Part shown: positions 1-36,411 of the stretch, one piece after another | Position numbering within the stretch: the stretch's first letter is position 1 | Layout: every line of letters begins with the position of its first letter | IMG/VR virus record: IMGVR_UViG_3300023215_001926 | Span: 1 to 36,411 of that record | Origin: a virus | Strand: one strand, 5' to 3' | DNA length: 36,411 bases | Translations under genes and position numbers: made by a program | Notes under the pieces: generated by a model | What the model was told of the DNA's origin: nothing | The model's input: only the letters and a program-made list of their open reading frames with translations | Database searches by the model: none

Positions 1-186
1 GTGAGGCAAGTAATCCGCTTGCGGCTTACAATATTCAATAAGCGGCTCGCCAATTATATTTAAATCAAGATCGGTACGAATTCCCGCAAACTGGCTCGGC
101 TTATCTTTTTGAGGGCTCGCCCCCCAGGTCTCATAATCGTGCCAATAGATTGTTGCTTGATTCTCTTGATAGCTTTCATTATTCAT
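1..186 (-). CDS. sbcB: Exonuclease I (SbcB), N-terminal part, with phage-supplied start; runs off the left edge
   Basis: Seen: reading leftward from an ATG at 186-184, 62 codons are open to the window edge. They contain IYWHDYETWGASPQ and then FAGIRTDLDLNIIGEP, the hallmark N-terminus of exonuclease I (DEDDh 3'-5' ssDNA exonuclease, with the first catalytic Asp/Glu in HDYET). Known: SbcB degrades 3' single-stranded DNA and shapes RecBCD/RecF recombination. The first residues (MNNESYQENQ) come from the phage side of attL. The host version at the right edge starts MAYQEQNQ. The integration therefore appears to rebuild an in-frame 5' end with a new start codon. The ribosome site is weak: a TAAGA lies 6 nt upstream and an AAAGGG lies 12 nt upstream. 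Expression would depend on a promoter inside the phage end, and none is obvious. Confidence 0.9.
   Translation of the reverse strand, partial: MNNESYQENQATIYWHDYETWGASPQKDKPSQFAGIRTDLDLNIIGEPLIEYCKPQADYLPH
133..162. repeat. attL: attL, left prophage attachment site
   Basis: This 30-bp stretch matches 36264-36293 with two mismatches. The uninterrupted identical core is 17 bp, TAGATTGTTGCTTGATT, at 146-162. It lies inside sbcB codons, and the two mismatches are synonymous (Tyr and Asp wobble positions). The phage att site therefore mimics the host coding sequence. The integrase gene lies just inside. Confidence 0.9.
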
Positions 187-273
187 TCTATGTCTTAGCC
201 CTTTATATTTACGGGTTATTAGCGCTACTCAGTTTCTTTTTGTATTTTCGAGTTTCTTGTAATTGGCGCATGG

Positions 274-317
274 TGTGTATAGTATTGTGTATAAATTTTT
301 TGCTAACCGTGTATAAA
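274..317 (+). promoter_or_regulatory. Integrase arm-type binding repeats, left arm
   Basis: Three direct copies of a GTGTATA motif occur here: TGTGTATA at 274-281, TGTGTATAAAT at 286-296 and GTGTATAAA at 309-317. Two more TGTGTATAAAT copies sit at the other end of the prophage (36186-36208), in the same orientation. Repeats flanking the core on both arms are what the N-terminal arm-binding domain of a P4/HP1-type integrase uses. The int promoter must overlap this segment, so autoregulation is plausible. Confidence 0.7.
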
Positions 318-324
318 AAATTAA

Positions 325-1542
325 ATGGCGATCAGTGACACCAAATTAAGAAAGCTGCTAGGTAAAAATCAAACACCGTGCGTATTATCGCATAGAGATA
401 GTTTAAGTGTAAGGGTATCTGCTAAGGGCACAATTACATGGCAATATCGTTGCCGTGTTGATGCTAAACAGGTAATTATTACGCTAGGGCGTTATCCTGG
501 GCTAAGCATTAAAGAAGCACAAGACTACATACCGTTGTTTCAAAATTGGTTAAGCCAAGATAAAGATCCACGGCTAGAACTCAAGCTTATGCGTAACAAT
601 GCCAAGGGCTTGCCCACAATGGCAGAAGTTGCTGCAAAGTGGTTAGATAAAAAAGTACCCGACCTAAAAGAAAAAACGCAAACGTTATACACAAACCAAG
701 TCAGTAAATGGATTGTACCAATACTTAATGATAAAAATACGCCGCTTGATTTAATGACCATTAAAGATTGGATAACATATTTTGATGAAGTAAAAGCACA
801 AGGCAGTGCTAAAACAGCCGGTACTATACTAGTACGTATTAAGTCGATTATTGGTTGGGCTGAAAAGCGAGGGGAAGTAAAACCATTTAACCCTGTGCTC
901 ACATTAAATGTAAATGATATCGGTGAACAAGCATCGGTTGGCCAACGAGTTATGCGCTTTGATGAAATTGCAAAGCTATGGATACAAATAGAAAGCTCAA
1001 AAGCCACCCCAGCAACTAAAGCATGCCTACAACTAATTTATATAACAGGGGCGCGCCAATCAGAGGTTCGTTTAGCAAAGTGGGAGCATTTTGACTTTGA
1101 AAATGGCATTTGGACTGTACCGCCCGAAAACTCAAAAACAAACAAATCTATCCGCAGGCCAATATCAACTAAGATGAAAAGCATATTAGATACGCTTGCC
1201 ATGGTCTATGGCCGTAAAGGATATTTAATACCTGGCGGCAACCCGCATAAACCTATGACCACTCACAGCATTAACCGTTATTGTTGTCGAATGTGGGAGC
1301 ACCTGTTGGCTAAGTACAAAATGCCTAAGTTTTTACCGCATGATGCCCGCCGTTCACTATCAACATTGTTAAGTGAAAACGGTATCGCACCGCATGTAAC
1401 AGAAAAAATGTTAGGCCATACAATGCGAGGAGTAATGGCTGTATACAACAAACATGATTGGATAAAAGAACAGGCAGAAGGGTATGAGCTTTATTGTCAG
1501 CTTATTAAAGATGCAATCAAAATAGAGCTACAAAAGAAATAA
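325..1542 (+). CDS. int: Tyrosine-recombinase integrase, P4/DUF4102 type
   Basis: This is a 405-residue site-specific recombinase that would catalyse integration into, and excision from, sbcB. Seen: the N-terminal ~90 residues resemble the DUF4102 arm-binding domain (GRYPGLSIKEA). A SAM-like core-binding domain follows at about 95-200. The catalytic domain has R244 (TGARQSE), a Lys region at SKTNKS, H339 and R342 (HDARRS), H365 (LGHT) and the nucleophile Y374 (AVYNKHDW). All pentad positions are present and the length is normal for the family. The gene sits next to attL and reads away from it, as in P4-like elements. The arm repeats overlap its leader. No excisionase is adjacent; the AlpA-like gene at 5670 is the best candidate directionality factor. 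Confidence 0.95.
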   Translation: MAISDTKLRKLLGKNQTPCVLSHRDSLSVRVSAKGTITWQYRCRVDAKQVIITLGRYPGLSIKEAQDYIPLFQNWLSQDKDPRLELKLMRNNAKGLPTMAEVAAKWLDKKVPDLKEKTQTLYTNQVSKWIVPILNDKNTPLDLMTIKDWITYFDEVKAQGSAKTAGTILVRIKSIIGWAEKRGEVKPFNPVLTLNVNDIGEQASVGQRVMRFDEIAKLWIQIESSKATPATKACLQLIYITGARQSEVRLAKWEHFDFENGIWTVPPENSKTNKSIRRPISTKMKSILDTLAMVYGRKGYLIPGGNPHKPMTTHSINRYCCRMWEHLLAKYKMPKFLPHDARRSLSTLLSENGIAPHVTEKMLGHTMRGVMAVYNKHDWIKEQAEGYELYCQLIKDAIKIELQKK

Positions 1543-1580
1543 GAACAGGTGCGGACTTTAAAAGACATGTGAGCACATAA

Positions 1581-1613
1581 ATATTGACATGATCGTCAAT
1601 ATCTTTATTATAT
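1581..1613 (+). promoter_or_regulatory. Promoter with overlapping palindromic operator
   Basis: The perfect inverted repeat ATATTGAC-6 nt-GTCAATAT occupies 1581-1602. Inside it is a consensus -35 TTGACA (1584-1589), followed after 16 nt by TATTAT (1606-1611). It would drive the 1707-2631 gene cluster. A regulator binding the palindrome would cover the -35. The regulator is not identified. Confidence 0.55.
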
Positions 1614-1706
1614 TAAAGTGCATACAAAATTATACAAGTTTGTGCAAACAAAGTAAGACACAAACTTAGGTAAACATTTTTTAAAGTAGGCGTAACAGGA
1701 GTAAAT

Positions 1707-1760
1707 ATGATTAAACATATAGCAATGGGCGATGATCAAGGCCTAGACTTCTTAGGTTAA
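1707..1760 (+). CDS. 17-residue mini-ORF, possible leader peptide
   Basis: An ATG at 1707 follows a good ribosome site (CAGGAG, about 6 nt before the start). It opens 17 codons (MIKHIAMGDDQGLDFLG) ending in TAA at 1758-1760, two bases before the ATG of the membrane protein at 1763. The downstream gene has no good ribosome site of its own. Translation of the mini-ORF could therefore couple to it by stop-start reinitiation. The peptide is not recognised. It could instead be the remnant of a longer deleted gene. Confidence 0.4.
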   Translation: MIKHIAMGDDQGLDFLG

Positions 1761-1762
1761 CA

Positions 1763-2461
1763 ATGAAACAGAAAATACTACTTATTAACGCCAGCTTTTT
1801 AGCTGGCGTTCTTGTGTGCAGCATAGTGTATGTTGGTGTGCCAGCGTTATTGACTAAAGAATACTTTCCGTTGGCATCTGCTATGGCTGTGCTGTTATCG
1901 GCAACAATCGCGCTATCATCTGCCTACTATACAGTAACCAACCACAACATAAGAACTCGTGAAAAAAACACTATTGACGTAATCCATCAGGGAAAGGGAA
2001 AAATAGGACCTGAGTACTTATACGTAAAAGACTACCTAAAAGACAATGAAAGCCAAAAACACGACGCGCTAATTTACCTTGCCAGGAATAGCGCAGCCAT
2101 AAAAGAAATGAGGCCAGTATTAGATAAGCTCAATGAGCTAGAGCACCTATGCGAAGGGATTTTTAAAGGGTTTTACGACAAAGGTATAATTCAAGACAAT
2201 CGTGGGTCAACGGTTATTTATATATGGGAAACACTAAAGCCATATATAAATGAAAGACGCACTGTGCAACAAGCTCGGATGGAAAAGCACCCAAAGTTTA
2301 GAGAGTCAGAAGAAAACAGGCCATTCCACTGGTTAGAAAAAGCTTACGAGCTATTTACTGACACAAACGATAAAAGTGATCGCGAGGTAAAACACTTAAT
2401 AATTGCCAATATTCTACTGTTTATTCCATGCTTACCCGCTATTATTGAAATAGTAAATTAG
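1763..2461 (+). CDS. DUF4760-like membrane protein (accessory gene)
   Basis: This 232-residue protein has two N-terminal hydrophobic segments (about residues 5-27 and 38-56), then a long soluble, probably helical domain rich in charged residues. A third hydrophobic stretch lies at the very end (about 212-230). The pattern of a membrane hairpin followed by a cytoplasmic helical domain containing ARNSAAIKEM and ETLKPYINERR resembles DUF4760 proteins, which are common in prophages and have no fixed biochemical role. It lies between integrase and repressor, the usual place for morons. Superinfection exclusion is a reasonable guess from the membrane location, but nothing in the sequence proves it. 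It follows the mini-ORF by two bases and precedes a small gene, forming one short operon. Confidence 0.6.
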   Translation: MKQKILLINASFLAGVLVCSIVYVGVPALLTKEYFPLASAMAVLLSATIALSSAYYTVTNHNIRTREKNTIDVIHQGKGKIGPEYLYVKDYLKDNESQKHDALIYLARNSAAIKEMRPVLDKLNELEHLCEGIFKGFYDKGIIQDNRGSTVIYIWETLKPYINERRTVQQARMEKHPKFRESEENRPFHWLEKAYELFTDTNDKSDREVKHLIIANILLFIPCLPAIIEIVN

Positions 2462-2475
2462 CCGAAGGTGAATAT

Positions 2476-2631
2476 ATGAAAACTACATCGCAATTCTTAC
2501 GCTTATTAGATGAAGATATAAAAGCGGGGAGTATTAAAAAAATACCTAGCTCAGTATTTAATAGAATAAGTGCCATTAAGCAAAAGGCGTATTTAGCCAG
2601 AACTAAGCAAGACGATTACGAGCCCGTTTAG
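2476..2631 (+). CDS. Small hypothetical protein, 51 aa
   Basis: The ATG at 2476 is preceded by GAAGGTG, a good ribosome site, 15 bases after the stop of the membrane-protein gene. The product is MKTTSQFLRLLDEDIKAG and onward, basic and helical, ending DDYEPV. The family is not recognised. A terminator hairpin overlaps its last codons, so it closes the operon. The close spacing and ribosome site support real translation. Confidence 0.55.
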   Translation: MKTTSQFLRLLDEDIKAGSIKKIPSSVFNRISAIKQKAYLARTKQDDYEPV

Positions 2632-2643
2632 TATGGGCTTTTT
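2621..2643 (+). terminator. Rho-independent terminator
   Basis: The stem AGCCC (2621-2625) / GGGCT (2635-2639) has a 9-nt loop and is followed by TTTTT. It overlaps the end of the 51-residue gene. It is short but correctly placed. Confidence 0.6.
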
Positions 2644-2656
2644 AATGCCTGTTGAT

Positions 2657-2959
2657 TTATTTATTATCCAGAGCATTTAAAAATAGCCTAGCGTTTACGG
2701 TTTGGTGAATAAAACACTCAGAGCACACAAGCGTAAAAACAGGCACGTTAGCGGTGTCTATTTTATAGCTTGCAGTAAGGCAATCAATCGGCAGTTCATG
2801 CACACCAATTAACTCGTTTTCATTACCCAAAAATTTAAGCTCACCTGTTTTACATACAGGGCAAATAGCCCCGTTAGTTATTTTATTAAAAAAAGGCGCG
2901 GCATGATCAGCATGCACCGCTAAATAATTATGTTGTTTGCCCACACTTAACTTGCCCAA
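2657..2959 (-). CDS. Hypothetical protein with a split zinc ribbon
   Basis: This protein of about 100 residues has CPVC near residue 34 and CSEC near residue 79. Two Cys-x-x-Cys knuckles about 45 residues apart are typical of a zinc ribbon. The function is unknown. There is no ATG in the frame: the start is either TTG at 2959 or a GTG five codons later, and neither has a strong ribosome site. It is transcribed away from the WYL-domain gene, with a LexA-type box between the two. It could be a small nucleic-acid-binding or structural protein. Confidence 0.5.
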   Translation of the reverse strand: MGKLSVGKQHNYLAVHADHAAPFFNKITNGAICPVCKTGELKFLGNENELIGVHELPIDCLTASYKIDTANVPVFTLVCSECFIHQTVNARLFLNALDNK

Positions 2960-2993
2960 TCAATCTAGTTACTTCAGCGCAGTATAGCATTAG

Positions 2994-3009
2994 CTGTATA
3001 AATACACAG
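2994..3009. promoter_or_regulatory. LexA (SOS) box upstream of the WYL-domain gene
   Basis: CTGTATAAATACACAG fits the gammaproteobacterial LexA rule CTGT-N8-ACAG, with an AT-rich centre. A TATAAA at 2997-3002 inside it could be the -10 of the rightward promoter. It lies 62 bp before the GTG start at 3071, and between two divergent genes, so it could act on both. Confidence 0.65.
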
Positions 3010-3070
3010 GTTGTTAAAGCCTGAACGAAAACTTAACCTGTATCCCAAATATAAAATAAAAGGAATTATT

Positions 3071-4624
3071 GTGGAACACACATATTTTCAAAATGAAAGC
3101 GGTAAGTTCATTGCAAAAAAGCTACCAACCACCAAATTAGCATGTGTAAAAATTAAAGACGATAGCGACCTATCAGGGCTTAAATATGCGCTTCAAGATG
3201 AAAAGCCAAAAAATAAAGAGCAATTTAAAACGCTATACGATGAAGAGTTTAATAGTCATTACGACTACGACCCAGAAGTCGACACCTTCAAAGACATGGT
3301 TATGGCAAACAAAAATAAAATATTAGGTGAAGAGCTATGGATTAAAACTTATTGGAATGAGTTAGATATATTTGTAAATGATACAGAAGAGCTAGAGCTA
3401 CAAGAAGAACCTCAAGTTGTAAGCGAAGATTTTGCAAAAAAATTATTAAAAGCCAAGGTAGCGGAACAAATAAAAGAGCTAGAATATAATGATTGGCAAG
3501 GCTATTTATCTAAAATGAAACTGCCAGATATAAAAGAACTAGCCAAACAAGCAGGGTTAAAGGTATCAAAAAATAAAGGTCAGTTAATTCACGAACTAAT
3601 AATTTTTGAAGAGCAAAACACCGGTACTTTAAAAAAGCCTACGCTAATTAAAGCATTACCATCAATGGTAGAAAAAATACAAAAAATACAACAGGCATAT
3701 ATAAATGAAATTGAAAAAGGACTAAGTGAGTTTGAATATCCAGAAAAATACAAAGCCGCAGTTTGGGTATTCGTTACAGACTTTAATGAAGGCGACATAA
3801 AAGAATTAGCAGAAGAAAAGCTTAATGAATACAGCCAAATAATAGAAGATGATGATCAAGAGTTATCAGCGAATGATGAAAGTGATTTAGCAATTAAAAT
3901 AAGCATTTCAGGTGGAAAAGTTCACACAGATGACCCCCCTGAAGAATCATGGATTGAGGAAGTAACAAAGCACACGTTAAAACCGTCGATAAAAATTAAC
4001 TTTCAATATATAAATAGCAAAAAAGAAGCGTCAAATAGAGAATTAAGGCTTGATGCCATCATATTTGATAATGGCTTAACCTACTTTTATGGCTTTTGTT
4101 ATAAAGCCAACGCAATACGCACATTCAGAGCCGACCGAATTGAAAATGACGTAGCAATTATAGAAACGGGTGAATTAATTAGCGTACAGCAGCTAGTAAA
4201 TAAACAAATTGAAGGGCTGAACCAACATAACAACCCAGCAACCCCTTCACTAACTCAATCAACCATTAAAAAAGCAGCGCCAAAAACAGTTAAAAAAGAG
4301 AGCTTACTTAACAGCACAAAGCAAAAACCAACAAACAACCAAATAACAAAAAAACCAAGCACAATCAGTATCGTTATTGGTTGGTTCTTAGGTCTATCAG
4401 CAATAGGCGGAGTGATTTCAAATTTTGAAAATAAAGAGTTCTTAGCCGGAGTTGTAAGTTTTTTTGCTATTGGCTTTTTAATTCCGCCTTTACTAAACAA
4501 AATTAATTCAACCAATAAAAAAACAGCTGAGGAAAAAGGCAAAAGCCATTCAGACCTAACTCAAAAGTCAGCAAATATATTTGGATTTATTTTAATAATA
4601 ATTTCAGCCGTTATCGGCAGCTAA
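3071..4624 (+). CDS. WYL-domain protein with SAP-like motif and C-terminal membrane segments
   Basis: The likely start is GTG at 3071, six bases after AAAAGGAA; an upstream TTG at 3011 in frame has no ribosome site. That gives 517 residues. Seen: a SAP/HeH-like helix-extended-helix motif at about 146-178 (LPDIKELAKQAGLKVSKNKG), which in other proteins binds nucleic acid. A WYL-like module lies at about 303-366 (INFQYINSKK, then FYGFCYKANAIRTFRADRI), which in other proteins senses nucleotides or ssDNA. A polar Thr/Lys/Pro linker follows, then hydrophobic segments at about 432-450, 456-475 and 502-517. Known WYL proteins are mostly soluble transcription regulators, so a membrane-tethered WYL protein is unusual. 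With a LexA box in front and a strong terminator behind, it is an independent SOS-type moron. A defence or damage-sensing role is inference only. Confidence 0.65.
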   Translation: MEHTYFQNESGKFIAKKLPTTKLACVKIKDDSDLSGLKYALQDEKPKNKEQFKTLYDEEFNSHYDYDPEVDTFKDMVMANKNKILGEELWIKTYWNELDIFVNDTEELELQEEPQVVSEDFAKKLLKAKVAEQIKELEYNDWQGYLSKMKLPDIKELAKQAGLKVSKNKGQLIHELIIFEEQNTGTLKKPTLIKALPSMVEKIQKIQQAYINEIEKGLSEFEYPEKYKAAVWVFVTDFNEGDIKELAEEKLNEYSQIIEDDDQELSANDESDLAIKISISGGKVHTDDPPEESWIEEVTKHTLKPSIKINFQYINSKKEASNRELRLDAIIFDNGLTYFYGFCYKANAIRTFRADRIENDVAIIETGELISVQQLVNKQIEGLNQHNNPATPSLTQSTIKKAAPKTVKKESLLNSTKQKPTNNQITKKPSTISIVIGWFLGLSAIGGVISNFENKEFLAGVVSFFAIGFLIPPLLNKINSTNKKTAEEKGKSHSDLTQKSANIFGFILIIISAVIGS

Positions 4625-4630
4625 CAAGCA

Positions 4631-4653
4631 GCCCGCCAAGTGCGGGCTTTTTT
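4631..4653 (+). terminator. Strong rho-independent terminator
   Basis: GCCCGC-CAAGT-GCGGGC is followed by six T. It sits 7 bp after the WYL gene. It separates that gene from the oppositely oriented repressor gene, whose stop is at 4664. Confidence 0.9.
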
Positions 4654-4663
4654 GTGCCTGGTG

Positions 4664-5302
4664 TTAAAACGATTTGCCAGCAAACACCACTTTACCTACT
4701 AATGTACAATTACCATTAATTGGTATTAATTGCTCAGGCCAGTTGGGGTTAGCGGCTTTTAAAAACTTTTGTCCGCTTTCAATAATTAGCTGCTTAAAGG
4801 TAGCTTCGTTATTATCGTCTAGGCGCGCTACTACGTAAGAACCATGAATACACTCTGCCTCAGGGTCTACAAAAATCAAATCACCCTCGTAAAACTTAGG
4901 CTCCATACTTACACCTTGGACTTTTAATGCAAACGTTTTATCGCTCGAATTAACAGGGCACATATAGCGCGTTGCATCACATTCGCGCACTTCGTTTATT
5001 TCTGACCAAGCACCTGCTTGCACCCAACTTACCAATGGAACAGTAGATTTAATTGTTGGACCTAATGAAACGTTATTGTTAGCGCTTTTCTTATCAGCTT
5101 GAGTTTCACCAATCCCAAACAGCAAATATTCTGGGGTGCAGTTTAGAGCTTCCGCGAGTGCATCTATTTTTCGGGGGCGTTTTGTTTCGCCAGATTCAAT
5201 ATTGTGAATAGAGTTTTGTGCTAAGCCTGCTATTAGACCTAATTGCGCTTGTGTCATCCCTAACTGAATACGTCTTTTTTCTACTCTTTTACCTAAATCC
5301 AT
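4664..5302 (-). CDS. cI: CI-type repressor, HTH_3 plus S24 self-cleaving domain
   Basis: This is a 212-residue prophage repressor. Seen: an N-terminal Xre/Cro helix-turn-helix at about 6-60 (MTQAQLGLIAGLAQNSIHNIE). It is followed by a LexA/CI S24 peptidase-like domain with cleavage site A96-G97 (VQAGAW), nucleophile S132 (QGVSMEP) and Lys general base K170 (ATFKQL). All residues needed for RecA-stimulated self-cleavage are present, so the prophage should respond to DNA damage. P2 itself has a non-cleavable C repressor, so this is a different immunity module. It reads leftward from a TAGACA-17-GATAAT promoter at 5376-5348 with AGGAA before the ATG. Operators lie between it and the divergent Cro-like gene, and one (5325-5339) sits downstream of its own promoter, which suggests autoregulation. 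Confidence 0.93.
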   Translation of the reverse strand: MDLGKRVEKRRIQLGMTQAQLGLIAGLAQNSIHNIESGETKRPRKIDALAEALNCTPEYLLFGIGETQADKKSANNNVSLGPTIKSTVPLVSWVQAGAWSEINEVRECDATRYMCPVNSSDKTFALKVQGVSMEPKFYEGDLIFVDPEAECIHGSYVVARLDDNNEATFKQLIIESGQKFLKAANPNWPEQLIPINGNCTLVGKVVFAGKSF

Positions 5303-5324
5303 TTGTAAATTCCTAATATTAAAA

Positions 5325-5434
5325 ATCGCTTAAAGTGATAAAAACCGATTATCTGCTTTTTATTTTATTTTGTCTAATCAGTTAAATCGATATTGACATC
5401 GGTTTAACTGATGTCTATTATCGGTTTAATTGAT
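5325..5434. promoter_or_regulatory. CI/Cro operator array with divergent promoters
   Basis: Four 15-bp near-palindromes fit ATC(R)(S)TTTAA(Y)YGAT in one or other orientation: 5325-5339 (ATCGCTTAAAGTGAT), 5377-5391 (ATCAGTTAAATCGAT), 5398-5412 (ATCGGTTTAACTGAT) and 5420-5434 (ATCGGTTTAATTGAT). The rightward early promoter is near-ideal: TTGACA (5393-5398), 17 bp, TATTAT (5416-5421). The last two operators overlap it. The leftward promoter for the repressor is TAGACA (5376-5371), 17 bp, GATAAT (5353-5348). Confidence 0.85.
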
Positions 5435-5454
5435 AAATACTGCTTGGAGGAAAT

Positions 5455-5673
5455 ATGAGCGCCGTAGCAAAAGCAATAGAAATAATTGGTGGCCAAACAA
5501 AAGCCGCCAAGCTGTTAAGCACAAAACAAAACATTATTTGGTACTGGATTAACCGCCATTGCCAAGCCCCAGCGAAATACATCCCGCGTATTTCAGAACT
5601 AACAAACGGCGAAGTATCGGTAAACGATTTACTGGCCGATCATCAAAAAAGCAAAAAGGAAGATGCAGCATGA
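5455..5673 (+). CDS. Cro-like / YdaS-type small repressor
   Basis: This 72-residue protein is the first gene of the early operon, starting after TTGGAGGAAAT. Seen: a helix-turn-helix pattern in residues 5-45 (IIGGQTKAAKLLSTKQNIIWYWINR), including the Trp-rich recognition region typical of YdaS/Cro proteins that act opposite a CI repressor. PAKYIPRISELTNGEVSVNDL follows, the usual end of this family. It would bind the same operators as CI and shut down the repressor promoter during lytic growth. Its stop codon overlaps the start of the next gene (ATGA at 5670-5673), so the two are translationally coupled. Confidence 0.8.
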   Translation: MSAVAKAIEIIGGQTKAAKLLSTKQNIIWYWINRHCQAPAKYIPRISELTNGEVSVNDLLADHQKSKKEDAA

Positions 5674-5963
5674 GCACTGAACAACAAATCATTTTATTAG
5701 ATATTCACCCAGACGCTAAAGCCGTGTTGTTTGCACTACTGCAAGAAAACAACCAACTACGCACTGAGCTTGAAGAGCAAAAAGACCGCCTAGTTAGCAC
5801 CGTTGAGGCATGCGAAGTATTGGGATGTGCGCGCAAAAAGTTTTGGATTTTGTCGAAGTTGTCTGATTTTCCTAAATCAATTCAGTTTGGCAAAACTAAT
5901 CATTATCGCTTAAACGAGCTAATTAAATTTAGAACCCAGTACCAACAGCAAGTAAATAACTAG
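5670..5963 (+). CDS. AlpA/MerR-like helix-turn-helix protein (regulator or excisionase candidate)
   Basis: This is a 97-residue protein. The start is the ATG that overlaps the upstream TGA; a longer in-frame reading from 5559 runs through the Cro gene and is not needed. Seen: an N-terminal coiled-coil-like stretch at about 20-40 (LLQENNQLRTELEEQKDR). A winged-helix DNA-binding motif of AlpA/HTH_17 type follows (STVEACEVLGCARKKFW to SIQFGKTNHYRLNEL). Known AlpA proteins activate int or act as excisionases (Cox or Xis roles). In P2-like phages a small gene in this position (cox) controls excision and the lytic switch. That role is inferred from position and fold only. Confidence 0.6.
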   Translation: MSTEQQIILLDIHPDAKAVLFALLQENNQLRTELEEQKDRLVSTVEACEVLGCARKKFWILSKLSDFPKSIQFGKTNHYRLNELIKFRTQYQQQVNN

Positions 5964-5973
5964 GGGTAAGGCA

Positions 5974-6435
5974 ATGACTACTGAAAAAGACCCATTATTG
6001 GACGTTGTTTTAAGCGACGATTATGAAATGCCAGATTTCATAATGAAAGATATTGAATCTGTAGAAAAGCGAATTAAAAACGCCGCTGATGATAATGAGC
6101 AAGTCGAGTGTTTGAATGCACGATTAGAAGAAATTCAAGTAATGGCTGTTACTCAGCTAAGAATTAAAAAATTAGAAGCAATCTTTGAAGGTTTATTACC
6201 TTACGAAGAGGGGTTTTCTGGTCGGACATTAGGATTAGCTATTGCTGCTTATTTTAACGTTATTAAAAAACAACCTAAACCACTCAGTAAATTTGTTGAT
6301 TTACCAGTGACGGAACAAGCCGTGGCTATTGTGAATGCCATCAAATATTCAAAAGCATTAAAAGGCAACGAAGATAAAGCAGCCACATTAAATCGTTTTA
6401 TAAAAGGGCTGCTTGATGCTGAGTTGGCTATTTAG
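5974..6435 (+). CDS. Hypothetical early protein, 153 aa
   Basis: This acidic N-terminal, mostly helical protein follows the AlpA-like gene by 10 bp with AGGGGTAAGG as ribosome site. Residues 25-60 are a likely coiled coil (VEKRIKNAADDNEQVECLNARLEEIQ has heptad-like spacing). The C-terminal half is compact (GFSGRTLGLAIAAYFNVIKK). No family is recognised. Its stop overlaps head-on with the stop of the minus-strand gene at 6432. As part of the early operon it may help replication or regulation. Confidence 0.6.
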   Translation: MTTEKDPLLDVVLSDDYEMPDFIMKDIESVEKRIKNAADDNEQVECLNARLEEIQVMAVTQLRIKKLEAIFEGLLPYEEGFSGRTLGLAIAAYFNVIKKQPKPLSKFVDLPVTEQAVAIVNAIKYSKALKGNEDKAATLNRFIKGLLDAELAI

Positions 6436-6710
6436 TCTGCAAGGCCAACGGTAGTTTGAATTGAAGTATCTAATTCTAGTTCTTTTAAAAATTCAACGCC
6501 GTTTTGAGTAATTACATAGTGTTCGTTATCAGCCGCAAGCGCTACGTATTTTTCAAAGGTTAAAAAAGCTAACGTGCCAATTACTGCTTTATCCGGCTGT
6601 TTGAATAAAACAGCTTCAGGAAATGCTCCACGTAAGTTTGTAAGCACATAAATTGCGGCTTTATTAAATTCGACATTATCAATTAATGAATCAGATTGGT
6701 GATTAAACAT
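6432..6710 (-). CDS. Hypothetical small protein transcribed against the early operon
   Basis: The likely start is ATG at 6710-6708, behind AGAGGAAACCTT; an upstream non-ATG extension to 6758 would have no ribosome site. The product is 92 residues, with FLTFEKYVALAADNEHYVITQNGVEFLKEL resembling the last part of a winged helix. No family is recognised. It is the only minus-strand gene inside the early operon, and its stop overlaps that of the preceding gene (TTA/TAG at 6432-6435). The ribosome site lies in one arm of a 10-bp inverted repeat, so translation may be controlled by RNA folding. It could be expressed in the lysogen. Confidence 0.5.
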   Translation of the reverse strand: MFNHQSDSLIDNVEFNKAAIYVLTNLRGAFPEAVLFKQPDKAVIGTLAFLTFEKYVALAADNEHYVITQNGVEFLKELELDTSIQTTVGLAD

Positions 6711-6717
6711 AAGGTTT

Positions 6718-6773
6718 CCTCTTTGTTTCGGTTTGTGAATATTTCGCACTTGCAACATACCAGAACAAAGAGG
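6718..6773 (-). promoter_or_regulatory. Inverted repeat that could mask a ribosome site
   Basis: CCTCTTTGTT (6718-6727) and AACAAAGAGG (6764-6773) are perfect complements 36 bp apart. On the minus-strand transcript the second arm contains AGAGG, the ribosome site of the gene at 6710. The first arm is the exact anti-ribosome-site sequence. On the plus strand the hairpin is followed by GTTTTT and could act as a terminator or attenuator before 6808. Confidence 0.45.
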
Positions 6774-6807
6774 GTTTTTACATAAATTAGAGTGAGGTTA
6801 ATAAGTT

Positions 6808-7221
6808 ATGGCAAATGCAGCATTAGAAATTGCAAAAAAACGCGATATTACAGGCGTAAATAAACAGCCTGAAAAAACCCAGTTAAAAGTTGTTGATGTA
6901 AAACCAACACCAAAAGGACTTACTGAAATTAGAGGGCTATTTAACATCGATCGTCATACCGCTGAATATGTGTATACGCACTTGAGTAAACCGCAGCAAG
7001 TAATTGTGTGTTATTCGGCAGGACTATCTAAAAGTGATTTAGAAAGGAGCTATCACCAATTTGACCGTGAAAAGCGACTTAAAATACATCAAGCTATTTT
7101 GCAGCTTCAAGAAATAGTAACTGCTTTTGTTGATGCTAATGCCATGACACCAAGCCGTTTTTTACAAAAGCGAGATTTTAGCATTGCTAAAAATACTCAA
7201 AAAACAGAACAAGCACATTAG
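6808..7221 (+). CDS. Hypothetical early protein, 137 aa
   Basis: This gene starts after GAGTGAGG, about 12-14 bp before the ATG. It has a basic, low-complexity N-terminal 35 residues, then a helical region with GLFNIDRHTAEYVYTHLSKPQQ and a LSKSDLERSYHQFDREKRLKIHQAI segment that may form a helix-turn-helix or coiled structure. No family is recognised. It lies directly before the methyltransferase gene (10 bp) in the early operon, so a DNA-metabolism role is possible. The C-terminus is Lys/Gln-rich and probably disordered. Confidence 0.55.
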   Translation: MANAALEIAKKRDITGVNKQPEKTQLKVVDVKPTPKGLTEIRGLFNIDRHTAEYVYTHLSKPQQVIVCYSAGLSKSDLERSYHQFDREKRLKIHQAILQLQEIVTAFVDANAMTPSRFLQKRDFSIAKNTQKTEQAH

Positions 7222-7230
7222 GGATTAGCC

Positions 7231-7830
7231 ATGACACCTGATCAACTAATCAACCAAGATAGTGGCAATGTTGAATTTTACACGCCCGATAAAGTTTTGA
7301 AGTATGTGCACCAAATGTTTCCGGTTATTGATTTAGACCCAGCAAGTTGTGTAGTGGCTAACAAGTCAGTAAAAGCAACGTGTTATTTAACCAAAGATGA
7401 TGATGCATTAACACGAAATTGGATAGCAAACACGGTTTGGTTAAATCACCCATTCAATAAAGGTGAACAGGCATGCAAACCGAAGTGCGTTAAAAAAATA
7501 TGTAACGACCCGACTTACAGTAAGTATCGCGGCCACTGCATTACCGAAGACATAGCCAGCAACGGCGATTGGATTGATTACTACTTAGACCAGTACGCAC
7601 AAGGTAACTTTAAAGAAGCAATGAATATTACCTTTGTTAATAGCTCAGAGGCATGGTGCCAAAAGTTATTAAACGCAGGTTTAAGTTGTTTTATTGATGG
7701 CCGTACACATTTTAACGATGCACAAGGCAATGTAAAAAAAGGCGCACCTAAAGGCTGTTTTATTACTTACCTAGGCGATAGAACCGCAGAGTTCCGAAAG
7801 ATATTTTCAGCGCTTGGAGTAGTGAAGTAA
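7231..7830 (+). CDS. Phage N6-adenine DNA methyltransferase (Dam family)
   Basis: This 199-residue enzyme resembles phage N-6-adenine methyltransferases. It would transfer a methyl group from S-adenosylmethionine to adenine in phage or host DNA. Seen: the opening GNVEFYTPDKVLKYV, then IDLDPASC (residues 33-40), TKDDDALTRNW, and the catalytic-loop motif NHPF (72-75) in place of the usual NPPY/DPPY. This variant form is familiar in phage members. A Cys-rich insert follows (CKPKCVKKIC to GHC, about 82-103) that may bind zinc. The C-terminal half (AMNITFVNSSEAWCQKLL, CFIDGRTHF, PKGCFITYLG) is normal. Methylation could protect DNA from host restriction or mark origin or promoter sites. Confidence 0.85.
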   Translation: MTPDQLINQDSGNVEFYTPDKVLKYVHQMFPVIDLDPASCVVANKSVKATCYLTKDDDALTRNWIANTVWLNHPFNKGEQACKPKCVKKICNDPTYSKYRGHCITEDIASNGDWIDYYLDQYAQGNFKEAMNITFVNSSEAWCQKLLNAGLSCFIDGRTHFNDAQGNVKKGAPKGCFITYLGDRTAEFRKIFSALGVVK

Positions 7831-7901
7831 TGAATCTACGCACATAGCTACACATTCTCAGTAAATCTACACCAATAATTTAATCCCAAAGGACTACTAA
7901 A

Positions 7902-8186
7902 ATGAACACAATCAAAGACCAAGATCACTCTAAAAATCAGCTATTAGTTAAAAACATTGTTGAGCATGCGGTAGACCAAGCCAACTTTACTATTAAAAAT
8001 TTAGGCAAGCGCTCTACCGTTGCCATGCTAATGGAGTGCGAAAACTGCCTAACTGACTTTATGCCAGTGGTCAAACTTATTGCTGATGACTATATTGAAT
8101 ACGCGCCAATTTACGACCAAATGTGCGCCGCAATTGATGCCGTTCAAATGGGTGAAGATTTAGTTGAAATAGAGTTTGCCGAATAA
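7902..8186 (+). CDS. Hypothetical protein before GpA, 94 aa
   Basis: This small acidic helical protein starts after CCCAAAGGACTACTAAA (AAAGGA ribosome site) and ends in the base just before the ATG of the replication gene (TAA-ATG at 8184-8189). The two are therefore coupled. Residues 40-90 include MECENCLTDFMPVVKLIADDYIEYAPIYDQM. No family is recognised. Close coupling to the rolling-circle endonuclease suggests an accessory replication role. Confidence 0.6.
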   Translation: MNTIKDQDHSKNQLLVKNIVEHAVDQANFTIKNLGKRSTVAMLMECENCLTDFMPVVKLIADDYIEYAPIYDQMCAAIDAVQMGEDLVEIEFAE

Positions 8187-10673
8187 ATGGCAAACCCCAA
8201 ACCACTCGACTTACAAGCCCTTAGACTATCTGGTATAGCTAAGGGTTTAATTTCGTCTATAAGTGATATTGACGACCGCAACTTTTTAGCGCGTGGCCTG
8301 CAAAATGTGCCAGTGCCTTTGCAAAGTCGTATGGCTCGTAAATATATAGACCGCTACAACCAAAAAAAAGCGGGTAGCCAATACCGTGCTAATACATGGT
8401 TACGCCGTACCATTGCCCGTTTAAAGCCGCGCTTTGGCGTACTGTTTAGTATTACTCAAAATATGCCATTGCCATGGCATATTTTAAGCAGTATTGAAAA
8501 AACCAAAAAACACGCAGGCACACTCGCTATGGAGTGCGTGCAAATAACGCTTGATGTAAGCGAAGAAAACCAACACCTACCGTACGAAAAAATAATATCG
8601 TTAACCTACGATGCAATAGCAACTCATGCAAAAGCTGTAGGTGCTAATGTACCATTTTACGCCATGCGCGATGACAACCTGCCAACCGAGTGTTACGAAA
8701 TTGCACTGCTAAAAATGCAGTGTGATAGGTGGTGGGCTCGCCAATTAAAAACTATTCGCCGCCAGTTTTTAGAGTTACTAGAAATTGCCACAGGCCAAGT
8801 AGGCAAAGATTTATACCACGATAAAAAAAGCAAAAAGTTTAAACGCCGTGGCATTAGCCCTTACTCGTCAAAACAGGCACAGCGCGAATTTAACTTTGCC
8901 CAAGCCAGTGGCCGTCAGTTCCTAGAAATGATGGAACTGCAAAGCAGCGACGGCGACGTAATAAGTTTAATTGAAGCCGTAAAAAGCGGTATGGCAAACC
9001 CTGCCAACCGCCGAAACGAGTTAATGTTACGCATACGCGAAACCGAAGAGCTAGCCGACGAAATGGGCTATGTAGGTGTGTTTTACACTATTACGTGCCC
9101 GTCGCGTTTTCATGCAAACTCAAGTAAATGGCATGGCGAAACCCCGAAAGATGCACAAAATTACCTAACCCAAACATGGGCTCGTGCCCGTTCTAAGTTA
9201 AACCGACGTGGCCTTAAATACTTTGGTGTGCGCGTAGTTGAGCCACATGCCGATGGTTGCCCGCATTGGCACATGATGCTGTTTATGCCAAAAAATAAAC
9301 TACAAGAAATCAACGCTATTTTGCGTTGGTACTTTATTCAAGAAGATAAAACAGAGCTTTACGATTATTACGGTCCTGTGAAAACCCGCGCAAAAGTAGT
9401 AAACGAATGGGTAGATATAAACACCCACGGCACGCACATTAAAACCGTCGAAAAATGCGTAAGCTACCGCGCAGGCACTAAAAAACATGAGCTGTTTAAA
9501 ACCTATAAACAAAAGCGCCGCGAGTGGGGTCTTAAAAAAAGCCAAGGTAAAAAAGCCAAAGCGCCTAGTAAATTTTATCGTACTTTTAGCCCTCGCTTTG
9601 ACGCCATAAAAATGGATAAAAGCAAGGGCAGTGCTGCCAGCTACATTGCTAAATACATCAGTAAAAATATTGATGGCTACCAATTAAGCGACCATGAAGA
9701 TGCCGAAACAGGCGAAAACCTGCAAGAACAAGCTAACCCCGTTTTAGCCTGGGCTAGTACATGGAATATTCGCCAGTTTCAATTTCAGGGCTCGCCAAGC
9801 GTTACCGTGTATCGTGAATTGCGCCGCATGCCAAAAGGGAAAGCAATAAGCGACGAGACCATAGAGCCTATTCGCCACGCTGCTGACACCGCCAACTGGA
9901 AAGATTACGTAAAGCTCCAAGGCGGTATGTGTATAGGCCGTGCTGCTAATTTCAAATCAATGTACGAAGACACACAAATGGGCAACGATTACGCCGAAGT
10001 AGTACGCCGCATAAAAGGCATTGTTACCAATGTAAGTATCGAGTCAAAGCTTCACCGCATGATTAACAATGTTTATAACGTTACCATCGAAACAAGCCTT
10101 AAAACTCGCCTAGTAGAATGGACCAGGCAACTCAAAGGCACAGCCGAAAAACTCAATGCTAAGGATAACACCAACGTCGGCGCAGCCGACCTATCTTGGA
10201 CTAGTGGTAATAACTGTACGCCTATAGCCGCAGGGTCTAGAGCTGAGTTGTTACTCGATATGATGGGCACTTCAAAAAATGACGTTGATGAAGTAATAAA
10301 GGATCTAAATAGCGGAAAAAGGATCAGCCGAAACGGCCAAATTTACCAAATACGAGACGGCCAACTTCAAGTTTTAAATGTTGATGAGCAAATAAAGCAT
10401 GATCAGCGCTTAGCTATTGAGTCATTGGCTAAAACATATTCTCAAAAAGCAGGTAGCTGGCACATAACCGAAGCCCATTGGCAACAAGCCCGCGATTATG
10501 TAGAGCTTGCTTATAAATACGCGCAGCTTGACGGTCGCAACACACCAAATAATACCCATATACAAAATGGCCTAGTCACTATTGGCGATTGGGACCTAGT
10601 TACTTTAGTAAAACAAGGCAGCGCATCAGCAATCAGCAGTAACGATTGGTGGGCACTAGATTTAATGGCGTAG
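8187..10673 (+). CDS. A: Replication endonuclease GpA, HUH rolling-circle initiator
   Basis: This 828-residue protein resembles P2 GpA (phage_GPA family), slightly longer than P2 A. It would nick the phage origin and covalently hold the 5' end to start rolling-circle replication. Seen: the metal-binding HUH motif H360-W361-H362 (DGCPHWHMMLF), and the paired catalytic tyrosines Y486 and Y490 (SYIAKYISKNIDGY). The upstream conserved segment YTITCPSRFHANS precedes them. The N-terminal third (AWRLRRTIA-like basic region, WWARQLKTIRR) matches the family. The C-terminal ~150 residues are divergent. In P2 the origin lies inside the A gene; I could not pinpoint a nick site here. It is the largest gene of the early operon, starting right at the previous stop. 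Confidence 0.93.
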   Translation: MANPKPLDLQALRLSGIAKGLISSISDIDDRNFLARGLQNVPVPLQSRMARKYIDRYNQKKAGSQYRANTWLRRTIARLKPRFGVLFSITQNMPLPWHILSSIEKTKKHAGTLAMECVQITLDVSEENQHLPYEKIISLTYDAIATHAKAVGANVPFYAMRDDNLPTECYEIALLKMQCDRWWARQLKTIRRQFLELLEIATGQVGKDLYHDKKSKKFKRRGISPYSSKQAQREFNFAQASGRQFLEMMELQSSDGDVISLIEAVKSGMANPANRRNELMLRIRETEELADEMGYVGVFYTITCPSRFHANSSKWHGETPKDAQNYLTQTWARARSKLNRRGLKYFGVRVVEPHADGCPHWHMMLFMPKNKLQEINAILRWYFIQEDKTELYDYYGPVKTRAKVVNEWVDINTHGTHIKTVEKCVSYRAGTKKHELFKTYKQKRREWGLKKSQGKKAKAPSKFYRTFSPRFDAIKMDKSKGSAASYIAKYISKNIDGYQLSDHEDAETGENLQEQANPVLAWASTWNIRQFQFQGSPSVTVYRELRRMPKGKAISDETIEPIRHAADTANWKDYVKLQGGMCIGRAANFKSMYEDTQMGNDYAEVVRRIKGIVTNVSIESKLHRMINNVYNVTIETSLKTRLVEWTRQLKGTAEKLNAKDNTNVGAADLSWTSGNNCTPIAAGSRAELLLDMMGTSKNDVDEVIKDLNSGKRISRNGQIYQIRDGQLQVLNVDEQIKHDQRLAIESLAKTYSQKAGSWHITEAHWQQARDYVELAYKYAQLDGRNTPNNTHIQNGLVTIGDWDLVTLVKQGSASAISSNDWWALDLMA

Positions 10674-10681
10674 GAGAAAAT

Positions 10682-10948
10682 ATGACTATTCAAATTTCAA
10701 AAGTATTAATGCCGATGGCATGTATTAGTTGCCAGGCATTTTGCCCAAAAGGTTTTGCAGAGGATCAGCACAGCCCGTTTATTACAAAATTCGACAAGCC
10801 AAAGCCTAAAACCCAATACGGCCAGTGCGGTAAAACCAATAACAGCGTTTTTGCTACCGAAATTTGCACCGGTTATCAGCAAGAACCTAACGCCAACGTA
10901 TTTACAGTAACTAACAGACCACAACCAAAACAGCAGGTGACATTATGA
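10682..10948 (+). CDS. Small Cys-rich hypothetical protein
   Basis: The ATG at 10682 follows TAGGAGAAAAT, an excellent ribosome site, so this start is preferred over 10646. The product has 88 residues. CISCQAFCPKG near the N-terminus, and QCGKTNN with EICTGYQQEP further on, give at least five cysteines that could bind a metal. No family is recognised. The stop overlaps the next ATG (ATGA at 10945-10948), so it is part of a chain of coupled small genes after GpA. Confidence 0.6.
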   Translation: MTIQISKVLMPMACISCQAFCPKGFAEDQHSPFITKFDKPKPKTQYGQCGKTNNSVFATEICTGYQQEPNANVFTVTNRPQPKQQVTL

Positions 10949-11226
10949 ATACTCACTCAGCAGCAGAAAAAATGCTTTCAACCGGGTTATTTTATAATGA
11001 AGTTTTATTAGCTCGCGCATTTGGCGAGTCGGCTGTAAGTGGAGCGCGCTGCATAAAAAACATTTGTAACAACGATCGTTACACAGTCGAAATTAAAGAA
11101 AGCCCAATTAAGTGCATAAAAGTAACGGCCATTGATGGCCGCAGCGTCACTATTGACCAGTTACAAAATGCCGCATTGCTATTTAAGCGCCCACGTTTAT
11201 TGGTTGGGAGTAATAGCCATGTTTAA
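10945..11226 (+). CDS. Hypothetical small early protein, 93 aa
   Basis: This gene is coupled to its neighbour by a 4-base overlap at the start and overlaps the next gene by 8 bases at its end. The product is MNTHSAAEKMLSTGLFYNEV and onward, with a beta-rich second half (YTVEIKESPIKCIKVTAIDGRSVTIDQL). No known family is recognised. Chains of small overlapping genes like this follow GpA in many P2-family prophages and are mostly uncharacterised. Confidence 0.6.
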   Translation: MNTHSAAEKMLSTGLFYNEVLLARAFGESAVSGARCIKNICNNDRYTVEIKESPIKCIKVTAIDGRSVTIDQLQNAALLFKRPRLLVGSNSHV

Positions 11227-11449
11227 CCTAGAGACTGCGTTCGAGAAAAGGGTTTTTTGCGGTACCGATATTTTTACCGCGATTAAAGATGGAAGGGTTG
11301 TTTTTAATGGCGAGCATCTTAAAGGTGTAACGCTTGTTCATGATCAGCATTTGCTCCCAATGGAGCTGCTAACTTTTGATAAAGAGCTTAAAGAAATCAT
11401 TAAAAAAATAGAGGGTAAGCTTCAGGAGATCAGCCATGGCCACAGGTAA
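11219..11449 (+). CDS. Hypothetical small early protein, 76 aa
   Basis: The ATG at 11219 follows TTGGGAGTAATAGCC, with GGGAG as the ribosome site. A longer frame from 11132 would run through the previous gene and is rejected. Residues 1-45 look beta-rich (RVFCGTDIFTAIKDGRVVFNGEHLKGV). Residues 46-76 are a charged helix (LLTFDKELKEIIKKIEGKLQEI). No family is recognised. It overlaps the next gene by 14 bases. Confidence 0.55.
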   Translation: MFNLETAFEKRVFCGTDIFTAIKDGRVVFNGEHLKGVTLVHDQHLLPMELLTFDKELKEIIKKIEGKLQEISHGHR

Positions 11450-11834
11450 AATAACAGCAGGTGACGTTTTCAATAATTGGACAGTACTAAACGAAGACCG
11501 CCGCAACCGAGGGGCGCAGCATTTTATGTGTAAATGCGTATGCGGCACCACTCGCGTAGTGCGCAAAGATAATTTAGGTCATGTCCAGGGCTGCGGTTGC
11601 GAGCGAAAAGAATATAAATTTCGCACCGGCCAAATAAAAACAACAGCAAAACCAAGCACTAAAAAGGCGCGAATTGTTTCACCAAAAACAGTAAGCGCAC
11701 CGGCCAAAATGCCGCACCACGAAAACCAAGAGCCGCGCCAGCAATACCAGCAGCGCAGCAAGTCAAAGCGCGAACTGCTAGAAGAGCGCTTAATGCAAAT
11801 GCAGTTAGAAAAAGAATTAAGCGAATTATGGTGA
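11436..11834 (+). CDS. Zinc-knuckle protein of phage type
   Basis: This 132-residue protein has ribosome site AGGAG before ATG 11436. Seen: N-terminal GDVFNNWTVLNEDRRN, then CKCVCG (33-38) and GCGCE (53-57). This is the pattern found at the N-terminus of many phage DNA-binding and HNH-associated proteins ('G...vl......C.CdCG......L..G...SCGC'). The middle is basic, Lys/Thr/Pro-rich and probably disordered. The end is a charged helix (KRELLEERLMQMQLEKELSELW). No nuclease domain follows, so it is probably a small nucleic-acid-binding protein. It is the last gene of the early operon before the structured leader and terminator. Confidence 0.6.
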   Translation: MATGKITAGDVFNNWTVLNEDRRNRGAQHFMCKCVCGTTRVVRKDNLGHVQGCGCERKEYKFRTGQIKTTAKPSTKKARIVSPKTVSAPAKMPHHENQEPRQQYQQRSKSKRELLEERLMQMQLEKELSELW

Positions 11835-11837
11835 TCA

Positions 11838-12026
11838 ATGAAACCAAACGTTAAACGTCGCAACTGGGTGTACCACTCAGTTGTTAACTATAGTAAAAAG
11901 GCACTGGCAAAATCCAGTGCCGGGATTCGAACCCCGCAATTAACAAAGGTGCATTGTCACCAGCTTTTTAGCTGGTTTTTTAATGCGCGCGCTTTAGCAC
12001 ACCCATATTATGGTGAGCTGGAGTGA
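11838..12026 (+). CDS. Possible Icd/Ash-like leader ORF through the RNA region
   Basis: Sixty-two codons are open from ATG 11838, four bases after the previous stop. The reading passes through hairpins and contains SSAGIRTPQL, which is simply the translation of the GGGATTCGAACCCC element. Known: in P1/P7 a small icd reading frame sits in front of the antirepressor and is the target of c4 RNA, and Ash/Icd-like frames recur in prophages at such sites. The ribosome site here is weak, so this may be a translated leader or just an open frame over a non-coding RNA target. Confidence 0.3.
   Translation: MKPNVKRRNWVYHSVVNYSKKALAKSSAGIRTPQLTKVHCHQLFSWFFNARALAHPYYGELE
11959..11981 (+). terminator. Rho-independent terminator/attenuator before the c4-like RNA
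   Basis: ACCAGCT (11959-11965) / AGCTGGT (11970-11976) with a TTTT loop is followed by six T. It would end the early operon, or attenuate read-through into the KilA-N gene. It lies between the upstream TTCGAA element (11918-11936) and the hairpin cluster. Confidence 0.7.
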
Positions 12027-12112
12027 GGCCACTTCGGTGGGCCGTTTCTTTGTTTGCGGTAGTTCGAACCTCGCTTTAGCTTGCCACCCAAAAATTCGAA
12101 CTTTTGAGTGGC
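11996..12112 (+). ncRNA. Candidate c4-like antisense RNA upstream of the KilA-N gene
   Basis: Three hairpins follow each other. The first is AGC-a-CACC (11996-12003) / GGTG-a-GCT (12012-12019). The second is GGCCAC-TTCG-GTGGGCC (12027-12043) with a UUCG loop and a following T-rich stretch. The third is GCCAC..CAAAA (12083-12093) / TTTTG..GTGGC (12102-12112) whose loop exposes ATTCGAAC. Between them is GCGGTAGTTCGAACC. An upstream element at 11918-11936 (ending TTCGAACCCCGC) can pair with GCGG..GTTCGAA as 4+7 bp across a small internal loop. Known: P1/P7 c4 RNA, and the related IsrK, control antirepressor genes by such pairing with target sites in the same transcript. The assignment is by analogy. 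Confidence 0.5.
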
Positions 12113-12144
12113 TTAAATGCATATACAAAACAAAGGTTCTTATT

Positions 12145-12774
12145 ATGAATAACCAACTTATTATTTCAAACACCCTAATTCCTGTTGATCATTACAACCG
12201 TGTAAACCTGAACGCATTGCATAAAGCCAGTGGACTTCAAAAGCATAAAGCACCTAATCAATGGTTAAGGCTAGAAGGGACAAATGAGCTAATTAATGAG
12301 CTAACCGCAGATCTGCAGTTAGCTAACCAAGGTGTAAATTTACCCTTAGACCTAGAACCAATGCATTCGGTTCGTGGTGGAAAGTCACCGGGCACATTCG
12401 CCCACGAACTATTAGCCATATCTTACGCAGGGTGGATCAGCCCTAAATTTCAATTAGAAGTAAACCGCGTATTTTTACACAGCAAACGCAACGAACCAGA
12501 GCTTGCCACTTTGCCAACCCTAAGCGAATTACCAATATTAGACTTTCCTGAAATGCGCTTAAGTATGTTCATCCCGTTTAGAGACATGTTTGATTGCGGC
12601 TGGCGCTTACGTATGAACCAGTTATTTACCATATTGCGCCAGTGCCAACGCAGCAACACACCTATAAGCGTTAAAGACGTGACAGGCCTAGAGCAAGAAT
12701 TGCGCTCACTGCTTCACATAGTCGAAACCCAAGGTAACAAACTAAGCAGCATTCAGCGGTTTGTGAATCATTAA
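12145..12774 (+). CDS. KilA-N domain protein, antirepressor-type
   Basis: The start is ATG at 12145, after AAAGGTTC; the same frame is open upstream to 12010, through the RNA structures. The product has 209 residues. Seen: a KilA-N DNA-binding domain at about 15-115, with VNLNALHKASGLQKHKAPNQWLR, then GGKSPGTFAHELLAISYAGWISPKFQLEVNRVF. The latter is the family signature. The C-terminal region is helical (LSMFIPFRDMFDCGWRLRMNQLF) and may be a partner-binding domain. Known: KilA-N proteins in P1 and many phages act as antirepressors, growth inhibitors or transcription regulators. A structured leader in front suggests translational control, probably keeping it off in the lysogen. A hairpin terminator follows. 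Confidence 0.8.
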   Translation: MNNQLIISNTLIPVDHYNRVNLNALHKASGLQKHKAPNQWLRLEGTNELINELTADLQLANQGVNLPLDLEPMHSVRGGKSPGTFAHELLAISYAGWISPKFQLEVNRVFLHSKRNEPELATLPTLSELPILDFPEMRLSMFIPFRDMFDCGWRLRMNQLFTILRQCQRSNTPISVKDVTGLEQELRSLLHIVETQGNKLSSIQRFVNH

Positions 12775-12789
12775 AAGGCAGGCAGTAAA

Positions 12790-12816
12790 AAGGGCGCTAA
12801 ATGCGCCCTTAGTTTT
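12790..12816 (+). terminator. Rho-independent terminator after the KilA-N gene
   Basis: AAGGGCGC (12790-12797) / GCGCCCTT (12803-12810) with loop TAAAT is followed by AGTTTT. It lies 16 bp after the stop. It isolates the KilA-N unit from the membrane-protein gene. Confidence 0.8.
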
Positions 12817-12919
12817 ATATGTTAAAATAATCGAAACAAACTTTAAAAAACAGAATAATTAAATTAGCTTGTACAGCTAAGTTAATAAACACAAGATTAT
12901 ATAAAAGGTGGAAAATATA

Positions 12920-13699
12920 TTGGATTTAATTAAAAGTGCATACCAAAAAATTGAGTCTGTGCTTATTAAAGTTTATTTAATAGCTTTCAAAATAGTATTC
13001 TTAGCCCTTTTACTATTTTCTTGCTACTTCATTTTCCTGATTATTACTTCTAAGGAATCTGAGATTTCAGCCTTGTCTGCACTCGGTAGTTTTCTTGGGG
13101 GTGTATCTGCTTTGTTCGCTTTGTCTTTTGCTTTTTATGAATATCTAAAATATAAAAGAAATTCTGTAACTCGAACAAAGAGAATGCAGCTTTATACAGT
13201 CGACTTACCGTTGTTTATTGAATCTTACGAGCTAATGATAGCTCACATAATAAGTTCTGGTTCAAGTGAAACTGAAAGATTCAGACGCGATGTAATGAGC
13301 TATTGGACTGAACTTGCCAAACAAAGAGCAAAAATTCTTACAGAGTTAGAAGGAGTAAGCTTTACTGATGAGCGTTACAGTAAAATATTATTAGAAGGTA
13401 AAACAGTAATTACCCACTGTGAACTAGAAGTAAACTTACTCAGTAATAATGTTGGTAATATATCTAGAGTAAATGTAGGGAAAAATGAAAGTTTACTTTA
13501 TGAATTATTTAAAAAAACAGGGTTAGTAAAAGTAAATATAGAGAAATTAAACCGATTATTCGAAATACAGCATGATTTTTATAAGCTTAAGAAGGCAGGG
13601 CTTAGCAACTTCGATGAATACAACAAGTGTTGTCTGAAAATTACTTCTGAGAGCTTGAAAGCCTTAAATAATTTAAAATCAGATCTAAGGGATAGTTAA
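12920..13699 (+). CDS. Membrane protein of unknown family (accessory gene)
   Basis: The best start is TTG at 12920, eight bases after a full-strength ribosome site AAGGTGG; the in-frame GTG at 12908 overlaps that site. This gives about 259 residues. Two hydrophobic segments lie near residues 17-45 and 55-76 (IVFLALLLFSCYFIFLII; SALGSFLGGVSALFALSFAF). A basic stretch EYLKYKRNS follows, then a ~180-residue helical cytoplasmic domain rich in Lys, Glu and Ser. The gene is visibly AT-richer than its neighbours and stands alone between two terminator/convergent boundaries, which fits a recently acquired moron. The layout resembles the DUF4760-like gene at 1763. A role in superinfection exclusion or phage defence is possible but unproven. 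Its 3' end overlaps the convergent ogr gene by 15 bp. Confidence 0.6.
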   Translation: MDLIKSAYQKIESVLIKVYLIAFKIVFLALLLFSCYFIFLIITSKESEISALSALGSFLGGVSALFALSFAFYEYLKYKRNSVTRTKRMQLYTVDLPLFIESYELMIAHIISSGSSETERFRRDVMSYWTELAKQRAKILTELEGVSFTDERYSKILLEGKTVITHCELEVNLLSNNVGNISRVNVGKNESLLYELFKKTGLVKVNIEKLNRLFEIQHDFYKLKKAGLSNFDEYNKCCLKITSESLKALNNLKSDLRDS

Positions 13700-13933
13700 C
13701 AACTCTAATTGCTCTTCACGCGGTAGGTTTTTAATAAGCGACGCCGCTAATTGCGCAGTGGTTTTACAAGGCGGGTTTAAGAAGTGATCAAACGATTGGG
13801 TAATACGGAACGTGGCACCGCATTCGCGAGTATTAGTACACGAGCAATATAAATTAACAACATGGGCGCTTTGTTTTTCGCGTGACGTAATTGTTGCTTT
13901 AGCTTCGCAATTTGGACAAGTAACCCGCGCCAT
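13685..13933 (-). CDS. ogr: Ogr/Delta-type zinc-finger late transcription activator
   Basis: This 82-residue protein starts at ATG 13933-13931; an upstream GTG would add three residues. Seen: MARVTCPNCEAKATI at the N-terminus, then VVNLYCSCTNTRECGATF, and SFDHFLNPP. The four-Cys arrangement C-x2-C...C-x-C/C (CPNC, YCSC, ECG) is the Ogr/Delta signature. Known: P2 Ogr and P4 Delta bind upstream of late promoters and contact RNA polymerase alpha to turn on head, tail and lysis genes. In P2 ogr lies at the end of the tail operon; here it is in the early/middle region with its own promoter under a LexA box, so SOS could start late transcription directly. It overlaps the convergent membrane-protein gene at its 3' end. 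Confidence 0.9.
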   Translation of the reverse strand: MARVTCPNCEAKATITSREKQSAHVVNLYCSCTNTRECGATFRITQSFDHFLNPPCKTTAQLAASLIKNLPREEQLELLTIP

Positions 13934-13956
13934 AATAACCACCCATCGTTAATAAA

Positions 13957-13995
13957 ATACACTGTAATTATATACAGTGTATTGATGTTTAACAA
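13957..13995 (-). promoter_or_regulatory. LexA-controlled promoter of ogr
   Basis: The perfect 10-bp arms ATACACTGTA (13957-13966) and TACAGTGTAT (13973-13982) enclose the 16-bp LexA-type box CTGTAATTATATACAG (13962-13977). On the minus strand the box contains a perfect -10 TATAAT (13972-13967). This is preceded after 17 bp by -35 TTGTTA (13995-13990). LexA binding would block the promoter directly. Confidence 0.8.
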
Positions 13996-14083
13996 ACAAG
14001 CATTTAATTATTGGCTGAGAACCAAAAGGGCGAAAAATTCACTCCTCCTCGCCTTCCGCTTTCGTGCAAAAAATGCGTTCAAT

Positions 14084-14198
14084 TGACAACCCCAGTGACA
14101 AGCCATTTTTAGCTAGCCCTTATAACTAAAGGATCTGAATGGAAGTTTAAAAGGATCGTAATGGCAAAAATGTGACAATGTTTGACAAAAAATGACAA
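14084..14198 (+). repeat. Phased short repeats in a 340-bp gene-free stretch
   Basis: The interval 13943-14276 has no gene. Besides the LexA box it holds five TGACAA hexamers, at 14084, 14096, 14173, 14183 and 14193. The last three are spaced exactly 10 bp. It also holds a 15-bp near-repeat (AAAGGATCTGAATGG at 14128, AAAGGATCGTAATGG at 14150) spaced 22 bp. Helical phasing suggests a protein-binding array, such as regulator sites or an iteron-like element. Confidence 0.5.
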
Positions 14199-14251
14199 TT
14201 AAAAGATCAAATAGGTGGTGATTTACTTAATATTGAAATATCATTAATTTA

Positions 14252-14269
14252 TTATCAGTTAAGTGATAA
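14252..14269. promoter_or_regulatory. Operator-like palindrome before the PapB-like gene
   Basis: TTATCAGTTAAGTGATAA has perfect 6-bp arms and closely resembles the immunity operators at 5325-5434 (TTATCGGTTTAATTGATAA). It lies 7 bp before the ATG at 14277. A bound CI or Cro protein would sit over the ribosome-site region or promoter. Confidence 0.5.
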
Positions 14270-14276
14270 ATAAATT

Positions 14277-14837
14277 ATGAATTATTTATACAAAGGCTCT
14301 CAAAGCCAAGAGCGGTTAAATGCACTATTGTCGTTTGGTAAAAGCACCAGTGAAGATATAAAAGCAGCACTCAGTGATTACTTAGTTCGCGGTATAAGCA
14401 AGACCAATGCAGCAACACTTAATGGTGTGCCTGGGCCAAATTTTACAAGGGCACTTAAGCGTCTTGAAGTTGTTGCAGGTAAATTGGAAAACGCATTAGA
14501 AATTGAATGGTACTCAAAGAGGCAAGATATGAAATTAGAATTAATAAAAGAAAGAGTTGATGCTTTATTGGTTGAGTTAAATTCGTTACTAACTAGCCTT
14601 GATTATTCAAACGATGACCTAGAAAACCACACACTTAGAATAGCTAATAGGCTTGAGCTAGAGGTAGAGCACATAGGCACAAGCAAGCGTAGTACTGAAA
14701 ATGAACATTGTTATCTTGCTGCCATTTATGATGATGTGCTAAACCCAATAACGGATAATAAATACGAGGTTACACAAAGAATAGATAACAGTATTTTTAA
14801 TTTAGAAGAATGGCAAAGCAAACTAAGTGGTTTGTAA
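14277..14837 (+). CDS. PapB/adhesin-regulator-like DNA-binding protein
   Basis: This is a 186-residue protein. The first ~75 residues (FGKSTSEDIKAALSDYLVRG, then ISKTNAATLNGVPGPNFTRALKRLEVV) match the layout of the PapB/FocB family: a helix, then a helix-turn-helix in which 'alrdYLV.G.s...a....gv....fsr.l.rl' is typical. The C-terminal half is a long amphipathic region (KLELIKERVDALLVELNSLLTSL) likely to form a coiled coil, and is not part of PapB. The ribosome site is poor, and the start codon lies directly behind an operator-like palindrome. It is probably a regulator of the lysogenic or late programme. A shared terminator separates it from the convergent lysis genes. Confidence 0.55.
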   Translation: MNYLYKGSQSQERLNALLSFGKSTSEDIKAALSDYLVRGISKTNAATLNGVPGPNFTRALKRLEVVAGKLENALEIEWYSKRQDMKLELIKERVDALLVELNSLLTSLDYSNDDLENHTLRIANRLELEVEHIGTSKRSTENEHCYLAAIYDDVLNPITDNKYEVTQRIDNSIFNLEEWQSKLSGL

Positions 14838-14841
14838 CACC

Positions 14842-14868
14842 AAAGCGCTAGCTCCTAACTAGCGCTTT
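14842..14868. terminator. Bidirectional terminator
   Basis: AAAGCGCTAG (14842-14851) / CTAGCGCTTT (14859-14868) with a 7-nt loop carries T runs when read in either direction. It ends both the PapB-like gene and the leftward lysis-portal-terminase operon. The stop codon of the leftward gene lies in the loop (14855-14857). Confidence 0.88.
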
Positions 14869-15310
14869 TTTTATTGACGTTCTTACTTCCCCAAAATGCT
14901 CTAAACAATCGCATTAATCCAAGCGTTGAAACGGCAATACCTACAATCACAAATTCAAAGTACCAAGGCGCACCCTCATAGCCCATTGCTTGCCAGCCTT
15001 TATGCATGTAAGGTTGCATTGCCGGTATAAAGTGGCAAACAAACAAACCCAAAAAGAATAAAATGATCACTTCATCCATGATGGTTTTGTCGCGGTTCTT
15101 TAAAACAAGAAAGTCATAATCAGCGTCGTTTTGCTCGGCTTGCATACAGCGTTTTGCTTTGGCATTAAACTGCGCAATTTTAAAGTTGTTTTCAGCGCGT
15201 GCAACATCGGCAGCCATTTCGGCCGCTATCCGTTTACGCTCAACATAGCCACCGGTAAAATCGGCTATTGGGTCAGTGATGAATGAAACCAGTGTTTTTA
15301 GCCAGCCCAT
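14855..15310 (-). CDS. Three-segment holin of gene-transfer-release type
   Basis: This 151-residue protein opens MGWLKTLVSFITDPIADFTGG. A helical charged stretch follows (ERKRIAAEMAADVARAENNFKIAQFNAKAKR), then hydrophobic segments at about 82-98 and 115-137. The opening and order match the '3TM holin for gene-transfer release' family, in which a weakly hydrophobic N-terminus is followed by an amphipathic linker and two membrane helices. It would sit in the inner membrane and help release virions. It overlaps the next upstream gene by one base (stop/ATG) and is the last gene of the terminase-portal-holin operon. No endolysin gene is adjacent. Confidence 0.75.
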   Translation of the reverse strand: MGWLKTLVSFITDPIADFTGGYVERKRIAAEMAADVARAENNFKIAQFNAKAKRCMQAEQNDADYDFLVLKNRDKTIMDEVIILFFLGLFVCHFIPAMQPYMHKGWQAMGYEGAPWYFEFVIVGIAVSTLGLMRLFRAFWGSKNVNKKSAS

Positions 15311-15636
15311 TATTTGCCACCTCTAATTAATTTAATAAAGCCCTTTGGGTCTTTGCTAAACGTTTCAATAAATTTATTGATCCCCTCTAAAATGTGCGGG
15401 GCCGCATAAGCGGTTACACCAATAACGCCCGTTTTTAAACTTTCATCAAATTGCCGCCACTCGCAAAACATAGCCGCCAAGTACGCCGCAAAAACAGCAA
15501 TTAACACACTCATAAAATAATGAAAAAACGTAAATACCTTACGGCTTAAATACATTTGTATAGCCGCCGCTAAAAAGCTCAACATAAGCAACTGCCCCCA
15601 CTGTTTAATAAATTCAATTATATCTATCCAGCTCAT
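15310..15636 (-). CDS. Holin-like membrane protein (LydA / holin superfamily III type)
   Basis: This 108-residue protein has three hydrophobic stretches, at about 14-31, 37-56 and 67-84, and a basic tail KDPKGFIKLIRGGK. Size, topology and position fit class-I holins of the LydA/phage_holin_3 type. Two membrane proteins in tandem after the portal suggest a holin/antiholin pair, though which is which cannot be told. The gene overlaps the portal remnant by 4 bp and the downstream holin by one base, so it is expressed with the leftward late operon. Confidence 0.65.
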   Translation of the reverse strand: MSWIDIIEFIKQWGQLLMLSFLAAAIQMYLSRKVFTFFHYFMSVLIAVFAAYLAAMFCEWRQFDESLKTGVIGVTAYAAPHILEGINKFIETFSKDPKGFIKLIRGGK

Positions 15637-16536
15637 GCGTCATCCTTGGGTGTTGGGTTAAGGTCTGAATATTCAGGCTCTTTAAATTCAATACGCTGCG
15701 CTGCAGGTAAATAATTGTTTATACCTAATACATCTTGCTGCAGTGGCACCACTTCATTGTTGTAATAGGCGCGGGTAATTTTATCTAAATCACCAAAGCC
15801 AGCACTATCACCAGACGACTGGCCGCTTAGCGCTTCTTGCGCACGGTGCATGCTCAGCATATCGTTAAGCGTAATTTTTTTAATGCGTTCAAATTCGTCT
15901 TTAGTTGATATGTCACCCACAGGGGTAATCTTTATCGACTTTTCAGCATCGGCCTTATTACTGCGGAAATTAAAAAACAAACTTCTAAAATTACCCACGC
16001 CTTTGCTATCGCGTATGGCATTCTTTAGTGCTGTTTCATCGGCATCACTTAAGTTCGGGTCGGCCATTGAGCTCCGTAATACTGCGGTATGCCGTAAATA
16101 CCTTGCGCTGGGTCATACTCTTTTACGTGAATAACTTCACCGGCATTAAAGTAAATAGGCTCATGGCTGCGATTACTTATTTGTGCATATACGCCGCGCG
16201 TATCGGTATAACGCATAGTCAGTGCAGGCAAATGGCGCAGCTTAATGACCTGCCCAAATGAGTTTTTAATAATCTGCAAATAGGCGTTAAAATCATGTTG
16301 CGCTTAAAGTAGAGAATGGGCCCGTGCTGGGCATTAACGCGCAGCAGCTTTACCAAACCTTGTAAACTTATTGGCGGTGCATAAATGCCGTAGCTATCAC
16401 TAAATACCCCAATGTAATCGGTTAGCCGGTTATCTAAACACGGCTCAGGATCGCCAAAGCTAAACGAATCGGTAACCGCTGTTCGTTGGTTATAGTTAGG
16501 CGCATGGCCGTTACTTACTTGTAATCGTGGTTTCAT
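15633..16536 (-). pseudogene. Q: Portal protein GpQ, broken by two internal deletions
   Basis: Three collinear fragments in three different frames cover the portal. The first, 16536 to about 16292, carries FSFGDPEPCLDN to LYFKRNM-type sequence. The second, about 16292 to 16070, carries NAYLQIIKNSFGQVIKLRH to YGIPQYYGA. The third, 16067 to 15633, carries MADPNLSDADETAL to VPLQQDVLGINNYL. At both joints, family-conserved residues are missing, about 20-25 codons each: the segment after KRN, and the LFRRRYY segment before MADPN. The span is 904 nt, against about 1030 for P2 Q. Known: the portal is a dodecameric ring needed for DNA packaging. No single frame could make it, so the prophage should be head-defective. 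The start overlaps the terminase stop (TAATG). Confidence 0.88.
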
Positions 16537-18308
16537 TAAGCTGCAATTCCTACAGAGGTTTGGCGGCTGTGGGCATTGCCGTCCAGTGGTTCAAATTTCA
16601 TAGCGTGCATAATTGCCCACGCAATATCGGCATGGCCTGTGGTCGCGGTGCGGTTTGTGGCATAGGTAATTTGGTCGCCAACCACTTTACGGCGAATATT
16701 TATAAACGAGCTGGCAATATTTACTGCGTCCTGGTCAAACTCAAAACGGCGGTTTTTAATTACGTTAATCGCCTTAATAACCAGTTGGTTTTTAATAATT
16801 GGGTTGTAATGTATTGGCTCGGCGTTAGGGTAAAATTTAGTGATCATCTCCCATACACCATAACCAATACCGGTGGTATCAACACCAATGTGTTGCACGT
16901 TGTATTTTTCGGTGAGTAGTTTTATCTCGCTGGCCATGGCTTCAAAGTCATTACCGCTTAAATCGACTGCTTCAAGTAAACGGAACTTTTCGCCAGGCTT
17001 CATCGGAGCACTTAACACAGCAACGCTTGCTTTATCACCAAAGCGGGCGGGGTCAAAGCCAATTACCACTGGCTTTAATGCAAACGGGCGTTCGCACTCT
17101 AAATCAAAATCATCCCATTTAGTTGAGTCGCCAACACAGGCCATAATTTGTTTAAGGTTAAATGCACTGTGGGCATCATCAATAAACTTACACATAAACA
17201 AGTTATTAAACTCATCCGTGCTGTATTCGTTTTCAAGTACTTCAATATCAATACGGTCAAAGCCACTTTTAACCACATCGTGCACTGTGAGCATTTGCCG
17301 CCAAATACCATCGTCACACAACTGCCCATGCTTTAAGTTTTTATGGCTAACATCAATGGCAAATTCAGGATCGTTACAGGCTTTGGTTTTTCTGTACCAT
17401 TTACCGTTCCAATGGTCGTACGCTTCATGGCTGGTAACACTCGGCGTACTAAAATACGTAATACGCAAATGCTTATGCGTTGCCATGGCCTGCGCCAAAC
17501 CGCGCAACGTTTTATAGTTTGGTATCCAAAACACTTCATCTATATATAAGTCGCCCGACTCAGATTGAGCCGTTCGCGCATTGGTACTTTTAAATATGAG
17601 CTTAACCGTTTTTCCGCCGGCTAAATTAAGCACCATCGGTGAGCCAGTTAATTCAATATTAAAATGCTCACGACACAACGCCACAATATTGGCTTTAAAT
17701 ACTTCGGCTTGGTCACGGCTTGCCGATATAAATATTTTGTTGCGGCCATTAACTACAGCATCGTAAAACGCTTCAAACGCAAAATAGAATGTGGCACCAA
17801 TTTGACGAGGTTTTAAAATAAAGCGACTGCGGTAGTCTTGGTTTTCAAACCAATGTTTTTGGTGTGGGTAAAGTAGCTTGTCTTTAAGCTCGTTAAGCAT
17901 ATCAACGGTAATGCCAGAGCAATCGTTTTTCTTTTTCTTCTTCGACTTTTTATTGCTACCGCCTCCATTATTGTTCCCCGCATCATCATTACTGGCACGT
18001 TGTTTAGGGGCAGGAGCAAGCTTACTTTTATTAAGTGCACATAATTGGCGGGTGCAAAAATCTAACTCTTTGTAGTCGGCATCGGTTTTATCTTCTTTAT
18101 CGGCCAGCACATTAATGCGTTTGCTGAACGCCATTTCAGCATTATAGCTTGGGCACATATCCTCCCACTTACCAGCCTCAGCCCAACGGCGAATACTACG
18201 CGCACTCGGCATATCGTCAAGCTCGGCAATTTCATCCACCGTATAGCCCTCAACAACATACAAGTCTTGTGCTTTTTTGCGTATTTCTGGTCCGTAGTTC
18301 GCCTTCAT
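16536..18308 (-). CDS. P: Terminase large subunit, GpP (ATPase/nuclease)
   Basis: This 590-residue packaging motor matches P2 GpP in length and motifs. Seen: an N-terminal helix-turn-helix at about 15-45 (GYTVDEIAELDDMPSARSIRRW). A low-complexity linker of Asn/Gly/Lys follows at about 105-128. Then come Walker A-like LKPRQIGAT (165-173), Walker B DLYIDEVFW (253-261), and a C-terminal RNase-H-like nuclease domain beginning VIGFDPARFGDKASV. It would cut cos sites and pump DNA through the portal. It is transcribed opposite to the scaffold gene from a shared divergent region, the classic P2 arrangement. The gene itself is intact although the portal behind it is broken. The Lys/Asn linker is unusually long and may be a lineage feature. 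Confidence 0.95.
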   Translation of the reverse strand: MKANYGPEIRKKAQDLYVVEGYTVDEIAELDDMPSARSIRRWAEAGKWEDMCPSYNAEMAFSKRINVLADKEDKTDADYKELDFCTRQLCALNKSKLAPAPKQRASNDDAGNNNGGGSNKKSKKKKKNDCSGITVDMLNELKDKLLYPHQKHWFENQDYRSRFILKPRQIGATFYFAFEAFYDAVVNGRNKIFISASRDQAEVFKANIVALCREHFNIELTGSPMVLNLAGGKTVKLIFKSTNARTAQSESGDLYIDEVFWIPNYKTLRGLAQAMATHKHLRITYFSTPSVTSHEAYDHWNGKWYRKTKACNDPEFAIDVSHKNLKHGQLCDDGIWRQMLTVHDVVKSGFDRIDIEVLENEYSTDEFNNLFMCKFIDDAHSAFNLKQIMACVGDSTKWDDFDLECERPFALKPVVIGFDPARFGDKASVAVLSAPMKPGEKFRLLEAVDLSGNDFEAMASEIKLLTEKYNVQHIGVDTTGIGYGVWEMITKFYPNAEPIHYNPIIKNQLVIKAINVIKNRRFEFDQDAVNIASSFINIRRKVVGDQITYATNRTATTGHADIAWAIMHAMKFEPLDGNAHSRQTSVGIAA

Positions 18309-18512
18309 AATGCACCGCGTTAATTAATCCATAGCGGCAGTGTATTAGTAATAAAGCGCGTAATCTGTTTGTTAAAAACCTGTCATTTCCTAAAAGCTAA
18401 ATATAGGAATTTCAAAAAGTTAAACCGTTGGAAAGGATTAAAAAGAGGGTGCAAACTGCAATTACTTTAAAGCAAAACGCTTAACTAAAAAACATTTTTA
18501 AAAGGTTTGTTT
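18309..18512. promoter_or_regulatory. Divergent late promoter region
   Basis: This 204-bp AT-rich gap between the leftward terminase operon and the rightward scaffold-capsid operon holds no gene. By analogy with P2 it should carry two Ogr-dependent late promoters. I could not identify a convincing TGT-N12-ACA Ogr box, so only position supports this. Confidence 0.4.
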
Positions 18513-19391
18513 ATGCCAGGTCAACTACGTACAAAACCACTTTCTATTGCCGCCGTTGGCATGACCGTTGACGGCCGCGAAATTACAGAGCAAGACGTAG
18601 CCGACATTGTAGAAACCTACAACCCGCGTAAATATGGCGCCCGCATAAACCTTGATCATGAATTTAACTGGTCAGGGTGGGCCGCTAAAAACCTACACAA
18701 TGTTGATATACCCGGCATGTTGGGCGATGTAGAAAGCGTTGAAGCCTACGAAAACGAAGAGGGCGTTGTATGTTTATACGCTGTACTTGCCCCAAACCAA
18801 AGCTTTGTACAGCTCAATAAAGCAGACCAAGCCGTATATTTCAGTATCGAAATAAGCCGCGATTTTATGGGCTCTGGCAAAACCTACCTAACCGGCTTGG
18901 CAGTGACCGACTACCCAGCAAGTTGCTATACCGACCGCATTCATTTCAGTAGTAAGAGCAAAGCAGACGACACGGAAGTCGCCTTATTAACCGTTGATTT
19001 AGGGTCATGTGAGCCAATCGACACACCTAAAAAACCCTTTTTTAAACGACTATTCGCAAAGGAAGAATCCGACATGAACGAAACGCAATTAGCCAATGCA
19101 TTAAAAGATGCACTCGGCACACCGCTTAGCGAGTTTGGCAAAAAGCTTGACGGCCTAACAGCAAAGCTTGATTCATTCTCAACCACCAACGTGGAAGACG
19201 AAGAAACTCCGCCAGAAGATAATGAAAACACCGAAGTTGCTCAGCTTAAAGAAGAGCTATCAAGCACAAAAACAGCACTGGACGAACTAAACGACAAGTT
19301 TGCCAAAGCATTAAAAGCACCTGCGGGTGATACCACCGACGCCGACGATGAGCCCGAAGGCGACGAAGGCAAATACAGCCAGTTGCTGTAA
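18513..19391 (+). CDS. O: Capsid scaffolding protein with serine protease, GpO
   Basis: The ATG at 18513 follows AAAAGGTTTGTTT. The product has 292 residues. Seen: an N-terminal protease domain with the GpO-type triad D20 (TVDGRE), H49 (INLDHEFNW) and S111 (VYFSIEIS). A flexible middle follows, then a C-terminal scaffold coiled coil (TEVAQLKEELSSTKTALDE) and acidic tail. Known: P2 GpO guides assembly of capsid protein N into procapsids, then cleaves itself and N. An internal ATG at 19074 after AAGGAAG could give a scaffold-only product, although this is not shown. It is the first gene of the rightward head operon. Confidence 0.92.
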   Translation: MPGQLRTKPLSIAAVGMTVDGREITEQDVADIVETYNPRKYGARINLDHEFNWSGWAAKNLHNVDIPGMLGDVESVEAYENEEGVVCLYAVLAPNQSFVQLNKADQAVYFSIEISRDFMGSGKTYLTGLAVTDYPASCYTDRIHFSSKSKADDTEVALLTVDLGSCEPIDTPKKPFFKRLFAKEESDMNETQLANALKDALGTPLSEFGKKLDGLTAKLDSFSTTNVEDEETPPEDNENTEVAQLKEELSSTKTALDELNDKFAKALKAPAGDTTDADDEPEGDEGKYSQLL

Positions 19392-19434
19392 TTGCATTCA
19401 CTCTAACTTAACTTAGCAAAACGCAGGAAAGAAC

Positions 19435-20472
19435 ATGAAGACCAAAACTAAACAGTTATTTGTAGCAGTACTTGCAGGCATGGCAAGCAACTACGGTGTT
19501 GCTTCAATGAGTGAGCAATTTAACGTAGAGCCAACAACTGAACAGCGCTTATACGATGCAACGTATGAGTCAGCTGAATTTTTACAGATGATCAACACCG
19601 CACTAGTAGACGACATTGTTGGCCAGTCAGTGATCATGAGTGTAGACGGCGGCGTGACAGGCCGAGCTGGCGTTGAAACTGACGACACCAAAGAGCGTAA
19701 AACTCGCGATGTATCAAAGCTCGCTAAGCGCGAATACCGCTGCTACCCGGTTGAGTGTGACATTCACATCACATGGAACAAAATGGACCAATGGTCAAAG
19801 TTTCCTGATTTTCATCAGCGTTACCGTAACCATGTGCGCCAAGCAATTGCACTCGACATTATTAAAATTGGCTTTAATGGCACATCAGCGGCCGACACAA
19901 CCGACATTGCAACAAACACCATGCTGCAAGACGTAAACATTGGTTGGTTACAACTGTTACGCCGCGATGCGCCAGAGCGTGTAATTACCGAAGGTGCTGT
20001 AACTGACGAAATTCGCATTGGTGCCGGTGGCGATTACGAAAACCTAGACCAAGCGGTGCACGATGCATTGCAAGGTATTCCAGTTCATAAGCGTGTAAAC
20101 ATGGTGGCCATCATTGGCGACGAGCTGTTAGCGAATGACAAAAACAAGCTATACGCCAAACAAGCACACACGCCAAGTGAAAAAACCAAAATTGAGTTAC
20201 AACAGGTGATTGACACTTACGGCGGCCTAGCTAGCTATAAAATTCCGTTCTTTCCAGAGCGCGGCATTTTAATTACCAGCTTTGAAAACCTAAGCCACTA
20301 CGTGCAAGCAGGGTCAACCCGCACCCACGTAGAAGACAACGCCAAAAAGAAACGTGTTGAAGACTACCTATCACGCAACGATTGCTACTACGTCGAAGAC
20401 CTTGAAAAAGCAATGTACTTTGAGTCAGCAAATATCAAGCTACCAAATGCGGCAGGTGATGCCTGGGTATAA
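19435..20472 (+). CDS. N: Major capsid protein GpN
   Basis: This 345-residue protein is the standard length for the P2-family HK97-fold capsid protein. Seen: an N-terminal region likely removed by GpO, then FNVEPTTEQRLYDATYESAEFLQMIN. The conserved GRAGVETDDTKERKTRDVSKL segment (E-loop side) follows. The core is YRCYPVECDIHITWNKMDQWSKFPDF, then QAIALDIIKIGFNGTSAADTTD. The C-terminus keeps the SYKIPFFPERGILITSFENLS pattern. About 400 copies would form the head shell. It starts after GCAGGAAAGAAC and is followed by a terminator-like hairpin, as expected for a gene that needs a high dose of message. Confidence 0.95.
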   Translation: MKTKTKQLFVAVLAGMASNYGVASMSEQFNVEPTTEQRLYDATYESAEFLQMINTALVDDIVGQSVIMSVDGGVTGRAGVETDDTKERKTRDVSKLAKREYRCYPVECDIHITWNKMDQWSKFPDFHQRYRNHVRQAIALDIIKIGFNGTSAADTTDIATNTMLQDVNIGWLQLLRRDAPERVITEGAVTDEIRIGAGGDYENLDQAVHDALQGIPVHKRVNMVAIIGDELLANDKNKLYAKQAHTPSEKTKIELQQVIDTYGGLASYKIPFFPERGILITSFENLSHYVQAGSTRTHVEDNAKKKRVEDYLSRNDCYYVEDLEKAMYFESANIKLPNAAGDAWV

Positions 20473-20494
20473 GTAGCTCGTAAAATTCCCAATT

Positions 20495-20534
20495 AGCCGA
20501 CCTGTTTGCTCCAGTTTCTGAGTCGGCTTTTTTT
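20495..20534 (+). terminator. Partial terminator after the capsid gene
   Basis: AGCCGAC (20495-20501) / GTCGGCT (20522-20528) with a 20-nt loop is followed by seven T. It lies inside the head operon, so it is probably an attenuator that lowers expression of the following genes relative to capsid protein. Confidence 0.7.
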
Positions 20535-20558
20535 AACCAAATTAAAGAGTGTTTTTAA

Positions 20559-21302
20559 ATGAGCTTAGTCAAAAAATCATTAGCCAAAGCAGTTAGCAGT
20601 GTACCAAGTAGCACTGAAAATCAAGCGCCAACGGCAGCGGCAACAGCCACTCAAGCCAACGCGCCAGCAAACAACACCGAGCAAAACGAGTACCCGTTTT
20701 TTGCAGCGGCCATCGAGTCAGACTTAGCTCAACTAAAAACATTTACCGATATTGCAGATAAAGCCAGCTACAAGTCAGAAGCCCTGCAGCGCAATGACTA
20801 CCTAGGCTACATTAACCGTTACCGCCTAAGCGGACAAAATCACCACAACAAAGTACTAGCGTGGGTGTTTATTTGGTTAGTTGATTTAAAGCGCTGGGAT
20901 GCAGTGTTAGAGCTATTGCCATTAATGATTGAACAAAAGCAGCCATTGCCAACCGTGTTCAATACCAAGCATTGGCCTGCGTTCGTTATCGACCAGCTCT
21001 ACGATGATGCAAATTACTACCTAACAGAATCAAAGCAGCAAGGCCTGTATGACATTGGCTTTACGCTGCATCGCTTAATTAGTGCAGTTAAAAACCAAGA
21101 TTGGGCAGGGCTTGAGGTCGTAGGCGGCAAGCTTTACGCCATAGCCGCAAAAGTAAACAAAGCACAGCTCAACTTAGGCAACGCCCTTTACTTTGCCGAA
21201 ATGGCCCAAGCCATTAACGACAAAGCAGGCGTTAAAACCATGCTCAAAGAATTGCAAAAAATGATTAAACCAGCGGAGCCAGAACAGCAAACCGCTGACT
21301 AG
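20559..21302 (+). CDS. M: Terminase endonuclease/small subunit GpM
   Basis: This 247-residue protein has an Ala/Thr/Asn-rich N-terminal 50 residues (probably disordered). A helical domain follows with the GpM pattern: YLGYINRYRLSGQNHHNKVLAWVFIWLVDLKRWDAVLEL, then KQPLPTVFNTKHWPAFVIDQL. Known: P2 GpM is the DNA-cutting terminase subunit that works with GpP at cos. The gene follows the capsid gene and its attenuator, in P2 order (N-M-L). It is followed by an unusually structured 109-bp gap before L rather than the tight spacing usual here. Confidence 0.88.
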   Translation: MSLVKKSLAKAVSSVPSSTENQAPTAAATATQANAPANNTEQNEYPFFAAAIESDLAQLKTFTDIADKASYKSEALQRNDYLGYINRYRLSGQNHHNKVLAWVFIWLVDLKRWDAVLELLPLMIEQKQPLPTVFNTKHWPAFVIDQLYDDANYYLTESKQQGLYDIGFTLHRLISAVKNQDWAGLEVVGGKLYAIAAKVNKAQLNLGNALYFAEMAQAINDKAGVKTMLKELQKMIKPAEPEQQTAD

Positions 21303-21312
21303 CTCCAACGCC

Positions 21313-21379
21313 GGTGGGCAACTTAGCACTTCGTCAGCATTCGTTGTTTGACGCCCTGTGACTAAGTGGCGCCCACACC
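21313..21379 (+). ncRNA. Structured RNA element between M and L
   Basis: Three nested stems occur. The outer stem is GTGGGC (21314-21319) / GCCCAC (21371-21376). The middle stem is ACTTAG (21321-21326) / CTAAGT (21362-21367). The inner stem is CGTCA (21332-21336) / TGACG (21349-21353). The whole folds into a branched rod with no U tract, so it is not a simple terminator. It precedes a stretch with ACAGG, the ribosome site of L. A processing site or translational control element is possible. Confidence 0.5.
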
Positions 21380-21411
21380 CAATTTAACGTGTGTGTTTTT
21401 ACAGGTGCAAT

Positions 21412-21806
21412 ATGAACTTAAGCGGTATGCCACAAGCAGATTTACAAAGCATCAATGTTGATGTGTCAGGCAATGGCTATTACCCAGCACTCAGCACCGC
21501 GTATTTTATTGAGCACTATGCAGTTGCCAACGAGTACGCGAATAAAAGCGATTTACTTGTTGAAAAGCTTACACGCGCACAGGCCGAAATTAACCAAGAG
21601 CTAGAAAATGTTCAGCTAACCAATGGCGAGCCATTAAACGCACAGCTAATTTACTGGTATCAAAACTAGGCAGTACACACCGCGATAGCGCAACAGCACA
21701 GAGCCAAACGGCCATTGATAATTATGAACATTGGAAAGGCCAAAGCCTAAACGCCATGCGACTGCTGCAATCGCTTAGCCCTAACTTATCGGTTGAGCTG
21801 TTATGA
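21412..21806 (+). pseudogene. L: Head completion protein GpL, frameshifted
   Basis: The frame from ATG 21412 runs MNLSGMPQADLQSINV to LIYWYQN and stops at 21669. The missing C-terminus is open in the next frame, from about 21665 to TGA 21804-21806 (GSTHRDSATAQSQTAIDNYE to SPNLSVELL). It ends in an ATGA overlap with gene R exactly where L should end. One extra A in the run CAAAACTAG would restore a continuous reading ...YWYQKLGSTHRD.... Known: P2 GpL completes filled heads. A true indel would add to the portal damage; a sequencing slip in a homopolymer is the alternative. Confidence 0.75.
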
Positions 21807-22273
21807 GCCAAAGCAAAATAGCAATGCTTAAACAGCATTTAGCCAGCGCTGAATACCAAGGCCGTAATTTAGCGCTAAGCACTCAGTTCGACAGCTGGAT
21901 AGAAGGTGGTCGCATAGAGCCAAGTAGCAAAACGGTCAATGGTAACGGCTTATTAGCTGCGCGTTTTTATTACTCAGGGGTTATTAGCATAAACCCTTGT
22001 GCAGCACCGGCAGCATTGATCTGTGCGTTTGCATCGTTTTGGTTGCAAAACAATGGGGGTCGTTTTGATAGCACCGACATTGAATTTAGCGCCGACGTAA
22101 ACGACGACAACAGCAACGAAGTAGAGCTAACGATAGAGCAGCTTTGTGAAGACATAGAGCTAGTACAAACAGCCAACGGCCCGTTTGAATTAAACGGCAA
22201 GCGTTACGACTTTGGCGAGCAAAGCCTGTGGATAGCTGAAGCGTTCACACTGCATGGCGAAGTAAGTGCTTAA
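21803..22273 (+). CDS. R: Tail completion protein GpR
   Basis: This 156-residue protein starts in the ATGA overlap with L. The sequence (MSQSKIAMLKQHLASAEYQG, FDSWIEGGRIEPSSKT, FYYSGVISINPCAAPAALICAFASFWLQNNGG) matches the P2 GpR layout. In that layout a central hydrophobic segment and acidic C-terminal half follow a short polar N-terminus. Known: GpR is needed to finish the tail tube end so that it can join the head. It overlaps the next gene by 8 bases and is intact. Confidence 0.8.
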   Translation: MSQSKIAMLKQHLASAEYQGRNLALSTQFDSWIEGGRIEPSSKTVNGNGLLAARFYYSGVISINPCAAPAALICAFASFWLQNNGGRFDSTDIEFSADVNDDNSNEVELTIEQLCEDIELVQTANGPFELNGKRYDFGEQSLWIAEAFTLHGEVSA

Positions 22274-22898
22274 CGTCAAATTTGACGAAGGGCGCAGCAA
22301 AGAGCAATTAGCGTTTTTAAAGCTTAAGCCGCGTAAGCGCCGCAACATATTACGCGGTGCAATACGCGCAGCAAACAGAAGCAGTAAAGAGCGGATCACC
22401 AGGCAAAGTGATTTAGCCGGAAAAACATGGCAAGGCAGAGCAAACGGCAAAAAAAAGAAAATGCTCACCAAGCTAAAGCGGAACATGAAAGTACGCTACG
22501 GCGAAAATAGCGCAGGGGTATATTTCAAAGGTGGCAACAGCGGGAAAATAGCCCGTGCCCACCAAGAAGGTGTAAGCCTAGATGCAGGCAAGCCAAAAGG
22601 CAAAGCTGCACAAAATAAAGAGGGCCCAGCCACACGCAATTTAGCCAGAGCATTAATAGCCGAAGGCTACAAAATACCGCGCGGCAAAGGCAAGGGTAGT
22701 AAGCGCCCCAGTATTAAATGGATAACAGCAAACTTAAGCATTAACCAAGCAGGGTTTTTACTGCGCGAATTAAAGGGCAGCTCAGGTAAGAGCAGTTGGA
22801 AAATTGATTTACCGGCCCGCTCCTTTTTAGGACAAACATTAGCCGAGCAAAAAGAGCAAATGAATTTTATTTTAAACAAAGCTATGCAAGTGGCGTAG
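22266..22898 (+). CDS. S: Tail completion / virion morphogenesis protein GpS
   Basis: This 210-residue, strongly basic protein begins with GTG at 22266, overlapping the end of R. Seen: KPRKRRNILRGAIRAANRSSKERI near the N-terminus, and a C-terminal WKIDLPARSFLGQTLAEQKE. The latter is the signature of the phage virion morphogenesis family (P2 GpS). Known: it acts with GpR at the head-proximal tail end. The Lys/Gly-rich middle (about 60-140) is longer than in P2 and may be a lineage-specific loop. Confidence 0.85.
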   Translation: MLNVKFDEGRSKEQLAFLKLKPRKRRNILRGAIRAANRSSKERITRQSDLAGKTWQGRANGKKKKMLTKLKRNMKVRYGENSAGVYFKGGNSGKIARAHQEGVSLDAGKPKGKAAQNKEGPATRNLARALIAEGYKIPRGKGKGSKRPSIKWITANLSINQAGFLLRELKGSSGKSSWKIDLPARSFLGQTLAEQKEQMNFILNKAMQVA

Positions 22899-22920
22899 CG
22901 CAAAGCAAAAAGGAACGACC

Positions 22921-24021
22921 ATGGCACAAGGTAAAGTATCCGTTGCCGCCATACAAACAGGCAGTGGCGCTACAAAACAGGTAGAACGCACCGTGTTGTT
23001 TATTGGCCAAGCAGCCAAAAGCAACGGCAGCATTCTAGCCATTAATGCACAAAGTGATTTTGATGAGTTATTTGGCGATGCCGACTCAGCACTAAAAACA
23101 CAAGTTAAAGCATGGCAACGCAACGGCGATGATTTAGTTAGCGGATACGCTATCCCGCATGGCGCGGGTGATGACGTAATGGCGCTTATTGATCAGGCAA
23201 TGGACCAAGACGTTAGCCCCGAAATTATTGTTATTTGTACACCCGTAACAGGCAAAGCAGAAATCGAAAGCTATCAAGCAAAGGCGCTTGAGGTTCTATC
23301 TGGCCTTGCGCGCCGTGTTCGTTTTTTACTGGCCGCGCCAGGTTTAACGGCTGAGCAAAACTGGACAGATTTAGTGACAGCATTACAACCATTAACCGAT
23401 GGTGTCGTGGGTGACCGAGTGGCCGTGGTGCCATTACTGTTTGGTGACGAACTAGGCGCTGTAACAGGTCGCTTATGTAAAAGCGCAGTCACCATTGCTG
23501 ACAGCCCAATGCGCGTACTGACTGGTGCAATGTCGCTCATGCCATTGCCTGAAGATGCAGCAGGCAACCCGCTAACCAATGCAACAACCGAAGCACTTGA
23601 TGCGCTGCGCTTTAGCTGTACGCAGTTTTATCCTGACTTTGATGGCGTTTATTTTGGCGACGTAAACATGCTAGACGCCGAAGGTGGTGACTTTCAGCAG
23701 ATTGAAACAGGACGCATTGTAGATAAAGCAGCGCGAGCTGTGCGCATTATTGCAATTCAGCAAATTAAAAACCGCCGCTTAAATAACAGCACCAGTGGTA
23801 TTGAGTTTGGCAAGCGTGTGATGGGTAAACCACTGCGCGATATGAGCAAGTCTATCAACATTGGTGCTGATAAGTTCCCGGGTCTTATTGATGCGCCAAA
23901 AGATGACAGCATCAGCCTTACATTTATGGACGCGCGCACATTACAGGTTGTGCTTAAAGTAAAACCAATTGATTCCCCGAGCACCATTATTGTTGGGATC
24001 ATGTTAGACGACGCAGAATAG
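22921..24021 (+). CDS. Contractile tail sheath protein, DUF2586 type
   Basis: This 366-residue protein begins after AAAAGGAACGACC. It carries MAQGKVSVAAIQTGSGATKQVERTVLFIG, a long Ala-rich middle, and a C-terminal IQQIKNRRLNNSTSGIEF followed by DDSISLTFMDARTLQVVLKVKPI. This matches DUF2586, the sheath of HP1/K139-like phages, rather than the classical P2 FI sequence. In that branch sheath and tube follow R-S directly, as here. It would form the contractile outer tail. The length is typical for the family. Confidence 0.85.
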   Translation: MAQGKVSVAAIQTGSGATKQVERTVLFIGQAAKSNGSILAINAQSDFDELFGDADSALKTQVKAWQRNGDDLVSGYAIPHGAGDDVMALIDQAMDQDVSPEIIVICTPVTGKAEIESYQAKALEVLSGLARRVRFLLAAPGLTAEQNWTDLVTALQPLTDGVVGDRVAVVPLLFGDELGAVTGRLCKSAVTIADSPMRVLTGAMSLMPLPEDAAGNPLTNATTEALDALRFSCTQFYPDFDGVYFGDVNMLDAEGGDFQQIETGRIVDKAARAVRIIAIQQIKNRRLNNSTSGIEFGKRVMGKPLRDMSKSINIGADKFPGLIDAPKDDSISLTFMDARTLQVVLKVKPIDSPSTIIVGIMLDDAE

Positions 24022-24031
24022 GAGCGCGAAC

Positions 24032-24481
24032 ATGCAAAAAGTATTAGGCGGTAAGGATTTTGACATCTTCATTGGTAGTTCAATGGTGCATGTCATGGAA
24101 GCCACAGTAAAAATTACCGACGGCCGCACGGTAAAAAAAGTGCGCGGTATACCAAAAGGTTTTATTGATGGCAATGTAGAAGCAGAAGTAACGCTAAAGC
24201 TCGATCACGAAAACTGGTTAATTGTGCAAGCGCAAGCTGAAAAAGCAGGCAGCTGGAAAGGTATTGAACCGTTCGATGTGGCATTTAATGCTGAAGTGGC
24301 CGCAGGCAAAAAGAACGTAGAAGCATTTGGTTGTTTGCCACAGCTAGACGAAATTTTAAACATCAAAGCGGATGGCGGTGAAGAAGACACCACATCAATT
24401 AAGTGTCCAGTTACCAGCCCTGATTTTGTAAAAATCAATGGCGTGCCGTACCTAACAGCAGATGAAGTGAGAGACTTGTAA
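24032..24481 (+). CDS. Tail tube protein, DUF2597 type
   Basis: This 149-residue protein starts 10 bp after the sheath gene with GGAGCG as ribosome site. MQKVLGGKDFDIFIGSSMVHVMEATVKITDG, RGIPKGFIDGNVEAEVTLKLD and EDTTSIKCPVTSPDFVKINGV match DUF2597, the tube-protein partner of DUF2586 sheaths. The beta-rich pattern fits a tube ring subunit. Its stop overlaps the start of the next gene by one base (TAATG). Confidence 0.85.
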   Translation: MQKVLGGKDFDIFIGSSMVHVMEATVKITDGRTVKKVRGIPKGFIDGNVEAEVTLKLDHENWLIVQAQAEKAGSWKGIEPFDVAFNAEVAAGKKNVEAFGCLPQLDEILNIKADGGEEDTTSIKCPVTSPDFVKINGVPYLTADEVRDL

Positions 24482-25116
24482 TGACTAAAGCCATTCGCAA
24501 CTTAAATGCAGCAACACTATTAAGCACCATGCAAGCGTGTGGGCATAAAGTATTTGAGGGTGAACTAAACCTAAACATCATAGGTATTCGCCATGCAAAC
24601 ACACGCGTCAATACGTTTAACGATGCAATTTGTGTGCTGTATCAGCAAAATGGCGAATGGCAGTTAAAGCAGTTTAAAGCCACAACAGACGCAGGCACAT
24701 ACTGGCGCAAAAACCCAATGAACATAGACGGCACCGCTGTGCTAATTGCAGGGCAGCATAGAAGTTTATGGGCGCTGGGTTATCACCAGGGCAAATACCG
24801 CGCCCTTGTACAACATAAACCGGTTGTTGTCCTACGTGACAATAACCAAAACACCGAGTTAGACACGGACGTCACACCCCAAGCAGTACTGCAGCAAGGT
24901 TACTTTGGCATTAACTGCCACCGCGCAAACAGCAAGGTCACATCAATGCAAGTTGATAAATGGTCTGCCGGTTGCCAGGTGTTTGCAAACCCAAATGACT
25001 TTGATGAATTTATTGCTTTGTGTGAGCAATCAGCAGCCAAGTATGGCCCTTATTTTACCTACACACTGCTAGACCAAGCAGACATAAAAGAGAGCAAAGA
25101 CCATGGCGTTAGCTAA
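24481..25116 (+). CDS. Candidate cell-wall enzyme with YkuD-like H...SxGC motif (possible endolysin)
   Basis: This 211-residue protein lies between tube and tail chaperone, the position where HP1-type phages carry lysis genes. Seen: beta-rich sequence (IIGIRHANTRVNTFNDAICVLY, AVLIAGQHRSLWALGYHQG). It then has GYFGINCHRANSK followed by DKWSAGCQVF, that is H147, S162 and C165. The arrangement H-x14-S-x-G-C is the catalytic pattern of YkuD/L,D-transpeptidase-like domains, where Cys is the nucleophile. No lysozyme, amidase or transglycosylase is seen elsewhere in the prophage. It could be the endolysin, a peptidoglycan-modifying enzyme, or a tail-borne wall enzyme. No signal peptide is visible, so export would need the holins. 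Confidence 0.55.
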   Translation: MTKAIRNLNAATLLSTMQACGHKVFEGELNLNIIGIRHANTRVNTFNDAICVLYQQNGEWQLKQFKATTDAGTYWRKNPMNIDGTAVLIAGQHRSLWALGYHQGKYRALVQHKPVVVLRDNNQNTELDTDVTPQAVLQQGYFGINCHRANSKVTSMQVDKWSAGCQVFANPNDFDEFIALCEQSAAKYGPYFTYTLLDQADIKESKDHGVS

Positions 25117-25390
25117 AGAAATCATTATCGATACAGGCAAAACAGAATTTAAGTTTAACGTTGATACGCCAGCGTACAACAAGTACATCAATTCGTTAAC
25201 GCCTAATAACAAAATTCAACCAGCGACTAATTTTCTAATGGCCGCAGTGGATGAGTCGCAAGTAAAAGAACTTAAAGATCTGCTGCAACAACCCGCGGCC
25301 GCATTGCATTTAGCCAGCGCAATTGTAGAAGACTTTCAGCCGGAGTTTAACTTCACTGTAAAAAAATCGAAGAGCGCGCCAAGCAAATAA
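25103..25390 (+). CDS. E: Tail assembly chaperone GpE-like, short product
   Basis: This 95-residue protein overlaps the previous gene by 14 bases. MALAKEIIIDTGKTEFKFNVDTPAYNKYIN and a helical remainder ending KKSKSAPSK resemble the phage tail assembly chaperone family (DUF2765-like). Known: long-tailed phages make this protein in two forms, and both bind the tape measure during tail assembly. A slippery run of A near the end gives the longer form. Position right before the tape measure supports this. Confidence 0.8.
   Translation: MALAKEIIIDTGKTEFKFNVDTPAYNKYINSLTPNNKIQPATNFLMAAVDESQVKELKDLLQQPAAALHLASAIVEDFQPEFNFTVKKSKSAPSK
25360..25366 (+). promoter_or_regulatory. Programmed -1 frameshift site A-AAA-AAA
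   Basis: In frame, the codons are GTA AAA AAA TCG, so the heptamer A-AAA-AAA is a classic slippery site. A 7-bp stem CAAGCAA (25380-25386) / TTGCTTG (25411-25417) starts 13 nt downstream and could stimulate slipping. A -1 shift opens a frame to 25560. Confidence 0.85.
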
Positions 25391-25560
25391 AGAAAAACCG
25401 AATCGATCAGTTGCTTGCATATCATGCCAAGTACTTTGGTGCCATGGACGCAACTGACGAAAGCTTAGCGCAGGCGCTCTTTTTAGAGCTACAACAAAAT
25501 GAATTGTTAGCCACCGCCGTTAATAACGGCATTTGCATGGCGTTAAATGGTGATGAGTAA
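25366..25560 (+). CDS. E': Tail chaperone extension E' (made only as an E-E' fusion)
   Basis: After the -1 shift, 64 more codons are open: ATC GAA GAG through RAKQIKKNRIDQLLAYHAKYFGA to NGICMALNGDE, ending in TAA at 25558-25560. The tape measure ATG follows with no gap. The fusion would be 152 residues. There is no convincing independent start. Known: the P2 E+E' and lambda G/GT pairs work the same way. Conservation of the slip, the length and the exact junction to the tape measure make this a real gene. Confidence 0.85.
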   Translation: MEERAKQIKKNRIDQLLAYHAKYFGAMDATDESLAQALFLELQQNELLATAVNNGICMALNGDE

Positions 25561-28500
25561 ATGAGTTCACTCAGTAAATTAGATAAATTGATGTATTCAA
25601 TCGGGGTGGTCGATAAAGTAACCGGCCCCGTGAATAAAATCATGTCTAAAATAAATCAACTGAGTGAACAAACCGCTGCTGCAAAAAACCAGATGACAGG
25701 CGGTTTAATGAGTGCGGCAGGTGGTGCCATGATGCTAGTTGGTTCGCTCAATCCCGCAATAGATGCCCAAGCAGCATTGGGTGAAGTTAGCTCACTAAAT
25801 GTTAGTAACGAAGCGCTCACCCAGCTTAACAATACTGCCATGAACTTTACTAGTAATTATGGTGGTAATTCAGCAGAAGTTATTCGTAGCTCTTACGATA
25901 TCCAATCAGCGATAGCGGGCTTAGACGGTAAAGAATTATCTGAATTTACTAACTCATCGGCCATATTAGCCAAAGGCACCAAGTCAGACGCAGCCACCAC
26001 AACCGATTATTTCGGCACCATGTACGGCATTTACCAAGACACCGCTAAGGAGGTTGGTAAAAGCGAGTGGGTGCAAATGCTAACAGGACAAACCGCAGCC
26101 AGTGTTCGTATGTTTAAAACCACCGGTAGCGAAATGGCTGGGGCGTTTTCAAGTTTAGGCGCCGCTGCAAATTCACACGGCATTGAAATGAACGAATCAA
26201 TGGCGGTGCTCGGCCAGTTGCAAGCCACGATGTCTGGCTCTGAAGCTGGCACAAAATACAAAGCATTTTTAACGGGAGTAGGGGCCGCGCAGCAAAAGCT
26301 AGGTTTACAACTGACCGACTCACAAGGCAAGTTACTGCCTATGGTGGATGTAATCGAGCGCTTAAAAGGGCGGTTTGGAGAGATTGACACCGTAGCAAAA
26401 TCAGATGCACTTAAAAATGCATTTGGTAGTGACGAAGCAGTTGCCATGCTTAAATTATTGATGCCCCAAACAGAGCAGTTAAAAGGCAATATATCCGAGC
26501 TGGCAAATATATCAGACATGGGTGTTGCTGTAGAGATGGCAAACGCAATGAGTACATCGTGGGATAAATTTGGCGGTTCTTTAAATGCTGCATTGGTTAG
26601 TTTAGGCCAAGCCGTGTTACCAATTATTGAGCCTGTGGTTGATGTGCTGTCGTCTTTGTTGCAAGCCGTTGTGTGGTTAACACAAGAGTTCCCAACATTA
26701 ACGGGGATCATTGCCGCAGCAGCTGTGGCATTTACTGGCTACATAGTGATCATGGGGGCATTCAATGCAGTCATGGGGTTATATCGTTATGCAATGCTTT
26801 CAGGTATCGCGCTAACCAAATCTCATTTGCTTATCACAAAATTATGGCAAGGTGCATTAATTGCACTTCGTGTCGCTGGGTTTGTTGCACTTATAGCAAG
26901 CATGAGCGCCGCCGCTATTGCCATGGGCACATTTAAAGCAGTTATGCTAGCAGGCCAAGCAGCTACATGGCTGTTTAACGCCGCACTGTGGGCAAACCCC
27001 ATAACATGGATTGTCGCGGGAGTGCTTGCATTAATTGCTGCTGTCGCTGCATTAATCTATTACTTTGATGATATAACCGCAGCTTTTGCAGGGTGGGCTG
27101 ATAGCTCAATGATATTCCAAGGGCTACGCGTCGCCTTCGACTTACTAACGCTGCCACTGCAATTAATGTGGTGGTTAATTAAAACTATTGCTACCGGAAT
27201 CTATGACTTTTTTGCTCCTGCATTTTCCGCTATCGGCTCAGTTTTTTCATTCTTGTGGGATGTTATATCTGGTATTGGCGGTGCAATCGCGGGGTTCTTT
27301 GGTGGCATAGCACAAGGGATAGGCGGGTTTTTCTCATCAATCTGGAGCGGAGCGGGTGAGCTAATCAGCCTGTTTGTAAATTTCTTAGGTGAAAAGTTTA
27401 GCTTCGTCACTAACTTCTTTAGCGGTATTGGTAATTTTATTAGTGGTATTTTCGATCGTGTCACAGGCTTTTTGAAGAACATAGCCGATAACGGTATTTT
27501 AAACATGGTCGTCTCGTTCTTTAGTGATGAAGACACCGTAGCGGTTAAAGCTAAGGTTGACCAAACAGCGCTTGAGCCAAAAGCCGCACAACCAAAAACA
27601 ATGGTTATGCAAAACGCCGATCAAGCTTACAGCCGTGACTACGGCCAAAGCGTGATAAGCAAGGCAAACGCGCCAGCCGAGCAAGTTAGCTCGCAATACA
27701 TAGCACCAAATAGCCCTGTAAATTATGCAGCACCTAAAGTTGCAACGCTTACAGAAACTGAAAATTTGCGCGTGGTGGCAGCGGCAAACCAAGCAGCAAG
27801 CGATCCTGTTTATTCAGCTAAACCAAAAGCAATGACCGAGCGTGAAGCCGCAAACGATGCGTTTAAATTTACTAGTCAGCGCCTGCCCGCTGTGCCAACC
27901 GACAACACAGTGCCACTAAATTTAAAGTCGCAAGCACGTAGCCAGGCGTTAATAAACAGCGCGTTCCCAAGCGAGCAAAACAGCGCAGTAACTAACAGCG
28001 CAGCCAGCACTGCAATTAATGACGCTGTAAATAACACGCATGCATTAACAGCGGTAAATAGCAGTGTAACTAACGCTACGCAAAACAACTTAGCGCCAGC
28101 GGCCATAACTGCCCAACCAAAAGCAATAACCGAGCGTGAAGCTGCAAACGATGCGTTTAAATTTACTAGCCAACGCCTGCCCGCTGTGCCAACCGACAAC
28201 ACAGTACCACTAAATTTAGAGTCGCAAGAACGTAGCCAAACGTTAATAAATAACGCATTCCCAAGCGTTAAAAATAACGCAGTAACCACAGCTGCTAACG
28301 ATGTCGCAAACTCAACTAGTGCAACAACGGCCAGCATCAATAGCAGTGCTATTAACTCAGCATTACAAAACAGCACAGCTAACAATTTTACTAACGCGGC
28401 TAATTCGCCAATATTTAGCAGCTCACAAGCGCAACTATCAGGCGTTAACCAAACGGTTTCGCCTTTGCAGCCGTTGCCAACGGCTAAAACAGATCAGGCA

Positions 28501-28749
28501 ATTACCAACACGGCAAACAACAGCGCATATAAAGTTGACCAACTAAGCACTGAGCAACAACAGCAAAGCAATAGTTATAAAGCCAAGGTGCAAAAGTCTG
28601 CGTTTTTACAAAACCTAACCAGCAATACAAATAACAACAGCAGTTCTAGCGACAGCGATAACCGTAAGAGCGTGCATATTGAAACCGTGAACTTTAAATC
28701 TGACGACTTAGCACAAAGCTTTGAACAAATGATGGAGTTAGCCGGCTAA
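25561..28749 (+). CDS. T: Tail tape measure protein GpT
   Basis: This 1062-residue protein sets tail length. It begins MSSLSKLDKLMYSIGVVDKVTG, then a helical phage_tape_meas region at about 55-370 with repeated small residues (GSLNPAIDAQAALGEVSSLNVSNEAL). A block of hydrophobic helices follows at about 375-560 (IIAAAAVAFTGYIVIMGAF, IVAGVLALIAAVAALIYYF), which would cross membranes during DNA entry, and a Gly/Phe-rich stretch at about 560-640. The C-terminal ~400 residues are Asn/Ser/Ala/Thr-rich with a duplicated 52-residue unit. The last segment (SVHIETVNFKSDDLAQSFEQMMELAG) is the usual closing motif. The long low-complexity C-terminus is unlike P2 GpT and appears specific to this branch. 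It overlaps the next gene by one base. Confidence 0.92.
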   Translation: MSSLSKLDKLMYSIGVVDKVTGPVNKIMSKINQLSEQTAAAKNQMTGGLMSAAGGAMMLVGSLNPAIDAQAALGEVSSLNVSNEALTQLNNTAMNFTSNYGGNSAEVIRSSYDIQSAIAGLDGKELSEFTNSSAILAKGTKSDAATTTDYFGTMYGIYQDTAKEVGKSEWVQMLTGQTAASVRMFKTTGSEMAGAFSSLGAAANSHGIEMNESMAVLGQLQATMSGSEAGTKYKAFLTGVGAAQQKLGLQLTDSQGKLLPMVDVIERLKGRFGEIDTVAKSDALKNAFGSDEAVAMLKLLMPQTEQLKGNISELANISDMGVAVEMANAMSTSWDKFGGSLNAALVSLGQAVLPIIEPVVDVLSSLLQAVVWLTQEFPTLTGIIAAAAVAFTGYIVIMGAFNAVMGLYRYAMLSGIALTKSHLLITKLWQGALIALRVAGFVALIASMSAAAIAMGTFKAVMLAGQAATWLFNAALWANPITWIVAGVLALIAAVAALIYYFDDITAAFAGWADSSMIFQGLRVAFDLLTLPLQLMWWLIKTIATGIYDFFAPAFSAIGSVFSFLWDVISGIGGAIAGFFGGIAQGIGGFFSSIWSGAGELISLFVNFLGEKFSFVTNFFSGIGNFISGIFDRVTGFLKNIADNGILNMVVSFFSDEDTVAVKAKVDQTALEPKAAQPKTMVMQNADQAYSRDYGQSVISKANAPAEQVSSQYIAPNSPVNYAAPKVATLTETENLRVVAAANQAASDPVYSAKPKAMTEREAANDAFKFTSQRLPAVPTDNTVPLNLKSQARSQALINSAFPSEQNSAVTNSAASTAINDAVNNTHALTAVNSSVTNATQNNLAPAAITAQPKAITEREAANDAFKFTSQRLPAVPTDNTVPLNLESQERSQTLINNAFPSVKNNAVTTAANDVANSTSATTASINSSAINSALQNSTANNFTNAANSPIFSSSQAQLSGVNQTVSPLQPLPTAKTDQAITNTANNSAYKVDQLSTEQQQQSNSYKAKVQKSAFLQNLTSNTNNNSSSSDSDNRKSVHIETVNFKSDDLAQSFEQMMELAG
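27821..28271 (+). repeat. Imperfect internal duplication in the tape measure gene
   Basis: About 157 bp at 27821-27977 is repeated at 28115-28271 (offset 294 bp), with most differences synonymous or conservative. Both copies encode TEREAANDAFKFTSQRLPAV and PTDNTVPLNL followed by an INxAFPS motif. Repeats in this gene change tail length by recombination. Confidence 0.85.
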
Positions 28750-29078
28750 TGGAATTTGATATAGCGCTGCATATAGATTTAGAAATACAAGATAACGACT
28801 TTGTACTAAACGACTCGTTAAGCCCAAGCACATTAAAAAAGGCTGATGTTATCGCGCAGGATATTAAGCACCGAATTTTAGAAAGCGGCCTATTAACTAA
28901 GCTGGTTGGCCTGCGCAATAAAAACGGTATAGCCCCCATTTTAACTGAGCTTGAATTACTCACAGAGCAAGACAATCGCATTAAGCCAGGCACTATAAAA
29001 GTGTATCGCAATGACGACGGTACATTAAGCATCACCGCGCAAACGCGCCAATACGGAGGCCTACAAAGTGGACTTTAA
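28749..29078 (+). CDS. Baseplate wedge protein of W/gp25 role, DUF2590 type
   Basis: This 109-residue protein starts in a 1-base overlap with the tape measure stop (TAATG). MEFDIALHIDLEIQDNDFVLND, LVGLRNKNGIAPILTELELLTEQD and DDGTLSITAQTRQYGGL match DUF2590. In this branch that protein sits between tape measure and baseplate J, where P2 has W. It probably forms part of the baseplate wedge. Its last 11 bases overlap the J gene. Confidence 0.75.
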   Translation: MEFDIALHIDLEIQDNDFVLNDSLSPSTLKKADVIAQDIKHRILESGLLTKLVGLRNKNGIAPILTELELLTEQDNRIKPGTIKVYRNDDGTLSITAQTRQYGGLQSGL

Positions 29079-30216
29079 AACCCTAATGCAAAACGCTGGC
29101 TTGCCAATGGACGAGCAAACGGCACAAGCGCAGTGGCAAACACAACTAAAAGAACAAAACATACAAGTTGCCAACAACTCACCGTTTGGCCCGTTTTGGC
29201 GAACCGTTGAAGCGTTGATCACAAAGCCCGTTGTACAGCTCTTTAATTGGATAGCCCAGCAATTAATGCCAGACTTATTTATTATGACCGCTAGCCGCAC
29301 TGCATTGATTGAACGCCACGGCCCCGCCCGTAATGTATTTATTCAAGCAGGCGTAAAAGCACAAGGCATACTCACGTTCACCCGTATCAATACTGAAGGT
29401 GAAAGCGCTATTGTTGCTGGTACGCAGGTCATTACTGATGTACTCGGCGATAAAACGTACACGCTCACATTGTTGCAAGATGTTTATTTCAGCGACGGGC
29501 AAGGCACTGCATATGCACTGGCCGAGGCACAAAACACCGGTGCCGCATTTAACTTACCCGCCCATGCTTACCGCTACTTTACAGAACAGCAAGGCGGGAT
29601 CACCGTAACCAACAATGAGGATTGGTTAATTAAGGCAGGTTCCGATGATGAAAGCACCGAGCATTACCGCCTGCGTATTCGCAATGTATTCGGCACCGCT
29701 GCGCGCTGGCATATTAACGCCGTGTACAAACAAATTATTGCCAGTTTTGCCGTACCAATCGACAACATAGAAATAGAAACAAACGCCCCCCGGGGTCCAG
29801 GCACTGCCAATGCATACATCTATTTAGATGTTGGCCCTGTACCAACAGCTTTGCTGAGCGCGATTAATCAGCACATTCGCACCGCAGGCCATCATGGTTT
29901 AGGTGACGACTTTATGGTTTACGCCATGGCAACCACGGGCTTTGATATTACCGCAACGTATAAATTGCACCCACAAAGCAGCAGTATTAAGAGCGATTTA
30001 ACCACGTTTATACAAGCCGCTTTTCGTCAAAATGCAGCGTATGCACCTACACGCGTAGCGCATCAAACAGTATTCAGCATTAGCCAATTGATAGCAGAAT
30101 GCCACGAGCAATTTAGCGAGCTTAAATCAATTAAATTTGATATTGACGACATAACCGCCGCGAACTGGCTGCCGGTACTTACATCATTAACCGTTAATGA
30201 GGTGGCAAATGGCTAA
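29068..30216 (+). CDS. J: Baseplate assembly protein GpJ
   Basis: This 382-residue protein starts with GTG at 29068 inside the previous gene's end. Seen: MDFKTLMQNAGLPMDEQTAQAQWQ, then a long central region with PFGPFWRTVEALITKPV, SRTALIERHGPARNVFIQAGVKAQG and WHINAVYKQII. The ETNAPRGPGTANAYIYLDVGPVP segment is the baseplate_J signature. Known: J proteins link wedges and fibres in contractile tails. The gene overlaps gene I by a few bases. Confidence 0.9.
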   Translation: MDFKTLMQNAGLPMDEQTAQAQWQTQLKEQNIQVANNSPFGPFWRTVEALITKPVVQLFNWIAQQLMPDLFIMTASRTALIERHGPARNVFIQAGVKAQGILTFTRINTEGESAIVAGTQVITDVLGDKTYTLTLLQDVYFSDGQGTAYALAEAQNTGAAFNLPAHAYRYFTEQQGGITVTNNEDWLIKAGSDDESTEHYRLRIRNVFGTAARWHINAVYKQIIASFAVPIDNIEIETNAPRGPGTANAYIYLDVGPVPTALLSAINQHIRTAGHHGLGDDFMVYAMATTGFDITATYKLHPQSSSIKSDLTTFIQAAFRQNAAYAPTRVAHQTVFSISQLIAECHEQFSELKSIKFDIDDITAANWLPVLTSLTVNEVANG

Positions 30217-31012
30217 TGAAATCGCCACTTGGTTAAATAAAGGCTACGCCGAAAAACTGGTAAAAGCAGCAACTGGCTATTGGGATCAATCACGCGACTA
30301 CGTTATGTGGGCTGTTAACCAAAAAGATGAATCTAAAAACGAAGAGCCAGTTTTAGGTTTTTTGGCGTGGGAGCGCCTAACTACTCGTTTAGATGACGAG
30401 CCGATAGAGCTCTATCGTAAGCGCGTGCAACATGCACTGGTAAATACCATTGATGCCGGCGAAATTGCCTCAGTTAAAAGTATTTTTGACCGCTTAGGGC
30501 TGGAAGTGCTTAACGTGCGCGAAAGGCTCGACGGACGTGACTGGGACATTATTGCTATTGACATGACCGATTCAACACTCGCAGGCAATACTGATTTACT
30601 ACCAGAGCTCATACAGCTTTATGGCCGCACTTGTCGCCGTTATGAATTAACCGTGCATAACAAAGCTGATGCATCGCTAAGCTTGGGGTTAACGCACGTG
30701 CAATGGGATAGCTGCCACATTGATCACTCACTGCATTTGGCCGCACAAAATAAAGCAGCGCAGCAATACAGCCATGGTTTTACTAACCTGCAAAACGAAA
30801 GTAGTCACGCGCCACTGCATGCAATTACGCACAACGTAAAACACACACTGCCCACTGAGTTGTTATATCAATTTTTAGGGTTTGATAACGTAGTGAGCAA
30901 CACCGCACATCAAGCAATAACCACCGATGTACAGCATGTTATTGCGGCGCATCACCGCTATGGATTTTTAAGTAAAGAGGGCGGTATAAGCATCGCCAAG
31001 GAGACACTATGA
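30209..31012 (+). CDS. I: Tail/baseplate protein GpI
   Basis: The ATG at 30209 is chosen because AGGTGG lies just upstream; an in-frame ATG at 30197 is also possible. It overlaps the stop of J. The N-terminal ~140 residues resemble P2 GpI (WLNKGYAEKLVKAATGYWDQ, RLDDEPIELYRKRVQHALVNT, GLEVLNVRERLDGRDWDIIAID). The C-terminal part is a His-rich region (HDNVKH-like motifs such as THNVKHTLPTELL and TDVQHVIAAHHR) not present in P2 I, and it may bind metal or adjacent fibre. The length is about 267 residues. It overlaps the next gene by 4 bp. Confidence 0.8.
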   Translation: MANEIATWLNKGYAEKLVKAATGYWDQSRDYVMWAVNQKDESKNEEPVLGFLAWERLTTRLDDEPIELYRKRVQHALVNTIDAGEIASVKSIFDRLGLEVLNVRERLDGRDWDIIAIDMTDSTLAGNTDLLPELIQLYGRTCRRYELTVHNKADASLSLGLTHVQWDSCHIDHSLHLAAQNKAAQQYSHGFTNLQNESSHAPLHAITHNVKHTLPTELLYQFLGFDNVVSNTAHQAITTDVQHVIAAHHRYGFLSKEGGISIAKETL

Positions 31013-31584
31013 GCGAAGCCATCACCGGCATTATGACCAACGCCGGAAGAAGTTACATAACCACCCGAGCACTTGAAAACAAAGGGCTTGATGTAAAAGA
31101 GCTGGTGTTTGCAAAAATACCAAACCTGAATGAGCAGGAAGAGCGCAATCCAAACGAGCCAATACCTAGCGATTTGCAAATCGTACACCGCCGAAATATT
31201 GATGTGTCTGGCTATGTTGACGAAAACACCGTTGCATGGGCCGTGGTGCTAGAGCAAGAAATCGGCGACTTTGACTACAACTGGATAGGCCTAGTAACGC
31301 AAAACGGCACTTTATTAGCCGTTGACTACCTGCCGCTTCAGCGCAAACGCCAAGGTGTAAATAACGTACACAACCGATCGTTTGTTCTTAAGTTTGCAGC
31401 AGCGGCGGCGCTGGCTCGAATCACAATCCCTGCGCAATCATGGATGTTTGATTACAGCCCGCAAATAGATGCGCTAAACGCACTATCACTAACCACAGCA
31501 ACCGCGCAGGTAAACAACATGTACCGCACGTTGCGTAACTATTTCTTAATGTCAGAATTTACAGTATTTACTAAGGAACTATGA
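31009..31584 (+). CDS. H: Tail fibre base (DUF3751 / GpH N-terminal type)
   Basis: This 191-residue protein consists of the N-terminal fibre-anchoring module: MSEAITGIMTNAGRSYITTRAL, ELVFAKIPNLNEQE, RRNIDVSGYVDENTVAWAVVLEQEIGDFDYNWIGL. In typical P2-like phages this begins a long fibre gene. Here it ends at residue 191 (FTVFTKEL) and is followed by a separate gene for the variable receptor-binding part. The two probably work as base and tip of one fibre. The genes overlap by 4 bp (ATGATGA junction). It shows no sign of being truncated. Confidence 0.8.
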   Translation: MSEAITGIMTNAGRSYITTRALENKGLDVKELVFAKIPNLNEQEERNPNEPIPSDLQIVHRRNIDVSGYVDENTVAWAVVLEQEIGDFDYNWIGLVTQNGTLLAVDYLPLQRKRQGVNNVHNRSFVLKFAAAAALARITIPAQSWMFDYSPQIDALNALSLTTATAQVNNMYRTLRNYFLMSEFTVFTKEL

Positions 31585-32834
31585 TGAGCATTGAACAAAT
31601 CAACGAAATCGTAACCGCGGCAGACCGTGTGGTTACAGCGGTAGAAAATAAAGCAGCCGAGATAGACTCAAAAACAGCCGGGCTAGAAAGCGACTACAAC
31701 AGTAAAAAAGCAGCCCTTGATCAGCAAGTTGCCGAAAACTCGGCGCAACTGGCAATCGTTGCATCAGACGGCTACCGAAAAGCAATCGAAGATGCATCAG
31801 GTGGTCGCAATACGGTAGTAATTGACGAGCAAGGCAATCCAAATGTCATGGTGCGCATCCCGCGGTTTAACTACGAAGACATCAACCAAGCAATTCTAGA
31901 CCGTTTGGGAGTTGACTTAATGCTTGGCACGGGTACGCCAACTATGTTCCAGCGCAATGGCGAGCAAATGGGTGAGGTGCTCATTGCAAAATATCTAGCA
32001 TCATCAGGCGCCAATGGTGGCTGTAGCGTAATTGGTGGTGTACAACCACGTACATCAGTTAACTACGATGTAGCAAAAGCGCTGTGTAACAATAAAGGTG
32101 CAGGATGGCACATGATGAGCATTCACGAATGGGCCGCAATCGCACTGTGGTCGCTAGCTAATGACACCGTACCACGCGGCAATACAAACTACGGCCGCAG
32201 CCACGAAAACAAATTAGAAACAGCCCGTCGTAGCGATAATGGCATCCCAGGCGATACGTCAGGGCTTGCAAGAACAGACACAGGTAAAGGCCCTGCAACA
32301 TGGTCGCACGACCACACAGAATGGGGTATTCAAGACCTAGTCGGTAACGTGTGGGAGTGGCTAGACCAAATGATGCTAAGTGAAGGTCAGGTAATCACCA
32401 CGCTAGATAACAACCCAGAAATCGTAGAGGAAAACTGGATCAAGCATTCAGCTTATTTTGACTCACCAGTAGCAAACACAGAAGGCACCGGCAGCGCTGG
32501 ATCTCCAGTGCTTAACAGCGCAATTACAAACCGTAATGGCCCAGTGGGCGAAGATAGTAACGACAACCCATATTTAACAAACAGCCATTTTGCAGCTATT
32601 ACAAAATCAGAAACGTATCAAAAAGTCGAGATTTTACGCCGCTTGCTTATTGAATCTGAGTCAACCACAACAGTGCCCGGTGCAATCTACTGCCGAAATT
32701 ATGGGAATCGATTCCCGCTACGTGGCGGCATCTGGAGCCATGGCTCGAACGCTGGCTTGGGCGCGCTCAACCTCTCCTATGGCCGTTCGTATGCGCACGG
32801 TAGTATCGGTTTTCGTCCCGCTTTCTTTGCGTAA
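31581..32834 (+). CDS. Variable receptor-binding tail protein (SUMF1 / C-lectin fold; DGR-target type)
   Basis: This 417-residue protein has ribosome site AAGGA and ATG 31581. The N-terminal ~65 residues are a coiled coil (TAADRVVTAVENKAAEID, LESDYNSKKAALDQQ). From about 150 on there is a formylglycine-generating/SUMF1-like C-type lectin domain (CNNKGAGWHMMSIHEWAAIAL, ATWSHDHTEWGIQDLVGNVWEW). Its C-terminus (LRGGIWSHGSNAG, then SYGRSYAHGSIGFRPA) is that of diversity-generating-retroelement (DGR) variable proteins. Known: the related fold in phage Mtd proteins tolerates massive diversity for receptor choice. It is directly downstream of the fibre base, so it is the likely adhesin. The FGE enzyme role does not apply. 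Confidence 0.8.
   Translation: MMSIEQINEIVTAADRVVTAVENKAAEIDSKTAGLESDYNSKKAALDQQVAENSAQLAIVASDGYRKAIEDASGGRNTVVIDEQGNPNVMVRIPRFNYEDINQAILDRLGVDLMLGTGTPTMFQRNGEQMGEVLIAKYLASSGANGGCSVIGGVQPRTSVNYDVAKALCNNKGAGWHMMSIHEWAAIALWSLANDTVPRGNTNYGRSHENKLETARRSDNGIPGDTSGLARTDTGKGPATWSHDHTEWGIQDLVGNVWEWLDQMMLSEGQVITTLDNNPEIVEENWIKHSAYFDSPVANTEGTGSAGSPVLNSAITNRNGPVGEDSNDNPYLTNSHFAAITKSETYQKVEILRRLLIESESTTTVPGAIYCRNYGNRFPLRGGIWSHGSNAGLGALNLSYGRSYAHGSIGFRPAFFA
32694..32831 (+). other. Variable region (VR) of the tail protein
   Basis: Residues 372-417 carry residues where DGR proteins normally vary, in a fixed frame: RNYGNR, GGIWSHG, LSYGRSYAHGSIGF. Replacing these by Asn gives RNNGNN, GGNWNNG, LNNNRSNANNNIGF, the usual template-derived form. 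The DNA differs from an imagined template mainly at AAC/AAT-type codons, consistent with adenine-specific mutagenesis. Confidence 0.6.
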
Positions 32835-32854
32835 TTGATTATTGAAATTTGAAC

Positions 32855-32872
32855 CCCGGGCGATAGCCCGGG
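32855..32872 (+). other. GATA-loop hairpin behind the variable region
   Basis: CCCGGGC-GATA-GCCCGGG is a perfect 7-bp GC stem with a GRNA-type tetraloop, 20 bp after the tail-protein stop. It is followed by AAAAAC, not T, so it is not a terminator. DGR target sites carry just such a stem-loop downstream of VR. Confidence 0.6.
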
Positions 32873-32895
32873 AAAAACTAATAAAAGGTAAAAAT

Positions 32896-33171
32896 ATGTT
32901 TACATATATCTACAAAGGCGCAAGCCACAGCAATACAAGCGCTGAGTACATGCAAAATCTAGGCATGGAACAGGAACAAATTGACGCAGTATTAAATCAG
33001 CAGCAGTTTGAGCTAAGCCAAAATGTTGAAAAGCGCCAAGCCGCTTACAAAGCAGAGTCAGACCCATTATTTATGGAAGCGCAATACGACGGCACGCCTG
33101 AGTCACTGCAAAAGTGGCAAGACAAAGTAGCCGAAATCAAAGCGCGCTACCCACTGCCTGACAATGCATAA
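32896..33171 (+). CDS. Hypothetical small tail protein, 91 aa
   Basis: The ATG at 32896 follows AAAAGGTAAAAAT; the longer frame from 32842 would read through the hairpin and is not accepted. MFTYIYKGASHSNTSAEYMQNLGMEQEQI and a helical charged remainder with Gln-rich sequence (VLNQQQFELSQNVEKRQAAY). It sits directly after the variable adhesin, where DGR loci often carry an accessory gene, but it has no resemblance to Avd that I can see. It may be a fibre chaperone (similar size and position to tail fibre assembly proteins). It overlaps the next gene by 8 bases. Confidence 0.55.
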   Translation: MFTYIYKGASHSNTSAEYMQNLGMEQEQIDAVLNQQQFELSQNVEKRQAAYKAESDPLFMEAQYDGTPESLQKWQDKVAEIKARYPLPDNA

Positions 33172-33793
33172 CCTAGCGCTTTGTTATCATCAAACTGCCG
33201 CCCCTTGCTCAATGCAAGTGGGCGCGCAGTTGCTTGCGTCTGCCATTAAAGACGACTCGCGCACAGATAAGCCAGCAAGCTATGGCGGTTTGTTGTTATC
33301 AGTGAGCGCAATCGATCCCGCAGCGCTAGCCAGTAAGTTGGAATCAATAAACGAATACTGCCCAATCCCTGAGTTTATCGCCTGCGCCCAGTATGCCAAA
33401 AGCCAAAGTACATTAGATCAAACCCAGCTCGAAACGTATGGCGGCCAAAGCATAGAGTGGCAAATAAACACCCTGCAAAACCTATTGCCAATTCGTGAGC
33501 AGCTAATAGCTGACGAACTCGCGGCGGTCGATGATAGCGGCAAGCAATTAATTACTACCATTGACGATGCACTAACCCAAACAGCAGAGCTAAAAACAGC
33601 CCGCGACGAGCGACTAAATCAGGCGCAATTCACTGCTCAAAGTAGCGGGGTAGATGTGCAATTAATTACAGCTGGCACAGCAAAGCAGCTAGCCGACTCA
33701 GTGGCTAACAAAGGCAATGATCATAGCTACTGGGCACTGTGTTTATTTGTTGGCGAGCAGGGCGAACTTAATCAAATTAAAGAGGTGTTATGA
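33164..33793 (+). CDS. Hypothetical tail protein, 209 aa
   Basis: This gene starts at ATG 33164, overlapping the end of the previous gene, and ends in an ATGA overlap with the next. The product (MHNLALCYHQTAAPCSMQVGA, DQTQLETYGGQSIEWQINTLQNLLPIREQLIADELAAV) is mostly helical with Gln/Ala-rich stretches. No known family is recognised. Position between adhesin and the U/D/V-like baseplate genes suggests a structural or assembly role. Confidence 0.5.
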   Translation: MHNLALCYHQTAAPCSMQVGAQLLASAIKDDSRTDKPASYGGLLLSVSAIDPAALASKLESINEYCPIPEFIACAQYAKSQSTLDQTQLETYGGQSIEWQINTLQNLLPIREQLIADELAAVDDSGKQLITTIDDALTQTAELKTARDERLNQAQFTAQSSGVDVQLITAGTAKQLADSVANKGNDHSYWALCLFVGEQGELNQIKEVL

Positions 33794-34275
33794 GTTTAGC
33801 AATTGATGGCTGGAACATACCGGGGTTTGAAACCCGTGTTGATGCATCGGTAAAACTCGCCGGTGGTGACATGTCGGGGTTTGGTAGCTTTGCACTTAGT
33901 AGTGATCAGGGTGTTAAGCCAGGTTTAATAACTGTAAAAACAAAAATACCCATGCTGGATGAAAGCGAGCTAGCAGCCCTTATCGCCAAATCAAAAGCAC
34001 TAGATGAAAACGGCGCCCGTGTTGTTTACACCATTACCAATGCGTTAGCTGAGGCATATAAAATTCGTAAAGCAAAATTTGACGGTGAAGTAAAAGCCAC
34101 CGAGCTTGAAGAAAAACGCGCGTGGCAAGTAACATTTAAACTCGTAGAGGTTCAGTCAGTCTCAGAGCGCGAGCAACAGCAGCTAGACGAGCAGGCAACC
34201 GAAAACGCCGAGCCGCAAGCAATAACCAGCAACGACGATGTGCAAAATAAATTCAACGAGGTCGAAGGGCCATGA
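33790..34275 (+). CDS. Baseplate/tail protein of GpU role
   Basis: This 161-residue protein opens MSLAIDGWNIPGFETRVDASVKLAGGDMSGFGSFALSSDQGVKPG. It holds a typical phage baseplate-complex sequence (LITVKTKIPMLDESELAALIAKSKALDENGARVVYTITNALAEAYKIRKAKFDG). A disordered acidic tail of about 40 residues follows. It lies just before the D-like gene, in the U position of the U-D-V order of this branch. It probably joins baseplate to tail tube. It overlaps both neighbours by 4 bp. Confidence 0.65.
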   Translation: MSLAIDGWNIPGFETRVDASVKLAGGDMSGFGSFALSSDQGVKPGLITVKTKIPMLDESELAALIAKSKALDENGARVVYTITNALAEAYKIRKAKFDGEVKATELEEKRAWQVTFKLVEVQSVSEREQQQLDEQATENAEPQAITSNDDVQNKFNEVEGP

Positions 34276-34976
34276 GCACACGCCTATCCAACACCCTAAC
34301 AATTGGCGGCAGTACAGTCACCAACATAGTCAGCAAAACAGTACAGCTAGACATAGCCAGTACAGGCCGCGCAAAATTTGAAGTGGTCGCAGAGCAAGAG
34401 CCAAGCGGGTTGGTCGAGCTGCACCTAGGTTACACGCTTGATAATATGATCCCGTATTTTCTCGGTGTAATAGAGTCAAAGCACCAAGCCAACGGCCGCT
34501 GGTATTTAACCTGCCGTGAATTACTCGGCGCGCTAAGCTTTCCCGGCCCGCTGGCTGTTCGTCACGCAACAATTGACGCGGTGCTTGATGAACTAGCAAA
34601 ACTCGGAGTTGAGTTTGCAACCCCTGAAAACGCTGAATATTTAAATAAAATAGCACCCGCGTTTTATCACAGCGGCACAGGTGTTGAAGCGCTTAGACAA
34701 GTAGCTAAAGTGTGGGGCATTAGCGATTTTATATTTCAGCAGCGCCCTGACGGTAAAATATTTGTCGGCAGTTGGCACGACTCGCGCTGGCCGCTCGCAG
34801 CTATCAATGACTTTCCAGAGCACACAATAACCGCTAAAAGCTCAACTACTGGCGAACTAATCGCTATCCCAAAATTAAGACCAGGCATACAAATAAACGG
34901 CCGCCACATAACCGAAGTAACACTAATCAACGACAGGATGCACATACGATGGTCAAACAAGCCATTAAACGCCTAA
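34272..34976 (+). CDS. D: Tail/baseplate hub protein of GpD type
   Basis: This 234-residue protein has features of phage late control/hub D proteins: an N-terminal TIGGSTVTNIVSKTVQLDIASTGRAKFEVVAE, central YLTCRELLGALSFPGPLAVRHATIDAVLDEL, and VWGISDFIFQQRPDGKIFVGSWHDSRW. It is shorter than P2 D (about 390), as in HP1-like phages where hub functions are split. It would form the central hub that carries the spike. It overlaps the spike gene by 28 bp. Confidence 0.7.
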   Translation: MSTRLSNTLTIGGSTVTNIVSKTVQLDIASTGRAKFEVVAEQEPSGLVELHLGYTLDNMIPYFLGVIESKHQANGRWYLTCRELLGALSFPGPLAVRHATIDAVLDELAKLGVEFATPENAEYLNKIAPAFYHSGTGVEALRQVAKVWGISDFIFQQRPDGKIFVGSWHDSRWPLAAINDFPEHTITAKSSTTGELIAIPKLRPGIQINGRHITEVTLINDRMHIRWSNKPLNA

Positions 34977-35902
34977 TACAGCGCTACTTTCCAGAGCTAA
35001 GCGAGCGTAAACACCTGCCGCAATTGGCGCGTATTGAAAAAATATATGACCTACCAAGCGTTGGCGCAGCCATTAGCACCGCATTTAGGCCGCTAAAAGC
35101 AGCCGACGTACAGCTATTAAACCCGCTAACAGGCGAGCCATTAGCCGCACCTATCTTTCAGCAAGTAACACTTGGCACAGGCCAAGCGCCTGATCATGGC
35201 TTACTAAACGAACCCGCACCAGGCATGCATTGTTTAATACAGTATATCGATGGGCTAAACAGTCACCCCGTGATCACCAGCTTATTGCCATGGCAAAGCC
35301 TAGTGCCCGAGCACAAACGCACCGACGTAACACTTCAACAAAATAGCCGCAGCAAACTACAAGGCCGCGACGGCAATTGGCATACCACAACCGACGGCGA
35401 CATAACCCAAACCAGCGACACAAACAAAACAACCGCACGCAAAAGCGAGCAAAGCTACCACGAGCGTAGCACTAACATAGCCACGCATGACGTTTTAAAA
35501 ATAGACGGCAACCAAGCAACCGAAGTGATGGGCGCATTAAAAACCGTAGTGGGTGAGAAAGCCTTAATTGTAGCTTTAGAGGGTTTATTACTTGGCAGTA
35601 AAAAACAGGTAGATATTGAAGCCACCGAAAACATGAACCTAAACACACTAAAAACCCTACACGCCAAAGCCACCGAACTGGCAAAGGTAGAAGGCAAAAC
35701 CGTGTGGCTTGGTAATAACTCAGTAAACGTGGCTCAAGTGCTGCTAGATTTAATCGCACTGGTAAAAGACATAAACCAAAGCCTAGAAACCCACGGCCAC
35801 AAAGACCAGGGCGCGGGACCGCCAATTACCAAAGGCGAGTTTACCAGCCATAAATCAACAGCCAGCAGCTTAAAAAGCACACTAGAGCCAGTGGTGGAAT
35901 AG
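34949..35902 (+). CDS. V: Baseplate spike protein GpV-type
   Basis: This 317-residue protein has an N-terminal OB-like domain (LARIEKIYDLPSVGAAISTAFRPLKAADVQLLNPLTG, PAPGMHCLIQYIDGLNSHPVI). A repetitive beta-helix-like region at about 140-250 (NSRSKLQGRDGNWHTTTDGDITQTSD) is followed by a C-terminal tip with LETHGHKDQGAGPP. The His pair in HGH and the downstream Gly/Pro are the type of site that binds iron at spike tips. It would pierce the outer membrane. It starts inside the D-like gene with AGGAT as ribosome site and is the last structural gene. Confidence 0.75.
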   Translation: MVKQAIKRLIQRYFPELSERKHLPQLARIEKIYDLPSVGAAISTAFRPLKAADVQLLNPLTGEPLAAPIFQQVTLGTGQAPDHGLLNEPAPGMHCLIQYIDGLNSHPVITSLLPWQSLVPEHKRTDVTLQQNSRSKLQGRDGNWHTTTDGDITQTSDTNKTTARKSEQSYHERSTNIATHDVLKIDGNQATEVMGALKTVVGEKALIVALEGLLLGSKKQVDIEATENMNLNTLKTLHAKATELAKVEGKTVWLGNNSVNVAQVLLDLIALVKDINQSLETHGHKDQGAGPPITKGEFTSHKSTASSLKSTLEPVVE

Positions 35903-35977
35903 TGAAATTCCATTCAGTTGCGCGATTTTAAAAGTAGGTTAGGCTATCTGCAAATAACAGAAAAGGTAATTTGTATT

Positions 35978-36148
35978 ATGATGGAAAAGCTAGATCGAAT
36001 CGCAGAACTAAACACAGAGATGCAAGCAATTTTAACTTTGTTAACCAGAGACGAAAACTACACAGAACTAGAGCATCAGCTTCTAGACTCAGCACTACAA
36101 CGGCTACTGAATAATAGCGCATCTATAAATCAAGAATTATTAAATTAA
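35978..36148 (+). CDS. Small hypothetical protein at the right end, 56 aa
   Basis: The preferred start is ATG 35978 (MMEKLDRIAELNTEMQ), with AAAAGG 11 bp before. A longer frame from 35918 has no ribosome site. The product is a helical, acidic coiled-coil-like protein (LDRIAELNTEMQAILTLL, LLDSALQRLLNNSASINQE). No family is recognised. It lies between the spike gene and the terminator, so it may be the last gene of the late operon. Confidence 0.5.
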   Translation: MMEKLDRIAELNTEMQAILTLLTRDENYTELEHQLLDSALQRLLNNSASINQELLN

Positions 36149-36170
36149 AAAAGGGCTTTAGCCCTTTTTT
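36147..36170. terminator. Strong bidirectional terminator at the right prophage boundary
   Basis: AAAAAAGGGC (36147-36156) / GCCCTTTTTT (36161-36170) with loop TTTA carries A or T runs on both sides. It ends the late operon before the arm repeats. Confidence 0.92.
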
Positions 36171-36185
36171 AATTTGGATAGTAAG

Positions 36186-36208
36186 TGTGTATAAATATGT
36201 GTATAAAT
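36186..36208 (+). promoter_or_regulatory. Integrase arm-type binding repeats, right arm
   Basis: Two identical TGTGTATAAAT copies (36186-36196 and 36198-36208) lie about 70-90 bp inside attR, in the same orientation as those at 274-317. They complete the arm-site set for the integrase. Confidence 0.7.
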
Positions 36209-36251
36209 TATTTTTATATTTTACATTATGTCACTAAAAACAATGCATTAT

Positions 36252-36311
36252 CTAACTTTGATTATAGTCGTGCCAGTAGATTGTTGCTTGATTTTGCTCT
36301 TGATATGCCAT
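36252..36311 (-). pseudogene. sbcB': Severed native 5' end of sbcB
   Basis: Reading leftward from ATG 36311, codons MAYQEQNQATIYWHDYNQS end at TAG 36252-36254, because phage sequence follows the att core. The first 16 residues belong to host exonuclease I. The native promoter and ribosome site (about 36312-36411) stay with this fragment, which can only make a 19-residue peptide. Confidence 0.88.
36264..36293. repeat. attR: attR, right prophage attachment site
   Basis: This is the counterpart of attL with the identical core 36277-36293. The only two differences in 30 bp are at 36267 and 36276, both silent wobble positions of sbcB. Sequence to its right is host DNA. Confidence 0.9.
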
Positions 36312-36411
36312 GCTGAAAACCCTGAGTAGTTAACTTATAAACGCCTAAATACGCGCCAAGTTACTAAAATAATGAATTATTTAGATTATGGCATATGGGC
36401 GAGGGAGTTTA

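Follow-up and report, generated by a model that had tools for sequence, protein, structure and literature searches.

An isrK-C4-KilA-N cassette with covarying antisense words in a marine P2-like phage

The sequence analysed here (the window; 36,411 nt, positions 1 to 36,411 of IMG/VR record IMGVR_UViG_3300023215_001926) is that of a marine P2-type phage, for which the gene A protein, Ogr and the terminase were found by domain and PHROG searches. The stretch from gene A to ogr is variable, and in it 310 bp separate a stop codon at 11834 from the ATG of a KilA-N gene at 12145 (12145-12774, + strand). The 209-aa product matched PF04383 (5e-19; 68.5 bits against a cut-off of 23.8) and PHROG 129 (transcriptional regulator), and is a probable antirepressor. 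A low-confidence structure model of this protein still retrieved KilA-N proteins, and a search against solved structures gave no useful match. The gene is followed by a terminator-like hairpin (12790-12815, + strand, terminator scan). The layout of open reading frames and the terminator scan bore out an earlier note on this DNA, made from the sequence alone, which had described the 310 bp as a gene-poor leader with hairpins and a terminator. The first hairpin occupies 11901-11920, the second has ATTCGAAC exposed in the loop, and six T residues follow the terminator hairpin at 11959-11976.

Two known RNA families (Rfam; Weinberg et al. 2010, PMC2864571) were recognised in the leader, both on the + strand. 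The isrK covariance model (RF01394) matched 11901-11981 with 68.6 bits (cut-off 50), an IsrK-like RNA that ends in the intrinsic terminator (11959-11981), and the C4 model (RF01695) matched 12006-12091, 3' of this terminator, with 58.4 bits (cut-off 45). No other match in the Rfam scan of the window was above threshold. Hfq binding forms part of the name that Rfam gives to the IsrK family. By analogy with the P1 annotation and the match of the model to P1, the mature C4 would span approximately 12012-12088 (77 nt). The proposal of a c4/IsrK-like antisense RNA in front of a KilA-N gene in a P2-type phage was thus upheld. Of the two Rfam models that the earlier note had suggested scanning, the C4 model gave a match and the c4-a1b1 model (RF03163) did not, reaching 35.0 bits in the leader against a cut-off of 46.7 although the words discussed below are present. 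The isrK-C4-KilA-N cassette of the window is a real and well-supported addition to the known RNA families.

The promoter of the isrK segment is incomplete in the window, which keeps the -10 box TATAGT (11889-11894, + strand) and lacks the -35 box. Comparison with relatives showed an intact TTGACA-18-TATAGT promoter in the contigs L002, L003, L004 and L011. At the junction 11887/11888 the window lacks 69 bp that a contig identical at 100% elsewhere (L002/L166) retains, and this gap takes away TTGACA and the spacer. Over the 13 kb aligned with L166, the only differences were three losses of 69-85 bp in the window; the other two, of 85 bp (16071/16072) and 73 bp (16287-16289), split the portal gene, which is intact in L166. 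As there are only three losses over 13 kb and two of them break the portal gene, the gaps are probably assembly defects, a real deletion being the less probable reading. Promoter loss as a biological feature was therefore set aside, and the natural allele is taken to carry TTGACA-18-TATAGT.

The leader contains a set of short complementary words, which are named here as in P1: word a is the partner of the loop directly 3' of C4, and word b that of the ribosome binding site. The earlier note had pointed to two TTCGAA elements able to pair with each other; the pairing was found, and the number of copies proved to be three (11926, 12063 and 12095). Within C4, pattern search and covariation placed word b' (UCUUUGUUU, 12047-12055) in the loop of hairpin 2 and word a' (GUUCGAA) at 12062-12068. 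The downstream sense copies are a2 (UUCGAAC, 12095-12101), in a hairpin loop directly 3' of C4, and b2 (AAACAAAGG, 12128-12136), which includes the KilA-N Shine-Dalgarno sequence and ends 8 nt before the ATG. A second copy of the target is held by the upstream IsrK segment, where a1 (UUCGAAC, 11926-11932) is in the loop of the second hairpin and b1 (AACAAAGG, 11942-11949) lies in the linker, as located by pattern search and folding; a1 covaries with a' and b1 with b'. All six words are on the + strand. Word b' complements both b1 and b2, pairing with b2 over 9 bp across the Shine-Dalgarno sequence, and a' complements both a1 and a2, with 7-8 bp for a2. For the bipartite pattern TTCGAAC-N(5-35)-AACAAAG, three occurrences were counted in the 36.4 kb, compared with 0.02 expected by chance: two in sense (11926-11948 and 12095-12135, + strand) and one as the complement within C4 (12048-12068, - strand). 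None of 100 shuffles reached three such patterns, and no further C4 target with both words was found in the window.

The target of C4 is the KilA-N start itself, since the downstream sense copy b2 covers its Shine-Dalgarno sequence. There is no Icd frame between C4 and KilA-N. The 62-aa frame (11838-12026, + strand) that had been placed in the Icd position was rejected for this role: it is upstream of C4, and comparison with relatives showed that P2-like Pseudoalteromonas phages have a gene of ~31 aa, of which the N-terminal ~17 codons of the frame are what remains, the window having lost the tail. The intact counterpart, a MKPTVKRRNWVYHSVVKPKKQEKDQPRPKNR-type frame, is present in L002 and L003, and phages PY3, C5a and ACA1, which lack the cassette, have related frames. 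It had also been claimed that the KilA-N frame is open through the RNA, as in icd-ant overlaps. The frame from C4 (12010-12774) is indeed open into KilA-N in the window and in L004, but from the C4 AUG it runs into a stop after 23 codons in both L003 and L011, and after 28 codons in Vibrio phage PE001. A KilA-N protein with a C4-encoded N-terminus as a conserved fusion was rejected because of these early stops.

Altogether 63 C4 loci were collected, from phages and from genomes belonging to the same order; C4 was found in 83 of the 395 genomes sampled from the order. The Arsenophonus genome (G002, L012), that of an endosymbiont, contained at least nine C4 matches. In nearly all 63 loci the complement of the C4 loop sits a few bases 5' of a start codon, and the loci follow two layouts, with either a short Icd-like frame or a protein of 190-270 aa directly behind C4. 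Pfam searches on the proteins of the direct layout (18 loci) gave Rha in seven, Bro-N in five, KilA-N in four and AntA in one.

The words change together among these relatives. The earlier note had named the lack of a model match and of covariation in the pairing arms as grounds for refutation, and on both counts its reading survived. For the 63 loci, the pairing energy of C4 with the start region was -19.8 kcal/mol in native combinations compared with -13.8 in swapped ones, and that of C4 with the loop 3' of it was -14.0 compared with -9.1 kcal/mol; none of 5000 permutations was as good in either case. Complement runs of at least 7 were then counted in 49 distinct modules with IsrK hairpins (phage and prophage sequences, mostly viral contigs) and were present for b1 in 36, for b2 in 41, for a1 in 44 and for a2 in 45, compared with 5-11% in swapped combinations; these counts are conservative, as the automatic choice of words was misplaced in a few loci (e.g. 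L066b, L072b, L124 and L177). In the same 49 modules the words at all three sites changed jointly, to a degree that none of 5000 permutations equalled; the region of the row labelled 'control' in this test also contains the b1 word and so is not a valid control. The permutations preserve composition and not kinship, so the strength of the covariation is best judged in close pairs. Between the C4 RNAs of L003 and L011 there are 4 differences in 88 positions, all of them within words (one in b', three in a'), and the change in a' from UUCGAA to UCUCAA is matched by three-base changes in both a1 and a2.

Words a and b are freely combined: among 40 modules, 15 a-words and 30 b-words occurred in 38 combinations, and in 35 of the 40 both a2 and b2 were identical to the a1 and b1 words. 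One contig (L169, reverse strand, ~1531) has tandem modules, of which the first carries an a1 word, UUAGUAC, that mismatches its own a' word, GUCUCAA, as if by recombination or decay. As TTCGAA is self-complementary, the words might be taken for chance inverted repeats in an AT-rich leader. This explanation is refuted by the two Rfam matches above curated cut-offs together with the shuffles and permutations.

The cassette resembles the immI region (c4-icd-ant) of phages P1 and P7, of which P1 was compared. The P1 record annotates a1, b1, c4, a2 and b2 in the identical order, with a'/b' in C4, a1/b1 upstream and a2/b2 downstream at the start site, and the C4 model matches P1. According to this annotation, C4 blocks icd translation through pairing of a'/b' with a2/b2. 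The resemblance to P1/P7 c4 logic noted earlier thus applies to C4 and its target words and not to the Icd step: in P1, C4 blocks icd, which is required for ant, whereas C4 in the window is directed at KilA-N itself, as at Gifsy-1 anrP. The a1/b1 segment of P1 scores only 35 bits as isrK.

The isrK-orf45-anrP region of the Salmonella prophage Gifsy-1 matches the layout of the window, having a promoter, IsrK with a1/b1 and a terminator, C4, a2, and b2 over the Shine-Dalgarno sequence of the antirepressor-like gene, with no Icd. When scanned, it gave isrK, C4 and c4-a1b1 matches 5' of anrP. Word a was located here at 26-32, 158-164 and 192-198; the copies of word b are at ~41-47, 145-151 and 222-228, the last just 5' of the anrP ATG at 241. 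Gifsy-1 differs from the window in being a lambdoid prophage, with the region by antQ, in its antirepressor protein and in its words; in addition, orf45 overlaps the anrP start, and the window cassette has no such conserved frame. In Vibrio phage 10N.286.54.F9_PE001, as in further P2-like contigs, the same cassette as in the window lies between gene A and ogr; in PE001 a Rha protein replaces KilA-N and the words differ. The CI RNA of phage P4, with seqA/seqC, is likewise an antisense RNA that is cut out of its own leader and has target sites to either side (PMC4825925), but unlike C4 it works through transcription termination. In the literature searched, which left most subscription journals outside and is thus weak evidence of novelty, no paper linking IsrK to the antisense control of phage P1 was found, and only one brought together P2-like phages, KilA-N and antirepressors.

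These comparisons make it probable that the cassette is a switch in which C4 blocks KilA-N translation, IsrK relieves the block and KilA-N counters a lysogeny function. A single transcript from the isrK promoter would either end at the IsrK terminator as short IsrK or read through, and the read-through RNA would be processed to C4. The a' and b' words of C4 would then pair with a2 and with b2 at the KilA-N Shine-Dalgarno sequence, and translation would be blocked. The a1/b1 copies of IsrK would capture C4 and lift the block, and KilA-N, once made, would counter the phage repressor or another lysogeny function. The RNA families, the geometry of the words, the covariation of their three copies, the start codon aimed at and the promoter of the relatives are shown; transcription, processing, action in trans, the direction and strength of the control, and the antirepressor role of KilA-N are predictions of the model.

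Published work on Gifsy-1 (PMC4825925) bears directly on these predictions. IsrK supplied in trans lifts anrP translation more than 100-fold, and a processed RNA of ~80 nt, STnc1160, arises from the same segment. The published mutations G28A/G31A map to a1, and C159U/C162U to a'. With mutations in a', anrP expression rose from 4 units to 484-926; combined with the matching a1 mutation they left 224-327 units, still derepressed compared with 4; this residual expression fits a loss of a'-a2 pairing. Mutations in a1 alone, in cis, gave 93-218 units, and constitutively co-expressed orf45' RNA failed to counter IsrK. The latter two results are not predicted by a simple decoy model, and they make it likely that a cis element contributes to the switch. 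When the whole leader of the window was folded, a1/b1 were predicted to pair in cis with a'/b' with a probability near 1, which corresponds to the inactive structure A published for Gifsy-1. C4 may therefore need processing, or the control may be mainly in cis. The isrK promoter of the window, left with no -35 box, is a further point against the model.

The IsrK and C4 segments might even be nothing more than alternating arms of a cis-acting riboregulator, with KilA-N translation coupled to a short frame from the C4 AUG (12010), as has been proposed for Gifsy-1 orf45. Structures A and B and the orf45 coupling are published for Gifsy-1 (PMC4825925), and the cis pairing predicted in the window agrees with this. 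However, the frames from the C4 AUG in L003, L011 and PE001 end before the next start, the recurrence at a2/b2 of the words of a1/b1 is left unexplained, and the Gifsy-1 double mutants that restore a1-a' pairing (224 and 327 units) remain derepressed, the outcome to be expected with a2 as the target. An exclusively cis-acting element is therefore improbable, and the antisense switch, with a likely contribution in cis, is the preferred reading.

What KilA-N does once translated is less firmly indicated. The cassette also occurs in L003, L004, L011, PE001 and several further P2-like contigs, with the KilA-N protein 80-81% identical in L003, L004 and L011, and with Rha proteins at the cassette in PE001 and L031/L102. 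Phages PY3, C5a and ACA1 lack KilA-N and C4 and gave no isrK match above the cut-off, and ACA1 is 97% identical to the window across 2.8 kb of the gene A region despite the absent cassette. The four close KilA-N carriers all have the same type of CI repressor (72-100% identity), which was not found in the Rha-type P2-like phages searched, some of which are partial contigs. This co-occurrence fits an antirepressor-repressor pair, though it is confounded by kinship and small numbers.

With C4 control being real, KilA-N could instead be an accessory regulator in a cargo region, acting for example in superinfection or host takeover, with no antirepressor involved. The variability of the region and the three phages without the cassette are in keeping with this possibility, as are the genes annotated as PD-T4-9 A/B/C defence directly upstream of the Vibrio phage PE001 copy (L019, 2533-3803). 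The CI repressor of the window contains an S24 peptidase domain, and its SOS cleavage may need no help; PY3 has this CI type (78%) yet no KilA-N. Against it stand the CI type common to all four carriers and the membership of the proteins behind C4 in antirepressor-type families. An accessory role is a serious but lesser possibility, and the antirepressor reading is retained.

Within the KilA-N gene, the stretch 12234-12390 (residues ~31-78) is strongly diverged among the window, L003, L004 and L011. The DNA flanking it on both sides is 94-96% identical between the window and L004, which have RNA words in common and differ in this stretch; the pattern suggests the exchange of a specificity segment. 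C4-KilA-N cassettes in two different phages are adjoined by uncharacterised proteins whose N-termini contain hydrophobic segments (window, 12908-13699; L150, 1889-2566), and the protein from the window had no padloc, PHROG or confident Pfam match.

RNA control of the P1 and Gifsy-1 type thereby extends to marine P2-like phages, and comparison shows three copies of each word evolving together. The evidence is about evenly balanced on the broader proposal that a recombining two-word code sets antisense specificity across phage families, with IsrK as a target mimic that releases C4. If this is true, the Gifsy-1 STnc1160/orf45' RNA would be C4, and the merely partial rescue in the isrK/orf45 double mutants would reflect the unmatched a2 site. 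The cassette also joins the literatures on P1 c4 and on Salmonella IsrK, with simple, testable predictions on published mutants.
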